Below are positions 1 through 64,000 of a stretch of 64,000 nt of DNA, one piece after another. This stretch comes from Shimia gijangensis. Its GTDB lineage: Bacteria > Pseudomonadota > Alphaproteobacteria > Rhodobacterales > Rhodobacteraceae. Location: positions 1-64,000 of the forward strand of contig NZ_FQZQ01000013.1 in NCBI RefSeq assembly GCF_900142085.1, written 5' to 3'. The notes beneath the pieces are model-generated. The model saw only the letters and a program-made list of their open reading frames with translations, ran no database searches and was not told where the DNA came from. The position numbers and the translations under genes are program-made. Position 1 is the stretch's first letter. Every line of letters begins with the position of its first letter.

Positions 1-80
1 TCGCAGCTGATAGCCCTTGTTTTGCTGAAGCTACCAGTTGAAGTGAGGCCTGCAGCGGGAACACAAACAACAAACCCGCA

Positions 81-162
81 TCCCCAGAGCGCCATTACTT
101 CAGCTAACTCATTGGTATCGCTTCAGCTTTTAGCCACTGCTAGGAGCCGTAGACCATGTCGG
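81..162. repeat. Left arm of perfect 82-bp inverted repeat around the integrase
   Basis: These 82 bases are the exact reverse complement of 1336-1417. Read on the plus strand the arm holds the last 14 bases of the tRNA-Arg 3' end (including CCA), then the 60-odd bases that form the integrase leader, then the integrase start ATG and the next four bases. It stops one base before the integrase stop codon, so the gene sits inside its own inverted 5' region. Identity ends abruptly at both sides (position 80 and 163 differ from the partner). Confidence 0.97.
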
Positions 163-163
163 C

Positions 164-1342
164 TCACGTGACGGCCTTCATCCACTTCCTGAGGACTTCC
201 AGTGGATAGCCAGAGCCATATCCGTGGCCTACTCCGTCGGTCTGCCAACCCCCGATCTGGTCAACGATGTCGGAGGGACACTCAACGGCTCTGAGGCGAT
301 CTCGCATCGAGTGACGGAAGCTATGCATCGAGCATCCTGCTGGCACGTATTTCTTCATCCATTTGTTCAGCGCGGCACTGGCTGCGTTGGCGTTGGTCGT
401 GTCGGTTTTGTTGTACCGTGGGAAGGCGAACTGGGAGGACGTCATCTGGTCGAGGATGCGTTCCGCTGCCCACCTTGCTGCACCTTCGAGCGGGACATCT
501 CGTTTGCTGCCCTTGGTCTTGAGACGACGCCATGGATGAGGTTGGACCCGAGCGAAAAGGAACCCGCCCTCGCCCTGAACAAAGTCCTCTCGGGTCAATC
601 CCGCAGCTTCTGCAAGGCGCATCCCTGTGTCCGACACCAAGGCGACAAGCCACCTAAGATCATCGTCCAGCTCTCTGCATTTCGCCTGAACCGTAGTGAG
701 GGCATCTGCAGGAACTGAAGTGCGATCAGTTACGCCAGCTGATCTGTCATAGTAGACACCCGCGAAGGGATTGTTCAGGGTGAGGCCCTGTTCACTGGCG
801 GCGAAGTTCGTTACGGCCCTGACTGTGCCGAAGACCCGGGTCATGCTGCTGCCTGCAAGACCACGAGCGATAAGGGCGTCGCGGAAAGCATTGGCATCGG
901 CCTTGGTGTAGGCATCAAGGTGTTTGTCTCCACAAGCGTCGATCACATACCCACATGCTCTCTCAGCAGCCTGCCGGAAGGACAAGGGGCGACCCTTTCC
1001 TTTGAGCTGCAGATAAATCCTGACGGCCTCTGACAAAGGGACAAATGATGAAGAGACAGAAATCTGTTGGTCAATGGCCTCTGCTCCTGCGGTCCTTTGC
1101 AGGCGCAACAAGTGCTTTCCCGGTAGTTCGGCGTCGCGACACCTCAGGTGATACCAGTATTCATCGAGCTGATCGGCGGCTCTTCTGGCTCTAACCTCGG
1201 CGATGTTCGGCGATTTTGTACGCAGAGAGTATGCAATCCGGGGCGAGGTATAGTGGTTTCTCAGCTCTCTCGGGATGCGGCGGCTGAAGTAGAAAACCCC
1301 GTCTTTCACGAAGGTGAACGGGCGTGAAATGGTCTCCGACAT
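164..1342 (-). CDS. Tyrosine-type site-specific recombinase (integrase)
   Basis: A 392-residue phage/island-type integrase that would catalyse integration and excision of an element at the adjacent tRNA-Arg. The N-terminal part (about residues 5-70, starting RPFTFVKDGVFYFSRRIP) resembles the DUF6538 arm-binding region common in alphaproteobacterial island integrases; residues ~100-190 are the core-binding SAM-like domain; the catalytic part carries the first Arg in DTGMRLAEAAGL, the H-x-x-R box in HSFRHSMRDRL, a Trp in IGGW, and the candidate nucleophile Tyr in GHGYGSGY. Start is the ATG at 1342, preceded by GGAG about nine bases upstream. The gene begins 62 bases after the tRNA 3' end and reads in the same direction, so it may be read through from the tRNA. 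The remainder of the element should lie to the left, outside the window. Confidence 0.93.
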   Translation of the reverse strand: MSETISRPFTFVKDGVFYFSRRIPRELRNHYTSPRIAYSLRTKSPNIAEVRARRAADQLDEYWYHLRCRDAELPGKHLLRLQRTAGAEAIDQQISVSSSFVPLSEAVRIYLQLKGKGRPLSFRQAAERACGYVIDACGDKHLDAYTKADANAFRDALIARGLAGSSMTRVFGTVRAVTNFAASEQGLTLNNPFAGVYYDRSAGVTDRTSVPADALTTVQAKCRELDDDLRWLVALVSDTGMRLAEAAGLTREDFVQGEGGFLFARVQPHPWRRLKTKGSKRDVPLEGAARWAAERILDQMTSSQFAFPRYNKTDTTNANAASAALNKWMKKYVPAGCSMHSFRHSMRDRLRAVECPSDIVDQIGGWQTDGVGHGYGSGYPLEVLRKWMKAVT

Positions 1343-1417
1343 GGTCTACGGCTCCTAGCAGTGGCTAAAAGCTGAAGCGATACCAATGAGTTAGCTGAAG
1401 TAATGGCGCTCTGGGGA
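1336..1417. repeat. Right arm of perfect 82-bp inverted repeat (tRNA 3' end plus integrase leader)
   Basis: Exact reverse complement of 81-162. This arm is in the natural context: on the minus strand it runs from inside the tRNA-Arg T-stem/acceptor 3' strand through the CCA, the integrase leader and its ATG. The shared tRNA portion (1404-1417) is a likely attachment-site core, as integrases of this type usually recombine in the 3' end of a tRNA gene. Confidence 0.97.
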
Positions 1418-1480
1418 GGATTCGAACCCCCGACCCCCTGATTCGTAGTCAGGTACTCTATCCAGCTGAGCTACCAGAGC
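1404..1480 (-). tRNA. tRNA-Arg (anticodon ACG)
   Basis: A 77-base cloverleaf on the minus strand. Acceptor stem GCTCTGG pairs with CCAGAGC, discriminator G, and CCA is encoded. The D arm begins TAGCTCAGCTGGATAGAG, the anticodon stem CCTGA/TCAGG closes the loop CTACGAA, giving anticodon ACG (complement of 1444-1446), and the T arm contains GGTTCGAATCC. It reads CGU codons, with A34 expected to be deaminated to inosine. The 3' end is the insertion point of the integrase element. Confidence 0.97.
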
Positions 1481-1492
1481 GCGGTGAGGTGG

Positions 1493-1521
1493 GATTTAGA
1501 GCGAGAGCAGAGGGTTTGCAA
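1493..1521 (-). promoter_or_regulatory. Promoter of tRNA-Arg
   Basis: On the minus strand TTGCAA (1516-1521) and TAAATC (1493-1498) are separated by exactly 17 bases and lie about 13 bases before the tRNA 5' end. Read-through could also serve the integrase. Confidence 0.6.
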
Positions 1522-1540
1522 GAGCTAAAACCGCAAATTC

Positions 1541-2929
1541 TCATGTTTCCGCAACATCGCCCTTGGGCAGGCATATTTCAAAGGCCGTTCCGGTCTCGTC
1601 GGTCCTAAGAAGCAGCAATTTGCCGCCATGACCGCGCACAAGTTCGGCTGAAATGGCCAAACCCAGGCCCGACCCACCTTTGCGAATGCCCCCCTGAAAC
1701 GGCGTAAACAGGTGTTCACGTGCTTTGGGGGGCAAGCCCGGACCAGTATCGGTCACAGTGATGAACCAAGATGTATCATCCTCGCGTGCGGCCACGGCGA
1801 TTTCGCCGGGTTGGCTGGTGGCCACAATGGCCTGACGCGCATTGCGCACAAGGTTGGCAATCACCCGGTACAATTGTTCCGGGTCTGCCCGCACCTTGAG
1901 GCCCGCCGCAATGTCTTCGGCAAAGCTAAGGTCAAAGTCTTCGATTGCCAGACGTTCACTTTCCACTACGTCCGACACCACTTCCGTCAACAGGACATGG
2001 GTCAGTCGGGGGGGCGGTTCTTCGGCTTTGCCAAAGGCCAGCGTGCTTTCGCACAGATTTACCGCACGGGTGATGGAATTTACCAGTTTGGGCGCCATGC
2101 GTTTGACCGTCGGGTCTTCGCTCATCTCGATCCGGTCAGTGAACAATTGCGCCGAGGTCAGGATGTTCCGCAAGTCATGGCTCACTTTGGCCACGGCCTC
2201 ACCCAGTTGCGCCAGATGTTCTTTTTGTTTGAGCGATGCGGTCAATTCCACCTGAAGCGACTGCAAGGCCTCTTCGGCCTCGCGCAGCTCGGTCACACCA
2301 GCCGAGGGCTGAATGATCCGGCGGGCATCTTCCGGGGCCGCCGCATAGGATTTCATATAACTCACCACCCCACGAATGGGGCGGACCAGAAAACCACGCA
2401 CCGCGACAAACAGCATTGAGGCCGTGATCACCGAGATCACCGCCGACAGCCACAAAATGTTCAGCCCATAGTCAATCATTGCGCTGCGCAGGCCCGTGGT
2501 TTGCATGGTAACCTCGATCAACAGACCAGCTTCCCGCACAGGTGCTCCAATCACCCGGATCACCCGTTCTTCACGATCAAAAAGCCGCTTTACCGCATCG
2601 CCGATCAACTCGGCTGGCCCGGCTGCACGCAAATCAAAGGTGGCATCGATGGGCCGTGGCATCGGGGATGACAGGATCAGCTGGCGCATCTCGTCACGGC
2701 GCAGCACCACGTTGAACACTTCTGCATTGCGCAATAATTCGGCCTCAAGGTCTTCGCCAATCATATCGTCAGCCAGCAAAGCCAATGACGCGATCTGGGC
2801 GCGTTCAAGCCGCGACAGCAGGTAGTCTTCCCGGAAACGGGCAATAGAGGGCACAAAGATCAGCACTTCTGCCAGCATCACGAAGATGATGGTCAGGATC
2901 AGAAACCGGCCTGAAAGCGATCTCAGCAT
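1541..2929 (-). CDS. Membrane sensor histidine kinase
   Basis: About 462 residues from the ATG at 2929. Two membrane segments (near residues 10-30 and ~160-185) enclose a periplasmic sensor region; a HAMP-like stretch starts RPIRGVV. The H box is KVSHDLRNIL (phospho-accepting His), the N box NLVRNARQA, and the ATP-binding lid carries DTGPGLP and GGSGLGLAIS. The kinase would autophosphorylate and pass phosphate to a response regulator; none is encoded next to it, so the partner is unknown. A longer start at 2980 would overlap the upstream flavoprotein gene by 32 bases; I prefer 2929 because the membrane segment follows at once. It is the last gene of the TVP38-flavoprotein-kinase set. Confidence 0.9.
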   Translation of the reverse strand: MLRSLSGRFLILTIIFVMLAEVLIFVPSIARFREDYLLSRLERAQIASLALLADDMIGEDLEAELLRNAEVFNVVLRRDEMRQLILSSPMPRPIDATFDLRAAGPAELIGDAVKRLFDREERVIRVIGAPVREAGLLIEVTMQTTGLRSAMIDYGLNILWLSAVISVITASMLFVAVRGFLVRPIRGVVSYMKSYAAAPEDARRIIQPSAGVTELREAEEALQSLQVELTASLKQKEHLAQLGEAVAKVSHDLRNILTSAQLFTDRIEMSEDPTVKRMAPKLVNSITRAVNLCESTLAFGKAEEPPPRLTHVLLTEVVSDVVESERLAIEDFDLSFAEDIAAGLKVRADPEQLYRVIANLVRNARQAIVATSQPGEIAVAAREDDTSWFITVTDTGPGLPPKAREHLFTPFQGGIRKGGSGLGLAISAELVRGHGGKLLLLRTDETGTAFEICLPKGDVAET

Positions 2930-2948
2930 GCGTGTCCCATTTCGCGCC

Positions 2949-4367
2949 TCATGGCATCCAGCGTTGTACCAGCCGGACAATTTTCTTCACCCTAGGGCTA
3001 TCAAACAATCTGGGTGAGAAATAGGCCCCTGCCGCGCGTTTGCCAATTTCGCCCACCGTTGGATAGGGCGGCACCATGGCGGCAACCTCAGACATCTTCA
3101 TACGGTTGGCCAGTACCAGAGCCCAAAGATTGATGTGTTCACCCGCCTGATACCCAGCAATCGACACGCCCACTGGGCGGCCTTTGACCACCATAACCTT
3201 GATGAGGCCCCGCGCTTTGCGTTCAGCGATCAGACGATCATTGTGGTGCAGATCAAAACGCGCCACTTCCAAAGTATCCCCATGGGTTTCGCGGGCCTCA
3301 ACTTCGGTCAGACCCACCTGAGCCAGTTCAGGGTCCGTAAAGGTGGCGTGCGGAATGTGATCTGTGCGTTGCTTGGCAGGCAAACCGAACAATGCAGATC
3401 GGATGATCACTCCGGCATGATATCCTGCAACATGTGTAAATTGTTGGCCGCCTGTCACATCGCCAATGGCATAGGCCTTACGATTGCTGGTTTTCAGGCT
3501 GGCATCGACCGTGATTCCCGCACGATGCGTTTCAATTCCTGCCTCGCTCAAATTCAGACGATCAATGTTCGCCTTGCGCCCCACAGCTATCAACAGATGA
3601 GATCCGGTAAAGCTGTGCCCATCTTTGGTCTCAACGGTGATTTGGCCGTTCTGGTCGCTGATCTGTGTTGCTATTGTCTGTTCGGCAATCTCCACACCTT
3701 CGTTGCGCAGCGCATCCAACACAAACTCTGCCATTTCCGGATCATCCCGGCCGAGCGCCTTGGCGCCCTCAATCACAGTCACCTTGCAGCCCAATCGCAC
3801 ATGCGCTTGCGCCATTTCCATACCGATGGGCCCACCTCCTATGATCAACAGGTGGTCAGGTTTGTCGCGCAACTCAAACAAGGTTTCATTGGTCAGGTAC
3901 GGCACGTCTTTCAAACCGGGAATCGGCGGGACAAGCGGGCTTGAACCAGTCGCGATCACAACACGGCGTGCGGTGATAATCTGATCGCCGGCCTGCACCT
4001 CGGTTGGACTTAGGAAACTGCCAAACTCCGAAATCACCCGAACGCCCAAACTCTCAAATCGTTCCACGGAATCATTGGGCTCGATTTGGGCGACCACATT
4101 GGCCACGTGATCTTTGACCGCAGCATAATCCACGTCTGGCTGAACATCAGTTACGCCAAAAACAACTGAATGGGTTTGAGTGTGGGCAACCTTGGCGCTG
4201 GCCAGCAACGCCTTGGACGGCACACATCCATAGTTCAGACAGTCGCCCCCCATCTTGTGCCCCTCGAGCAGCACAACGTCGGCACCCATTTGAACAGCAC
4301 CCGACGCAACTGACAGCCCGCCAGACCCCGCGCCAATCACCAGCAGATCAGTTTTAATACGTTGCAT
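2949..4367 (-). CDS. Mercuric-reductase/dihydrolipoamide-dehydrogenase-like FAD oxidoreductase
   Basis: A 472-residue class I pyridine-nucleotide disulfide oxidoreductase. The N-terminal FAD dinucleotide fold is VIGAGSGGLSVA, followed by the redox-active pair in GGDCLNYGCVPSKAL; the NAD(P) fold is LLIIGGGPIGMEMAQA; YAIGDVTG marks the second FAD contact; the C-terminal dimerisation domain follows. It lacks the extra N-terminal HMA domain and the C-terminal Cys pair of true MerA, and the neighbours do not include lipoyl enzymes, so the substrate is unknown. Its ATG overlaps the stop of the TVP38-like gene (TAATG), which points to translational coupling and a shared role, often seen in proteobacteria. 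Confidence 0.9.
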   Translation of the reverse strand: MQRIKTDLLVIGAGSGGLSVASGAVQMGADVVLLEGHKMGGDCLNYGCVPSKALLASAKVAHTQTHSVVFGVTDVQPDVDYAAVKDHVANVVAQIEPNDSVERFESLGVRVISEFGSFLSPTEVQAGDQIITARRVVIATGSSPLVPPIPGLKDVPYLTNETLFELRDKPDHLLIIGGGPIGMEMAQAHVRLGCKVTVIEGAKALGRDDPEMAEFVLDALRNEGVEIAEQTIATQISDQNGQITVETKDGHSFTGSHLLIAVGRKANIDRLNLSEAGIETHRAGITVDASLKTSNRKAYAIGDVTGGQQFTHVAGYHAGVIIRSALFGLPAKQRTDHIPHATFTDPELAQVGLTEVEARETHGDTLEVARFDLHHNDRLIAERKARGLIKVMVVKGRPVGVSIAGYQAGEHINLWALVLANRMKMSEVAAMVPPYPTVGEIGKRAAGAYFSPRLFDSPRVKKIVRLVQRWMP

Positions 4368-5098
4368 TACAGTTCATCTCCGCCACGCAGAAATTTCAGG
4401 ACAATCGGCAAGGCCGCAAGCGCACAAAGGCCCAGGATAGGTAACAGAATATGGGGTTCAAAGATCACGCCAAGATTCGGCGCTTGCCCTTTTGCGAAAA
4501 CCTCCCCCAGACCGGCGCCGACAGACGTGTAAACCACACCACCCGGAATAATGCCGACAAAGGTCGAGATCACAAAGCGGCGCAATGGCACGCCCACGAT
4601 AGCAGGTATCAGATTGGCCACAAAAAACGGCACCAGCGGCACCAGCCGGATCAGAAACAACATCGACCACTGATTCTCATCAATGCCGTCCTTAATACGC
4701 TTCACACGACCTTGCGAGGTGTCCATTTTCACAGCCATACGTTCACCGAATCCCCAGCGTGCCGCCAGAAAGATCAGAGTGGCCCCAATTGTGGCGGCAG
4801 AAATGTTGAACAATGAGCCTGCAATCGTGCCAAACAGAAAGCCCCCAGTCAGCGAGGCCATCAGAGCTCCGGGCAATGAAAAAGCGACAATGGCGACGTA
4901 AACCATCATGAAAACCACTGCGGCCAAGGCGTAATGTGCATCACGGTAGGCCAGCAATGCCTCGCGATTATTGCGCAGGACTTCGAAACTCAGCGCGTCG
5001 CCGAGCGTCGCTGCCCCAATCCCCGCCACCACGAGAATCGCAGCAAATGGCAGCATTCGTCCCCATCCTGCTCCGCCGGTATTGGTCATATCGCTCAT
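4367..5098 (-). CDS. TVP38/TMEM64 (SNARE-associated Golgi/DedA-like) membrane protein
   Basis: About 243 residues with several hydrophobic spans (MLPFAAILVVAG, AAVVFMMVYVAIVAF, a re-entrant-like GALMASLTGGFLFGTIAG, and C-terminal LLPILGLCALAALP). The GxxxG-rich segment and the conserved RLVPLVPFFVANLIPAIVGV block are typical of the TVP38/TMEM64 group of the DedA superfamily, thought to move lipids or solutes across membranes. Start is uncertain: 5098 is chosen, but an in-frame ATG at 5131 adds eleven residues and neither has a clear ribosome site. It is the first gene of a three-gene set with the flavoprotein and histidine kinase. Confidence 0.85.
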   Translation of the reverse strand: MSDMTNTGGAGWGRMLPFAAILVVAGIGAATLGDALSFEVLRNNREALLAYRDAHYALAAVVFMMVYVAIVAFSLPGALMASLTGGFLFGTIAGSLFNISAATIGATLIFLAARWGFGERMAVKMDTSQGRVKRIKDGIDENQWSMLFLIRLVPLVPFFVANLIPAIVGVPLRRFVISTFVGIIPGGVVYTSVGAGLGEVFAKGQAPNLGVIFEPHILLPILGLCALAALPIVLKFLRGGDEL

Positions 5099-5287
5099 CT
5101 TGTGTTCATCTGGTTGTGTCAATTGCAACATGAGACAGCCAGAAAAGAAACAACAGGCCGATCACGGGCGCTTGATCGCAAACAGAGAAGTCGTGATAAA
5201 GGCGCTTGAAAATAACGGGTTTTGAAACAAACCGTGTGCGGGCGGGCAGTTTTTATTGCAAAACGTTGCAAAACCCGGTTGTGGCGT

Positions 5288-5316
5288 TTGACTTATCTTC
5301 GGCACCCCCCTATAGA
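5288..5316 (+). promoter_or_regulatory. Promoter of rpmH-rnpA
   Basis: TTGACT (5288-5293), a 17-base spacer and TATAGA (5311-5316) lie about 70 bases before the rpmH start. The spacer ends in a C-run like other ribosomal promoters in the window. Confidence 0.75.
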
Positions 5317-5388
5317 CCGGGCTTCGAATAGCACTTGGGCCCACGATTCCGTTGTGGAGCGCCCTGAAAGACAGACGGAGACGGAGCG

Positions 5389-5523
5389 ATGAAACGCACC
5401 TACCAACCTTCAAACCTGGTTCGCAAGCGGCGCCACGGTTTTCGTTCGCGTATGGCCACCAAAGCCGGCCGCAAGATCATCAACGCACGTCGTGCGCATG
5501 GTCGTAAGTCGCTGAGCGCTTAA
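5389..5523 (+). CDS. rpmH: 50S ribosomal protein L34
   Basis: A 44-residue basic protein (begins [18 protein letters not shown], ends GRKSLSA) with the strongly conserved L34 sequence. It binds 23S rRNA in the large subunit. The gene is preceded by GGAG and is followed after 26 bases by rnpA, the usual rpmH-rnpA pair at the origin-proximal region of many bacteria. Confidence 0.98.
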
Positions 5524-5549
5524 AGCTCACCGATTACGTTCTGACGGAT

Positions 5550-5972
5550 ATGATACCGCCGGAGGCCCCCAAGGATGGCAACGCCAGCCACGGGGATATG
5601 CCCCCGGCGGTTTCCGTTTGCCTAACGGTCCTCAAAAAACGCAGCGACTTCATTGCCACCTCACGGGCTCGACGTCAGGGCACCAAGGCGATGATGGTGC
5701 AGGCGCGCAAACGACTCCCGCATGAGGACGTCCCGGTCGATGCGATCCGCGTCGGCTTTACCTGTTCCAAAAAAGTTGGCAATGCGGTGGCCCGCAACCG
5801 TGCCAAACGCCGCCTGCGCGAGGTCGCCCGCCTTGTACTGCCCAACAAAGGTCTCGCTGGATGGGATTATGTGTTGATCGGGCGATTTGAGAGCACCGCC
5901 GCGCGGCCGTTTGAGGACCTGCAAGGCGACCTGAGGTATGCGTTAAAGAAACTTCACGCAGCAGACACCTGA
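5550..5972 (+). CDS. rnpA: Ribonuclease P protein component
   Basis: About 140 residues; the diagnostic RNR box is present in VGFTCSKKVGNAVARNRAKR. The protein assists the RNase P RNA in removing 5' leaders from tRNA precursors. The N-terminal ~16 residues are not conserved-looking, so translation may instead begin at the ATG at 5598 (before PPAVSVCLTVLKKRSDF). Directly downstream of rpmH; yidD and yidC follow further on, the common gene neighbourhood. Confidence 0.95.
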   Translation: MIPPEAPKDGNASHGDMPPAVSVCLTVLKKRSDFIATSRARRQGTKAMMVQARKRLPHEDVPVDAIRVGFTCSKKVGNAVARNRAKRRLREVARLVLPNKGLAGWDYVLIGRFESTAARPFEDLQGDLRYALKKLHAADT

Positions 5973-6104
5973 ATTCCGCCAAATGAATCTGCGATGCGCC
6001 CCGCGTCCGCGCATTTGACCGAATTCTTTCGCCTGCCCTTGATGATCAACGCGTTTGCCCTAGTGTCGTGTGAACACGTGATGCCGAAACCAAAAGGGAA
6101 ACCG

Positions 6105-6512
6105 ATGACAAAACTTACCGGACAGTGCCTGTGTGGCGACATTTCATTCGAGGCAGATGGCGAGGTGCCGGTCATGGCAAATTGCCACTGCACCCATTGC
6201 CGCCAGTCCACTGGCGCTGCCTTTGCCACGCTGATGTTCATGAAGCAGGACGACGTAAAAATTACCGGCACGCCGAAAACCTTTCAACATAAATCCGATG
6301 CCGGCAGCACCATGACCAAGCATTTCTGCGGCAATTGCGGAACGCCAATGTTCACACAAAACTCGTCCCGCGAAGGCATGCTGGGCCTGCGCGCCGGTGT
6401 CATCAACGAGCACGAAGAATTTACCCCCAAGGTGAATGTTTATGTCTCGAGCAAGATGAAGGCGACGATCCTTGATGACGGCATTCCGGCCTTTGAAAAG
6501 ATGCCGGGCTAA
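6105..6512 (+). CDS. GFA/CENP-V family zinc protein
   Basis: A 135-residue member of the glutathione-dependent formaldehyde-activating (GFA) fold. Zinc ligands are visible as CLCG near residue 8, CHCTHCRQS near residue 28 and CGNCG near residue 75, the standard arrangement. The start at 6105 is supported by the upstream AGGGAA; an upstream in-frame ATG exists but lacks such a site. Family members are often assigned formaldehyde or glutathione-adduct roles, but most are uncharacterised, so the substrate is unknown. It sits between rnpA and yidD. Confidence 0.88.
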
Positions 6513-6654
6513 ACCCCTGACGCCCCCAGTGCCGGTTTGCGCTCTGGGGGGGGCTGCCACTCTTGGCGGTTCACCGAACGCTGGCGCTATGACAGCGTCG
6601 ACAAACTTTGCGACGCCACTTCCCTCACGTCCCGTTCGCACCTATCTTTCCGCC

Positions 6655-6906
6655 ATGACCCCCTTTGCCCATATCATCGCCCTGCCCGTACGCGCCTACC
6701 GGCTGATTTTCAGCCCATGGGTTGGGTTCAACTGCCGGTACCAGCCTACCTGTTCTGCCTATGCCATGGAGGCGCTTGAGAAACATGGTGCAATCAAAGG
6801 CAGCTGGCTGGCCGCCAAACGTATTGGCCGATGTCATCCCTTGGGAGGGGATGGCTATGACCCTGTGCCTGACCCTGCGCTTTCGAAAGAAAAGAACGAC
6901 GAATAA
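6655..6906 (+). CDS. yidD: Membrane protein insertion efficiency factor YidD
   Basis: An 83-residue protein with the family core [20 protein letters not shown], followed by [14 protein letters not shown] and [17 protein letters not shown]. YidD is an amphipathic inner-membrane-associated factor that supports YidC-dependent insertion. Start taken at the ATG at 6655, just before the conserved core; an earlier in-frame ATG is possible. The gene lies in the rpmH-rnpA-yidD-yidC neighbourhood, though here separated from yidC by three genes. Confidence 0.95.
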
Positions 6907-6991
6907 TTGCCCCAAAGTGTCACATGCTCTGGACCCCGGGGGGACAGGCACTATCTTGTCAATTGAGAGCATTTCAAAGGGGAAAAAATCC

Positions 6992-7504
6992 ATGACTTTT
7001 CTTAAAACAACCGCGGCCGCTCTAGTCGCAACAATTGCCGCCACCAGCGCAATGGCCGAAAGCAAATTTGCACACTTCGGATCAGTCGAAGGCTGGAACG
7101 TCTTTCTCGATCACGAAAAGAACACCTGCATGATCGAAACCAAAGACGACGTGGGCAACGTCATTCAGATGGGGCTGACCAGAGAAGATCGCAGTGTGGC
7201 CTATATCGGCGTTTTCACGCAGGCAGACACGGGTATCAAGAAGGGCCAAAAAGAGGCCGTCGCGATTGTTTTGGGTGACAATCTTTATGTGGGCGAAGCC
7301 ACCGGCATGCGTGGCAACATCACCAAAGGCTACACCGGTGGCTATGTGCTGACCGATGATCCGGAAATTGTGACTGCCATTCAAAAAGAATATACAATGG
7401 CCGTGTTCCCCGAGAAAGAGTACGGATTTATCGTTAATCTGAAAGGCACGTTCAAAGCCATCGAAATGGGCAAAGAGTGCAACAAAAAGGCACTCGGCGG
7501 TTAA
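6992..7504 (+). CDS. Secreted protein with signal peptide, function unknown (invasion-associated locus B-like?)
   Basis: A 170-residue protein starting MTFLKTTAAALVATIAATS with a cleavage site after AMA, so probably periplasmic. The mature part is rich in beta-strand patterns (WNVFLDHEKNTCMIET, VAYIGVFTQAD) and has two cysteines (one early, one near the C terminus in MGKECNKK). The overall look is like the IalB-related periplasmic proteins of alphaproteobacteria, but the match is by impression only. A strong AAAGGGGA ribosome site precedes the ATG. It stands alone, with a GC hairpin after its stop. Confidence 0.75.
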   Translation: MTFLKTTAAALVATIAATSAMAESKFAHFGSVEGWNVFLDHEKNTCMIETKDDVGNVIQMGLTREDRSVAYIGVFTQADTGIKKGQKEAVAIVLGDNLYVGEATGMRGNITKGYTGGYVLTDDPEIVTAIQKEYTMAVFPEKEYGFIVNLKGTFKAIEMGKECNKKALGG

Positions 7505-7532
7505 GCCAGCTCCCTACATGAAAACAATGTGA

Positions 7533-7553
7533 CGCCGCCCAATTCGGGCGGCG
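7533..7553 (+). terminator. GC hairpin after the secreted-protein gene
   Basis: CGCCGCCC-AATT-CGGGCGGCG forms a perfect 8-bp stem 29 bases after the stop. The following bases contain only a weak T-run, so termination efficiency is uncertain. Confidence 0.5.
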
Positions 7554-7593
7554 CTGTCTTGCCGACTAGGGGCTTTTGGCCTAAAGGCTGCCC

Positions 7594-8487
7594 ATGCTTG
7601 ATGATCTCGACGATATCCACCCGCTGTTTCATGGCGCGCCCTCTTCCACCAGCTTCAAAAAGCTGCGCAAACGCATTGTGCGTCAAACCCGCGAGGCCAT
7701 TGAACATTACGGCATGGTCGAACGCGGTGCGCACGACAAAGACGCGCCGCGGGCCCGTTGGCTGGTGTGTCTGTCAGGCGGCAAGGATTCCTATACATTG
7801 CTGGCGGTGCTGCACGAGTTGCAATGGCGCGGCCTGTTACCCGCCGACATTCTGGCTTGCAATCTGGATCAGGGTCAGCCGGGGTTTCCGGCCACTGTCC
7901 TGCCCGAGTTTCTGGAACGCATGAAAGTACCACACCGGATTGAGTATCAGGACACCTATTCGGTGGTGATGGATAAGGTCCCCGAAGGACGGACATTCTG
8001 CGCACTATGTTCACGCCTGCGCCGTGGTAACCTCTATCGCATTGCCCGCGAAGAAGGCTGTACTGCTGTGGTGCTGGGTCATCACCGCGATGATATCCTT
8101 GAGACGTTTTTCATGAACCTGTTTCACGGCGGGCGACTGGCGACGATGCCACCTAAGCTGGTCAATGAAGAGGGCGATCTGTTTGTCTTTCGCCCTCTAG
8201 CGCATGTTGCCGAAGTCGACTGCGAGAAATTCGCCAATGCGATGAACTATCCGATTATTCCCTGCGATCTGTGCGGCTCGCAAGACGGGTTGCAGCGCCA
8301 ACAAGTTAAGAAGATTCTTGATCAATGGGAGGCCAACTCTCCCGGTCGCCGACAGGTCATGTTCCGGTCCCTGATGAACATCCGTCCGTCACACATGCTG
8401 GATCCGAAATTGTTCGATTTTGCCGGGCTGATGCTTGGATCGAAAGAATTTGAACAAATTGAGACGGAAATTCCCCGACTGCGTTAA
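7594..8487 (+). CDS. ttcA: tRNA 2-thiocytidine(32) synthetase TtcA
   Basis: A 297-residue ATP-dependent tRNA thiolase. The PP-loop is [10 protein letters not shown]; the Fe-S/catalytic cysteines are in [10 protein letters not shown] and CDLCGSQDG, as in Ttc[17 protein letters not shown] is another family block. It introduces 2-thiocytidine at position 32 of certain tRNAs (including tRNA-Arg). The gene stands between a secreted-protein gene and an EAL protein, probably as its own unit. Confidence 0.95.
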
Positions 8488-8554
8488 CCGTGCAATGAGT
8501 CTGCCTGCCTAGGTTCAAGAGGAATCAATCCTTTTGGGGGCTTTAGCTTTACGT

Positions 8555-10078
8555 ATGGCTCGACTCGAAAACCTGCTGTCGTTGCAAAGATTGCGCGGAA
8601 AACTCGTGGCGCTGGCTGTGCCCTGCATAATCCTTACTGCTTACTTTCTGGGTGGCGAAATCTGGCTTTTGCTTGCGGCACTTGTGGTACCGCTACCTCT
8701 TTTGATGCAGCCATCCGACACTTCCAGATCTCAAACTGCCAGAGACCGGGACAGGTTGACCGGTTTTATGGTCGGCGACGCGTTTGAAACCACCATCGAC
8801 AGTGTTTTAGAAGAAATCCAAGATCGGTTCCTGCTGACCGCTTGCTTGATCCTTGAGTTGGACAAGTTTCACCAAATTCGGGCACGTCACGGCGACAGCG
8901 CCGCCGAAGAGGTGTTGAAATATACGGCGCGCCGGATTTCTGCGGCCCTGCGCAGCCGCGATCTGATCACACGTATAGGCGATGCACGCTTTGCGATTTT
9001 CCTTGATCCTGTGCGCATTCTTGATCTCGAAGTTTGCCTGCAGCTGGCCAGTCGTCTTCAAACAGCCATTGAGGAACCCGTCCCGCTTCAGTCGGTTTCG
9101 GTGCACCCGACGTGTTCGATCGGGTTTTGCCTGTCTTCGCGGCTCAGCCATGTGTCAGGCCGAACGCTCTATAACGCCGCTGATCTTGCTCTGGCCGAGG
9201 CGCGCCGCTCGGGCCCATCCTCGGCACGGGCCTATCACGACGGAATGCGCCGCCGGGCTGTCACTCGCCGCCGTAGCGAAAAAGAGGCCGAGGAATCCAT
9301 TGACCGCGGGCAGGTTCAGGCTTGGTTTCAGCCGCAAATCTCAACAGACACGGGACTAGTCACCGGGTTTGAAACTCTCGCCCGGTGGGAACATCCTGAA
9401 CGAGGGGTTATCCCGCCAGTGGAATTCCTGCCGGTTTTGGAACAAACGGGGCAGCTTGAACGCCTCGCCAATCGTATGATGTCTCAGGCGTTCAGTGCAC
9501 TTTGCCAATGGGACGAATCCGGGTTCAAAGTGCCCTCGATCGGGGTGAATTTCGCCGGGGACGAGCTGCGCAATCCTGTGCTGCTGGAAAAGGTGCGCTG
9601 GGAACTGGATCGGTTTTCGATCACGGCGGACAGGCTTTCGGTTGAGGTACTTGAATCAGTCGTGGCTGGCGCGCCGGATGACATGCTCGTGCGCAATGTG
9701 AACGCGCTGGCAGATTTGGGGTGCCGGATTGATCTCGATGATTTTGGCACCGGACATGCGTCAATTTCTTCGATCCGGCGATTGAACATCTCACGCCTCA
9801 AAATAGACCGGTCCTTCGTCACCCGCATCGATCAGGATATCGAACAACAGCGTATGGTTTCCGCGATTCTGACGATGGCAGAGAGGCTTGAACTCGATAC
9901 ATTGGCTGAAGGTGTCGAGACCCCGGGTGAACATGCGATGCTGGCCCAATTGGGCTGCGTCCATGTTCAGGGCTTTGGCATCGCCCGTCCGATGCCATTT
10001 GATCATACGATTGGTTGGCTAAAGTCTTACACGGCCAGCCTAGACGCCTTGCCCAAAATCGGCCGCCAAACCGGGTGA
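8555..10078 (+). CDS. Degenerate GGDEF plus EAL domain membrane protein (c-di-GMP)
   Basis: About 507 residues. Two hydrophobic spans lie near residues 18-58, then a GGDEF-fold domain (~residues 75-220) in which the signature has decayed to IGDARF, so it should not make c-di-GMP. The EAL domain (~250-495) retains FETLARWEHP (E of the signature), DDFGTGHASISS, LKIDRSF, AEGVET and QGFGIARPMP, so phosphodiesterase activity is plausible. Start at the ATG at 8555; a TTG seven codons earlier is possible. It may degrade c-di-GMP or act as a regulated binding protein. It lies just upstream of yidC on the same strand. Confidence 0.9.
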   Translation: MARLENLLSLQRLRGKLVALAVPCIILTAYFLGGEIWLLLAALVVPLPLLMQPSDTSRSQTARDRDRLTGFMVGDAFETTIDSVLEEIQDRFLLTACLILELDKFHQIRARHGDSAAEEVLKYTARRISAALRSRDLITRIGDARFAIFLDPVRILDLEVCLQLASRLQTAIEEPVPLQSVSVHPTCSIGFCLSSRLSHVSGRTLYNAADLALAEARRSGPSSARAYHDGMRRRAVTRRRSEKEAEESIDRGQVQAWFQPQISTDTGLVTGFETLARWEHPERGVIPPVEFLPVLEQTGQLERLANRMMSQAFSALCQWDESGFKVPSIGVNFAGDELRNPVLLEKVRWELDRFSITADRLSVEVLESVVAGAPDDMLVRNVNALADLGCRIDLDDFGTGHASISSIRRLNISRLKIDRSFVTRIDQDIEQQRMVSAILTMAERLELDTLAEGVETPGEHAMLAQLGCVHVQGFGIARPMPFDHTIGWLKSYTASLDALPKIGRQTG

Positions 10079-10188
10079 CAAGGCCGCAATCGCGCCGTTA
10101 GCCTTGATTGTGGCCGGAATCCGCTTGACCTTTGCGCTACACCTCTGTTGAACCACCCCAACGTTTCAAAGACAGGTGGCCCAAGGCA

Positions 10189-12003
10189 ATGGACGATCAG
10201 AATAAGAATCTCATCCTCGCGACAGCGCTCAGCTTTGCCGTGATTTTGGTTTGGTTTCTGTTGTTCCCACCCCCGGAACAACCTGCAGTCGACCCCAACG
10301 CGCCCGTTGCGACAACAGATGTCACCCAACCGGTGGCCAGCGCAACCACGACGCAAACCTCCACCGAAGTCACTCCTGCTGCTGGCGACGCCTCAGAAGA
10401 AGTAGACGCGCCGCGCGTGGCGATTGAAACCGACCGCGTTAATGGGTCGATTTCCCTGTTGGGTGGTCGGATTGATGATCTGAAACTGGCCGACTACCGC
10501 GAGACTTTGGACGACGGCAGCCCAATTGTGACCTTCCTTGCTCCCAAGGGTGAGCCCAATGCGTTTTATGCTTTGTACGGCTGGGCGCCAGGTGCTGGTC
10601 TGAACGTCGATGCCGTTCCCGGCGCCAACACGATCTGGAGCGTGGACTCCGGCGACAAACTCACTGCGTCAACACCTGTTACATTGAAATGGGACAACGG
10701 CAGCGGCCTCATCTTCCGGCGCACGATTTCGATCGACAAAGATTATATGTTCACGGTGCAACAAGCTGTTGAAAACACCGGAGCAGGCGCTGTGTCTTTG
10801 GCCCCTTACGGTATTCTAGCGCGCCACGGTGAACCCGCCGACATGAAGAACTTCTTCGTCCTGCACGAAGGTCTTGTTGGCATGGCCGATGGTGAATTGT
10901 CGGAAATCGACTATGACGACGTTACGGACTATGAGTATGATCCGCGCGAAGGTGCGAAAGCCGAAGTCACACAAGTCAGCGAAGGTGGCTGGATTGGGTT
11001 TACCGACCATTTCTGGATGGCCACACTAATCCCATCGCAAGCCAGCGCCTTTAAGTCGGTAGTCAAATATGACGACCGTCGCGACATTTATCAAACCGAA
11101 GCCGTCATGCCGACTCTAACAGTTGCAGCTGGAGCATCGGCCTCGGTTGACAGTCAGCTATTTGCGGGCGCCAAAGAATGGGCCACGATCAAAGCCTATG
11201 AAAACGAAGGTGGCGTCACCGGATTTCTCGACTCGATTGATTGGGGCTGGTTCTTTTTCCTGACCAAACCAATCTTTGCAGTGTTGCATTGGCTGAACGG
11301 TGTGATCGGAAACATGGGCTGGTCAATCATCGCCCTGACCTTGCTCATCAAGGCATTGGTATTCCCACTGGCCTACAAATCTTATGCGTCGATGGCGAAG
11401 ATGAAAGAGCTTCAGCCTCAGATGGAGAAGCTGAAAGAAGCCGCTGGTGACGATCGCCAGAAGGTTCAGCAATCCATGATGGAGCTGTACAAAAAGGAAA
11501 AGGTGAACCCTGCCTCGGGCTGTTTGCCAATTCTGATTCAGATTCCGATCTTCTTTTCGCTCTACAAAGTGATCTTTGTCACGTTGGAATTGCGTCACGC
11601 GCCCTGGCTGGGCTGGATCACCGACCTTTCCGCACCCGACCCCTCTTCGATCCTGAACCTGTTTGGCCTGCTGCCCTTTGCGACGCCCGAGCCCGGCTCG
11701 CTGTTCTTCATCTTCTCGCTTGGCATCTTGCCGATCCTGTTAGGGATTTCGATGTGGATTCAGCAAAAATTGAACCCCGCCCCTACGGATGCCACACAGG
11801 CGATGATCTTTGCCTGGATGCCATGGGTGTTCATGTTCATGCTGGGCAGCTTCGCGTCCGGTCTGGTACTGTACTGGATCACCAACAACGTGATCACCTT
11901 TACCCAGCAGTATCTGATCATGCGCAGCCATGGCTATAAACCCGACGTCTTTGGCAACATCCGCAAAAGCTTTGCCAAGAAAATGAAGTCTGACGACGGA
12001 TGA
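10189..12003 (+). CDS. yidC: Membrane protein insertase YidC
   Basis: A 604-residue YidC. The N-terminal membrane anchor is LILATALSFAVILVWFLLF; a Pro/Thr-rich linker and a large periplasmic beta domain (~residues 75-345) follow; the insertase core with five membrane spans starts near GWFFFLTKPIFAVLHWLNG, with NWGIAI-like WSIIALTLLIKALVFPLAYK and CLPILIQIPIFFSLYKVIF. It inserts inner-membrane proteins with or without SecYEG. The start at 10189 (MDDQNKN) matches the family. It overlaps the MOSC gene by four bases (ATGA), indicating coupling. Confidence 0.97.
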   Translation: MDDQNKNLILATALSFAVILVWFLLFPPPEQPAVDPNAPVATTDVTQPVASATTTQTSTEVTPAAGDASEEVDAPRVAIETDRVNGSISLLGGRIDDLKLADYRETLDDGSPIVTFLAPKGEPNAFYALYGWAPGAGLNVDAVPGANTIWSVDSGDKLTASTPVTLKWDNGSGLIFRRTISIDKDYMFTVQQAVENTGAGAVSLAPYGILARHGEPADMKNFFVLHEGLVGMADGELSEIDYDDVTDYEYDPREGAKAEVTQVSEGGWIGFTDHFWMATLIPSQASAFKSVVKYDDRRDIYQTEAVMPTLTVAAGASASVDSQLFAGAKEWATIKAYENEGGVTGFLDSIDWGWFFFLTKPIFAVLHWLNGVIGNMGWSIIALTLLIKALVFPLAYKSYASMAKMKELQPQMEKLKEAAGDDRQKVQQSMMELYKKEKVNPASGCLPILIQIPIFFSLYKVIFVTLELRHAPWLGWITDLSAPDPSSILNLFGLLPFATPEPGSLFFIFSLGILPILLGISMWIQQKLNPAPTDATQAMIFAWMPWVFMFMLGSFASGLVLYWITNNVITFTQQYLIMRSHGYKPDVFGNIRKSFAKKMKSDDG

Positions 12004-12743
12004 CCGCGCATGTAGCTGCCCTGTGGCGGCACCCGATCAAAAGCCATGGACGCGAGGCGCTTGACCGCGTCGCGCTAACAGCTGGGCAGACTATGCCCTG
12101 GGATCGTCGGTGGGCTGTAACACATGAAGCCGCCAAAACTGATGGTTCTGCCTGGGCAGAGTGTGTGAACTTTTCCCGCGGAGCCAAGGCGCCTTCGCTC
12201 ATGGCTCTGACCGCACAAAGTAACGAAGTTTCGGGGCAGGTCACCCTGACCCATCCCGATCTAGGCGAGATCGCATTCAACCCAGACAGCGATCCAACCG
12301 CCTTTCTGGACTGGGTTCGTTCCATCATGCCAGAGGGCCGGGCGCAATCGGCTGGGATCGTTCGGGTCGAAGACCGAGGTATGACCGATACGGATTATCC
12401 CTCGATCAGCCTTTTGAATCTTGCGTCTAACGACGCCTTGTCCAACGAGATGAGCCAAGACCTTTCAATGAACCGTTGGCGCGGCAACATCATCATCGAT
12501 GGCCTTGCCTCTTGGGCTGAAAAAGACTGGATCGGGAAAACTCTCAAAATCGGAACAGTCACCTTTGACGTCCGAGAAGAGATCACCCGCTGCCTGGCCA
12601 CCACTGCCAACCCCGAAACGGGCATACGTGACGCTGATACGCTTGGCGCGCTGAAAGCATTGGGTCATCAGGAATTTGGCGTTTATGCTGTGGTGACCCG
12701 ACCCGGCGAAATTGCCGTTGGTGACACAATCGAGGTGCTGTGA
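12000..12743 (+). CDS. MOSC domain protein
   Basis: A 247-residue protein with an N-terminal beta-barrel-like MOSC_N part (VAALWRHPIKSHGREAL) and the C-terminal MOSC domain (RWRGNIIIDGL, then EITRCLATTANPETG with the conserved Cys). MOSC proteins handle sulfur for the molybdenum cofactor or act in N-hydroxylated-substrate reduction; the specific role is not readable. It overlaps yidC by ATGA and its stop overlaps the yihA start (TGATG), so these three genes are very likely cotranslated. Confidence 0.92.
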   Translation: MTAHVAALWRHPIKSHGREALDRVALTAGQTMPWDRRWAVTHEAAKTDGSAWAECVNFSRGAKAPSLMALTAQSNEVSGQVTLTHPDLGEIAFNPDSDPTAFLDWVRSIMPEGRAQSAGIVRVEDRGMTDTDYPSISLLNLASNDALSNEMSQDLSMNRWRGNIIIDGLASWAEKDWIGKTLKIGTVTFDVREEITRCLATTANPETGIRDADTLGALKALGHQEFGVYAVVTRPGEIAVGDTIEVL

Positions 12744-13396
12744 TGCAACTGCCATTTCCAATTGTTGAAGACGCGGATGACATCAGCCGTGAAAAGGGCC
12801 GCAAACTATTTGCAGGCAACAACAGCGAGTTTCTCAAAGGTGTCGTCGCTATGTCCGGCCTGCCGCCGGCTGATCGGCTCGAGGTTTGCTTTGCAGGCCG
12901 TTCAAACGTTGGCAAATCGACCCTGATCAATGCGCTGACCGGGCGCACACGTCTGGCACGGGCATCGAACACGCCGGGGCGCACGCAGGAAATCAACTAT
13001 TTCACCTTGGCGGACAGTCATTATCTCGTAGACTTGCCGGGCTATGGTTATGCCAACGCGCCGTTGGCCGTGGTCGAAAAATGGCAACGCCTGCTCAAGC
13101 AATACCTCTCGGGGCGGGCAACATTGCGCCGCGCCTTTGTTCTGGTGGATTCACGTCACGGAATCAAAGCCGTGGATGATGAAATCATGTCCTTGCTGGA
13201 CAGTTCGGCTGTGACCTTTCAGGTGGTGATGACCAAGGTTGATAAGGTCAAAGACAAAGACCTAGAGAAAGTGATGGGGCAGGTGCGCGAAAGGCTTGCC
13301 AAACACCCGGCCGCGTTTCCTGAAATCGTCCTGACATCCAGCGAGAAAGGCGACGGCATCGCCAATTTGCGCGCCATCATCGCCAATCTTGCATAG
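12743..13396 (+). CDS. yihA: Ribosome biogenesis GTPase YihA/YsxC
   Basis: About 217 residues of the TrmE-Era-EngA-EngB GTPase group. G1 is GRSNVGKSTLINAL, G2/G3 region NTPGRTQEINYF and DLPGYGYAN, G4 TKVDK, and SSEKG near the G5 position. It acts late in large-subunit assembly. The ATG at 12743 overlaps the MOSC stop by one base; a GTG one codon earlier is also in frame. The gene ends a cotranslated yidC-MOSC-yihA set. Confidence 0.96.
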   Translation: MQLPFPIVEDADDISREKGRKLFAGNNSEFLKGVVAMSGLPPADRLEVCFAGRSNVGKSTLINALTGRTRLARASNTPGRTQEINYFTLADSHYLVDLPGYGYANAPLAVVEKWQRLLKQYLSGRATLRRAFVLVDSRHGIKAVDDEIMSLLDSSAVTFQVVMTKVDKVKDKDLEKVMGQVRERLAKHPAAFPEIVLTSSEKGDGIANLRAIIANLA

Positions 13397-13414
13397 GTGG
13401 TTTGGCGCAACACG

Positions 13415-14149
13415 TCAGACGTGTTGCGCACCATTGACTTCGATTTCAGCGCCGGAAATATATGAACTTTCGTCGGAACATAAGAAATAGATCGCTGCTG
13501 CAACCTCTTCGGGTTGCCCCAATCGACGCATGGGCAAATCTTCGACAATCTTTTCGGTTCCCGGACTTAGAATGGCCGTCTCAACTTCTCCCGGTGCAAT
13601 CGCATTGACCCGCACACCCAGTGGTCCAAAATCATGTGCCATTTCCCGTGTTAGGGCAGCCAAGGCGGCCTTGGACGTGGCATAAGCCGCACCTGCAAAG
13701 GGGTGCACCCGACTGCCTGCAATCGACGTCACATTGACCACTGATCCTTTAGCCGCCGCCAATTCTTCCCGCAATCCACGTGCCAGAACGACCGAAGAGA
13801 AAAAGTTGACGTGGAACACTTTGCCCCAATCGACAAGGTCCGTCGTCAGTGTGCTGAGCCGCTCTCCGCCCGGTCCTTTGGGTGAAATGCCCGCATTGTT
13901 CACCAAAGCGTCCAGCCGACCTTCCAGCTTTTCCTGAATAATTCCAACGCCGTTAATTGCAGCTGCTGGGTCGGACAGGTCAATCTCGACATGGTTTTCC
14001 TGACCACCGCCCCAGGGGCATTCCTCGGGAAAGGGAAACCGGGAACAGGTGATCACCCGCCAGCCTTCACGATTGAACCGCCGCACGGTTGCATGGCCAA
14101 TCCCGCGACTGGCCCCCGTCAACAACATCGTTTTCCTCGAATCGCTCAT
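13415..14149 (-). CDS. SDR family NAD(P)-dependent oxidoreductase
   Basis: A 244-residue classical short-chain dehydrogenase. Cofactor motif TGASRGIGHATV, structural NNAG in LVNNAGISPKG, catalytic Ser in VVNVTSIAGSR and the Tyr-x3-Lys in YATSKAAL, and ETAILSPGTE after the PG motif. The start at 14149 follows GAGGTG at the right distance. It is convergent to yihA and divergent from argB. Substrate cannot be predicted. Confidence 0.92.
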   Translation of the reverse strand: MSDSRKTMLLTGASRGIGHATVRRFNREGWRVITCSRFPFPEECPWGGGQENHVEIDLSDPAAAINGVGIIQEKLEGRLDALVNNAGISPKGPGGERLSTLTTDLVDWGKVFHVNFFSSVVLARGLREELAAAKGSVVNVTSIAGSRVHPFAGAAYATSKAALAALTREMAHDFGPLGVRVNAIAPGEVETAILSPGTEKIVEDLPMRRLGQPEEVAAAIYFLCSDESSYISGAEIEVNGAQHV

Positions 14150-14208
14150 GTCACACCTCGTTTGTTCCCCCAAGTGGTAACGCAGCATCGCTGAGAGGCA
14201 ATGCCCTC

Positions 14209-14237
14209 TTGGCACGAAACGCCCAAGCGTCTAACAC
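14209..14237 (+). promoter_or_regulatory. Putative promoter of argB
   Basis: TTGGCA (14209-14214), 17-base spacer and TAACAC (14232-14237) end 22 bases before the argB start, between the divergent SDR gene and argB. Confidence 0.45.
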
Positions 14238-14259
14238 CTAAGGACAAGAGGACCAAAAG

Positions 14260-15123
14260 ATGAAGAAGCAAGACATGAACCGCGATTGGATCGCCACTGC
14301 CCGCACCTTGTCCCAGGCTCTGCCATATTTGCAGCGCTATACCGGGGCGACCGTTGTCATCAAGCTTGGTGGCCACGCCATGGGCAGCGATGAGGCCATG
14401 GAAGATTTCGCCCGCGATGTGGTGCTGATGCGTCAGGTTGGCGTGAATCCGGTGGTCGTGCATGGCGGCGGTCCGATGATCAACGCGATGCTTGAGCGGC
14501 TTGAGATTAAATCCGAATTTGTGAACGGCAAACGGGTCACGGATGCGGCCACGGTTGAAGTGGTTGAAATGGTCCTGTCTGGCCTTGTGAACAAACACAT
14601 CGTACAGGCGATCAACCGTCAGGGTGGAAAATCCGTGGGCCTGTCGGGCAAAGATGCAGACCTGATGATTTGCGATCAGACCAATCCTGACCTCGGTTTT
14701 GTCGGAACACCCGCCGAGATGAACCCAGAGTTTCTGCAAGAACTGTTTGCCACGGATACCATCCCGGTGATCGCACCTCTTGGCGCCGGTCGAAACGGAG
14801 AGACCTTTAACGTCAACGGCGACACCGCCGCCGGAGCAATTGCAGCCGCGCTGACAGCAGATCGCCTGTTGTTGCTGACAGACGTGGCCGGTGTCAAAGG
14901 CGCGAATGGCGACGTCATGACCGAACTGAAAGCACAACAGATTCGCGACCTTACGGCCGAAGGCGTCATTGCCGGTGGTATGATCCCCAAAACCGAAACA
15001 GCCCTGAGCGCCATCGAAGGCGGCGTGCGGGCCGTGGTGATTCTGGACGGACGTGCCCCCAACGCCTGTTTGCTGGAATTGTTCACAGAACATGGTGCGG
15101 GCTCGCTTATTCGCGGGGACTAA
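14260..15123 (+). CDS. argB: Acetylglutamate kinase
   Basis: A 287-residue amino-acid kinase that phosphorylates N-acetylglutamate in arginine synthesis. Visible motifs: [11 protein letters not shown] (phosphate binding), [40 protein letters not shown] and LLLTDVAGV. The N-terminal helix ([19 protein letters not shown]) is the extension found in arginine-inhibited, hexameric forms, so feedback control by arginine is likely. AAGAGG precedes the start. It is followed closely by a desaturase-like gene, functionally unrelated. Confidence 0.97.
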
Positions 15124-15147
15124 TCCACTGCCACTGCAAGAGAGGCC

Positions 15148-15945
15148 ATGATGGAAAATGAAGCCCTGATCCGCCTAAGCGTATTCGCCGGATTGTTTGC
15201 TTTGTTTGCATTGCTCGAGGCCATGGTTCCGCGCAAACAGCGTACACAGCCGCGCACCACACGCTGGGTGACCAACTGGGCCATGACCATCGCCAATACG
15301 CTAACCTTGCGCGCGATGGCCTTTGTGTTGCCCGTCATGGCCGTAGGCGCGGCGCTGGATGCAGCCTCCAACGGTTGGGGCCTCTTGAACCAGATTGAAC
15401 TTGGCGTGGTGCCAGAAACCATTCTGGCCATTTTAATTTTTGATTTCGCCATTTGGGCACAGCATCTGGTCACCCATAAAGTGCCGCTGCTTTGGCGTCT
15501 GCACCGCGTGCACCACGCCGACCGTGATATTGACGTGACCACGGCCATTCGGTTCCATCCGGTGGAAATAGTCCTGTCCATGTTGCTCAAAATCGGGCTT
15601 GTGTATGCAATTGGCCCCTCGGCGTTGGCCATCATTCTGTTTGAGATCATTCTGAACGGCACAGCTATGTTCAACCACGCCAATATGCGTCTGCCCCTGA
15701 GAGTCGACCGTGTCCTGCGCCTTGTGCTGGTGACACCGGATATGCACCGAGTTCATCATTCGGTGCACCGGCGCGAACATGACAACAACTATGGCTTTGC
15801 CCTGTCGATCTGGGATCGACTGTTCCGCACCTATGTTGCCCAGCCGGAACAAGGGCATGACAAAATGACCATTGGGCTGGAATGGCAGGATGACAAACCC
15901 TCGCGGCTTGGCTGGAGCCTTGCTCTGCCGTTTAGGAAGAAATGA
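15148..15945 (+). CDS. Sterol desaturase / fatty acid hydroxylase family membrane protein
   Basis: A 265-residue integral membrane di-iron protein. Several hydrophobic spans surround the histidine clusters LWRLHRVHHAD, FNHANMRLP and HRVHHSVHRREHDNNYG, the signature of the family. Such proteins hydroxylate or desaturate lipids; the bacterial substrate here is unknown. The stop overlaps the start of the Fe-S protein gene (ATGATG), so the two may form a redox pair, an inference from layout only. Confidence 0.9.
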   Translation: MMENEALIRLSVFAGLFALFALLEAMVPRKQRTQPRTTRWVTNWAMTIANTLTLRAMAFVLPVMAVGAALDAASNGWGLLNQIELGVVPETILAILIFDFAIWAQHLVTHKVPLLWRLHRVHHADRDIDVTTAIRFHPVEIVLSMLLKIGLVYAIGPSALAIILFEIILNGTAMFNHANMRLPLRVDRVLRLVLVTPDMHRVHHSVHRREHDNNYGFALSIWDRLFRTYVAQPEQGHDKMTIGLEWQDDKPSRLGWSLALPFRKK

Positions 15946-16601
15946 TGTTTGATTTAGTCGAAAGGGCCGCAGCAGCGCGGCATCTGGATATTCTGGGTGG
16001 CTTTCATCCGGACAACAATGAAACCGACCTGCGCGGTTTTGGTACGGTCCTATTGTTTGGTCCACGCGAACCGGGGTTTTGGGATCACTTCACCCAAGAC
16101 AAGGAATATCTCGACGGCACACCAAACCCGATTGATCGGTGGTCCGCACGCGTTTTGACAGGGTTGGCGGCGGCCTTGAATGCGCATCCGTTCTTTCCTT
16201 TTACCGGCCCGCCCTATCAGCCGTTTTACCAGTGGGCGCTGCGAACAGATCGATGTCATGCTTCGCCGATCAATTTGTTGGTCCACGACACCGCCGGACT
16301 GTTCGTGTCTTTTCGCGGGGCGCTTGCGTTTCCTCAGGTTTTTGATCTGCCACCTGCTGCGGACTCGCCTTGTGAGGACTGCGCCGACAAGCCCTGCCAG
16401 ACAACCTGCCCTGTCGAAGCCTTTAGTACAGGCGTCTATGACGTACCCGCCTGTACAGCTGAAATGAGAACGCGGGACCGGAAAAACTGCTTAATCCAAG
16501 GGTGCGGCGCGAGGCGCGCTTGTCCCGTCTCGCAAAGCTATGGCAGGGTAACAGAACAATCCGCTTTTCACATGCAGGTGTTCCTGAAAAATGCCCCTTA
16601 A
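15942..16601 (+). CDS. Cysteine-rich ferredoxin-like Fe-S protein
   Basis: A 219-residue protein whose C-terminal third holds a cysteine pattern (CEDCADKPCQTTCPVEAF, then CTAEM, NCLIQGCGARRACPV) resembling two [4Fe-4S] sites as in the QueG-like electron carriers, with an N-terminal domain of about 120 residues with no recognised catalytic signature. Two in-frame ATGs (15942 and 15945) overlap the previous stop. Its partner could be the desaturase-like protein just upstream. Enzymatic function is unknown. Confidence 0.8.
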   Translation: MMFDLVERAAAARHLDILGGFHPDNNETDLRGFGTVLLFGPREPGFWDHFTQDKEYLDGTPNPIDRWSARVLTGLAAALNAHPFFPFTGPPYQPFYQWALRTDRCHASPINLLVHDTAGLFVSFRGALAFPQVFDLPPAADSPCEDCADKPCQTTCPVEAFSTGVYDVPACTAEMRTRDRKNCLIQGCGARRACPVSQSYGRVTEQSAFHMQVFLKNAP

Positions 16602-17082
16602 ACTGATCCTTATGCGTCACGCAAAATCCAGCTGGGATGACCCTCTGCAATCCGACCACGACCGTGTTTTGAACGCGCGTGGTCGGGATTCCGCGATCGC
16701 CTTGGGGAAATGGCTGCGCAAGCTAGAGGACGTCCCGGACGAAACGTTAAGTTCATCTTCACAACGCACACGTGAAACTTATGAGTTGCTTGGTTTTGAC
16801 GCAGAAGCACGCTTTTCTCGTTCTCTGTATCTCGCAGGTGCCGATTTGATGCTTCGGGAACTGCAAAATGCGACCGGAAAAACGGTTTTAATGCTGGGAC
16901 ATAACCCTGGCATTTCAGAGTTTGCGGAACGTCTGGCGTCAAAGTTGCCCGCGCACGCCCGCTTTCTGGATTATCCGACCTGCGCTACGACTGTGTTCGA
17001 ATTTTCCTCAGACAACTGGCAGGATGTGGGTTTTGGCCAAGGTGTCGTCAAAGCTTTTGCCATTCCCCGTGAATTGATCTGA
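16591..17082 (+). CDS. Histidine phosphatase family protein (SixA-like)
   Basis: A 163-residue protein with the phospho-accepting His in LILMRHAKSSWDD, the Arg in SSSQRTRETYELL and the second His in MLGHNPGISEFAE. Length and the MRHAKSSW opening match SixA-like phosphohistidine phosphatases, which dephosphorylate His-containing phosphotransfer proteins. Overlaps the upstream gene by 11 bases. A bidirectional terminator follows. Confidence 0.9.
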   Translation: MPLKLILMRHAKSSWDDPLQSDHDRVLNARGRDSAIALGKWLRKLEDVPDETLSSSSQRTRETYELLGFDAEARFSRSLYLAGADLMLRELQNATGKTVLMLGHNPGISEFAERLASKLPAHARFLDYPTCATTVFEFSSDNWQDVGFGQGVVKAFAIPRELI

Positions 17083-17087
17083 CAAAC

Positions 17088-17115
17088 AAAAAGCCCCGCC
17101 AAAGCGGGGCTTTTC
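17088..17115. terminator. Bidirectional terminator between the phosphatase gene and bztD
   Basis: AAAAAGCCCCGC-CAAA-GCGGGGCTTTT, a GC-rich stem with A-run and T-run on the two sides, lies between convergent genes and can serve both. Confidence 0.92.
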
Positions 17116-17131
17116 ATGAATGGTTCTGGGT

Positions 17132-17923
17132 TTAGTGTCCCAGAATTTGGCTCAGGAACAATTTAGTCCGCTCACTTTGCGGATTGTTGAAGAACTCTTC
17201 TGGTTCGTTTTGCTCCACAATTTGACCCGCATCCATAAAGATCACACGGTTCGCCACCTGACGGGCAAAGCCCATCTCGTGGGTCACGCAAAGCATGGTC
17301 ATGCCCTCTTCGGCCAGTTCGATCATGGTGTCGAGCACTTCTTTGATCATCTCAGGATCCAGCGCCGATGTTGGTTCATCAAACAGCATAATACGCGGCT
17401 TCATGCACAAAGATCGTGCAATTGCCACACGTTGCTGCTGACCACCCGAAAGCTGGCCGGGGAATTTGTCGGCCTGTTCAGGGATTTTCACCTTTTCAAG
17501 GAAGTGCATCGCTGTTTCTTCGGCTTCTTTTCTGGGTGTTTTACGCACCCAGATCGGCGCCAAAGTCAGGTTTTCCAAAATGCTGAGATGCGGGAAAAGG
17601 TTAAAGTGCTGGAACACCATCCCGACTTCGCGGCGGATTTTGTCGATGTTTTTCAGATCATTCGACAATTCTGTGCCATCCACGACGATCTTGCCTTTCT
17701 GGTGCTCTTCCAGAGCATTCAGGCAGCGGATCAGGGTCGATTTCCCGGATCCAGACGGCCCGGCAATCACGATTCTCTCACCCTGATTGACCGTCAGGTT
17801 GATATCGCGCAGCACGTGGAAGGTCCCGTACCACTTGTTCATATTGTTGATTTCGATCGCAACCTCATCAGAGACCTGCATTTTCGAGCGATCAATCTCG
17901 CGAGCTGTTGAAAGTTCAGACAT
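17132..17923 (-). CDS. bztD: Amino-acid ABC transporter ATP-binding protein (BztD/AapP type)
   Basis: A 263-residue polar-amino-acid ABC ATPase. Walker [12 protein letters not shown]-loop [10 protein letters not shown], signature [13 protein letters not shown], Walker [14 protein letters not shown], and switch His in CVTHEMG. Length equals that of Rhodobacter capsulatus BztD. It energises uptake of glutamate, glutamine, aspartate and asparagine with the permeases encoded just upstream. Last gene of the operon. Confidence 0.94.
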
Positions 17924-17935
17924 GTGCAGAACTCC

Positions 17936-19240
17936 TTATTTATGATCCGTCCGAAGCTTGCGCTCCAGATACATGGAATAACGGGACATTGAGAAGCAGA
18001 CGATGAAGAACAGCAGCGCGATAAACGCAAACAGTTCCCAATAAATACCGTTCCAGGCGGTATCGGCCCGGATGGCATGTGTCAGCCCAATCACATCGAA
18101 CAAGCCGATGATCGAAACCAATGTTGTGTCTTTGAAGACCCCGATGAAGGTACTGACGATCCCCGGAATAGAGATTTTCAGCGCCTGCGGCATGATGATC
18201 AACCGCTGCGACTGCCAGTAATCAAGACCAAGACTATCGGCCCCCTCATACTGACCGCGTGGCAACGCCGCCAAGCCACCCCGGATTACCTCGGCCATAT
18301 AAGCAGAGGCAAACAGGGTCACCATAATCATCACCCGAAGGATGATGTCAAAATTGGTGCCAGGTGGCAGGAAGATGTTCAAAAGCAACGATGCCACGAA
18401 CAACAGCGTAATAAGCGGCACACCGCGAATGAACTCGATGAAACAAACGCACAGCCATTTGACGATCGGCAGGTGCGATTGCCGCCCCAAAGCCAGAACG
18501 ATACCAATGGGCAAAGAGCACCCAATCGCTACAACGCCCAGCAAGATCGCCAGCATGAAGCCGCCAAATTTACGGGACTGCACCGTCTCAAGCGCGATCG
18601 GCAAGATTGCGTCCATTGCACCGACGAACATGCCAGCAATGAAAAGCCACCAGACGATGGCCACAACGGCCCCAGCGATCATCGCAAAGAGTTCACCAAG
18701 AGCCTCAGTGGCGTATTTCAGGACCAGATAGCCGGCCACAAATCCAAACGCGACGCTGACTGTTCCCCAAACCGAACCGCCCCACATCAGCCAAGGCATG
18801 ATGAAGGGATAAAGTGCTGTCACAATCAAAAGCTTGGAAGACACCCGGTCAGAATACAAAATGGGCGCAAGAGCCACTACCAACAGAACAAGCGACAAAA
18901 TCGGGCGCCAGTAGAACTCGGGTGGATAGAACCCGAACAACAGTTGCAGCCAGCGTTCGTTAATCACCGCCCAGCAGGCATGACCATGAGAACTGCCCCA
19001 GGTCTCGTTCATGATTTCGCGGCATTCGTTCAGAGACTCTGCATTCCAGACAGACAGGAAAACATAAGGTATCAAAACGGACAACACGCCATAAATCGCG
19101 GCCAAAGAGATGATCGTCAGGATAGAGTTAACCCAGCCTGAGAACAGGTTGTGCCGCAGCCAGCCAACAATGCCGATTTCCGAGGCCGGAGGAGCCTTTT
19201 CAGGCAACATTTCCGTGCGGACAAAAGAGAGATCGCTCAT
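17936..19240 (-). CDS. bztC: Amino-acid ABC transporter permease (BztC/AapM type)
   Basis: A 434-residue permease with an N-terminal span, a long segment of additional spans (LPLQL-type hydrophobic blocks around residues 120-200) and the C-terminal HisM-like domain; the EAA-type loop is in YEGADSLGLDYWQSQRLIIMP. The long form matches BztC/AapM rather than the short HisM proteins. It pairs with BztB to form the channel; the gene starts two bases after the bztB stop. Confidence 0.93.
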   Translation of the reverse strand: MSDLSFVRTEMLPEKAPPASEIGIVGWLRHNLFSGWVNSILTIISLAAIYGVLSVLIPYVFLSVWNAESLNECREIMNETWGSSHGHACWAVINERWLQLLFGFYPPEFYWRPILSLVLLVVALAPILYSDRVSSKLLIVTALYPFIMPWLMWGGSVWGTVSVAFGFVAGYLVLKYATEALGELFAMIAGAVVAIVWWLFIAGMFVGAMDAILPIALETVQSRKFGGFMLAILLGVVAIGCSLPIGIVLALGRQSHLPIVKWLCVCFIEFIRGVPLITLLFVASLLLNIFLPPGTNFDIILRVMIMVTLFASAYMAEVIRGGLAALPRGQYEGADSLGLDYWQSQRLIIMPQALKISIPGIVSTFIGVFKDTTLVSIIGLFDVIGLTHAIRADTAWNGIYWELFAFIALLFFIVCFSMSRYSMYLERKLRTDHK

Positions 19241-19241
19241 A

Positions 19242-20516
19242 TTACCGCTCCACCAATTCTACGCGTTTGTTGTACCAGTTCATCACAGCTGAGATGAGCA
19301 GGCTGATCACCAGATAGACAAGCATCAGCAGCAGAACACATTCCAGCTCGCGGCCGGTCTGGTTCAGCGTGACACCACCCAGCGTGCCCGTAAGATCGAA
19401 ATACCCAACCGCAATGGCCAAAGATGAGTTTTTGGTCAGGTTGAGATAGTTCGAAATCATCGGCGGGATGATTACCCGCAATGCCTGAGGCAAGATCACC
19501 AGACTCATGGTCCGGTTTGGTTTCAGCCCCAATGCGGCCGCCGCTTCGCTCTGACCTGTGGAAATAGCCAGAATGCCGCCCCGCACGATCTCGGCAATAA
19601 AAGCCGCCGTATAAAGCGAAAGTGCCAGCCACAAAGCGATCAACGAGTTGCGCAGATGGGTGCCACCTTTGAAGTTAAACCCTTTGAGTTCAGGCAGTCC
19701 CAGATGGAAACCCAACGCAACCAGCAAGGCGATCATTGGAACGAACAGGATTCCAAGCTGAATATACCAAGTTGTTGGGCGTTCACCGGTTGCCTCTTGC
19801 ACCGCGGTGGCCCGCGCCTTCACTTTGCGAACAGCAAAGATGCTCAGGGCCAAAACAACCACAATGGCAATCAGGTCAATTGAGATATCAAACCGCAGAC
19901 CGGAATCGCCCAGCAAATGAACGTTGCCCAGACTTCTGCTGAACAATGCTTCGGGAATGTAGATTCCGCGGTTGGTGACAGCAACCGTGTCAAACAGGCT
20001 CATTGAGCTGGTCGCATTCTCACCACGGAAGGATTTGATCTTGGGGAGGGCTTCACTCAGGATTGCCCAGGCTAGGATGATCCACAGCAAAACCGGTACG
20101 TTACGAAACATTTCGACGTAAACGGTCATGATCCGGGCAACCAACCAGTTCGACGACAATCGCAGTACGCCCACGATCACGCCAATGATTGTTGCGGTGA
20201 TACAGCCCAGAAATGCCACAACCAGCGTATTCAGCAACCCAATCAAAGCGGCGCGCAAATTGATGTCGCGGCTGGAGTATTCTAATAGACGTTGGTTGAT
20301 GTCATAGCCGGCCGGATTACTCAGAAACTTAAATGAAATTGGTTTGCCAAGAGTATTCAGGTTGATGATCGCATTGTTGACCAGCCATGCGGCGACCAAC
20401 ATAAAGAAAAGCATTGCAACGACTTGGATCGTTGCTGAACGATACCTTGCATCATATAGAAGCATAGATATCCGAAACCGCTCCACTGGAGGTTCGGTCA
20501 AAGTGGACATAGCCAT
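19242..20516 (-). CDS. bztB: Amino-acid ABC transporter permease (BztB/AapQ type)
   Basis: A 424-residue permease. A first span lies near residue 30, a cytoplasm-exposed insert around residues 170-200, and the C-terminal transporter domain includes the EAA loop SEAAAALGLKPNRTMSLVILP. The long N-terminal extension is typical of BztB/AapQ. Separated from bztA by about 120 bases that contain a terminator-like hairpin, so it is expressed at lower level than the binding protein. Confidence 0.93.
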   Translation of the reverse strand: MAMSTLTEPPVERFRISMLLYDARYRSATIQVVAMLFFMLVAAWLVNNAIINLNTLGKPISFKFLSNPAGYDINQRLLEYSSRDINLRAALIGLLNTLVVAFLGCITATIIGVIVGVLRLSSNWLVARIMTVYVEMFRNVPVLLWIILAWAILSEALPKIKSFRGENATSSMSLFDTVAVTNRGIYIPEALFSRSLGNVHLLGDSGLRFDISIDLIAIVVVLALSIFAVRKVKARATAVQEATGERPTTWYIQLGILFVPMIALLVALGFHLGLPELKGFNFKGGTHLRNSLIALWLALSLYTAAFIAEIVRGGILAISTGQSEAAAALGLKPNRTMSLVILPQALRVIIPPMISNYLNLTKNSSLAIAVGYFDLTGTLGGVTLNQTGRELECVLLLMLVYLVISLLISAVMNWYNKRVELVER

Positions 20517-20593
20517 TATTCCCCGTTTGTTTCCGGTTTTTCCGATAGGGCAAGGTTGATCCCCGCTCCTTGAAAACCAGAATTATGTTGGAA

Positions 20594-20624
20594 CAAAAAG
20601 GGCGCAGGATGATGCCTGCGCCCT
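20594..20624 (-). terminator. Intra-operon attenuator between bztA and bztB
   Basis: On the minus strand AGGGCGCAGG-CATCAT-CCTGCGCCCTTTTTG is a complete intrinsic terminator located just after the bztA stop and before bztB. Its position implies partial termination that raises the ratio of binding protein to permease. Confidence 0.85.
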
Positions 20625-20638
20625 AATCGTTTGATATC

Positions 20639-21655
20639 TTAGCGGAAAGGAGGCGAGTAGATCAGACCGCCATCTGTCCACTGAGCGTTCAGGCCACGGG
20701 CCAGACCGATCGGAGTTGATTCACCGATGTTACGCTCAAAGATTTCACCATAGTTGCCGCCCGCCATAATGGCGTTCTTGGCCCAGTCAGCCGACAGACC
20801 CAGCATTTCACCCAACGATCCTTCGGAACCCAAGAGACGGTTCACTTCTGGATTATTGGTGCCAGCAGCCATCTCACCGATATTGGCCGAAGTCACACCC
20901 AGCTCTTCGGCTGTGATCAGTGCGTTCAACGTCCAGCGAACCGCGTCGCCCCAGTTGTCATCGCCGTGGCGAACAAGTGGGCCCAGAGGCTCTTTGGAGA
21001 TGATTTCTGGCAGCAGAACGTGCGCACCTGGATCTTCAAAGGTGGCGCGTGTTGCGGCAAGACCCGAAGCATCCGTGGTGTAAACGTCACAAGCACCGGC
21101 AAGATACTGTTGCTGGCCTTCTGCGTTGGTTTCAATCGGAACCGGCTCGTAGCTGATGTTGTTGGCGCGGAAGAAGTCCGCGAGGTTCAGCTCGGTTGTG
21201 GTGCCGGTCTGGATACAAACGGTCGCGCCGTCCAGATCCTTGGCCGAAGACACGCCCAGTTCAGATGGCACCATGAAGCCTTGGCCATCATAGTAGTTCA
21301 CGCCGACGAAAGTGAACTTGAGGTCCACGTCGCGCGAGAAAGTCCAAGTGGTGTTACGCGCCAGCATGTCGATTTCACCCGACGCCAGAGCAGTAAAGCG
21401 GGTTTTACCAGTGGTTGGCACAAACTCAACGGCGGCCGGATCACCCAGAACCGCAGCTGCAACCGCGCGGCAGACGCCAACGTCAAAGCCATCCCAGTTA
21501 CCGTTTGCGTCTGGTGCAGCAAAGCCGACCAGGCCGGTGGTGACGCCGCAGTTCAGTTTGCCACGTGCTTTGACATCATCCAACGTGCCGGCAGCAGCAG
21601 CGCCGGCCGCAAGGCCAGCAACAGTCAGCGCACCAAAGATTACGGATTTTTTCAT
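20639..21655 (-). CDS. bztA: Periplasmic amino-acid-binding protein (BztA/AapJ type)
   Basis: A 338-residue solute-binding protein. The signal peptide (MKKSVIFGALTVAGLAAG, cleavage after AAA) is followed by TLDDVKARGKLNCGV, typical of the glutamate/glutamine-binding family; DGFDVGVCRAVAAAVLGD and the C-terminal GGLIYSPPFR are family blocks. Start at 21655 is supported by AAGAGG upstream and by the signal peptide. First gene of the bztABCD operon; its transcript has a long leader with a small hairpin (21678-21691). Confidence 0.95.
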   Translation of the reverse strand: MKKSVIFGALTVAGLAAGAAAAGTLDDVKARGKLNCGVTTGLVGFAAPDANGNWDGFDVGVCRAVAAAVLGDPAAVEFVPTTGKTRFTALASGEIDMLARNTTWTFSRDVDLKFTFVGVNYYDGQGFMVPSELGVSSAKDLDGATVCIQTGTTTELNLADFFRANNISYEPVPIETNAEGQQQYLAGACDVYTTDASGLAATRATFEDPGAHVLLPEIISKEPLGPLVRHGDDNWGDAVRWTLNALITAEELGVTSANIGEMAAGTNNPEVNRLLGSEGSLGEMLGLSADWAKNAIMAGGNYGEIFERNIGESTPIGLARGLNAQWTDGGLIYSPPFR

Positions 21656-21869
21656 ATTTACCTCTTCCTGATGGTTCGCCCTTGAAGGGCGTTTTATTCC
21701 GGTCGAGTGAGACCGGTTACAAAGATGTAAAGGGTGCTCCCCCCTCACAGTAGCCTAGTTTGGGCGGATTCATTGCAAAACGTCAAGTGCCGTATCACAG
21801 GAAACAATCAATGCACGCTTTGCGAGTGCAAAGATTTTACTTCACGGATCAAGCATTTGAGATTGTGCA

Positions 21870-22580
21870 CTATTTTTGGACCAGTTGGAAAAACTTTTCT
21901 GCATGCAAAAAAGCCTGTCGCTTGGTCTCGGCCAATGCAGAAGCTTCGTCGTCATGGCCCCACTGTTCTTCCTGCCAATTTTCATCGACGCGAGACAGTG
22001 TCCAAATCTCTTCTATCGGTCGCAAACCATGGACCGCAGCGAATCCCAAAACCAATGAACCAGACAGGGCAACAAGGTCATGAAACGCGGCCAGTTCAAA
22101 GTTTGAAAACACATGCACGCGCCGTTTCAAGACGGTGAGCGCTCCCTGATCCTGCGCCTCATGCATAATGCCCGAAACGGTCTTTAATCTTGCACCCAAA
22201 GTGCTGTCCGCCCAGTCCAACAATGGGTCCCACGCAGCGGCCTGCCGCGCGATCAATGCTTCTGGCTGAGTCGCCCGGTAGCACAACAAATCCGAACCGC
22301 CATATTCGGCGAGCATATCGGCCACTTCGCTATGTTGATGCGCCACTTTGTCGATGGCTGCATTGGCGGACCGGGTCACAGGCATCGATAGGGGGGCAAT
22401 CTCGCCCTCTTGTGCCTGCCATTCGGCGGCAATGGCATCGGCCATCGCCTGGGTTGGCACCAACAGGTCTGACTTGGCCGGTGTTTTCACTCCACGACCA
22501 TCCAATTTGATGGTAAATTGGTTACCGTTCTGCTCAACCGTGGCGTCTTTCCAAAACCGTTTTTTTGCCCAACCACTCAT
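21870..22580 (-). CDS. ATP12-family F1-ATPase assembly chaperone
   Basis: A 236-residue protein with the ATP12 hallmarks: WAKKRFWKDATVE at the N terminus, YGGSDLLCYRA in the middle and a C-terminal half with WQEEQWGHDDEA. In mitochondria ATP12 protects the alpha subunit of F1 before assembly; the alphaproteobacterial homologue is expected to do the same. It is one base from the HAD gene and belongs to the minus-strand string down to crcB. Confidence 0.93.
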   Translation of the reverse strand: MSGWAKKRFWKDATVEQNGNQFTIKLDGRGVKTPAKSDLLVPTQAMADAIAAEWQAQEGEIAPLSMPVTRSANAAIDKVAHQHSEVADMLAEYGGSDLLCYRATQPEALIARQAAAWDPLLDWADSTLGARLKTVSGIMHEAQDQGALTVLKRRVHVFSNFELAAFHDLVALSGSLVLGFAAVHGLRPIEEIWTLSRVDENWQEEQWGHDDEASALAETKRQAFLHAEKFFQLVQK

Positions 22581-22581
22581 C

Positions 22582-23256
22582 TCATCGTCCCCAAATCTGT
22601 TCCAAGGCCGCCGGCAGGGCGTCGAAACTGTCGATCACGACGTCTGCAGCGGTCAATACCTTGATGTCATGATAACCCCAGCTGACCCCAATGGCGGCCA
22701 TTCCTGCCGCCCGTGCCATGTCCATATCATAGCTGGTGTCCCCCACCATCACAGCGCAATCAGTCGTCACACCGGTCTCGGACAGTGCCGATTGCAACAT
22801 AGATGGATGAGGTTTTGAGGGGTGAAAATCTGCGACCTGCTCGGTCACAAAGGTCGACATCAGATCATGACCTTCAAGCAGTTTATCAAGGCCTCGGCGC
22901 GACTTACCAGTTGCCACCCCCAACAAAGTATGTGGTTGCTGCTGCAGATGCTCCAGCATCTCGCGCGCGCCGGGATACAAGGGAGACGACAGTGCAGCCC
23001 CTTGCGAGGCGCGCAGCTGAACATAAGCGTCTTTATAGGCGTCTTCCAATTTGTGATGCGTCTGGCGACTTGCATCAGGAGCCAACAGCGGCATAGCCAC
23101 GTTCAACGACAATCCGACAATGCCTAAAATATCTTCCTGTGAAGGCACCGGCAGGTTCACATCGCCAAAGGCCACCGTCATCGCCGCCAGAATATCGCCC
23201 TGACTGTCGACCAGCGTGCCGTCCACATCAAAGACGACCAAACGCAGATCACTCAT
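22582..23256 (-). CDS. HAD-IA family phosphatase (phosphoglycolate phosphatase-like)
   Basis: A 224-residue HAD hydrolase. Motif I VVFDVDGTLVDSQ, motif II/III TGKSRRGLDKLLEGH with SKPHPSML, motif IV VMVGDTSYDMDMARAAG. The cap domain is alpha-helical, as in Gph-like enzymes, but the substrate is not fixed by sequence. It overlaps the pseudouridine synthase gene by four bases. Confidence 0.9.
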   Translation of the reverse strand: MSDLRLVVFDVDGTLVDSQGDILAAMTVAFGDVNLPVPSQEDILGIVGLSLNVAMPLLAPDASRQTHHKLEDAYKDAYVQLRASQGAALSSPLYPGAREMLEHLQQQPHTLLGVATGKSRRGLDKLLEGHDLMSTFVTEQVADFHPSKPHPSMLQSALSETGVTTDCAVMVGDTSYDMDMARAAGMAAIGVSWGYHDIKVLTAADVVIDSFDALPAALEQIWGR

Positions 23257-24296
23257 CTGAGTTCCTCAAACGGATCATCTTTCGGCATATCAGCGGTCCA
23301 GCCCAGTGTATCAAAGGTATGCGCGATATGCTCGGGCAGATCGGCGTTTACCGTGATCATTTTGCGAGTGACCGGATGTTCAAAGCTCATCGTTCGGGCA
23401 TGCAGATGCAGCTTGTTAGAAATGATGCCGCCGAGTTTGGCACCCCAACCATCACCAAGGTTTTCCTGACCTGAACCCCCATACTTTCCGTCGCCAATGA
23501 TCGGATGGCCAATCTCGGCCATATGCGCACGCAACTGATGCGTGCGGCCAGTGATCGGTTCCATAGCCACCCAGGCCGCCCGGCTGGCGACACGGAACAG
23601 CGTGGCATATTGCGTGATCGCCCGTTTGGCTCCGGGTGTCTTGTCGACGTCACGCGGGTGCAGGCAATGCATTTTTTCACCTTCTCCGCCCTTGCCGTGA
23701 CCCGGCGCCTTGACCAGACCGTATTTGATTTCGCCCAGATAGGGTGTCGGTACACCGGCCACCACAGCCCAGTAAATCTTGCGGGTTTCCTTGTGGCGCA
23801 TCGAAGCCGTCAACGCCGATGCCGCCTGCCGTGTGCGTGCCAAAAGCAAAACCCCGGATGTGTCCTTGTCCAGCCGGTGCACAAGACGCGGCTTTTCCTC
23901 AAGATCAAACCTAAGCGCCTCGGCCAGACCATCGACATGGCGCGTTTGTTTGCTGCCACCTTGTGTCGGTAAACCGGGTGGCTTGTTGATGGCAATCACC
24001 TGATCGTCTTTGTAAATCACGCATTCGCGAATCATCCGGGCATCAGCGTCTGACACATAGGTCTTGGATCTGGCAGGCAGCTCACCGGGTTCGGGCAGCG
24101 GTGGAATACGCACGCTTTGACCTTCGCTGAGGCGGGTCGCGGGCTTGACCCGACCACCGTCCACCCGCAGTTCTCCCTTGCGGCACATCTTTTCGATGCG
24201 AATCTGATTCACATGTGGAAATTGCCGGCGCAGCCAGCGATCCAGCCGTTGATCCGCATCATCTTCCGCCACGGTTAATGTTTGAACGCCACTCAT
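23253..24296 (-). CDS. RluA-family ribosomal pseudouridine synthase (RluC/RluD-like)
   Basis: About 347 residues: an N-terminal S4 RNA-binding domain (RLDRWLRRQFPHV) and the catalytic domain with Asp in HRLDKDTSGVLLLART and the LxAHmxxIGHPI-like block ITGRTHQLRAHMAEIGHPI. S4 plus this domain indicates modification of 23S rRNA; RluC versus RluD cannot be settled by eye. The start at 24296 overlaps the crcB stop by ATGA. Confidence 0.92.
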   Translation of the reverse strand: MSGVQTLTVAEDDADQRLDRWLRRQFPHVNQIRIEKMCRKGELRVDGGRVKPATRLSEGQSVRIPPLPEPGELPARSKTYVSDADARMIRECVIYKDDQVIAINKPPGLPTQGGSKQTRHVDGLAEALRFDLEEKPRLVHRLDKDTSGVLLLARTRQAASALTASMRHKETRKIYWAVVAGVPTPYLGEIKYGLVKAPGHGKGGEGEKMHCLHPRDVDKTPGAKRAITQYATLFRVASRAAWVAMEPITGRTHQLRAHMAEIGHPIIGDGKYGGSGQENLGDGWGAKLGGIISNKLHLHARTMSFEHPVTRKMITVNADLPEHIAHTFDTLGWTADMPKDDPFEELR

Positions 24297-24670
24297 GCCA
24301 ACACTCCTCTTGCCATCCAAAGGCCGAGGACCAACGCCCCAACCGATCCGACAACGGAAATCAGCACATAGGCCGCCGCTGCCCCAAATTGACCACGCTC
24401 AAACAGGGTCACTGTTTCAAGAGAAAAGGCCGAAAATGTCGTAAACCCGCCCAGAAATCCGGTCATCACCAAGGGCGACAAATGGGTCAGCCCACGATGG
24501 GCTGCGAACACCACAAAGACCCCCATCAGAAATGATCCGATGATATTGACCGTGATAATCGCCAGCGGAAACCCGTGGCCGATCAGTCGCACGACCCACA
24601 GACCAGTCAGATACCGCAGAGACGCGCCAACAGCCCCACCAAGGGCCACATATGCTAGGTTTGAGAACAT
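24293..24670 (-). CDS. crcB: Fluoride efflux channel CrcB
   Basis: A 125-residue four-span protein (ALGGAVGASLRYL, FPLAIITVNIIGSFLMG, TGFLGGFTTFSAFSLET with the conserved TFS(T/A)F triad). It is the fluoride exporter subunit that works as an antiparallel dimer. Start at 24670 gives the normal length. No fluoride riboswitch could be recognised upstream, as the upstream bases are short and fall next to rarA. Confidence 0.94.
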   Translation of the reverse strand: MFSNLAYVALGGAVGASLRYLTGLWVVRLIGHGFPLAIITVNIIGSFLMGVFVVFAAHRGLTHLSPLVMTGFLGGFTTFSAFSLETVTLFERGQFGAAAAYVLISVVGSVGALVLGLWMARGVLA

Positions 24671-24759
24671 GCCGCGTCTGTCACCCGCGCGGGCGCAATT
24701 GTCAAGCAAAGCCCCCGGACAGCCGCTATATTGCAAGGACACCGAGAGAGGCTGGGCGC

Positions 24760-26070
24760 TTATTCGTTCCGCTTTAACCGCAGCTTTGTGAAGTAATCCA
24801 ATCGTCGCTTTAACTCTCGCTCAAACCCACGCTCTACCGGCGCATACAACACAGGCCGCTTCATGGTCTCAGGAAAGTAGTCCTGCCCGGAAAACCCGTC
24901 TTCCGCATCGTGGTCATACTGATAGCCCGCACCATAACCCTGATCACTCATCAACGATGTAGGCGCATTCAAAATGTGTTTGGGTGGCGGTTCTGACCCG
25001 GTTTTCTTGGCGGAGGCGCGCGCTGCCTTGTACCCTGCATAGGCTGCGTTAGATTTCGGAGCCAACGCCAGATAGACCAGCGCCTGCGCCAGAGCGAGTT
25101 CACCCTCCGGGCTGCCCAAACGCTCATATGTCTCCCAACTTTGCAAACACACGGCCTGCGCTTGGGGATCGGCCAGACCGATGTCTTCCACCGCCATACG
25201 GGTGATCCGACGTGCCAGATATCTGGGGTCTTCGCCGCCTTCCAGCATCCGCGCGAACCAATAGAGCGTGGCATCCGGATCAGACCCCCGCACCGATTTG
25301 TGCAAGGCTGATATCAGGTTGTAATGCTCATCGCCGGACTTGTCGTATTTGGCTGCCCGCTTCATCAATCTTTTGGATAGCGCGTCGGTGTTGAGCTTGT
25401 CTTTGACCTTCCACGCCGCAACCTGCTCGATCAGATTAAGCAAAGCCCGCCCATCGCCATCTGCCATTTCCAACAGTGCTTCGCGCGCGGGGCCGTCCAG
25501 TGGCAGGGTGCGATCCAGCTCTTTTTCCGCACGCTGCGCCAGGCGCTCAAGGTCTTTCAGCGCCAAACGCTCCAGCACCAAGACCTGCGAGCGGCTCAGC
25601 ACCGCGGCGTTTAACTCGAATGACGGATTTTCCGTCGTCGCCCCCACCAACAGAATTGTGCCGTCTTCCATATGCGGCAGAAACCCATCCTGCTGCGCCT
25701 TGTTGAAGCGATGAATCTCATCGACGAACAACAGTGTTCCCTGCCCGTTTTGGCGCCGGATTTTGGCAGCCTCAAACACTTTGCGCAGCTCTGGTACACC
25801 AGTAAAAATCGCGCTGATCTGAATGAAATGCAGATTGGTTTCATCCGCCAGCAGCCGTGCAATCGTCGTTTTGCCGACACCGGGCGGCCCCCAAAAGATC
25901 AGCGATGACAGGCTGCCTGATGCGAGCATGACCCCCAAAGGTGCCTCTGGACCCAAAACCTGATCCTGCCCAATCACCTCGGTCAGCGACCGCGGGCGCA
26001 ACCGGTCTGCCAGCGGCCGTGGTGCTGTGTCGGGGACGGGTTCGCCCGGTGTGTCGAACAGATCAGCCAT
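24760..26070 (-). CDS. rarA: Replication-associated recombination protein A (RarA/MgsA)
   Basis: A 436-residue AAA+ ATPase. Walker [15 protein letters not shown], Walker [16 protein letters not shown], sensor [12 protein letters not shown], and the C-terminal MgsA tetramerisation part ([20 protein letters not shown]). It acts at stalled forks in association with single-strand-binding protein. Placed immediately after the Deg protease gene (two bases between), so they may be cotranscribed. Confidence 0.95.
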
Positions 26071-26072
26071 CG

Positions 26073-27455
26073 TTATAACCGCAGCTTTGAGGTCAGGCGT
26101 TTGTTGCCACGTTGAATTTCAATGGTCACTTTGCGGCGTGCCTTGCGCAGCGCCTTTTTTGCATCTTTGGTGTCTTTGACCTCAGTTTCATCGATGTTCA
26201 GCAAAACGTCGCCAGGACGCAATCCCAACTGGCTTCCTACCGGGCCCGGATCTTCAACAACCACACCGGCTACGCTTAGCGGCAGGCCATATTGCCCCAA
26301 CACCGCCGGGTTGATGTTTGACAACCTCAACTCTGGTATGGCCGATTTCTGACTGGTCATAACGCTCTCGCGGGCAGGCGTTTCCGGGGCGGCGATCAAA
26401 GAGACAGGTACAACAATCTTCTTGCCCCGTTGTATGGCAAGTATATCCGCTGTCTTGCCAATGCCGGCCACTGACATGCGATACAGCATTTCAGCCGGTG
26501 TGTTCACCACCAGGCCATCTACCCCAAGGACCACGTCCCCGGGACCAAACCCTGCCGCTGTGAACGGGCTTTCGCCATGTAATTCTGAAATGACGATGCC
26601 GCCGGGCAGGTCGAGCCCCATGCTGTTCGCCATATCCGCATCCACCGGTTGCCCAAACATACCCGCCCAAGGGCGCATGAACCGATCTTCCCCGGCACGC
26701 GCCTGTTCGACAAACTGTTTCACCAGCGCCGAAGGGATCGCAAAGCCAATCCCGTTTGACCCACCCGATCGAGACAGAATTGACGTGTTCACCCCAATCA
26801 ATTCTCCGTTCACATCAATCAACGCTCCACCCGAATTGCCCGGGTTGATCGGCGCATCTGTCTGCAGGAAATAGCCGCGTGAGCTGCCAGTTGCAGTTCC
26901 TGACCGGGCCAGCCCCGAGACAATGCCGCTGGTGACCGTCTGACCCACCCCAAAGGGATTGCCGATGGCCAGCACCAGTTCGCCCACCTCAACCGTGTCG
27001 CTGTCGCGCAAAGCCAAATACGGCATATCACTGACGTCCTCTAGTTGCAGGATCGCCAGATCACTTTCCTGATCGGCCAGCAAAACGCGCGCGTTGTATT
27101 CGCGACGATCATTCAGATGCACTCGGATGTCGGTCGACATGCCAACCACATGATAGTTCGACACCACGATGCCATCGTCCGACAGGATCACGCCAGAGCC
27201 CAACGAATTCTGAACCCTTGGGCGTGTCTGACCAAACTCACGAAACAGATTTTGAAAGAACGGATCGCCCCCAAACGGACTGTCACGCACTTCGACCACG
27301 CGCTTGGCATAGATGTTCACCACAGCAGGCGCCGCCTGTTTGACCAATGGCGCGAATCCAAGGGAGATTTCTGCCTGAGACTGAGGGATTTTTGTATCCG
27401 CAATGGCGGCAGGCGCCATCACAAGGGCAAATGAGGCCAGCAAGGCTCGGAGCAT
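26073..27455 (-). CDS. Deg/HtrA-family periplasmic serine protease
   Basis: A 460-residue Do-type protease starting MLRALLASFALVMAPAA, a signal peptide. Catalytic His in VVSNYHVVG, Asp in ESDLAILQL and Ser in NPGNSGGAL, followed by two PDZ domains (about residues 270-360 and 375-460). It degrades or refolds misfolded envelope proteins. The linker between protease and PDZ1 is shorter than in E. coli DegP, closer to DegQ. A TTGTAA-17-CATATC pair on the minus strand upstream is a weak promoter candidate. Confidence 0.94.
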   Translation of the reverse strand: MLRALLASFALVMAPAAIADTKIPQSQAEISLGFAPLVKQAAPAVVNIYAKRVVEVRDSPFGGDPFFQNLFREFGQTRPRVQNSLGSGVILSDDGIVVSNYHVVGMSTDIRVHLNDRREYNARVLLADQESDLAILQLEDVSDMPYLALRDSDTVEVGELVLAIGNPFGVGQTVTSGIVSGLARSGTATGSSRGYFLQTDAPINPGNSGGALIDVNGELIGVNTSILSRSGGSNGIGFAIPSALVKQFVEQARAGEDRFMRPWAGMFGQPVDADMANSMGLDLPGGIVISELHGESPFTAAGFGPGDVVLGVDGLVVNTPAEMLYRMSVAGIGKTADILAIQRGKKIVVPVSLIAAPETPARESVMTSQKSAIPELRLSNINPAVLGQYGLPLSVAGVVVEDPGPVGSQLGLRPGDVLLNIDETEVKDTKDAKKALRKARRKVTIEIQRGNKRLTSKLRL

Positions 27456-27538
27456 GGGAATTTCCGTGTGTTGTTCAACCTCTGCCAGATATGACTGCGC
27501 CACTACCAAGTTACAAGATTGCCAGGGTAGAAGAGAGC

Positions 27539-28372
27539 CTACTCTACCCAATAACGCAGCATCCGGCGCCCTTTAACCCATGCTCCTGGCGTCACACCGT
27601 CCACAAAGCTGGTGCGCCCATGGAACACGCGGGTGTCCACGGCCAAGAGCATCTGCCCCTGTTCAAGCATAAACCGGTGCTGCATGTCCGAAAGCTCAGC
27701 CACCGAATCCAGCACGTCAAACGCATAGGTCTGATCCGTGGTCAGTGGTGTGCCTGCGCGTTCATGAGCGCTGGCAATATAGGGCCGCAGATATCGGAAG
27801 TCCGGAGCCTCATCAGGCCCGCGCAGAACCGGCTGTTGAAACAGCTCTTGCTCAGCAGACATGCCGCGTCCTTCGAACCAAAAAGGCTGGCGCAGGATAT
27901 CAAGAACTTCGGGCATGCCTTGCAGCCGGGCGATTACTTCGCGGGCGCGGATCAAAATGCTTTCGCCCCCGATCACAGACGTCGCCGCACTTCCCAGGAT
28001 CAGGTACTTCATCGGGTCGGGGCGATTGACGCTGTCTGTGTGGATGTCGCCACCCTGACGGGTTTGATGGTATCGGACACCCTCTTCGATGCGCCCGACG
28101 TTGCGGTCATACACTTCCACAACCGTAGCGCCATCTTCGTTTTGCACCATCAATGTTCCCAGCGCCGAGGCCAGAGCGGTGCACGCAGACTTAAAGCCCT
28201 CGTAAGAGTCGCAATACTGGCCCAAATCAAGCACCGTAAAATCATCAGCTTTAAGCACCGCATCAACGGTGGTTTTGAATTGGGATGCCATTGCTGGCAC
28301 ACCGCTGAGCGCGCCTTTCAGTACTGAGGCGTCAATCTTTAGCTCTGGGATTTTTATAGTCTCAATACTCAT
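27539..28372 (-). CDS. TauD/TfdA-type Fe(II)/2-oxoglutarate dioxygenase-like protein
   Basis: About 277 residues starting MSIETIKIPEL. The metal triad is visible as the H-x-D in GGDIHTDSVNRPD and a distal His in RVFHGRTSF; RRMLRYWVE supplies the 2-oxoglutarate-binding Arg. This is the fold of TauD/gamma-butyrobetaine hydroxylases, yet short at the N terminus. Substrate unknown. It lies next to a second, longer member of the same family, transcribed the same way, with a 130-base gap. Confidence 0.82.
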   Translation of the reverse strand: MSIETIKIPELKIDASVLKGALSGVPAMASQFKTTVDAVLKADDFTVLDLGQYCDSYEGFKSACTALASALGTLMVQNEDGATVVEVYDRNVGRIEEGVRYHQTRQGGDIHTDSVNRPDPMKYLILGSAATSVIGGESILIRAREVIARLQGMPEVLDILRQPFWFEGRGMSAEQELFQQPVLRGPDEAPDFRYLRPYIASAHERAGTPLTTDQTYAFDVLDSVAELSDMQHRFMLEQGQMLLAVDTRVFHGRTSFVDGVTPGAWVKGRRMLRYWVE

Positions 28373-28502
28373 GGAAATTCTCAAATTCAAAAACCGGATA
28401 TGCGCCAATTAGTCCATGATTTCATTGGCAACCGCAATGCCTAACCCCGGTCTGTGTCCTGCGGTAAAAAGCATCAACCACGTTGGCAAACGCGCTTCAT
28501 GC

Positions 28503-29561
28503 CTAGTCTAATGGCGCGTGCAGCTTGGTGCCTTTTGTGATGATGCCACCTCGATTGCCAATCTCGATCGATCCATAGCGTTGCCTGAAGCTTTCTGGCA
28601 GTTCTCGATCCCCGTCGGCTGATAGCCAAAGCCGGAACAAATGGCGGCGCTTGTCGGGATCAGGCCAATCCAGATAGCCCGTGCGGTCGTGCAGTTGTGA
28701 GTGGTTGTAGACAAACTGCAAATCACCCGGTTGCAAGCGCATGGTCATATGAAGGTCCGGATCATTTGTCAGATCATCAAACATATCCAAGGCCGCGACA
28801 TGATCTTTGGTGAGACGCATGGCTTCGGGAAACCGCTGTGCACTGTCGATATACTGGCGTTGATAAAACACCGTCAGCTTGCCCTGATGCCAGCTGAGTG
28901 GAGGGATGGTCATAAAAGGCTGCATGCCTTCGGGCACTTCACCGCGCCGGTCGGTGGCGATGGGATCAAACAGACGTTCCAACAGATCAGGCCGTTCGGC
29001 GCGCATCCGGTTATAGATCGCCTCAGCACTGACCAACAGAGACTCGCCCCCTTCTTTGGCCGTCGCGAGGCACAAAAGCCCTACGATATCCGCGCTATCT
29101 GTGTGAAAGGTCTGACGCTCGCTGGTCTGATAAATACGGGTATTGGAATCATTGGCATCTGCTCCGATATCGCGCACATGCCCCAGAATATGCCCGGCTG
29201 CGTTCTGTGAACGGGCCGAGCCCAGGTGCGCGCCCACACCGCAGAAAATCGCAGCCGCCATTTCCTGAGAATAATCTTGAACCGGCAGGCCACGCAGCAC
29301 TTCAAATCCGATTCCGTTGACCAGTTTGTCTCGCAGGCTGTTTAGATGGTTTGCAAATTTCCCAAGCGGAAAGTCTTCTTTCGTGATCTCGCCAATATCA
29401 CGGCCCAAAGAAAGATAGTGTTTCGCTGCTTGTTCCAAGTCAGCAATGCCATCTGGTGTCAAAGTAGTCAGCCAATCCAAGGGATTAGCCATCATATCTT
29501 TCCCGGTCCAGACGGACGGGCCAATCAGTTTTGCCGGAATAGTTTCAAGAATGCTCATCAT
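28503..29561 (-). CDS. TauD/TfdA-type Fe(II)/2-oxoglutarate dioxygenase
   Basis: A 352-residue protein. H-x-D in RQTFHTDSADIVG, distal His in NHSQLHDRTGY, and Arg in RRHLFRLWL mark a functional 2OG-Fe(II) oxygenase. The first ~110 residues (LSLGRDIGEITKEDFPLG, FEVLRGLPVQDYSQ) agree with the TfdA/TauD N-terminal half. Substrate cannot be told; sulfonates, betaines and carnitine-like compounds are options in this family. A start two residues in is also possible. Confidence 0.88.
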   Translation of the reverse strand: MMSILETIPAKLIGPSVWTGKDMMANPLDWLTTLTPDGIADLEQAAKHYLSLGRDIGEITKEDFPLGKFANHLNSLRDKLVNGIGFEVLRGLPVQDYSQEMAAAIFCGVGAHLGSARSQNAAGHILGHVRDIGADANDSNTRIYQTSERQTFHTDSADIVGLLCLATAKEGGESLLVSAEAIYNRMRAERPDLLERLFDPIATDRRGEVPEGMQPFMTIPPLSWHQGKLTVFYQRQYIDSAQRFPEAMRLTKDHVAALDMFDDLTNDPDLHMTMRLQPGDLQFVYNHSQLHDRTGYLDWPDPDKRRHLFRLWLSADGDRELPESFRQRYGSIEIGNRGGIITKGTKLHAPLD

Positions 29562-29644
29562 ATGTCCTCCACCCTCTGTTTGGCAGAGTTAATTCCTATG
29601 GCTTGCCTATATGAGCCGCAGACTATCGCATTCGCGCCATTTCA

Positions 29645-29682
29645 AAACAAAAAACCCCCGCCTGTTTCCAGTCGGGGGTCAT
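29645..29682 (-). terminator. Terminator after rplQ (alpha operon)
   Basis: On the minus strand ACCCCCG-ACTGGAAACAGG-CGGGGGTTTTTTG is a strong stem followed by a T-run, about 25 bases after the rplQ stop. Confidence 0.9.
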
Positions 29683-29705
29683 CAGCGGGCCGTGGCCCGG
29701 AATTC

Positions 29706-30125
29706 TTAATCTTCTGCAGCTTCTTCTGCAGCAACGCGGGCTTTGTCGCCTGCGCCTTTGGCGTCGACGTCGCGATCGACGAATTCGATGATCGCCATCG
29801 GAGCCATGTCGCCATAGCGGAAACCCGCTTTCATGATGCGAACGTAACCACCCGAACGCTCAGCGTAACGTGGGCCCAGGATGTCGAACAGTTTCGCAAC
29901 ATACTTGTCTTCTTTGAGACGCGATGCGGCGTTACGGCGCGAGTGCAGGTCGCCTTTTTTGGCCAGCGTGATCATCTTTTCGATGATAGGGCGCAGTTCT
30001 TTGGCTTTTGGCAAAGTAGTTTTGATTTGCTCATGTTCGATGAGCGAGCCTGCCATGTTTGCAAACAGAGCTTTACGGTGCTCATGAGTACGGTTCAGGC
30101 GGCGATATCCACGTGCGTGACGCAT
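29706..30125 (-). CDS. rplQ: 50S ribosomal protein L17
   Basis: A 139-residue L17 ([18 protein letters not shown], conserved [13 protein letters not shown] and the C-terminal acidic tail). It binds 23S rRNA near the exit tunnel. Last gene of the rpsM-rpsK-rpoA-rplQ unit, separated from rpoA by a 184-base gap with a terminator-like hairpin, which probably tunes L17 against RNA polymerase alpha. Confidence 0.97.
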
Positions 30126-30263
30126 TTTCTAGTCTCCTAATATGCCTTCTACAGGCGATTTTGCTTTGTCTGGCCTCTGATGCGTGTCAGCGGCTCTCCT
30201 TGGGGCGAATGCCCATTTTGTTCATTTTTTACAAAACTCTAAGGCCGGTTTGACCGTTTTGTA

Positions 30264-30300
30264 CAAAACCCCGGGCGGTCATTTGTTAACCGCCCGGTAA
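30264..30300 (-). promoter_or_regulatory. Terminator-like hairpin between rpoA and rplQ
   Basis: Minus strand CCGGGCGGT-TAACAAATG-ACCGCCCGGGGTTTTG: a 9-bp stem with a short T-run. It may be an attenuator or an RNA-processing site in the alpha operon. Confidence 0.6.
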
Positions 30301-30309
30301 CAAAGACCC

Positions 30310-31326
30310 TTAGAAAGAGTCTTCGAATTTCTTAGCCAGATCTTCGATGTTGTCCGGCGGCCAGTCTTCGACGTCCATGCCAAGGTGCAGACCCATGCCC
30401 GAGAGAACTTCTTTGATCTCGTTCAACGATTTGCGACCAAAGTTCGGAGTGCGGAGCATCTCGGCTTCGGTTTTCTGGATCAGATCGCCAATGTAAACGA
30501 TGTTGTCGTTCTTGAGGCAGTTTGCAGACCGTACAGACAGTTCCAGCTCGTCCACTTTCTTGAGCAGAAGTGGGTTGAACTCGAGACCATCGTCTTCTTC
30601 CTGACGACCGGCAGCTTCGGGCTCTTCGAAGTTCACGAAGATCGACAACTGGTCTTGCATGATGCGTGCAGCGAAAGCCACGGCGTCATCCGGCGTGATC
30701 GACCCGTCGGTGTCGATTTTCATGGTCAGCTTGTCATAGTCCAGAACCTGACCTTCACGAGTCGGCTGCACGTCATAAGACACGCGTTTGACAGGCGAAT
30801 AGATCGCGTCGATCGGGATCAGACCGATGGGCGCATCTTCGGGTTTGTTCTTTTCAGCAGAGACATAGCCTTTGCCAGTGTTGACGGTCAGTTCCATGAA
30901 CAGATCGGCGCCATCGTCGAGGTGACAGATCACGTGGTCTTTGTTCAGGATTTCGATGCCAGCGCTGTCGCTGATGTCACCCGCAGTCACTTCACCGGGG
31001 CCTTTGGCATTGATCGAAAGACGCTTAGGGCCTTCGACTTCCATGCGCAGGGAAACACCTTTGAGGTTCAGGATGATGTCGGTCACGTCTTCGCGCACAC
31101 CGGCAACCGAGCTGAACTCGTGCAGAACATTGTCGATTTGAACCGATGTGATGGCCGCGCCTTGCAGCGAGCTCATCAGAACGCGACGCAGCGCGTTGCC
31201 CAGTGTCAGACCAAAGCCACGCTCGAGCGGTTCCGCAACAACAGTTGCTTTGCGCGCAGGATCGGTGCCTGGTTTCACGTCAAGCTGGGTCGGCTTAATC
31301 AGTTCTGCCCAATTTTTGTGGATCAT
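30310..31326 (-). CDS. rpoA: DNA-directed RNA polymerase subunit alpha
   Basis: A 338-residue alpha subunit, starting [12 protein letters not shown]. Assembly region [20 protein letters not shown], and the C-terminal helix-hairpin region [19 protein letters not shown] and [12 protein letters not shown] that binds UP elements. Start at 31326 gives the usual length; an in-frame upstream extension is not conserved-like. Encoded between rpsK and rplQ as in most bacteria. Confidence 0.98.
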
Positions 31327-31396
31327 ACGTCCCTCCATTCCTGTCTGGCCTCCATGTCCGAGAGCGCCAGACTCCCGAGGTTTCAAAATGGCGAAC

Positions 31397-31423
31397 TGGG
31401 GCCGTGAAAATCACGCGGCCCCA
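31397..31423 (-). promoter_or_regulatory. Hairpin in rpsK-rpoA intercistronic region
   Basis: TGGGGCCG...CGGCCCCA is an 8-bp stem in the 113-base gap between rpsK and rpoA. No T-run follows, so processing or structural control is likelier than termination. Confidence 0.45.
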
Positions 31424-31440
31424 GGTCTATGAAATGGTGC

Positions 31441-31830
31441 TTAAACGCGGCGGCGTTTCGGCGGGCGGCAGCCATTGTGCGCAATCGGGGTCACATCACG
31501 GATCGAGGTGATGTTGAAACCGACAGCAGCCAAAGCGCGCAGAGCCGATTCACGGCCAGAGCCAGGGCCCTGAACTTCGACTTCCAGAGTCTTAACGCCA
31601 TGTTCCTGAGCTTTTTTGCCAGCGTCTTCTGCAGCCATCTGAGCTGCATAAGGTGTCGATTTACGCGACCCTTTAAAGCCCATGGTACCGGCAGAGGACC
31701 AGGAAATTGCGTTGCCCTGAACGTCAGAAATCAGGATTTTGGTGTTGTTGAAAGAAGAGTTTACGTGCGCAACGCCAGTGGCGATATTCTTGCGCTCTTT
31801 TTTCTTCGTACGAGTCTTTTCACGTGCCAT
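31441..31830 (-). CDS. rpsK: 30S ribosomal protein S11
   Basis: A 129-residue S11 ([16 protein letters not shown], core [15 protein letters not shown] and C-terminal [12 protein letters not shown]). It forms part of the mRNA exit channel platform. Seventeen bases after the rpsM stop, in the alpha operon order rpsM-rpsK-rpoA-rplQ; note that rpsD, usual in enterobacteria, is not here. Confidence 0.98.
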
Positions 31831-31847
31831 TGATCAAACCCTCCCTA

Positions 31848-32216
31848 TTACTTCTTCTTACCAGCAATGGCCTTAGCAGGGCCTTTGCGAGTACGAGCGT
31901 TGGTGTGGGTACGCTGACCGCGCACAGGAAGGTTACGACGGTGGCGCAGGCCACGGTAGCAGCCCAGATCCATCAGACGTTTGATGTTCATTTGCACTTC
32001 GCGGCGCAGGTCACCTTCAACGGTGAGGTTTGCGTCGATATGCTCGCGAACGGCCAGAACTTCGGCGTCCGACAATTCATTTACACGACGGGATGCGTCG
32101 ATTCCAACTGCTTCGCAGATGGCTTTGGCAGAGGTGTTACCAATACCAGTGATATATGTGAGGGCGATCGGGACCCGTTTATGGGTCGGGATGTTTACGC
32201 CGGCGATACGTGCCAC
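31848..32216 (-). CDS. rpsM: 30S ribosomal protein S13
   Basis: A 122-residue S13, opening [20 protein letters not shown] and ending with the basic tail [17 protein letters not shown] that contacts tRNA and the B1 bridge. First gene of the alpha unit; its leader of ~150 nt carries an 8-bp hairpin. Confidence 0.98.
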
Positions 32217-32274
32217 GTTTCACTTTCCTTTTCGTTGCGGTTCCGTAGTTCCGGAACCTTTTTTCACAACGTAA

Positions 32275-32298
32275 GCCCGACGCGGCTTCCCGTCGGGC
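32275..32298 (-). promoter_or_regulatory. Leader hairpin upstream of rpsM
   Basis: Stem GCCCGACG/CGTCGGGC with an 8-base loop in the untranslated leader between the promoter and rpsM. A candidate site for ribosomal-protein feedback, without any seen similarity to the E. coli S4 target. Confidence 0.5.
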
Positions 32299-32374
32299 CT
32301 CAGCTGATCAGGTGATCTTGCCATTGGGGAGCGACCCCTTTCCGGCAATATGATTCTCTTAGTAGAGATGATGC

Positions 32375-32403
32375 GATTTATGGGGGATTGAGGGGGGTGT
32401 CAA
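32375..32403 (-). promoter_or_regulatory. Promoter of rpsM-rpsK-rpoA-rplQ
   Basis: Minus-strand TTGACA (32398-32403), 17-base C-rich spacer and TAAATC (32375-32380), just after the adk stop. Confidence 0.75.
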
Positions 32404-32417
32404 GTCCCGTCGCCTCC

Positions 32418-33059
32418 CTATCCCAGTACGGCGTTAATCTCGGCTTTGACTTCGTCAATTTCACCAAGCCCATTGACCGACTTCAGGTCGCCCTTGGCAT
32501 AGTAATAACCAAGCAGCGGAGAGGTCTTTTTGTAGTATTCCATCAGGCGATTGCGTAAGGACTCTTCGTTGTCGTCTGCGCGGCGCTTGAAGTTCGCAGC
32601 CCCACAGTTGGAACATTTGCCATCTGCTGGGTGTGGTTTGGTGACGTCGTTGTAAACTTCACCACAGTCGCCACAGGTTGACCGTGCTGTGATGCGCTGA
32701 ACCAGCGCTTCGTCGTCAACCTGCATTTCCACGACGGCGTCCAGCTTTTCGCCTTTTTCTGCCAGAAGGTCCGCCAGAGCATCTGCCTGAGGCAACGTGC
32801 GCGGAAAGCCGTCAAAAATGAAACCGCCCTGCTTGTCGCCTTCGAGCCGCTCGCGGATCAGACCGATCACGATCTCGTCGGTCACCAGATCACCACGCGC
32901 CATGACGTCGGCCACGATCTTGCCCATCTCGGTGCCGCTGTCCTTGGCTTCGCGCAGCATATCGCCGGTTGAAAGCTGGATCATGTTGCGGTCATCAACC
33001 AGATGACGGGCTTGCGTGCCTTTACCGGCACCGGGTGGTCCAAGCAGGATAATGTTCAT
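32418..33059 (-). CDS. adk: Adenylate kinase (zinc-LID type)
   Basis: A 213-residue long-form adenylate kinase (ATP + AMP to 2 ADP). P-loop [17 protein letters not shown]-binding STGDMLR, and a LID with four cysteines ([10 protein letters not shown]... CSNCGAAN), so this enzyme should bind structural zinc, unlike the E. coli form. Overlaps the secY stop by four bases. Confidence 0.97.
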
Positions 33060-34417
33060 TTACGAATAGGCCCTTTGCGCTTGCGCTTGCGGCCCTTTCC
33101 AGACAGCTGCGACTTTTCGATCAGCCCTTCGTATTGGTGGGCCAGGAGGTGGCTCTGAACTTGTTGGATGGTGTCCATAGTCACCGACACAACAATCAGA
33201 ACCGAAGTCCCGCCAAAATAGAAGGGGATCGCCAGCTGGCCACGCAGAATCTCAGGAAGGAGACAAACTGCCGCAAGGTAGCCCGCGCCGATCACAAGCA
33301 CGCGGTTCACAACATACTCCAGATATTCGGCGGTTTTCTTACCCGGACGAATACCCGGAACAAAGCCGTTCTGGTTCTTCAGGTTGTCGGCGACCTCATC
33401 CGGTTTGAACGACACGTTGAAGGTATAGAAGTAAGCAAAGAACACGATCATCGCTGTGAAGAACAACAGATACAGCGGTTGGCCGGGGCCAAAATAGGCC
33501 AGAATCGTCGACATCAAAGCACCGGTTGATCCGCCCGAGAAGGTCGAGATCGTGGTTGGCAACAACAACAGCGACGAAGCAAAGATCGCAGGGATCACGC
33601 CGGCCGGGTTCACTTTGACTGGCAGATGCGAAGATCCGCCGTCATAGACCTTCATGCCGACCTGACGACGCGGGTACTGAATATGGATCTTGCGCAAAGC
33701 GCGTTCCATAAACACCACAAATCCTATGAGCACGATCATCATCACCATCACACCGATGATCACGGCAGGGCTGATGGCGCCGGAACGACCCGACACAAGG
33801 AACTGTGCCAGAGCGGCGGGAACTTCAGCGATAATGCCAACAAAGATGATCAGCGAGATACCGTTGCCGATGCCGCGCGCAGTGATCTGCTCACCCAGCC
33901 ACATCAGGAACATGGTGCCACCCACAAGGGTAATCATGCAGGAAATACGGAAGAACATGCCCGGATCAGTGACCAGCTCGCCAGCCTCCAACGACACAGC
34001 CAGACCGTAAGACTGCAATGTGGCAAGCGCCACGGTCCCGTAGCGGGTGTATTGGTTGATCTTTTTGCGACCCTGCTCGCCCTCTTTTTTGATCTGCTCA
34101 AGCGCAGGCACCATCGAGGTCAAAAGCTGAATGATAATCGACGCCGAGATATACGGCATGATCCCAAGAGCAAAAATGCCCATGCGGCCCAGTGCGCCGC
34201 CGGTGAACATGGCCAGCATGCCGCCAATACCAGCGGCGGCCCCTTCCATGAATTCGCGCAATGCAACACCGTCGATGCCAGGCACCGGAATAAACGTGCC
34301 CAGACGATAAACGATCAACAGCCCCAGCGTGAACAGGATGCGGTTGCGTAGATCGGTGGCTTTACCAAGTGCTGCCCAACTTGTGTTGGCGGCCATTTGC
34401 TCTGCTGCGGATACCAT
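33056..34417 (-). CDS. secY: Protein translocase subunit SecY
   Basis: A 453-residue, ten-span SecY. Visible: early [20 protein letters not shown]2 plug area after [16 protein letters not shown], and the C-terminal cytoplasmic [14 protein letters not shown]. It forms the SecYEG channel in the inner membrane. Coupled to adk by overlap; upstream rplO is separated by a 106-base gap with a terminator-like hairpin. Confidence 0.98.
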
Positions 34418-34437
34418 TCGGATCTCTCTTAGACTGA

Positions 34438-34475
34438 AAACGCCGCCAAAACCGTTTTCCGGTTCGGCGGCGTTT
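34438..34475 (-). promoter_or_regulatory. Terminator-like hairpin between rplO and secY
   Basis: Minus strand AAACGCCGCC ... GGCGGCGTTTTC: a 10-bp stem followed by TTTTC. May partially terminate and lower secY-adk relative to rplO. Confidence 0.65.
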
Positions 34476-34523
34476 GGAAAACTAGAAGTGTATGTAAGGG
34501 GCGCTGAGCCCGCTCACAACCTC

Positions 34524-34997
34524 TTATTCTGCCGCAGCTGCAGCAGCAACGTTCAGCGACCCACCGGCTTTGGCAACAGCGTCTACAGCTGCTTGCGAAG
34601 CACCTGTGACTGTGATGTCAATTTTGGCAGTAATTTCGCCTTTGTTCAGAACGCGGATACCGTCCTTAACACGACGTACGAGGCCCGATGCGACCAGCGA
34701 TTCTTCGGTGATTGCCGATTTCGCGTCGATCTTGCCTTCGTCGATGAATTTCTGGATCAGACCCAGGTTAACAACGGAAAATGCCTTGCGGTTTGGCTTG
34801 CTGAAGCCACGCTTAGGCAGACGTTGATAGAGGGGCATCTGGCCGCCTTCGTAACCATTGATGGCTACACCCGAGCGGGACTTTTGACCTTTGATACCAC
34901 GGCCACCCATTTTACCTTTGCCCGAACCCGGGCCACGGCCAACGCGCATGCGTTTCTTGGTTGCACCTGGATTGTCGCGCAGTTCATTCAGTTTCAT
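34524..34997 (-). CDS. rplO: 50S ribosomal protein L15
   Basis: A 157-residue L15 starting [15 protein letters not shown] with the glycine-rich [19 protein letters not shown] segment. An AAGGAGA ribosome site precedes the ATG. Normally L15 follows rpmD directly; here it starts a new transcription unit (rplO-secY-adk) after a 2.8-kb insert with a cyclase on the other strand. Confidence 0.97.
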
Positions 34998-35096
34998 ATC
35001 GCTTCTCCTTTTGCCGGAAGTGACCCATGAAGCGTAAGGGGCCAAACGCGGCTTTTCTTGCTTGTTGATTCTTGTGACGTGAAACGCCACCGGGGG

Positions 35097-35125
35097 CGTA
35101 TAGACCCTGTGAGATGACGATGCAA
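35097..35125 (-). promoter_or_regulatory. Promoter of rplO-secY-adk
   Basis: Minus strand TTGCAT (35120-35125), 17-base spacer, TATACG (35097-35102), about 100 bases before rplO. Confidence 0.7.
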
Positions 35126-35195
35126 GCGTTGCGACAGGGTGTACAGGTGTTTGCGTCCTTTTGCATTTTCTGTATTTCCCTTTACGCTGACTTTC

Positions 35196-36353
35196 ATGCA
35201 TTGGAACGCCCGAGACATCACCGACTGGCTTCTGACCGACGGTCCAAACATGCCGCATCTTGAGGCATTGACCTATGCCCTGGCAGACAGGCTGAGAGAC
35301 GGCGGCGTGCCTCTCTGGCGGTTACGGCTGGCCATGCGCACGATTCACCCGCTTGTCACTGCCGTAAGCACGATCTGGGAGCGCGAAACCGGCCCACAGG
35401 ATGTGCTCGTCAGTCGGCACGGGCTGGAACAGCTCAGCGTGTTCCGGGGCAGCCCAATGTCGGTCATCTCCGAGACCCGTGCGCCATTGCGCAGGAATCT
35501 GAGCGATTTGACCGGCGAAGATCACAAAGCGTTTCACGACCTGCGCGAACGCGGGGCCACAGATTATCTGGGTATTCCGTTATTGTACGGTGACCACATG
35601 GGAGGAATTATGATCGCAGTGACCGATGCCTCTGATGGGTTTTGCGAACATGACATCGAAGGGCTGTCGACCATTGCAATGACACTTGCGCCGCTGGTCG
35701 AAGTCCGGCGTCTCGCTGTTCTGTCCAAGGCCGTGGCCAGTGCCTATCTGGGGCCGACAACTGGACAGAGGGTTCTGGGCGGTGAGATCACGCGCGGGCA
35801 TGTCGACCAGATTGATGCGGCCATCATGATCAGCGACCTGCGTGGCTGGACCCGACTGAACACAGAACGACCTGTGCACGAGGTTGTGGCGATCGCCAAT
35901 CAGTATTTCGACATTCTGGACTCTGCCGTGAAATCGAATGGCGGGGAAATCCTAAAATTCATGGGGGATGGAGTGTTGGCGATCTTTCCAGCCGAAGGAG
36001 ATCAGGCAGGCGCAGTCGCCAACGCCAAGGCCGCAGCGACATCTGCCCTGACCAATCAAAGTGACGCGCTGCAATTTGGGGTCGGGCTTCACGTGGGTCA
36101 GGTTCTGTATGGCAACGTCGGCTCTGAAACCCGATTGGATTTCACGGTCCTTGGCGCGGCGGTTAATTTGGCGGCCCGGATCGAAGCACTATGTGCTCAA
36201 ACCGAATGTTCTGTTCTGATGTCGAATGAGTTTGCCGATCTTCTGGACGCCCCGGTTCAATCGGTTGGTCGATTTACCCTCAAGGGGCTGCCCGAAGACG
36301 TGTCGGTTTTCACGTTCTGCAAACCATCCATCACCCGCGAACCAAGCTGCTAA
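35196..36353 (+). CDS. Class III adenylate/guanylate cyclase with N-terminal GAF-like region
   Basis: About 385 residues from [13 protein letters not shown]. The N-terminal half (to ~residue 190) resembles the sensory segment of adenylate cyclases found in rhizobia/roseobacters, with a GAF-like core ([20 protein letters not shown]). The catalytic domain has the metal Asp in [11 protein letters not shown], the second Asp and substrate Lys in [16 protein letters not shown], and the transition-state pair in [15 protein letters not shown]. It should convert ATP to cAMP, or GTP to cGMP. Oriented against the ribosomal genes, inserted between rpmD and rplO. Confidence 0.88.
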
Positions 36354-36428
36354 AACGCAAAACGCCCGCCGTTAAAGGCGAGCCGCTTTGGAGTGCCGCA
36401 AACGGCCTGATGGTTTGAGTCAGGTCGC

Positions 36429-36560
36429 TTAGACGCGGTGGCTGTCGCGCAGGTATTCGGTCCAGTGAGGGACATGCTCGGCGCGGAAAAAGCCTTTGAA
36501 GAAGGCGCTAACGCCAAAGGCGTTCGAAAAGCGGGCGGGGAGTTGTGTGGCGAATGCCAT
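36429..36560 (-). CDS. Small 43-residue protein, unknown
   Basis: The reading frame starts MAFATQLPARFSNAFGVSAF and ends in a charged tail (HWTEYLRDSHRV). The composition, amphipathic look and absence of rare codons suggest a real small protein; aromatic and basic residues alternate with a hydrophobic stretch. No strong ribosome site is visible, so this is uncertain. It lies between the cyclase and the DoxX gene and close to a DUF1127 gene, a typical environment for small stress proteins in this group. Confidence 0.45.
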   Translation of the reverse strand: MAFATQLPARFSNAFGVSAFFKGFFRAEHVPHWTEYLRDSHRV

Positions 36561-36673
36561 GCTGGAGGTCCATATGTCTGAATTTCAGGTTTGAGGCTGG
36601 ATACGCCTACCCAGTTTCCCTGACCACCACCGAAATCAACATCCCCGAAATGCAGTGAACGCATGGATGTCTC

Positions 36674-37045
36674 TCAGGGGATCAACGCCAGAAGCTTATC
36701 CAGATTAACCCAAACGACATAAGCCGACAGGGTTCCGGTGATCATGGCCGGGACCCCTTGCTTCCATGTGTCAAAGATCAGATGGCAGGAAATTGCCCCC
36801 AACGACGTGCCCAACAAAGCCAGCGCGCCCAAGCCTCCCAGGGCCGTCGATTGGCACCAGATCGCAATCGCTCCGAACAATTCTGCCAGCCCGACAAGCA
36901 GCATGATCCGGCGATTCAGCCCATAAGATTTGAACATCTCGACCTGCACGTCAAAGATCGTTTTTTGCCATCCAAGGATCTTGATCGAGCTGGCGAACAA
37001 AAAGAACGCTGATAGCAATCCGGTAAATACCATGGTGAGTGTCAT
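36674..37045 (-). CDS. DoxX-like membrane protein
   Basis: A 123-residue protein with four predicted spans (MVFTGLLSAFFLFASSIKIL, GLAELFGAIAIW, GLGALALLGTSLGAIS, AMITGTLSAYVVWVN). This is the pattern of the DoxX family of small membrane proteins, many of unknown function. Start at 37045 is preferred; a longer in-frame form exists to 37099. Confidence 0.75.
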   Translation of the reverse strand: MTLTMVFTGLLSAFFLFASSIKILGWQKTIFDVQVEMFKSYGLNRRIMLLVGLAELFGAIAIWCQSTALGGLGALALLGTSLGAISCHLIFDTWKQGVPAMITGTLSAYVVWVNLDKLLALIP

Positions 37046-37156
37046 GTTTCTTGTCCCTTTTCCTGTATCCAACGCCAGATATGTATGGTCTGGGAACAAT
37101 CAACCGAAATAAGTTCGTGGTTTCGCGCACAAGCCATGTGCATAATCCCAGGACAC

Positions 37157-37190
37157 AAAAAAACGCCCCCGGCGATCCGGAGGCGTTTTG
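37157..37190 (-). terminator. Terminator after the DUF1127 gene
   Basis: Minus strand AAAACGCCTCCGG-ATC-GCCGGGGGCGTTTTTTTG: stem plus a seven-base T-run. Confidence 0.9.
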
Positions 37191-37213
37191 AAAAGTCGAA
37201 AGACGCGGTGGGC

Positions 37214-37426
37214 TTAGCCGTTGGCGTGAGCAGTCGCAATGTCTTCGATTTGGCCACGGCTGATGCCGATATCGGCCAGCTCGTGGTTGCTCAGGCCACT
37301 AAGCTCGGCAACGGTTTTACGATACTGAGCCGCACGGACGGCAGCTGCTTTGTAGTCATTGAGGAAAACGCGGAAACGGCCGATGAGGCCAATGTCGGAA
37401 GCGACGGCTGTGAGGGCATATGCCAT
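37214..37426 (-). CDS. DUF1127 small protein
   Basis: A 70-residue protein, MAYALTAVASDIGLIGRF..., with the C-terminal DUF1127 core LSGLSNHELADIGISRGQI. Such short Arg-rich proteins in alphaproteobacteria are involved in RNA-associated or nutrient-stress responses (e.g. phosphate metabolism); no specific job can be read. An AAAGGATA site precedes the ATG. It has its own terminator, so it is likely monocistronic. Confidence 0.85.
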   Translation of the reverse strand: MAYALTAVASDIGLIGRFRVFLNDYKAAAVRAAQYRKTVAELSGLSNHELADIGISRGQIEDIATAHANG

Positions 37427-37767
37427 GGGTGATATCCTTTGATGTGACCGGGACTGATTTCCCGGAGTGCTTGTCATGTGTCTTTGTTTGTGAGGCTCAG
37501 ATAGTCCTGCCGCCGCGTTGCAGCAAGGTGGGTTTTGGCAAGCCCGTTATGCAGCTATTGCATGTCATACGGATGCCCCAATTGGCCCGGTCGTTCGCAA
37601 TGAAAGGGAGCTCAGAGATTGGAGCCTATGCGAGCATGAGGGGGGCGCTCAGAGCCAACACCAGGTTCGCGACCGATCCGAGTTGGTTAGTCGAGAGCGG
37701 TCAGAATCTCCAAATTTGGATGGCGCATTTGGAAAGTACTGGCAATTCCGACTCCTCCAGACGCAAT
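37427..37767. other. Gap upstream of DUF1127 gene with no recognised gene
   Basis: About 340 bases between the DUF1127 start and the rpmD terminator. I see only a DUF1127 leader near the left end. A short plus-strand frame exists but shows no family resemblance and no ribosome site; I do not call it. Confidence 0.5.
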
Positions 37768-37798
37768 AAAACGCCCCGCAGTTTCCTGCGAGGCGTTT
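37768..37798 (-). terminator. Terminator after rpmD (spc unit)
   Basis: Minus strand AAACGCCTCGCAG-GAAA-CTGCGGGGCGTTTTATT: a 13-bp stem with one G-U pair and a T-run; 23 bases after the rpmD stop. Confidence 0.92.
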
Positions 37799-37820
37799 CA
37801 ATTCTCAAGACGAAAAGGGC

Positions 37821-38009
37821 TTAGCCTTTTTCTTCGATGATCTCGACCATGTGAGGGATCTTGGCGATCATGCCGCGGACTGAAGGGGTGTCTTCGAGTT
37901 CACGGGTCTTGTTCATTTTGTTCAGGCCCAGGCCGATCAGCGTTTGACGCTGTTTGGCGGGGCGACGGATCGGAGAACCGATCTGTTTGACGACGATGGT
38001 TTTGGCCAT
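37821..38009 (-). CDS. rpmD: 50S ribosomal protein L30
   Basis: A 62-residue L30, [20 protein letters not shown], with [15 protein letters not shown] as the conserved middle. Final gene of the rpmC-to-rpmD unit. In most bacteria rplO follows at once; here a terminator and a divergent insert come next. Confidence 0.97.
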
Positions 38010-38021
38010 GATGTCTACTCC

Positions 38022-38588
38022 TTACGATTCAGCGGCGGCTGGGGCCGGTGCGTCATCTTTTTTCAAGATGTCAGCGACCTTTTTGCCACGACGTGCTGCA
38101 ACCTGACGGGGGCTAGACTCTTTGGTCAGGCCGTCCATGGTGGCGCGGATCATGTTGTATGGGTTCGCGGAACCCAGCGATTTCGAAACAACGTCTTTGA
38201 CGCCGAGCATTTCGAAAACAGCACGCATAGGACCACCAGCAATAATACCAGTACCTTCTGGGGCTGTCCGCATGATCACTTTACCAGCGCCGTGACGACC
38301 ATTGACGTCGTGGTGCAGGGTACGGCCTTCGCGCAGTGGAACGCGGATCATTTGACGCTTGGCTTGCTCGGTGGCTTTGCGGATGGCCTCGGGGACCTCT
38401 TTCGCTTTACCTTTGCCGAAACCAACGCGGCCTTTTTGATCGCCTACAACAACCAGAGCAGCAAAGCCAAAGCGCTTACCACCTTTTACGGTTTTCGATA
38501 CGCGGTTGATCGCAACCAGGCGGTCGGCGAATTCCGGAGTTTCATCACGATCGCGGCGGTTGCCACGACGATTATCACGTTCTGCCAT
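38022..38588 (-). CDS. rpsE: 30S ribosomal protein S5
   Basis: A 188-residue S5 with the dsRNA-binding-like N-terminal half ([29 protein letters not shown]) and the C-terminal [19 protein letters not shown] block. The protein acts in decoding accuracy. Followed after 12 bases by rpmD. Confidence 0.97.
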
Positions 38589-38660
38589 AAGGCTTTCCTT
38601 TTGTCTGGCGCAAGGCGCCTATTGTTTCAATCCTGGTGAGCAGGCCACGCATGCGCCCTG

Positions 38661-38694
38661 CCCCCGGATCATCGGGGGGACGTTGCCGTCCCCC
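38661..38694 (-). promoter_or_regulatory. Mutually exclusive hairpins between rplR and rpsE
   Basis: In the 114-base gap, read on the minus strand, GGGGGAC can pair with the following GTCCCCC, while the CCCCCG of that same segment can pair with a downstream CGGGGG. Only one of the two can form, like a switch or a terminator/antiterminator pair; no T-run is seen. Confidence 0.5.
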
Positions 38695-38702
38695 TCAGGT
38701 TT

Positions 38703-39062
38703 TTAGATTTTCAAGCCACCTTCACGCGCAGCGTCGGCCAGAGCCTTCACTTTGCCGTGGAAGAGGAAACCACCGCGGTCGAAGTATGCTTCGCTCACGC
38801 CGGCTTTCTGTGCACGTTCTGCAATCGCTGCGCCAACTTTGGTCGCGGCTTCGACACCATTTTTGCCTACAAACCCGAGATCTTTCTCGAGTGTGGAAGC
38901 CGATGCCAAAGTCACGCCGTTCACATCGTCGATCAGCTGAGCGCTGATGTTCTTGTTTGAACGGTGAACCGAAAGACGCGGACGTCCTGCGTTGACCTTG
39001 CGAAGTTTGTTCCGGACGCGCAGGCGGCGCTTGAGGAACAGATCCCGTTTGCTGTTTGCCAT
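38703..39062 (-). CDS. rplR: 50S ribosomal protein L18
   Basis: A 119-residue L18 ([20 protein letters not shown], and [21 protein letters not shown]-like C terminus) that binds 5S rRNA. Followed by a structured gap and rpsE. Confidence 0.97.
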
Positions 39063-39073
39063 TTGTCTGGTCC

Positions 39074-39607
39074 TTACTTCTTCTTGCCTTCCTTGCGGAA
39101 GATATACTCGTCTTTGTACTTGATGCCTTTGCCTTTATAGGGCTCGGGCTTGCGCCATTCGCGGATATTTGCCGCAACCTGGCCAACGAGTTGGTTGTCA
39201 GTGCCTTCAACGATAATCACGGTGGGCTTTGGTGCAGTCACGGTAATACCGGCTGGCACTTCAAAGTTCACTTCGTGTGAGAGACCGAGCGACAGTTTCA
39301 GGGTGGTGCCCTGCATCTGCGCACGATAACCAACACCGTTGATTTCAAGCTCTTTTTTGAAGCCCGCAGACACGCCTGTCACCATGTTACCGATGACAGT
39401 ACGTGACATACCCCATTGCTGACGTGCACGCTTGGACGAGCCACGCGGTGTCACGGTTACAATGTTATCTTCTACTGTCAGCGTGACATCGTCAGTTGCA
39501 GTAAAAGACTGGGTGTCTTTTGGACCTTTGATTTCGATGGTCTGGCCGGAGACAGCAGCAGATACGCCGCTGGGCAGCTCGACCGGTTTTTTACCAATAC
39601 GAGACAT
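39074..39607 (-). CDS. rplF: 50S ribosomal protein L6
   Basis: A 177-residue L6 with two related alpha/beta repeats ([15 protein letters not shown]...) and the C-terminal signature [15 protein letters not shown]. It is located near the sarcin-ricin loop and L7/L12 base. Twelve bases separate it from rplR. Confidence 0.97.
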
Positions 39608-39617
39608 CAGGTTCTCC

Positions 39618-40007
39618 TTAGAAGACCGTGCAAATCACTTCACCACCAACATTGTTGGCGCGAGCGCTTGCATCCGACATCACACCCTTGGGGGTGGAGA
39701 CAATCGACACACCGAGGCCCTGACGGACAACGGGAATGTCATTGACGCCCATGTAGACGCGACGGCCAGGTTTAGAGACCCGCTTCACTTCGCGAATGAC
39801 AGGAGTGCCTTCGTAATACTTGAGGCTGATTTCGAACGCCGGGTGGCCGTTCTCTTCAGCTGCTTCGTAGCCGCGGATGTAGCCTTCGTCAGCCAGCACA
39901 TCCAGAACCCAACCGCGCAGTTTCGATGCAGGTGTCGACACAGTCGACTTGCCACGCATCTGGCCATTGCGGATTCGGGTCAGCATATCAGCGATAGGAT
40001 CGTTCAT
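39618..40007 (-). CDS. rpsH: 30S ribosomal protein S8
   Basis: A 129-residue S8, [16 protein letters not shown], with the C-terminal RNA-binding [17 protein letters not shown]8 is the classic spc-operon repressor in E. coli; whether it controls this split operon is not shown by the sequence. Confidence 0.97.
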
Positions 40008-40019
40008 CTCTGTCTCTCC

Positions 40020-40325
40020 TTACCAGCTAGATTTGACCATGCCGGGGATCTGGCCATTCGAGCCCAGTTCCCGCAGAGCAATCCGGGACACCTTCAGCTT
40101 ACGATAGTAAGCGTGAGGACGGCCGGTCAGCTGGCAGCGATTGTGAAGACGGGTTGCCGACGAGTTGCGCGGCAGTTTTGCAAGCTTGAGGCGCGCTTTG
40201 AAACGCTCTTCCATCGGCTTGCTTTCGTCATTTGCGATTTCTTTAAGCTCGGCACGTTTGGCTGCGTATTTTGCCACCAGACGTTCGCGCTTTTTCTCGC
40301 GTTCGATCATGCTTTTCTTAGCCAT
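40020..40325 (-). CDS. rpsN: 30S ribosomal protein S14 (zinc-free type)
   Basis: A 101-residue long-form S14 with [20 protein letters not shown] and the terminal [12 protein letters not shown]. The four-cysteine motif of the short zinc form is absent. Between rplE and rpsH, its usual place. Confidence 0.97.
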
Positions 40326-40343
40326 GTCTATTCCTTCCCGCGA

Positions 40344-40907
40344 TCAGCTGTTGAAAGGCATGTTGAAAGCTTTCAACAGGCTCTTTGCTTCAGCGTCAGT
40401 TTTCGCGTTGGTGGCAATTACGATGTCCATGCCCCAGTTTTCGTCGACTTTATCAAAATCGATTTCTGGGAACACGATGTGCTCTTTGAGACCCATGGCA
40501 TAGTTGCCACGGCCGTCAAACGAGGTGCCCGAAACGCCGCGGAAGTCGCGGATACGAGGCATCGCAATAGTGGTCAGACGATCCAGGAATTCATACATCC
40601 GGTTGCCGCGCAGGGTCACTTTCGCACCCATTGGCATACCTTCACGTACGCGGAAGCCCGCGATCGAATTCTTGGCAATGGTTGTCAGAGCCTTTTGGCC
40701 TGCAATCAATGTCAGATCAGCTTGTGCCGACTTGGCTTTTTTGCTGTCACGAACAGCCGCACGACCACACCCGATGTTCAAAACGATTTTCTCCAGCTTG
40801 GGGATCATCATTTCGTTCTTGTAACCATACTCTTCTTTCAGAGCGGCACGGATGGTGTCTTTGTACGCAGCCTTCAGACGCGGGGTGTAATTTTCAGTAT
40901 CAAGCAT
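40344..40907 (-). CDS. rplE: 50S ribosomal protein L5
   Basis: A 187-residue L5 ([26 protein letters not shown]-like [20 protein letters not shown], and [20 protein letters not shown]). It binds 5S rRNA and tRNA contacts. Eight bases overlap with the rplX stop. Confidence 0.97.
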
Positions 40908-41211
40908 CGATCACGTCCCCCGTGGTTTTAGCAAAGCGCACTTTCTTGTCGCCTTCCATTTTGAAGCCAACGCGCGAAGGTTTGCCGTTTGCGTCCACAA
41001 ATGCCAGGTTCGAAAGAGCGATTGGCATGGCTTTGGGAACGCGGCCACCTTGTTCGTTTTGCGACTGGCGCACGTGACGGATCGAGATGTTCAAACCGTC
41101 TACAACGGCTTTACCGGCTTTAGGATCAATAGAGGAAATCGTGCCCTCTTTGCCCTTGTCTTTACCAGCCAACAAAACGACCTTGTCGCCTTTTTTCAAT
41201 TTAGCAGCCAT
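40900..41211 (-). CDS. rplX: 50S ribosomal protein L24
   Basis: A 103-residue L24 with the KOW motif [19 protein letters not shown] and [16 protein letters not shown]. Initiates large-subunit assembly. Starts one base after the rplN stop. Confidence 0.97.
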
Positions 41212-41212
41212 C

Positions 41213-41581
41213 TTACAGCACCTCCGGCGCGAGTGAGATGATCTTCATGAAGTTCTTGGCGCGCAGTTCACGAACAACCGGCCCGAAGATACGGGTGCCG
41301 ACAGGCTCGTTCGCGTTATTCAGGATAACGGCTGCATTGCGATCAAAGCGGATCGCGGTGCCATCTTCACGACGGACTTCTTTAGCGGTGCGTACGACGA
41401 CGGCCTTACGGACGTCACCCTTTTTAACGCGACCACGTGGAATGGCTTCCTTGACCGAGACGACAATAACGTCGCCTACGGATGCGTACTTACGCTTGGA
41501 ACCACCCAGAACCTTGATGCACTGAACACGGCGAGCGCCGCTGTTGTCAGCTACATCCAGGTTTGTTTGCATCTGGATCAT
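41213..41581 (-). CDS. rplN: 50S ribosomal protein L14
   Basis: A 122-residue L14, [20 protein letters not shown], with the conserved [20 protein letters not shown]. Preceded by a 100-base gap after rpsQ that begins with a perfect 7-bp hairpin. Confidence 0.98.
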
Positions 41582-41662
41582 ATGGTTTCTCCCGACCTAT
41601 GGGGGGCCGATGCGTGGCCTTATCCCCCAGGGTTTCGACTAACTGTTAAGTCAAGTCGCCAG

Positions 41663-41680
41663 GAGTCTCGAGTGAGACTC
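41663..41680. promoter_or_regulatory. Perfect hairpin after rpsQ
   Basis: GAGTCTC-GAGT-GAGACTC, a 7-bp stem with a 4-base loop directly before the rpsQ stop on the left side. No T-run; probably an RNA stability or processing element between rpsQ and rplN. Confidence 0.45.
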
Positions 41681-41681
41681 T

Positions 41682-41912
41682 TTAGGCTTCCAGAACTTCC
41701 CAGCGTTTCGTTTTCGATTTCGGCGCGCATTCGATGATACGAACTTGATCGCCGACCTTGAAAGCGTTCTGCTCATCGTGAGCCCGGTACTTTTTGGACT
41801 TACGAATGGTTTTCTTCAGAACCGGGTGGGTGAAGCGACGCTCGACCGACACGGTGACTGTTTGGGCGTTGGCATCCGAAGTTACGGTGCCTGTCAGAAT
41901 ACGTTTGGGCAT
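41682..41912 (-). CDS. rpsQ: 30S ribosomal protein S17
   Basis: A 76-residue S17, [20 protein letters not shown], with [20 protein letters not shown] and the terminal [11 protein letters not shown]. Primary 16S rRNA-binding protein. Confidence 0.97.
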
Positions 41913-41926
41913 AATTCAGGCTCCTC

Positions 41927-42127
41927 TTATTCGGCTGCTGATTGGGCTTTTTCGTTCAGGATGGTCTTCACGCGCGCTGCGGCACGACGTGCCTCACGGA
42001 TACGCGAAGGGTTTTCCAGCTGACCGGTGGCTTGTTGAAAGCGAAGGTTGAAGCTTTCTTTCTTAAGATTGGCCAGTTCCTCACGGAGCTGATCCGGCGA
42101 CTTGTCGCGCAGTTCGTTGGCATTCAT
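41927..42127 (-). CDS. rpmC: 50S ribosomal protein L29
   Basis: A 66-residue helical L29 ([39 protein letters not shown]). In this genome it starts a transcription unit rather than following rplP, because 3.4 kb with four to five other genes separates the two. Confidence 0.97.
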
Positions 42128-42236
42128 AGCCTATTCCTTTTTTCACACACCAGAAGGCCCCAACTGGGGTCACCTTTGACCTGGTGGATAAATGATAAAC
42201 ACGCGAATCCCTGAACAGGAATCCACGCGATGGCGC

Positions 42237-42265
42237 TCTATACGGTTTGGGGTTCGGGTTGGCAA
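42237..42265 (-). promoter_or_regulatory. Promoter of rpmC-to-rpmD
   Basis: Minus strand TTGCCA (42260-42265), 17-base spacer and TATAGA (42237-42242), about 110 bases before rpmC. Confidence 0.75.
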
Positions 42266-42281
42266 GGGAAAGATTGCGAAA

Positions 42282-42665
42282 TCAGTTGAGCGGAGCACCA
42301 CATTCGTTTTGGGCGATTTGGTAGGCTTGCATAACGTATTGATCGACGGATTTCGAACTGCTGTTAATTCTAACACCGACAAATTCCGGGTCTTCGGTTT
42401 CCGTCTTTTTCATAACATAAGGAATGACATTGGGCGCATAAAAGTTGCAAATGCCCGGCATTGCTTGCTGAACAATTTCCCCATGTATACCGCCCTCTGG
42501 CATGGGCTCGGGTACAATTATCATCAAAATACCTTTGCCCAGCGTGGAATGGTTCAAAACACCGGTATCAATAAGCTTATACTCGGTCCGCTCGTCTTGA
42601 GCATTTACCACTGAAGAAAGGAGAAAAATCAGAATAGTCGGCAATGCAAGTTTTTGCATAAACAC
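42282..42665 (-). CDS. Secreted or membrane-anchored protein, unknown
   Basis: A 127-residue protein with an N-terminal hydrophobic segment LPTILIFLLSSVVNAQDER, suggesting a signal peptide with cleavage after NAQ. The remainder has no recognised domain; one Cys near MPGICNFYAPN and one near the C terminus could form a disulfide. The gene ends close to the rpmC promoter. I cannot name the family. Confidence 0.6.
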   Translation of the reverse strand: MFMQKLALPTILIFLLSSVVNAQDERTEYKLIDTGVLNHSTLGKGILMIIVPEPMPEGGIHGEIVQQAMPGICNFYAPNVIPYVMKKTETEDPEFVGVRINSSSKSVDQYVMQAYQIAQNECGAPLN

Positions 42666-42669
42666 GCAC

Positions 42670-43290
42670 TCACTCCCACTTGTAGTTAAAACTCACCGAA
42701 ATACGTTCGTCTTCGTCCATGTTTAGCGGCACCTCGTGGCGCAGCCAGCTTTCCCAGAGGAACACCTCGCCCACTTCGGGGCGCATATAGACAAACGGCT
42801 GCAATTCGCGGCGTGCCTCTTTGGTGCGGGTGGGTGCGGCCATCATACGGGCAGACCGGGGGTCTTCCAGTTTCAGGGCACTGGCACCACCGGGCATGGA
42901 CACATAGGTGGTGCCCGAGATTACAGAATGCGGGTGCAGGTGGGATGAATGGGTGCCGCCTTCGGGCAGGATGTTGATCCACAGGTCTTCGAGTTTCAGC
43001 GTGCGCCCATCAAGGTCAAATTCGAGGTCTTTGACAAATTCGGCGACATGCAGATCCAACGCGGTGACGATGTCGGCAAAGACCGGAAATCGCCACGCCA
43101 GATCGGTCAGCGACGCATAGGACGTATAGCCGGGATAGCCGTTGTCTTCGCACCATTTCTGGCCGGCCTCGTCATCTTCGGCGATGGAATAACAGGATGC
43201 TTCAAGCTCTTCTGGATCAATGGCGGTGCCATGTTCAGACAGCTTGGCGCGGTAAAAGCGGGTCACAAAGAGAGATTCGATCTGGGCCAT
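42670..43290 (-). CDS. 2OG-Fe(II) oxygenase superfamily protein (TIGR02466-like)
   Basis: A 206-residue protein whose C-terminal half carries the double-stranded beta-helix core of small 2OG-Fe(II) oxygenases: SHLHPHSVISGTTYVSM (candidate metal His) and WLRHEVPLNMDEDERISV (distal His and Arg). The N-terminal part begins IESLFVTRFYRAKLSEHG, as in TIGR02466 members, often of unknown substrate. Ends five bases before the small secreted-protein gene. Confidence 0.75.
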   Translation of the reverse strand: MAQIESLFVTRFYRAKLSEHGTAIDPEELEASCYSIAEDDEAGQKWCEDNGYPGYTSYASLTDLAWRFPVFADIVTALDLHVAEFVKDLEFDLDGRTLKLEDLWINILPEGGTHSSHLHPHSVISGTTYVSMPGGASALKLEDPRSARMMAAPTRTKEARRELQPFVYMRPEVGEVFLWESWLRHEVPLNMDEDERISVSFNYKWE

Positions 43291-43358
43291 ACCGGGGGTT
43301 TAGCGCAAGGCCGGGCCAAGCGCGAGAGGTGGAATTGACGCGAGGCAGGCGCCCGGCC

Positions 43359-43874
43359 TTACGGAAACACATATTCCAGAAACACCAGATACGGGGCCAT
43401 GTCGGGATCATTGGCGTTTTCTGGATAGCGTGGAATGTAAGAGAACCCCATCTTCTCATACATCCGCAGCATTTCGCGATTGCCTTTGACCGTATCCGCA
43501 TAAAGCCGGGTGCAGCCCATCGCACGCGCCTCGGCCATGCGCATTTCAAACAGCCTTTTGCCCAATCCAGTGCCGCGCGCCTCGGGGCGCACATACATAC
43601 GCTTTAACTCGGCCGCATCGGGACGGATTGTGCGAAGGGCACCGCAGCCCAACAGGCGGCCATGCGCGTCTGTCGCCAGCAACGTTCGCCCATGGGGCGG
43701 CAAAAGCGCGTCTATATTTTCTACGGTGTCCCGCGCAAGGCCGGCAGCCGTAAACTTTGCCACGCCGCCCGCCATGGAAAATTTGTCGACCATGACTTGA
43801 TAGTATTCCTCCATCAGATCCTGAAAAGCTTTTGGATCAGGCAGGGACGAAACAAAAGAACATGTGATATGCAT
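43359..43874 (-). CDS. GNAT-family N-acetyltransferase
   Basis: A 171-residue protein with the acetyl-CoA motif MYVRPEARGTGLGKRLFEM and EMLRMYEKMGFSYIP. The acceptor is unknown. Start at MHITCS is favoured by length. Confidence 0.88.
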   Translation of the reverse strand: MHITCSFVSSLPDPKAFQDLMEEYYQVMVDKFSMAGGVAKFTAAGLARDTVENIDALLPPHGRTLLATDAHGRLLGCGALRTIRPDAAELKRMYVRPEARGTGLGKRLFEMRMAEARAMGCTRLYADTVKGNREMLRMYEKMGFSYIPRYPENANDPDMAPYLVFLEYVFP

Positions 43875-43899
43875 GTTGCGACCCTAGCGCGACTTAACG

Positions 43900-43940
43900 C
43901 TTGGGCCCAAGTAAAAATACACCCAAGCTTTTGGGGTGTT
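43900..43940. promoter_or_regulatory. Palindrome and hairpin in divergent promoter region
   Basis: Between the divergent GNAT and SnoaL-like genes lies a perfect 12-bp palindrome CTTGGGCCCAAG (43900-43911), a candidate operator, followed by a hairpin ACACCC...GGGTGT at 43919-43940 with an A/T-rich flank on the GNAT side. A regulator could control both genes. Confidence 0.4.
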
Positions 43941-43961
43941 TCACCTGCTCAGGAGAGTCCC

Positions 43962-44717
43962 ATGCCACCGAGCCGCCCCGATCAAATCCGCGCGTTGTTG
44001 AAGAGCATCGAGACCGGAGAATCCGGGCCCATCGCTGTGGTCAATCAGGCGCGATACATCCAGCACAACCCCCAGACCCTTGAGGGCAGTGAAGGGTTGG
44101 AAGAATTGTTCAAGCGCCTGTCCCTGACCAACCCCAAGGTCAACATCGTGCGCGCCTTTGAGGACGGGGACTTTGTGTTTGGCCACACTGAATATGATTT
44201 CTCAACCCGCCGGATCGGGTTCGAGGTGTTTCGCTATGACGGCGATCAGGTGGTTGAGCATTGGGACAACATTCAGGCGCGCCGCGGCCCCAACCCTTCG
44301 GGGCGCAGTATGGTGGACGGGCCGGTTGAGGCCCGCGATCTGGATCTGACTGAAGCCAACCGCGCGCTGGTGAGCCGCTTTGTCGATGAGGTTCTGATCG
44401 CGCAAAACTGGGGCCGGATGGACGGGTTCTGTGTCGATGGTCAGTTGATCCAGCACGACGCGGATTTGCCCGACGGGGTCGAGGCGCTGCGCATCAGCGT
44501 TGGGCCACAAGAGACCGCGAAACAGTACCAACATCGCCATCGCACCTTGGCCTGTGGAGACTTTGTTCTGACGGTTTGCGAAGGCGATCAGGCCGGCAAG
44601 CACAGTTCGTTTTATGACATGTTCCGCGTGCAAGAGGGCAAACTGGCCGAACACTGGAACACCGTCGAGCGCGTGCCCCCGCGCGAGGTTTGGAAAAACG
44701 ACAACGGAAAGTTCTAA
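43962..44717 (+). CDS. Protein with two SnoaL/NTF2-like domains
   Basis: A 251-residue protein starting MPPSRPDQIRALLK after AGGAGAG. Two halves look like repeated SnoaL folds: the first contains ARYIQHNPQTLEGSEGLEE and VFGHTEYDF, the second GQLIQHDADLPDGVEAL and DMFRVQEGKLAEHWNTVE. Such proteins act as small isomerases or hydrolases, or bind small ligands; no active-site residue can be assigned. Divergent from GNAT with shared control possible. Confidence 0.8.
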   Translation: MPPSRPDQIRALLKSIETGESGPIAVVNQARYIQHNPQTLEGSEGLEELFKRLSLTNPKVNIVRAFEDGDFVFGHTEYDFSTRRIGFEVFRYDGDQVVEHWDNIQARRGPNPSGRSMVDGPVEARDLDLTEANRALVSRFVDEVLIAQNWGRMDGFCVDGQLIQHDADLPDGVEALRISVGPQETAKQYQHRHRTLACGDFVLTVCEGDQAGKHSSFYDMFRVQEGKLAEHWNTVERVPPREVWKNDNGKF

Positions 44718-44821
44718 GGCCACACGCGTTGGCGCATCGCGCGGGGCATTTCGCAAACATTCGGCTGCTCCTGCTCAATGTCTGGTGGGCGGGACAAAGC
44801 TGCCCTACGAAGTTTTAGCTG

Positions 44822-45622
44822 TTAGGGCTTTCGTGCAATTGCCGTCGCAAATGCTTGATAGCCGTAGAGTGAACCGGCTTCGGCACGGCGATCATGTTCT
44901 GCTACAAGCGCATCCGCCAGTTCCTTGCCGATATCGCCACGTTCAACCATTTGCCGTGTTGTCACTTCTACCCATGGCAGCATTTGCTCACGAGTTGTGA
45001 CGACGCGACTCACGACATCAAAGCTAGCAATCTCCATGCCTGCGGTTGAAATCAAGGTTCTTAACTTACCAACAATGAACGCATCGGTGACAAATTCTCG
45101 AACGAACTCTTGAGCGCATATATTTAGCGGGTCGTTGGGAATGCTACTGAATGTGGCTTTCGAAAAATCCGCATCACATATGACAAGCGATCCGCCTGCC
45201 TTTAGAACTCTAAATGCTTCAGCTAAAAGAGATTCTGGATGGGTCACATGCGTCAGAACGGTATGCATGATTACTGCATCAACGCTGTTGTTTTCAATGG
45301 GAAGTTTTGCGCCATCGGCCACTGTGAATGACAAATTGGCATGGTCACTTGATCGTCCGATTGCTTCGTTCACGAATCCCTGAGACGGCTCGTAGCCTAC
45401 CACCTTTGCTGGGTGTGCCGCTGCTGCGATGCGACGTGTTACTGCACCAGCACCAGCTCCAACTTCGATAGTTACACTGTCGGTGGCGAGCGGTAGCCGC
45501 TCTAAATATTCCGCAACAATTCGCTCCATTGTCGGGTCAGTTTGGCGCACGTCCATCGAGTCAGCGAACATTTTGATAAACTCAGGCCCAGCCTCATCTA
45601 CATCTTGAAAAGGGTCTGCCAT
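44822..45622 (-). CDS. Class I SAM-dependent methyltransferase
   Basis: A 266-residue methyltransferase with the SAM-binding motif TIEVGAGAGAVTRRIA, acidic NNSVDAVIMHTVLTH and GGSLVICDADFSKATF. Substrate unknown. It lies just before the rplP terminator region and is the right-hand edge of the inserted block between rplP and rpmC. Confidence 0.88.
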   Translation of the reverse strand: MADPFQDVDEAGPEFIKMFADSMDVRQTDPTMERIVAEYLERLPLATDSVTIEVGAGAGAVTRRIAAAAHPAKVVGYEPSQGFVNEAIGRSSDHANLSFTVADGAKLPIENNSVDAVIMHTVLTHVTHPESLLAEAFRVLKAGGSLVICDADFSKATFSSIPNDPLNICAQEFVREFVTDAFIVGKLRTLISTAGMEIASFDVVSRVVTTREQMLPWVEVTTRQMVERGDIGKELADALVAEHDRRAEAGSLYGYQAFATAIARKP

Positions 45623-45789
45623 CTTCGTGCTCCAAGTAATCTAAAACGCCATACTATAAGGAAAGTCACGAAACTCAAACTAGGCGCCTTGGGGCTCAAA
45701 CCAGACATTTCCTGCGTTGCCACATGATAGCGGGCGTTGGATCAATTCACAAAACCCAACTCGGGCAACAATCAACACCAAGCCAAAGA

Positions 45790-45822
45790 AAAAACCCCGC
45801 CGATTTCTCGACGGGGGTTTTG
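45790..45822. terminator. Second terminator downstream of rplP
   Basis: AACCCCGCCGA-TTTC-TCGACGGGGGTTTTG, a GC stem with flanking A/T runs, usable in both directions. Confidence 0.85.
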
Positions 45823-45885
45823 ATTTCTTGCGACCTGGCTGCGACCCGGACAGTTTCTGCGAAACTGCCTACACCGCAGTCGTCA

Positions 45886-45906
45886 GAAAACGCCCAGGGG
45901 CGTTTT
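45886..45906 (-). terminator. Terminator directly after rplP
   Basis: Minus strand AAAACGCC-CCTG-GGCGTTTTC: an 8-bp stem ending in TTTT, nine bases after the rplP stop. Together with the 45790 hairpin it forms a double terminator. Confidence 0.8.
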
Positions 45907-45914
45907 CGACGTTC

Positions 45915-46328
45915 TTACCAGTCTTCGCGAACCACGACGCGGGTTTTGACCGGGAGTTTCATTGCAGCGAGGCGCAGGGCTTCGCGGGCAACCTCGTCCG
46001 AGACACCGTCGATTTCGAACATTACGCGGCCAGGTTTGACCTTGCATGCCCAATAATCAACAGAACCTTTACCTTTACCCATACGAACTTCGGTCGGTTT
46101 TGAAGTGACCGGCACGTCTGGGAAGATACGGATCCAAACACGGCCCTGACGTTTCATGTGACGGGTCATCGCGCGGCGAGCCGCTTCGATTTGACGAGCA
46201 GTCACACGCTCGGGCTGAGTGGCTTTGAGACCGAAAGAACCGAAGTTCAGGTCAGAACCGCCTTTAGCAAGACCTTTGATCCGGCCTTTGTGCTGCTTGC
46301 GGAATTTAGTACGCTTTGGTTGAAGCAT
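45915..46328 (-). CDS. rplP: 50S ribosomal protein L16
   Basis: A 137-residue L16 ([20 protein letters not shown] and [20 protein letters not shown]). Last gene of the rplB-rpsS-rplV-rpsC-rplP unit; rpmC, usually next, is 3.8 kb away. Confidence 0.98.
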
Positions 46329-46341
46329 TTGTCAGTCTCCC

Positions 46342-47049
46342 TTAGCGACGACCGCCGGCACCGCGAGGTGCTGGGCCATCCTGGACTTCTTGTGCTTTAC
46401 GGTCACGCGCCGCTGGATCGTGTTCCATGATCTCACCTTTGAAGATCCAGACTTTGATCCCGATGATGCCATAGGCAGTCATCGCTTCGGAATGTGCGTA
46501 ATCGATGTCGGCACGCAGAGTGTGAAGTGGCACACGGCCCTCACGATACCATTCGGTCCGTGCGATTTCAGCACCACCCAGACGGCCAGCAACGTTCACC
46601 CGGATACCCAGGGCGCCCATGCGCATAGCGTTCTGTACGGCACGCTTCATCGCGCGACGGAAAGATACACGGCGTTCCAGCTGCTGAGCGATATTCTCGC
46701 CGACCAGCTGAGCGTCGAGCTCGGGCTTGCGCACTTCAACGATGTTGAGGTGCAGTTCCGAGTCGGTCATCGAGGCGATTTTCTTGCGCAGGGTTTCGAT
46801 ATCTGCGCCTTTTTTGCCAATGATGACGCCGGGACGAGCCGTGTGGATCGTGACGCGGCACTTTTTGTGCGGACGTTCGATGATCACACGGGCAATACCA
46901 GCTTGCTTACACTCTTTGTTGATGAACTCACGGATTTTCAGGTCTTCCAGAAGAAGATCACCGTAGTCTTTGGTATTTGCGTACCAACGGCTGTCCCAGG
47001 TGCGGTTCACCTGAAGACGCATGCCGACCGGATTTACTTTGTTACCCAT
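46342..47049 (-). CDS. rpsC: 30S ribosomal protein S3
   Basis: A 235-residue S3 with KH domain motif [14 protein letters not shown] and the C-terminal domain [10 protein letters not shown]-like [10 protein letters not shown]. Contributes to the mRNA helicase ring. One-base junction with rplV. Confidence 0.98.
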
Positions 47050-47429
47050 TAGGCTTGCTCCTCAACTTGACGCACCAGGATGGTGAGTTCCGAGAACGGT
47101 TTGATGATCTTGCCAAAACGACCACGAGCCCGCGGACGTCCGCGTTTCAGGGTCAGGTTTTTGCCAACATACGCCTCGGCGACGATCAGTTCATCGACGT
47201 CCAGGTTGTGGTTGTTTTCGGCGTTGGCAATTGCGGACTGAAGGCATTTCTTCACGTCTGCTGCGATACGCTTGTTCGAGAAAGTCAGGTCGATCAACGC
47301 CTTTTCAACTTTCTTGCCACGGATCATGCCGGCGACCAGGTTCAACTTTTGCGGGCTGGTGCGAAGCATGCGCGTTTTCGCCATTGCTTCGTTGTCAGCC
47401 ACGCGGCGGGGATTTTTATCCTTGCTCAT
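47049..47429 (-). CDS. rplV: 50S ribosomal protein L22
   Basis: A 126-residue L22 ([34 protein letters not shown]-like tail with the tunnel loop). Lines the exit tunnel. Closely spaced with rpsS. Confidence 0.98.
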
Positions 47430-47432
47430 GGC

Positions 47433-47711
47433 TTACTTCCGTTTCGCTTTTTTGTCTGCTGCGTGACCGTAATAGGTGCGAGTTGGCGAATACTCACCAA
47501 ACTTCTGACCGATCATGTCCTCAGAGACGTTGACTGGGATATGTTTATGGCCGTTGTACACACCAAATGTCAGACCCACGAACTGGGGCAGAATGGTGGA
47601 ACGACGCGACCAAATCTTGATAACTTCGTTGCGGCCCGACTCGCGCGATGCTTCGGCTTTTTTAAGCACGTAAGAATCGACGAAAGGACCTTTCCATACA
47701 GAGCGAGACAT
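47433..47711 (-). CDS. rpsS: 30S ribosomal protein S19
   Basis: A 92-residue S19, [20 protein letters not shown], with the conserved [15 protein letters not shown]. Three bases after rplB. Confidence 0.98.
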
Positions 47712-47714
47712 GGA

Positions 47715-48557
47715 TTAACGTCCCTTCTTCTTGGCGTGACGCGAGCGAATAATAAGCTTTTGCGACGCTTTGTTCTTATTACGAGTGCGGTAACCCTTGG
47801 TTGGTTTGCCCCAAGGCGAAACCGGGTGACGACCACCGGATGTACGACCTTCACCACCACCGTGTGGGTGATCGATCGGGTTCATAACAACACCACGAAC
47901 CGACGGGCGTTTGCCTTTGTGGCGCATACGACCGGCTTTACCGTAGTTCTGGTTCGAGTTGTCGGGGTTCGACACGGCACCAACAGTGGCCATGCATTCC
48001 TGACGGACCATGCGCAATTCACCTGACGACAGGCGGATCTGAGCGTAGCCACCATCACGACCAACAAACTGAGCATAAGTCCCAGCTGCACGGGCGATCT
48101 GGCCGCCTTTGCCTGGTTTCAGTTCGATGTTGTGAACGATGGTACCGATCGGCATGCCCGAGAACGGCATTGCGTTGCCCGGTTTGATGTCGGCTTTGGC
48201 CGAGGCCACAACCTGATCACCAACTGCAAGACGCTGTGCGGCCAGGATATAGGCCTGCTCGCCGTCTGCATATTTGACCAATGCGATGAATGCGGTCCGG
48301 TTCGGGTCATATTCGATCCGTTCGACGGTTGCCGCAACATCCAGTTTATTACGTTTGAAATCAACGATCCGGTAGAGGCGTTTTGCCCCACCACCGCGGC
48401 GACGCGATGTGATCCGTCCGGTGTTATTCCGGCCGCCCGACTTTGTCAGACCCTCGGTGAGGGCTTTGACTGGACGTCCTTTATACAGCTCGGAACGGTC
48501 AATCAGCACCAACCCACGTTGGCCCGGCGTCGTCGGCTTATACGACTTAAGTGCCAT
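47715..48557 (-). CDS. rplB: 50S ribosomal protein L2
   Basis: A 280-residue L2 with VVGVVMNP-like [20 protein letters not shown] and the terminal [19 protein letters not shown]. Core of the peptidyl-transferase region. Here it begins a new unit with a promoter and a 139-nt leader instead of following rplW. Confidence 0.98.
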
Positions 48558-48608
48558 GCTTTCTGTCTTCCGTTTAGCAATGCGGACCTAACTGATCCGC
48601 TATGTTTG

Positions 48609-48650
48609 AGGCCCCCGTAGGTGCCAAGTGTATAGGCCCCCGTAGGTGCC
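48609..48650. repeat. Tandem 17-bp direct repeat in the rplB leader
   Basis: AGGCCCCCGTAGGTGCC occurs at 48609-48625 and again at 48634-48650, with a period of 25 bases. It lies in the untranslated leader of rplB, between the promoter and the start codon. Confidence 0.85.
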
Positions 48651-48666
48651 CGATTAAATAACAACC

Positions 48667-48689
48667 GGCCCCAGAACGAATCTGAGGCC
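48667..48689 (-). promoter_or_regulatory. Leader hairpin of rplB transcript
   Basis: Stem GGCCUCAG/CUGGGGCC (one G-U pair) near the predicted transcription start, in the same leader as the tandem repeat. Confidence 0.5.
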
Positions 48690-48702
48690 AGCCGACTGGC
48701 GG

Positions 48703-48731
48703 GATGTAACAGGGTCAGGGGGGGCTGGCAA
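48703..48731 (-). promoter_or_regulatory. Promoter of rplB-rpsS-rplV-rpsC-rplP
   Basis: Minus strand TTGCCA (48726-48731), 17-base spacer rich in C, and TACATC (48703-48708). Confidence 0.65.
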
Positions 48732-48951
48732 GTGGATCGCCCATATTTCTTTGGGCTTGGTGCGCTTTTGGGTAGGCCGTGCGTCGACGACGCGCGCGGT
48801 TGCGATCCAACGCAGATAGATGGCAGTTTATCCCCGCCAAATCCGTGTGCACCATCAGTGTTGCGCCGGCCTCACCAAATCGGCGCCGCGTCCGGGCGCG
48901 TCGTCGATGCACGGCGGCCTATGGGCCGCTGTTTCGTACTGTATGACGGCC

Positions 48952-50007
48952 TTACTCCCTGGCATCCTTTAGAGCCTCTTTAAGAGTCTCATCTTTCGTT
49001 CTTAAGGCAACCATTCCGATTTCATCTGAAAAGGCGGCCAGAACATTTGCGAATACCAGCCTGTCAACATTCGGTTCAGGGAATAGCAGGAATGTATTTG
49101 TTATCTGCATCAAAGAAATTGCAGACATCTGAAGAGGCTCAACTAGTCCCGAGTTACTCGCGCCTACTTGAAATGCAAAATTATCTGCTTCAGTCATGCC
49201 CAATAATCTATCCGGGCGAACAAAGCCTGCATGGATGTGTTGACACGCCCATTTAAAGCGCGGTCGCCAGTGATCCAACCCAACTTCCCTTTCAAGATCA
49301 GCGAAGTTTGGTCTTGTTTTCTTAAGAATGGAAGACGCCCAATCCCAGTCTGACTTGAGTTCTCTCCCGAGAAGCTCTCGAGATTCCGCACACTTTTGTT
49401 CAATTTTCGACACCTCTGCGTGTGTGATTGGCGCCAGATTGGCTCTATTTGCGTGTCGATTATACTGATTGGCAGCACGCAAGTTCGAAAACCACATACT
49501 TAACCGGTAAGCCAAAGCTGCTTCGTGGCCGTGCTTTGAAATAAACATTCCGACAACTGTAACCTCATGAAGCGAGCGCCAGCGTGCAAGAGCGCCATCA
49601 GCAAAGCCGCTTTCCAAAAGGCTAAGAATTTCACTTAGAATGAGTAGAGCTTTAGGTTGCAAATGAGCTAACGTATCAAATGTTAGTTCATCTCCATCAA
49701 GAGGACCTTCGTGAGCATGGCTTTCTGCAATCTCTTGGCAACAAACCCACATGGTTCGCAATAAATCTAACGGTTCCTTCCATCGCCGATAATTTCGATC
49801 CTCGAAAGACCGCTTTGCTCGACGCTCCTCTTTAAGCATTGGAGGAGCGTTTTTCTTAAGAGATTCAAATAGCTCATTCTGCCCTTCCGAAACTATTGAC
49901 TCAATTAGTTCAGAAATTTTGTCTTCGCTGAAATCAGCTTCTTCAATCGCTGCAACTATCTGATTGGTCAACTCTGACAATAGCGATTTTTTCTTAGACA
50001 TTTTCAC
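48952..50007 (-). CDS. DUF5677-like protein, probably foreign
   Basis: A 351-residue largely helical protein (MKMSKKKSLLSELTNQIVAA start). The middle segment LARWRSLHEVTVVGMFISKHG and EAALAYRLSMWFSNLRAANQ looks like DUF5677, a domain with no known activity. It is visibly richer in A and T than its neighbours. The gene is inserted between rplB and rplW together with a cyclase gene, so it may have come in by transfer. Confidence in the family is moderate, in the gene high. Confidence 0.7.
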   Translation of the reverse strand: MKMSKKKSLLSELTNQIVAAIEEADFSEDKISELIESIVSEGQNELFESLKKNAPPMLKEERRAKRSFEDRNYRRWKEPLDLLRTMWVCCQEIAESHAHEGPLDGDELTFDTLAHLQPKALLILSEILSLLESGFADGALARWRSLHEVTVVGMFISKHGHEAALAYRLSMWFSNLRAANQYNRHANRANLAPITHAEVSKIEQKCAESRELLGRELKSDWDWASSILKKTRPNFADLEREVGLDHWRPRFKWACQHIHAGFVRPDRLLGMTEADNFAFQVGASNSGLVEPLQMSAISLMQITNTFLLFPEPNVDRLVFANVLAAFSDEIGMVALRTKDETLKEALKDARE

Positions 50008-50074
50008 CCCAAGCTCTGATTGCTATCGCCACATTGCGCCAAATCAGGTGCCTTTTTCAACGAGGCACAAGAAA

Positions 50075-50112
50075 CAAAAAAAGGCCCCCCGCTTCACAGC
50101 GAGGGGCTTTTC
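50075..50112. terminator. Duplicated terminator hairpin
   Basis: AAAGGCCCCCCGC-TTCACA-GCGAGGGGCTTTT, a copy of the rplW terminator at 51513-51547 (same distance to the repeat unit). Confidence 0.85.
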
Positions 50113-50156
50113 ACTTTCTCAAGGTGTAGACCGGGCTTCAGCCCGGGCCACCCACA

Positions 50157-50292
50157 ATCACAGTCCGGTGGACACGTCGATTGTGTTGCCTTCTTCCAAG
50201 GTCACATAAGCCTTTTTCACGTCTTTACGCTTGCCCAACTGGCCGCGGAAACGTTTGACTTTACCTTCGATGATTGTCGTGTTGACCGCTTT
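50157..50292 (-). pseudogene. Truncated rplW fragment (L23 C-terminal part)
   Basis: Encodes the last 44 residues of L23 (KAVNTTI... to IDVSTGL) with a few substitutions compared with the intact copy (for example ITKG became IIEG). It has no start codon or N terminus. Because the intact rplW is 1.3 kb away with the same terminator, this is a duplication remnant. Confidence 0.9.
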
Positions 50293-50377
50293 ACCCCCTA
50301 TAACGACAGCAGCCGCATTTGGACGCGGTGAATTATGTGTTACCGTTCATCATCGATGATTTGATACGGGGGGCCGG

Positions 50378-51502
50378 ATGTCAAAAAGCAACGCGAATTC
50401 AAACATTGATTACCGCGCCATTGTCAATTCCGCTGCAGAAAGCATTTTGGTCACAACGGCAGGATCAGAGCCACTCGGACCTCAAATCGTTTTTGCGAAC
50501 CCCAGATTTGAAGAGATGACCGGATGGTCAAACGCAGAGGTGCTCGGCCAGTCACCCAAAATTTTGCAAGGCCCAAAGACAGATCACAGTATCTTTGCTG
50601 ATATGTGGGAACAGCTTGGGTCCACAGGGCTATGGGAAGGCCGGACAATCAACTACCGGAAAGATGGTTCGGAATTCTGGATGGAATGGTCGATCGTGCC
50701 TTTGAACGATGACCACGGCAAAGTGTACCAATACCTGGCAGTTCAGCGCGACGTGACCGACCGCGTTGAGGCCGACAAACGCTTGCGGCTGGCCCAGAAA
50801 GAAGCAAGTGAAGCAGACCGGGCACGCGCCAATCTGGCGCGGTACTTTTCGCCCGATTTGGTCGAAATGCTCACCGAAAAGGACCAGCCTCTTGGCGACG
50901 TGACACAGCAAGACCTTGCGGTCCTGTTTGCAGACATTGTCGGTTTTACGTCGCTTTCGGAAGACCTTGAACCCAAGCAAGTTATGGATCTGTTGCGCGA
51001 GGTTCACAGCTGGATCGAAAAAGCCGTCTTTAAATGGAACGGATCAATTGCCGGCTATGTTGGCGACGAAACTCTGGCGATATTTGGCTTCCCCAAAGCC
51101 GGTGAGGACGACGCCGTGAACGCCCTTTCTTGCGCGTTTGAGCTTCTTGCGGCCTCGCAGCAATGGAACGAAGGTAGAGCCAATCAGGGATTGCTGCCGG
51201 TTCACATCGGAATTGGCGTACACTATGGGCCCGTCGTTCTTGGCGACGTCGGCACCGAGGACTTTGTCGAGTTTACAGTCATAGGTGACACCGTGAACAC
51301 AGCGAGCCGGTTGCAGCATGCGACTCGGGATCTTCAATGCGATCTTGTCGCCAGCCAGGACCTTGTCGACGCAGTTAACAGTGAAAATGGAAACCGGGAT
51401 GCATCCGACCTTGTGGCAAAGCTACAAAGGCACGGTGAAATTGACGTTCGCGGTCGAGACCAAGCTGTCGAAGTTTGGACGTTTCCTGTGGAGCAAGGTT
51501 AG
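50378..51502 (+). CDS. PAS domain plus class III adenylate/guanylate cyclase
   Basis: A 374-residue protein. Residues ~10-125 form a PAS domain (PQIVFANPRFEEMTGWSNAE, the usual LOV-like opening; IVPLNDDHGKVYQYLAVQRD with C-terminal PAC) and ~160-370 a class III cyclase (VLFADIVGFTSLSEDLEPK, GSIAGYVGDETLAIFG, FTVIGDTVNTASRL). The metal Asp residues and the N-x3-R pair are present, but the position that normally holds the purine-recognising Lys (three before GD) is Gly (AGYVGDE). It may therefore be inactive or have altered substrate. Encoded against the ribosomal genes between two copies of the rplW 3' end. Confidence 0.9.
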   Translation: MSKSNANSNIDYRAIVNSAAESILVTTAGSEPLGPQIVFANPRFEEMTGWSNAEVLGQSPKILQGPKTDHSIFADMWEQLGSTGLWEGRTINYRKDGSEFWMEWSIVPLNDDHGKVYQYLAVQRDVTDRVEADKRLRLAQKEASEADRARANLARYFSPDLVEMLTEKDQPLGDVTQQDLAVLFADIVGFTSLSEDLEPKQVMDLLREVHSWIEKAVFKWNGSIAGYVGDETLAIFGFPKAGEDDAVNALSCAFELLAASQQWNEGRANQGLLPVHIGIGVHYGPVVLGDVGTEDFVEFTVIGDTVNTASRLQHATRDLQCDLVASQDLVDAVNSENGNRDASDLVAKLQRHGEIDVRGRDQAVEVWTFPVEQG

Positions 51503-51511
51503 CCGAAGCAA

Positions 51512-51729
51512 CAAAAAAGCCCCCCGGCTCTCACCGAGGGGCTTTTCTATTTTCTCAAGGCGTAGACCGGGCTTCAGCCCGGGCCACTCACAATTACAGT
51601 CCGGTGGACACGTCGATTGTGTTGCCTTCTTCCAAGGTCACATAAGCCTTTTTCACGTCTTTACGCTTGCCCAACTGGCCGCGGAAACGTTTGACTTTAC
51701 CTTTGGTGATTGTCGTGTTGACCGCTTTG
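51512..51729. repeat. Right copy of ~217-bp direct repeat (contains the true rplW 3' end)
   Basis: Partner of 50075-50292; the divergence point lies inside rplW codons. Includes the GC palindrome ACCGGGCTTCAGCCCGGGCC (near 51565-51587), a motif type repeated in this genome. Confidence 0.92.
51513..51547. terminator. Bidirectional terminator between cyclase gene and rplW
   Basis: AAAAAAGCCCCCCGG-CTCTCA-CCGAGGGGCTTTT between convergent genes; also the rplW terminator. Confidence 0.88.
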
Positions 51730-51890
51730 ACCTTAACACCAAACAGAGCCTCAACGGCCTCTTTGATCATCGGTTTGTTCGCCGCGATTGCCACTTCGAA
51801 AACAACCGCACCATTTTCAGATGCCATGGTTGATTTCTCGGTGATGATCGGCTTGCGGATCACGTCGTAATGTTCAGCCTTCGCGCTCAT
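51594..51890 (-). CDS. rplW: 50S ribosomal protein L23
   Basis: A 98-residue L23 ([34 protein letters not shown]). Located at the exit tunnel, binding SRP and trigger factor. Overlaps the rplD stop by four bases. Last gene of rpsJ-rplC-rplD-rplW; its 3' part is duplicated at 50157. Confidence 0.98.
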
Positions 51891-52504
51891 TTCAGTCGAG
51901 CCTCCAGTGCTTCCATACCTGCTTTGGTGATCACAAGAGTGTCACGTTTCAGGATGTCATAAACGTTGGCGCCCATCGTTGGCAGGATATCCAGACCTTC
52001 GATGTTGCTTGCTGCTTTGGCGAATGCTTCGTTAACCGAGGCACCGTCAATGATCAGCGCGCGTTTCCAGCCCAGGTTTGCAACCTGTTTGGCCAGTGCG
52101 GATGTTTTGCCGTCCGACTCTGCGGCGTCAATCACAACCAGTTCGCCTGCTTTCGCTTTGGCGGACAGGGCGTGCTTGAGACCCAGTTTACGGAATTTCT
52201 TGGTCAGGTCGTGGCCGTGCGAACGGACAACCGGGCCTTTGTAAACCCCACCACCGCGGAAGATCGGAGCAGAACGTGCGCCGTGGCGTGCGCCGCCGGT
52301 GCCTTTCTGGCGATAGATCTTCTTGGTCGAGTAGTTCACTTCCGAACGGGTCTTAACCTTGTGAGTACCGGCCTGAGCGTTGTTACGCTGCCAGCGGACC
52401 ACACGGTGCAGGATGTCGGCGCGTGGCTCGAGGCCAAACAGGGCTTCGTCCAGATCAACCGAACCGGCTTTGCCGCCGTCGAGTTTGATTACGTCAAGTT
52501 TCAT
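51887..52504 (-). CDS. rplD: 50S ribosomal protein L4
   Basis: A 205-residue L4 with the tunnel loop ([33 protein letters not shown]) and C-terminal globular domain. In E. coli it regulates the S10 operon; the attenuator site there is not recognised here. Coupled to rplC and rplW by short overlaps. Confidence 0.97.
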
Positions 52505-53226
52505 GCTTCACCGCCTTCTGCAGGAGCTTCTTCTGCAGGTGCTTCAGTTGCAGCCGTGATCAGTCCAGCCGGGAAAGGCAGACCTTCGGGGGCTTTTTTC
52601 TTAACGGCGTCCTTAACAGTCACCCAGCCACCTTTGGAGCCGGGGACGGCGCCTTTGATGAACACGAGGCCACGGTCGGCATCCGTTTTCACAACTTCAA
52701 GGTTCTGAGTGGTGACACGGACGGCGCCCATGTGACCAGCCATTTTCTTGCCTTTGAAAACTTTGCCCGGATCCTGACATTGACCGGTTGAACCGTGCGA
52801 ACGGTGCGAGATCGAAACACCGTGTGTCGCGCGCAAACCGCCAAAGTTGTGGCGCTTCATCGCACCGGCAAAACCTTTACCGATTGATGTGCCAGCAACG
52901 TCAACTTTTTGACCTTCAAGGAAGTGCTCGGCCGAGATTTCGGCGCCGACTTCAATCAGGGCATCCTCAGAAACACGGAATTCGGCAACTTTGCGCTTCG
53001 GCGCGACGTTGGCTTTGGCAAAGTGACCGCGCATCGCTTGAGATGTACGTTTGGCTTTGGCCGAACCAGCGCCCAGCTGAACCGCGGTGTAACCGTCAGT
53101 TTCGTTGGTGCGTTGTGCAACGACCTGCAGGCCGTCAAGGTGAAGAACGGTGACAGGAATCTGTTTGCCGTCTTCCATGAACAAGCGGGTCATGCCCACT
53201 TTTTTCGCGATAATTCCAGAGCGCAT
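52501..53226 (-). CDS. rplC: 50S ribosomal protein L3
   Basis: A 241-residue L3 ([40 protein letters not shown]). The C-terminal Ala/Glu-rich tail ([17 protein letters not shown]) extends beyond the E. coli protein. Fourteen bases after the rpsJ stop. Confidence 0.97.
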
Positions 53227-53240
53227 GCTAGATACCCTCC

Positions 53241-53549
53241 TTAAACCGAGATCTGGACGTCAACACCAGCCGCCAGGTCGAGCTTCATCAGCGCGTCCAC
53301 GGTCTGGGGAGTCGGATCAACGATGTCGAGAAGACGCTTGTGCGTACGGATCTCGAACTGATCGCGGGATTTCTTGTCAACGTGGGGACCACGCAGAACG
53401 GTGAACTTCTCAATCTTGTTGGGAAGCGGGATCGGGCCACGAACCTGCGCGCCTGTGCGCTTTGCAGTGTTCACGATTTCCTGAGTGCTGGCGTCCAGTA
53501 CACGGTAATCGAATGCCTTCAGCCGAATGCGAATGTTTTGGCTTTGCAT
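53241..53549 (-). CDS. rpsJ: 30S ribosomal protein S10
   Basis: A 102-residue S10 ([40 protein letters not shown]). Also transcription factor NusE in antitermination. First gene of a unit with promoter at 53669-53697 and a leader hairpin. Confidence 0.98.
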
Positions 53550-53624
53550 TAATCATGCCTTTTCTTAGGCGTGAGAGTTGAGAGGAGGATACGCGACCAT
53601 CGCAAACCCTCATCGAACCCAAAA

Positions 53625-53642
53625 GGCGGGAATCATCCCGCC
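53625..53642 (-). promoter_or_regulatory. Leader hairpin of rpsJ with a short T-run
   Basis: Minus strand GGCGGG-ATGATT-CCCGCCTTTTGG. Located in the ~115-nt leader between promoter and rpsJ, where L4-dependent attenuation lies in E. coli; no sequence resemblance to that site is claimed. Confidence 0.5.
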
Positions 53643-53668
53643 CAAAGATTCTCGTTGAGAACTCGCGC

Positions 53669-53697
53669 GTAATACAGGGGGGGAATGGGGGTGGCAA
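53669..53697 (-). promoter_or_regulatory. Promoter of rpsJ-rplC-rplD-rplW
   Basis: Minus strand TTGCCA (53692-53697), 17-base C-rich spacer, TATTAC (53669-53674). The rest of the gap (53698-53930) shows no gene; it is GC-rich with no recognised content. Confidence 0.75.
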
Positions 53698-53930
53698 GTG
53701 GGAAATGTGGTCTTGCCATAAAGGACGTCGCCTGACCACGGGTGGGTGCAACCGCTCGCCCATGGGGGCTGTCGGGCGATGCCCGCCGGTGCCGGGTGCA
53801 AGGGAGTGGGTGAATTTGGGAAGGTGTAGGATTGAGGCGCGGAATTTGGCGCGAACGGCGGACAGCGGGATTTCGCCGCGCCTTGCGCCAAGGTCGGCAA
53901 TCAAAGACGGCGCACCTAGACAACCGGAGT

Positions 53931-54707
53931 TTACCTTTTTTCGGCCCGAATATGTCCGGGGCGCAGTTGTCCTTGGGTCGCCACAACCACCTGAAGATTT
54001 TGCGCCGTCAACCATTCCGCTGCCCCTTCGGCGCCCAGCAAGGCCTCAAAGCGGTCTTTGCCCTTCCCGGCCATGCTTTCCAACTCTCTTACCGCGTGCT
54101 TTTGGTACCACTCGGTTTTGTCCGCAATCTTAGCCTGCGAAAAACCAATGCCGGACAATAGTTCAGTGGTTTCGTGAATAGTTGCCATTTCCAGGGTTAC
54201 GCCCAGCGTTTCCAGCCAGTCGTTCATTTCGGGAGTGTAGGGATCTGAACTTCTGAACCAATCGCTCATCACCAGCCAACCATCTGGACGCAATACGCGA
54301 AAACACTCTTCAAAAATATCCGTCTTGTTTGGAGCTTCTGTTACTGCGTCCTTGCTGAAGACAATGTCAAACGCCTCATTCTCAAAGGGAAGATCTCCAC
54401 CGTCAACTGCTTGAAACGTCACCTTTTCGGCCACGGCAGCATCGCAGGCATAAGCGGTGGCCCGTTGCACGTTTAGTGGTTCAATGTCGACACCTGTGAT
54501 GTGTCCCACCTGAAACGCGTTTGCCAGACAGATGGCCGGTCCTCCAAGGCCAGATCCAATATCGAGAATGTTTTTCCCGGTCAGGTCAATGCCTTCAACG
54601 ATCGACAATACTTCTTCCTTACCACCCGGCGACAGAAACCCTTGGCCCCAGAGCAGCTCGAGACCTCCTGCAAATTCGTCCGAGTATTCAGTTTCGGGGT
54701 GGCTCAT
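53931..54707 (-). CDS. SAM-dependent methyltransferase (phosphoethanolamine/UbiE-like)
   Basis: A 258-residue methyltransferase with ILDIGSGLGGPAICLA (SAM motif I), DIVFSKDAVTEAPNK and DGWLVMSDWFRSSDPY. The arrangement fits a small-molecule methyltransferase such as phosphoethanolamine or sarcosine/choline pathway enzymes, but the substrate is uncertain. It sits between tuf and rpsJ on the same strand. A clear AGGAGGACA precedes the ATG at 54707. Upstream is an 8-bp hairpin. Confidence 0.85.
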   Translation of the reverse strand: MSHPETEYSDEFAGGLELLWGQGFLSPGGKEEVLSIVEGIDLTGKNILDIGSGLGGPAICLANAFQVGHITGVDIEPLNVQRATAYACDAAVAEKVTFQAVDGGDLPFENEAFDIVFSKDAVTEAPNKTDIFEECFRVLRPDGWLVMSDWFRSSDPYTPEMNDWLETLGVTLEMATIHETTELLSGIGFSQAKIADKTEWYQKHAVRELESMAGKGKDRFEALLGAEGAAEWLTAQNLQVVVATQGQLRPGHIRAEKR

Positions 54708-54896
54708 GTGTTGTCCTCCTTAGAATGTTAGAACGTTAACACAAGCAAGGCGCAGAAAACATCCAACGCCTCCGGTTCGAGTCCGAACCGGACTTTCCTC
54801 GCCGAGTCCACCAAAGTCGGCTCAGGGCCGAAAGCACCAGTTAGTTTGATACGGGCAAAGCTTTGGTTATCCCGTGTCTTTCACCCATAGCAGAAC
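54708..54896. other. Gap upstream of the methyltransferase with palindromic elements
   Basis: The sequence holds an 8-bp hairpin CCGGTTCG-AGTC-CGAACCGG (54772-54791) and a repeated TTAGAA(T/C)G motif (54721-54736) ending in a GTTAAC palindrome, possible operators. I see no gene. Confidence 0.35.
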
Positions 54897-54926
54897 AAAA
54901 AAGGGCGCCCGATGGGCGCCCTTTTG
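54897..54926 (-). terminator. Terminator after tuf
   Basis: AAAAAAGGGCGCCC-GAT-GGGCGCCCTTTTG: a strong stem with A- and T-runs; ends the rpsL-rpsG-fusA-tuf unit. Confidence 0.92.
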
Positions 54927-55011
54927 ATCTTTTCGTCGTCTGGCTTTCGGCAGATTTGGCGTTGCCGCCAAATCGCCTATCGCCGGTCAGAGTTTCTAAA
55001 GAAACGCGACC

Positions 55012-56187
55012 TTATTCAACAATCTTCGACACAACGCCGGAACCAACGGTGCGGCCGCCTTCGCGGATCGCAAAACGCAGGCCGGCTTCCATGGCGATGG
55101 GCGCAATCAGTTCAACGTTGAACTTCAGGTTGTCGCCAGGCATCACCATTTCGGTGCCTTCGGGCAGAACAACTGTGCCAGTCACGTCCGTGGTCCGGAA
55201 GTAGAACTGTGGACGGTAGTTGGCGAAGAACGGCGTGTGACGGCCACCCTCATCCTTGGTCAGGATATAGGCTTCGGCTTCGAATTTGGTGTGTGGGTTC
55301 ACCGATTTCGGCTTACACAGGATCTGGCCGCGCTCAACCGCTTCACGGTCGATACCACGCAACAGAACACCAACGTTGTCACCAGCTTCACCGCGATCCA
55401 GCAGCTTGCGGAACATTTCAACACCCGTACAAGTGGTTGTCTGCGTGTCTTTGATGCCAACGATTTCGATGCTGTCGCCAACATTGATCACGCCGCGCTC
55501 AATACGGCCAGTTACAACAGTACCGCGACCCGAAATCGAGAACACGTCCTCGATCGGCATCAGGAATGGCTCGTCAACCGCACGTGGAGGCTGTGGGATG
55601 AACTCGTCAACCGCTGCCATCAGTTTGGCAATGGATTCAGCACCGATGGCCGGATCACGGTCTTCCAGAGCGGCCAAAGCCGAACCAGCAATGACGGGGA
55701 TGTTGTCGCCGTCGTAGCCGTATTCTGTCAGAAGCTCACGGATTTCCATTTCAACCAGCTCGAGCAGCTCGTCGTCGTCAACCTGATCCACTTTGTTCAT
55801 GTAAACAACCATGGCAGGGATACCCACCTGGCGGCCCAGAAGGATGTGCTCGCGAGTCTGTGGCATGGGGCCATCAGCTGCGTTCACAACCAGGATCGCG
55901 CCGTCCATTTGCGCCGCACCAGTGATCATGTTTTTCACATAGTCAGCGTGGCCGGGGCAGTCGACGTGTGCATAGTGACGACCGTCAGTTTCATACTCAA
56001 CGTGCGCAGTCGAGATGGTGATGCCGCGGGCTTTCTCTTCCGGCGCACCGTCAATCTCGTCATAGGCTTTGAAGTCACCATATTGCTTGGTGATCGCAGC
56101 TGTCAGAGTGGTTTTGCCGTGGTCAACGTGGCCAATTGTGCCGATGTTGCAGTGCGGCTTCGTGCGTTCAAACTTTTCCTTACCCAT
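55012..56187 (-). CDS. tuf: Translation elongation factor Tu
   Basis: A 391-residue EF-Tu. G1 [11 protein letters not shown]3 [13 protein letters not shown]4 NKVD (MNKVDQVDD), and the ending [17 protein letters not shown]. Carries aminoacyl-tRNA to the ribosome. The 86-base gap to fusA contains a large palindrome. Whether a second tuf copy exists elsewhere cannot be seen here. Confidence 0.98.
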
Positions 56188-56214
56188 GGTAAAGGCTCCT
56201 TTTGCGTTTGGGTC

Positions 56215-56266
56215 GGCGGGGTGTCCCCGCCCTACAAGTTGTGGGTAGGGCGGGGTTCACCCCGCC
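56215..56266. repeat. Large near-perfect palindrome between fusA and tuf
   Basis: Arms GGCGGGGTGTCCCCGCCCTAC (56215-56235) and GTAGGGCGGGG...CCGCC (56245-56266) are inverted copies with one base difference in length; each arm itself is a GGCGGGG...CCCCGCC hairpin. Similar GC-hairpin modules exist near 50127 and 51565, suggesting an intergenic repeat family. Confidence 0.85.
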
Positions 56267-56273
56267 ATCCCGA

Positions 56274-58391
56274 TTAGGCGTATTTCGCTTGGATCTCTTC
56301 CGAGATGTTCTGCGGAACTGGTTCATAGTGGTCGAACTGCATCGAGAAGTTTGCGCGGCCCGAAGACATGGAACGCAGCGTGTTGATGTAGCCGAACATG
56401 TTGGCCAGAGGCACAAAACAGTCGATGGCAATCGCGTTACCGCGAGTTTCCTGACCCTGAACCTGACCGCGACGCGATGTCAGATCGCCGATGATGCCAC
56501 CAGTATATTCTTCTGGCGTAATCACTTCGACTTTCATAATCGGTTCGAGCATCTTCGCACCCGCTTTGCGCATGCCTTCACGCATACACATACGTGCTGC
56601 GATCTCAAATGCCAGAACGGACGAGTCAACATCGTGGAACTTACCGTCGATCAACGACACTTTGAAGTCGATCACAGGGAAGCCAGCCAGAGGACCGGAG
56701 TCCATGACCGATTTGATGCCTTTTTCAACACCGGGGATGTATTCCTTAGGAATAGAGCCGCCGACGATTTTCGATTCAAAGCTGTAACCTTCGCCAGGCT
56801 CGGTCGGTGTGATGACCATCTTAACTTCACCGAACTGACCAGATCCACCCGACTGTTTCTTGTGGGTGTAGGTGTGCTCGACTTCGTGTCCAATGGTTTC
56901 ACGATACGCCACCTGAGGTGCACCGATGTTGGCTTCGACTTTGAATTCGCGCTTCAGACGGTCCACCAGAATATCGAGGTGAAGTTCGCCCATGCCTTTC
57001 ATGATGGTCTGGCCACTTTCGAGGTCAGTTTCCACACGGAAGGAGGGGTCTTCTGCTGCCAGACGACCAAGACCCTGAGACATTTTCTCTTGGTCCGCTT
57101 TGGTCTTAGGCTCAACAGCGATCTCGATAACCGGATCCGGGAAGGTCATTGTTTCCAGAACCACAGGCTCGTTGACGGCGCAAAGCGTGTCACCGGTTGT
57201 GGTGTCTTTCAGACCTGCCAGAGCGATAATGTCGCCTGCGAACGCTTCCGTGATTTCTTCACGGTTGTTCGAGTGCATCATCATCATACGGCCAACGCGC
57301 TCTTTTTTACCCTTGGTAGAGTTCAGCAGCGTGTCGCCTTTGCTCAGAGTACCCGAATAGATACGTGTGAAGGTCAGCGAGCCAACAAAGGGGTCGTTCA
57401 TGATTTTGAACGCCAGGCCAGAGAACGCCATGTCATCATCCGCACGGCGGGCAATGTCACGGGTTTCTGTTTCGTCGCCTGGTTTGAAGCCCATGTAATC
57501 AACAACGTCCAGCGGGCTGGGCAGATAGTCGATCACAGCGTTGAGCAAGGGCTGAACGCCTTTGTTTTTGAACGCCGAACCACCCAGAACCGGCACGAAT
57601 GCCATTTCCAGAGTACCTTTACGAAGCAGTTTGCGCAGGGTTGGAACGTCAGGCTCGTTGCCTTCCAGGTATTCCATCATCGCGTCGTCGTCCATTTCGA
57701 CGGCCGCTTCGATCATTTTGCCACGCCATTCGTTGGCCATGTCCTGCAGGCTTTCACGGATCGGTGCTTTGATCCACGACGCGCCAAGGTCTTCGCCCTG
57801 CCACAGCCATTCTTCCATGTTCACCAGATCAACCAGGCCTTCCAGCTCGGTTTCTGCGCCAATCGGAACACCAACAGGTACAGCAACGGCACCTGTGCGG
57901 TCTTCGATCATGTGAACACAGTTGAAGAAGTCAGCGCCGATTTTGTCCATCTTGTTGACAAAAACCATACGCGGAACCTTGTAGCGGTCAGCCTGACGCC
58001 ACACGGTTTCGGTTTGGGGTTCAACACCAGCATTGGCGTCCAGAACACAGACAGCTCCATCGAGAACCGCCAGCGAACGCTCAACTTCAATGGTGAAGTC
58101 AACGTGGCCGGGGGTGTCGATGATGTTCAAACGGTGCTTGGCCGAATCTGCGGTTACGCCATCTTCGGTGCGTTCCCAGAATGTGGTGGTCGCCGCCGAG
58201 GTGATGGTGATGCCGCGTTCCTGCTCCTGCTCCATCCAGTCCATGGTGGCGGCACCGTCGTGCACCTCACCAATGTTGTGGGATTTGCCGGTGTAATACA
58301 GGATGCGTTCCGAGCAGGTTGTTTTACCTGCATCGATGTGCGCCATGATACCGAAGTTGCGGTAATGATCGAGCGTATAATCGCGTGCCAT
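56274..58391 (-). CDS. fusA: Translation elongation factor G
   Basis: A 705-residue EF-G. G1 [11 protein letters not shown]3 [10 protein letters not shown]4 NKMDK, with domains II to V following ([17 protein letters not shown] in domain V/IV). Translocase; ribosome GTPase. In the usual str operon place between rpsG and tuf. Confidence 0.98.
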
Positions 58392-58412
58392 TGGTCTAAT
58401 GCCTCTCTGGGA

Positions 58413-58898
<486 letters not shown>

Positions 58899-59270
58899 TT
58901 ACTTAGGACGCTTGGCGCCGTATTTCGAACGGCGCTGCTTACGGTCTTTGACGCCTTGGGTATCCAACACACCACGCAGGATGTGGTAACGGACACCCGG
59001 AAGGTCTTTCACACGACCGCCGCGGATCAGAACAACAGAGTGCTCTTGCAGGTTGTGGCTTTCGCCGGGGATATACGAAATGACTTCGTAACCGTTGGTC
59101 AGGCGAACCTTCGCAACTTTACGCATAGCCGAGTTCGGTTTCTTCGGAGTCGTTGTGTACACACGAGTACAAACGCCACGCTTTTGCGGGCATTGCTCAA
59201 GGTGCTGCGACTTCGAGCGCTTGATTTTTGGCTGACGCGGCTTGCGGATCAGCTGTTGGATCGTTGGCAT
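58899..59270 (-). CDS. rpsL: 30S ribosomal protein S12
   Basis: A 123-residue S12, [15 protein letters not shown], with [19 protein letters not shown]; the Lys43 position associated with streptomycin sensitivity is Lys (PKKPNSA, wild type). First gene of the str unit with a ~230-nt leader. Confidence 0.98.
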
Positions 59271-59338
59271 AGGGTCTCTTTCCCGTTTTCAACTCATTCT
59301 GCCCAGGGCGTTCCCCCGAACGGTGCGACTTTTATCAG

Positions 59339-59356
59339 GCTTGTGCGTCCACAAGC
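59339..59356 (-). promoter_or_regulatory. Leader hairpin upstream of rpsL
   Basis: GCTTGTG-CGTC-CACAAGC forms a perfect 7-bp stem in the untranslated leader between the str promoter and rpsL. Confidence 0.5.
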
Positions 59357-59498
59357 GCAAAACCCGCGATCGTTTCCATTCCGAGGCAAACGACGCGGTG
59401 TGTTTCCAGAGGATCGAGGCCTAAAAGGAGCCCGGACCTTGTCCACTACAGTTATGATATCGGCGGCAGAGGGAATGCCCCCATGACCGGATGGACGC

Positions 59499-59527
59499 GC
59501 TATAAAAGGAGTCGCAGAGGTTGTCAA
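59499..59527 (-). promoter_or_regulatory. Promoter of rpsL-rpsG-fusA-tuf
   Basis: Minus strand TTGACA (59522-59527), 17-base spacer and TATAGC (59499-59504). It lies beside the stop of the upstream transporter gene. Confidence 0.8.
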
Positions 59528-59536
59528 CAGCGCCCG

Positions 59537-60415
59537 TCAGGTTCGACGGCGTGCACGGCTTTCGCGGAACAAGGTAAACACACCTGTCGCCACAACGATT
59601 GCCGCCCCAAGCAAGGTTATAGCATCCGGCCAATCCCCGAATACGACAAGCCCAAGCAGCAAAGCCCATAGCAGGCCCGTATAGCGGAAAGGTGCAATGA
59701 ACCCGACTTCGCCAACGCGCATCACCATGACCGAGAACAAGTAGCCCCCGATAATGAAAACAGACGCCCCCCCAATCAGCAGCGCGTCTCTCTGCGTGAT
59801 TGGCACCCATGTTTCCCCCAAAGTGGCCACCGCGGAAAACAGCAGAACCCCAAGCGATGCCGAGAGGGTGACCGTCATCGACGGCACCTGGGAAGACATG
59901 CGGCGGGTCGACAAGTCGCGGCCTGTGACGCAGACCACGGCCCCCAGTGCATAAATCGCATAGGTGTCGAACCCTTCCGGCCCCGGCCGCACAATCAGCA
60001 ACATTCCGGTAAACCCAATTGCGATTGCCAGAAAACGGCGCCAACCGACTTTCTCGCCAAAAAACAAGGCTCCCCCAAGTGTGACCGTGAGTGGCAAAAC
60101 CTGTAACACCGCTGTCACGTTGGCGATCGGCATATGCATAAGGGCTGTAACAAAGAAATAAGCGGCGCCGATTTCACTGGCGGTTCGTAAACCGATCATG
60201 CCCCAATCCGCCGCAGGCAGGCGCAGCTTTATCGCCCCCATACGGCGGGCCATCACATAAATTAGCACCGTCGTCACAACGCCGCGCAAGAACAGCAACT
60301 GAAAAAGCGGCATCTGTGGTCCGACCAGCTTCAGAAATGTATCGTTGAACGTGAAACACGCCATGCTGAAAATCATCAGCAGCGCGCCTTTCATATTGTC
60401 GGACAACTCTTCCAT
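59537..60415 (-). CDS. DMT/EamA-family transporter
   Basis: A 292-residue drug/metabolite transporter with about ten hydrophobic spans in two EamA halves (GALLMIFSMACFTFNDTFLK and DALLIGGASVFIIGGYLFSV). Ends with a basic tail RESRARRRT. Substrate unknown. Start at 60415 is preferred; an in-frame ATG nineteen codons upstream is also possible. Confidence 0.88.
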   Translation of the reverse strand: MEELSDNMKGALLMIFSMACFTFNDTFLKLVGPQMPLFQLLFLRGVVTTVLIYVMARRMGAIKLRLPAADWGMIGLRTASEIGAAYFFVTALMHMPIANVTAVLQVLPLTVTLGGALFFGEKVGWRRFLAIAIGFTGMLLIVRPGPEGFDTYAIYALGAVVCVTGRDLSTRRMSSQVPSMTVTLSASLGVLLFSAVATLGETWVPITQRDALLIGGASVFIIGGYLFSVMVMRVGEVGFIAPFRYTGLLWALLLGLVVFGDWPDAITLLGAAIVVATGVFTLFRESRARRRT

Positions 60416-60512
60416 CGCTCTTTCACCCACCCAAAACTTGGCGACCTTAGTCCGGGAACTGAAATCCACCAAGGCCGCTTTTCGTCTTTTTCAAAATACT
60501 CTCACCAAAAGC

Positions 60513-60547
60513 AAAAGGCCCCCGGCTCTAAACCGGGGGCCTTTCTA
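60513..60547 (-). terminator. Terminator after rpoC
   Basis: Minus strand AAAGGCCCCCGG-TTTAGAG-CCGGGGGCCTTTTGC: strong stem with T-run just after the rpoC stop. Confidence 0.92.
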
Positions 60548-60565
60548 TTTCCATCCGTCAAAGGA

Positions 60566-64000
<3,435 letters not shown>

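What the first reader, a model, noticed from the sequence alone, without database searches (positions are those of the whole stretch)
81..1417. Integrase gene enclosed in its own inverted 5' region: a perfect 82-bp inverted repeat
Bases 81-162 equal the reverse complement of 1336-1417 exactly. The repeat includes the tRNA-Arg 3' end, the integrase leader, its ATG and four more coding bases, and the left arm ends one base short of the integrase stop. Ordinary tRNA-integrated islands have direct att repeats at far ends, not an inverted copy of the leader right behind the gene. The structure could be an inversion substrate that flips the gene while keeping an identical 5' end, a remnant of a second integrase locus facing the other way, or an assembly/amplification chimera at the contig edge.
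Basis: seen in the sequence. Interest (0 to 1): 0.68.

Follow-up and report, generated by a model that had tools for sequence, protein, structure and literature searches.

The report
Mobile island with mirrored att sites
The mirrored repeat around this integrase gene is real and belongs to a widespread family of small tRNA-inserted mobile DNA elements that carry a second, inverted copy of their own attachment site, so that their excised circle would be laid out like the self-amplifying yeast 2-micron plasmid.

Summary
The 82-nt perfect inverted repeat is real and no assembly accident: the same genome has a second copy at tRNA-Thr, and the layout recurs in closed genomes and in seven Alphaproteobacteria families.

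Each arm is the tRNA 3' end (att core), the integrase leader and its start codon. The left arm continues outward into X, the element's far end, so window 1-162 reads X-core-leader: a complete attP lying inverted behind int. In 11 of 23 testable loci a mirror copy of X closes the element. The excised circle would then have two inverted repeats, each with an att core, separating int from cargo: the yeast 2-micron topology.

The repeat is present in 45 of 51 intact and 5 of 26 broken int loci, and in 0 of 20 other DUF6538 integrases. Arms are often identical within a locus but never between loci (0 of 595 pairs), so they are homogenised. int points away from the tRNA in 61 of 61 loci; cargo genes lie either way. 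I infer recombination between the inverted att sites; inversion and amplification were not observed. Nine paper searches listed no such element.

The parts
1..80 (+). X: end of the element that abuts attR; here the inner, inverted copy behind int, cut by the contig start
   Evidence: C71:1-95 equals window 1-95, then runs into chromosome; 85% match to the start of C33
81..94 (+). att core of the inverted attP (copy of the tRNA-Arg 3' end)
   Evidence: identical to the tRNA 3' end at 1404-1417
81..162 (+). left arm of the inverted repeat: core + leader + ATGTCGG; with 1-80 it reads X-core-leader, an attP
   Evidence: 100% reverse complement of 1336-1417; same structure in 41 loci listed
164..1342 (-). 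int: 392-aa tyrosine recombinase with N-terminal DUF6538
   Evidence: homologues; alignment
1336..1417 (-). right arm: int start codon, leader with AGGAG box, tRNA 3' end; attL side
1343..1403 (-). leader between tRNA end and int ATG
   Evidence: tRNA end lies at -62 from the ATG in 18 of 42 repeat loci with a tRNA
1404..1417 (-). att core at attL (last 14 nt of tRNA-Arg)
   Evidence: unoccupied site in L202
1404..1480 (-). tRNA-Arg(ACG), integration target
1541..2980 (-). chromosomal sensor-kinase-like gene flanking the target (479 aa), not part of the element
   Evidence: 81% identical homologue beside the unoccupied tRNA-Arg in L202; function from reading the sequence, not scanned

Best explanation
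The window holds the tRNA-side end of a tRNA-integrated mobile element from a clade with an unusual layout. SHOWN: where complete, the element reads tRNA-core-leader-int-[leader-core-X]inverted-cargo-X-core-flank. Besides attL and attR it carries a full, inverted attP behind int; the two X copies mirror each other, and leader arms and X copies are mostly identical within an element. INFERRED: excision by attL x attR makes a circle in which the sequence X-core-leader occurs twice in inverted orientation, separating int from cargo. This is the layout of the yeast 2-micron circle, where Flp acts on inverted FRT sites. Int, with or without the host's homologous recombination, recombines the two repeats; this inverts one half against the other and keeps the repeats alike, also after a move to a tRNA with another core. 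POSSIBLE, not shown: such recombination during replication gives a burst of double rolling-circle copying before reintegration.
For: Repeat at a second tRNA of the same genome and in closed genomes. 45 of 51 intact against 5 of 26 broken int loci have it; 0 of 20 other DUF6538 integrases; the 47 repeat-bearing intact ints are one side of a 99/99 branch. Second, mirrored X in 11 of 23 loci, at least 98.9% identical in 9 of the 11, up to 2265 nt at 100%. Leader arms perfect in 31 of 44 intact and 0 of 5 broken loci, identical in 0 of 595 between-locus pairs. Close relatives at Arg, Thr and Phe tRNAs carry the core of the present tRNA in both arms. Cargo orientation relative to int differs between elements. 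Unoccupied site in a congener. Precedents: Flp on inverted FRT sites (PMC6594588, passages); an archaeal tRNA integrase inverts DNA between inverted att sites in vitro (PMC5495485, passages).
Against: No circle, inversion or copy-number change was observed; reads were not available. 12 of 23 loci show no second X, among them long contigs. 7 of 54 intact ints lack the leader repeat, two of them with under 200 nt behind int. int has one orientation in 61 of 61 loci, so the int half does not flip freely once integrated. Cargo orientation was compared between different elements, never between strains with one element. The ATPase is not in all elements and no origin of replication was identified. 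The congener matches C71 for only about 60 nt at the site, and its homologue of the next C71 gene lies on another contig.
Confidence: 0.6

Rival explanations
1. [quoted passage not shown] Int acts only in integration and excision, and the second attP has no site-specific role.
For: X repeats up to 2265 nt at 100% are ample substrate for homologous recombination; homogenisation reaches far beyond the core.
Against: The leader repeat is kept at full length where X is absent (L087, 86 nt at 100%, no second X), and broken-int loci mostly lack it (5 of 26 against 45 of 51).
Confidence: 0.22
2. The inverted attP is an expression switch. A promoter in X points through the core; in the integrated state it reads against int and keeps it silent, and flipping the int segment would turn int on.
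For: TTGAC lies 78-95 nt outside the core, pointing to it, in 24 of 37 loci. One int orientation in 61 of 61 loci could be the silent state.
Against: Only 8 of 37 sites reach p<=0.05 against shuffles (0 of 37 in reverse), and the search favours TTGAC. No flipped int was seen. Passenger ORFs between int and attP lie in either orientation.
Confidence: 0.1
3. The inverted attP is a spare attachment site that lets an integrated copy capture further elements, so that arrays build up at one tRNA.
For: Arrays exist: a second int starts about 95 nt behind attR in L082, and L161 has a direct copy of the leader behind its far X.
Against: Arrays also form through attR, which is where both examples lie. 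It does not explain the mirrored X copies.
Confidence: 0.06
4. Assembly or amplification chimera at a contig edge.
For: The left arm lies at a contig start, and 23 of 54 intact-int loci have contigs ending within 1 kb behind int.
Against: Second locus in the same genome; same layout in single-contig genomes and a complete megaplasmid. Contigs end there because X is repeated.
Confidence: 0.01

Closest known systems
Yeast 2-micron plasmid (Flp/FRT)
   Same: A tyrosine recombinase gene on a circle with two inverted recombination sites inside long identical inverted repeats that split the circle into two unique parts (PMC6594588, passages).
   Different: Here the circle is inferred. The element integrates at tRNA genes, is bacterial, carries cargo such as type I restriction-modification, and amplification and partition functions are not shown.
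tRNA-integrated genomic islands and integrative elements with tyrosine integrases
   Same: int beside the tRNA, core repeated at attL and attR, tRNA kept whole.
   Different: They have one attP after excision (general knowledge); this family has a second, inverted attP and mirrored X copies. 20 other tRNA-type DUF6538 integrases lack it.
Archaeal plasmid pTN3 integrase (Thermococcus)
   Same: A tRNA-integrating tyrosine recombinase that also inverts DNA between inverted att sites in vitro (PMC5495485, passages).
   Different: Inversion there concerns sites on chromosomes or test plasmids; I saw no paired inverted attP within the element in the passages read.
[quoted passage not shown]
   Same: Bacterial elements moved by tyrosine recombinases.
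   Different: SEs have two recombinase genes between 13-19 bp imperfect inverted repeats (PMC10214605, passages); here one int, tRNA targets and long identical repeats.
Shufflons and invertible phase-variation segments
   Same: Recombinase gene next to inverted recombination sites (recalled, and mentioned in PMC8138268, passages).
   Different: Those are found in both orientations in place; here int has one orientation in 61 of 61 loci.

Membership tests
tRNA-integrating tyrosine-recombinase island | Tyrosine recombinase with catalytic domain | tested here: met
   PF00589 E=2e-11; R242, K275, H340, R343, W366, Y375 and Y379 invariant in 7 members; which residues are catalytic is my recalled assignment
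tRNA-integrating tyrosine-recombinase island | Insertion at a tRNA 3' end, core repeated directly at both ends, empty site in relatives | tested here: met
   tRNA within 450 nt upstream of int in 61 of 83 loci; core at 1404-1417 and on C71; unoccupied site in L202, matching C71 for about 60 nt only
tRNA-integrating tyrosine-recombinase island | Excised circle | not testable with these tools
   no reads or DNA available
2-micron-type amplification plasmid | Element-coded tyrosine recombinase and two inverted sites within identical inverted repeats that split the circle | tested here: met
   met for the circle inferred from integrated sequence in the 11 of 23 loci with a second X; not met as far as seen in the other 12
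2-micron-type amplification plasmid | Both inversion isomers occur | tested here: inconclusive
   cargo lies in either orientation between elements; never compared within one element
2-micron-type amplification plasmid | Autonomous replication and recombinase-dependent amplification | not testable with these tools
   an SF2-helicase-like ATPase in some elements only; no origin sought
2-micron-type amplification plasmid | Partition system (Rep1, Rep2, STB) | not tested
   no search made
Shufflon or phase-variable invertible segment | Segment found in both orientations in place | tested here: not met
   int points away from the tRNA in 61 of 61 loci
SE or Tn554-like element | Two tyrosine recombinase genes and short imperfect terminal repeats | tested here: not met
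   the 4.1-kb L023 element has int and one large ATPase ORF and repeats of 85 nt at 97.6% and 200 nt at 100%

The most novel reading that the evidence does not exclude
A bacterial counterpart of the yeast 2-micron circle: a family of tRNA-integrating elements whose integrase, after excision, recombines two inverted attP sites during replication and so amplifies the circle by double rolling-circle copying before reintegration. The same recombination would refresh both att cores and so let the element switch between tRNA targets.
Probability: 0.3. Interest if true: 0.92.

Novelty: new variant of a known kind. Interest (0 to 1): 0.8.

Why it matters
It would add a layout known from a eukaryotic selfish plasmid to bacterial mobile islands, some of which carry type I restriction-modification systems. 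It offers a natural test case for recombinase-driven amplification, and for how an integrase can change tRNA targets while both of its att sites stay matched. It also explains why such elements are easily missed: contigs end within 1 kb behind int in 23 of 54 intact-int loci, so draft assemblies cut them apart.

Tried and rejected
Chimera: rejected by the second locus and by closed genomes. Second-integrase remnant: rejected; in 37 of 53 repeat loci the arm edge lies 0-10 nt inside int, and the arms are homogenised. In-place flipping of int: no case among 61 loci with a tRNA; of 12 repeat loci without a full upstream tRNA none had one behind the arm, but only 5 of these had 1.5 kb to examine. 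A gene always driven by the inverted leader: mixed; passenger ORFs lie in either orientation, in L156 and L159 starting at the arm's own ATG. Promoter in X: suggestive only. The window genome's own cargo: not found; the ATPase query gave nothing, and the tRNA-Thr core occurs only in C33. No PDB sequence match for the ATPase at E<=1 or for Int at E<=0.01. PHROGs gave nothing convincing.

Literature: nine searches. Several lists were capped, and I saw titles and abstract openings, then passages or outline of five papers. None that I saw describes this layout; DUF6538 is in no paper held. The library lacks most subscription journals.

Weak points: a first DUF6538 control had only about 1.5 kb flanks, so I repeated it with about 10 kb for 20 loci. 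The Fisher test on perfect arms ignores relatedness. Loci were merged only by identical int DNA (124 rows to 83), so one species may appear twice. The ATPase scan covered the table's loci except the window itself (own genome). The between-locus comparison used 35 loci.

Full report
OBSERVATION. The finding is exact. Window 81-162 is the reverse complement of 1336-1417 (82 nt, 100%). The right arm runs from the last 14 nt of tRNA-Arg(ACG) (1404-1480 minus) through a leader with an AGGAG box to the int start codon and four more bases. int (164-1342 minus, 392 aa) has an N-terminal DUF6538 and a phage-integrase domain. One base separates the left arm from the int stop codon.

WHY THE CONTIG STARTS THERE. 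The window is G000:C34 from base 1. Contig C71 begins with the same 95 bases and diverges right after the tRNA-derived core TCCCCAGAGCGCCAT. So C71 begins X-core-chromosome, an attR. Of 25 genomes of the genus searched with the C71 start, one (G1118:C6, locus L202) matches at the core: a homologue (81%) of the window's kinase-like gene, tRNA-Arg(ACG), core, then TAGAATTCCAAGG as on C71. The match covers about 60 nt only, and the congener's homologue of the next C71 gene lies on another contig, so synteny beyond the site is not shown. With that limit, the window's right side is attL, C71 is attR, and X (window 1-80) is the element's far end. The left arm plus X reads X-core-leader, the sequence expected for attP, lying inverted behind int.

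NOT AN ACCIDENT. The same genome has a second copy at tRNA-Thr(TGT), at the start of contig C33: int 89% identical in protein, arms a perfect 84-nt pair with the Thr core, and a 72-aa ORF between int and the inverted attP. A scan of genome contigs gave 33 related loci, many with the repeat behind int, at tRNA-Phe, -Thr, -Leu or -Arg. Int relatives at E<=1e-40 occur in 41 of 390 genomes of the order (window int as query) and 10 of 385 of the class (L093 int as query), the window's genome included both times. Of 19 stretches taken from the class hits, 14 show a leader-type repeat, and they represent six families besides the window's. Merging identical ints left 83 loci, 54 with intact and 29 with broken ORFs.

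NUMBERS. Among loci with at least 150 nt behind int, the leader repeat (E<=1e-10) is present in 45 of 51 intact and 5 of 26 broken loci; over all loci in 47 of 54 and 6 of 29. Seven intact ints lack it: L024, L050, L091, L161, L163, L169, L171. L024 keeps 23 nt; L050 keeps the inverted attP at its end but has lost the normal int start; L161 keeps 18 nt plus a mirrored X of 383 nt. Twenty other DUF6538 integrases, 16 of them with a tRNA upstream, show no such repeat within about 6 kb. In a tree of 54 intact ints and 19 controls the 47 repeat-bearing ints are one side of a branch with 99/99 support, with the seven lacking it inside (controls are long branches). The arm edge lies 0-10 nt inside int in 37 of 53 loci (commonest +6, 17 loci), and 14-17 nt of the tRNA are in the repeat in 35 of 42 repeat loci with a tRNA. 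Contigs end within 1 kb behind int in 23 of 54 intact loci, as expected if X is repeated.

COMPLETE ELEMENTS. Of 23 repeat loci with at least 2.5 kb behind the arm, 11 show a second, mirrored X and 12 do not. Some of the 12 are short contigs, others are long (L029, L033, L049, L084, L086, L087, L155, L156 have 9-17 kb); L087 has an attR-like direct repeat without X. Identity of X is at least 98.9% in 9 of the 11, 96.9% in L158 and 88.2% in L170. Longest: L082 (single-contig genome) 2265 nt at 100%, element 13.3 kb; L093 (single-contig genome) 1259 nt at 99.84%, 7.9 kb; Ruegeria TM1040 megaplasmid 1148 nt at 100%, including a duplicated BRO-family gene, 12.8 kb; L083 588 nt at 99.83%, 10.4 kb. 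L023 and L039 (int broken) are 4.1 and 5.6 kb. Cargo includes type I restriction-modification genes in L082, L083 and TM1040. A ~640-aa ATPase with SLDPGxGKTT is found in 11 loci, two of them with short pieces only (L049, L097). Family matches are weak and fold matches are mostly SF2 helicases on a low-confidence model.

HOMOGENISATION. Leader arms of at least 60 nt are perfect in 31 of 44 intact and 0 of 5 broken loci (Fisher p=0.0045, relatedness not corrected). Among 35 loci no two leaders are identical (0 of 595 pairs, median 59.7%). Close relatives use different tRNAs: the window (Arg) groups with Thr and Phe members, and both arms carry the core of the present tRNA. So the two copies are kept alike by recombination or gene conversion, and loci with a broken int have lost the match or the repeat.

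ORIENTATION. In 61 of 61 loci with a tRNA within 450 nt, int points away from it. The cargo is not fixed: relative to int the ATPase gene is reversed in L017, L019, L029, L083 and L085, forward in L023, L051 and L087, and on both sides in L082, where it lies in X (fragments in L049 and L097 not counted). A 9.5-kb block of L158 is inverted in L165 at 74.8%; L165's own int is broken by my criterion and its repeat reduced to 17 nt. This fits inversion of one half of the circle against the other, but independent acquisition is not excluded.

HOW IT PROBABLY WORKS. Shown: the integrated layout and its conservation. From general knowledge of tyrosine integrases: attL x attR excision would give a circle in which X-core-leader occurs twice, inverted, around int on one side and cargo on the other. 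Inferred: recombination between these att sites inverts one half. Flp acts on head-to-head FRT sites in 599-bp repeats of the 2-micron plasmid, and this is thought to switch its mode of replication (PMC6594588, passages). A tRNA-integrating archaeal integrase inverts DNA between inverted att sites in vitro (PMC5495485, passages). Double rolling-circle replication stimulates recombination at inverted repeats (PMC3147054, outline and abstract). Amplification of these bacterial circles is possible but has no direct evidence here. Why int always faces away from the tRNA is open. One idea is a promoter in X pointing through the core, which would read against int in the integrated state: TTGAC lies 78-95 nt outside the core in 24 of 37 loci, but only 8 of 37 sites beat shuffles.

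NOVELTY. The parts are known (tRNA islands, Flp-type topology). The combination is not described in what I saw of nine searches in a library without most subscription journals. I file it as a new variant of a known kind.

Noticed in passing
L010 (G000:C33) 286-504; also L060, L155, L156, L158, L159, L168, L170: In loci with a gap between int and the inverted attP, passenger ORFs of 72-437 aa often face int; in L156 and L159 the ORF starts at the arm's own ATG. Other gaps (L028, L031, L039, L090, L095) have the largest or better-supported ORF in the int direction.
   Followed up: partly
X sequences of 37 loci, 78-95 nt outside the core: Recurring TTGAC box pointing to the core, and a GTGCCTGTAACGGGAA-like motif close to the core in many loci; possible promoter or protein-binding sites.
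   Followed up: partly
L050 (IMG/VR contig of 12,004 bases): Contig with long phage-tail-like ORFs (my reading, not scanned) that ends in an int whose normal start is lost, followed by an inverted leader-core-X.
   Followed up: no
L194 9938-11806; Azospirillum plasmid NZ_CP032346.1 889787-891454: Relatives of the ~640-aa ATPase in which no such int was found nearby (L194: tRNA-Arg(CCG) 290 bases behind it, no int hit) or that were not examined further (Azospirillum, 37% identity).
   Followed up: partly
L161 (G600) 1918-5210: Apparent array: mirrored X of 383 nt at 100%, inverted leader reduced to 18 nt, and a direct 147-nt copy of the leader and int start behind the far X.
   Followed up: no
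L031 and L039, between int and the inverted attP: Related ORFs of 346 and 335 aa beginning MTIST-like, with internal direct repeats, in the int half of two elements.
   Followed up: no
G000:C17:5210 and G000:C38:28052: Two further DUF6538 integrase loci of the same genome, without an inverted repeat in the short stretches examined.
   Followed up: no
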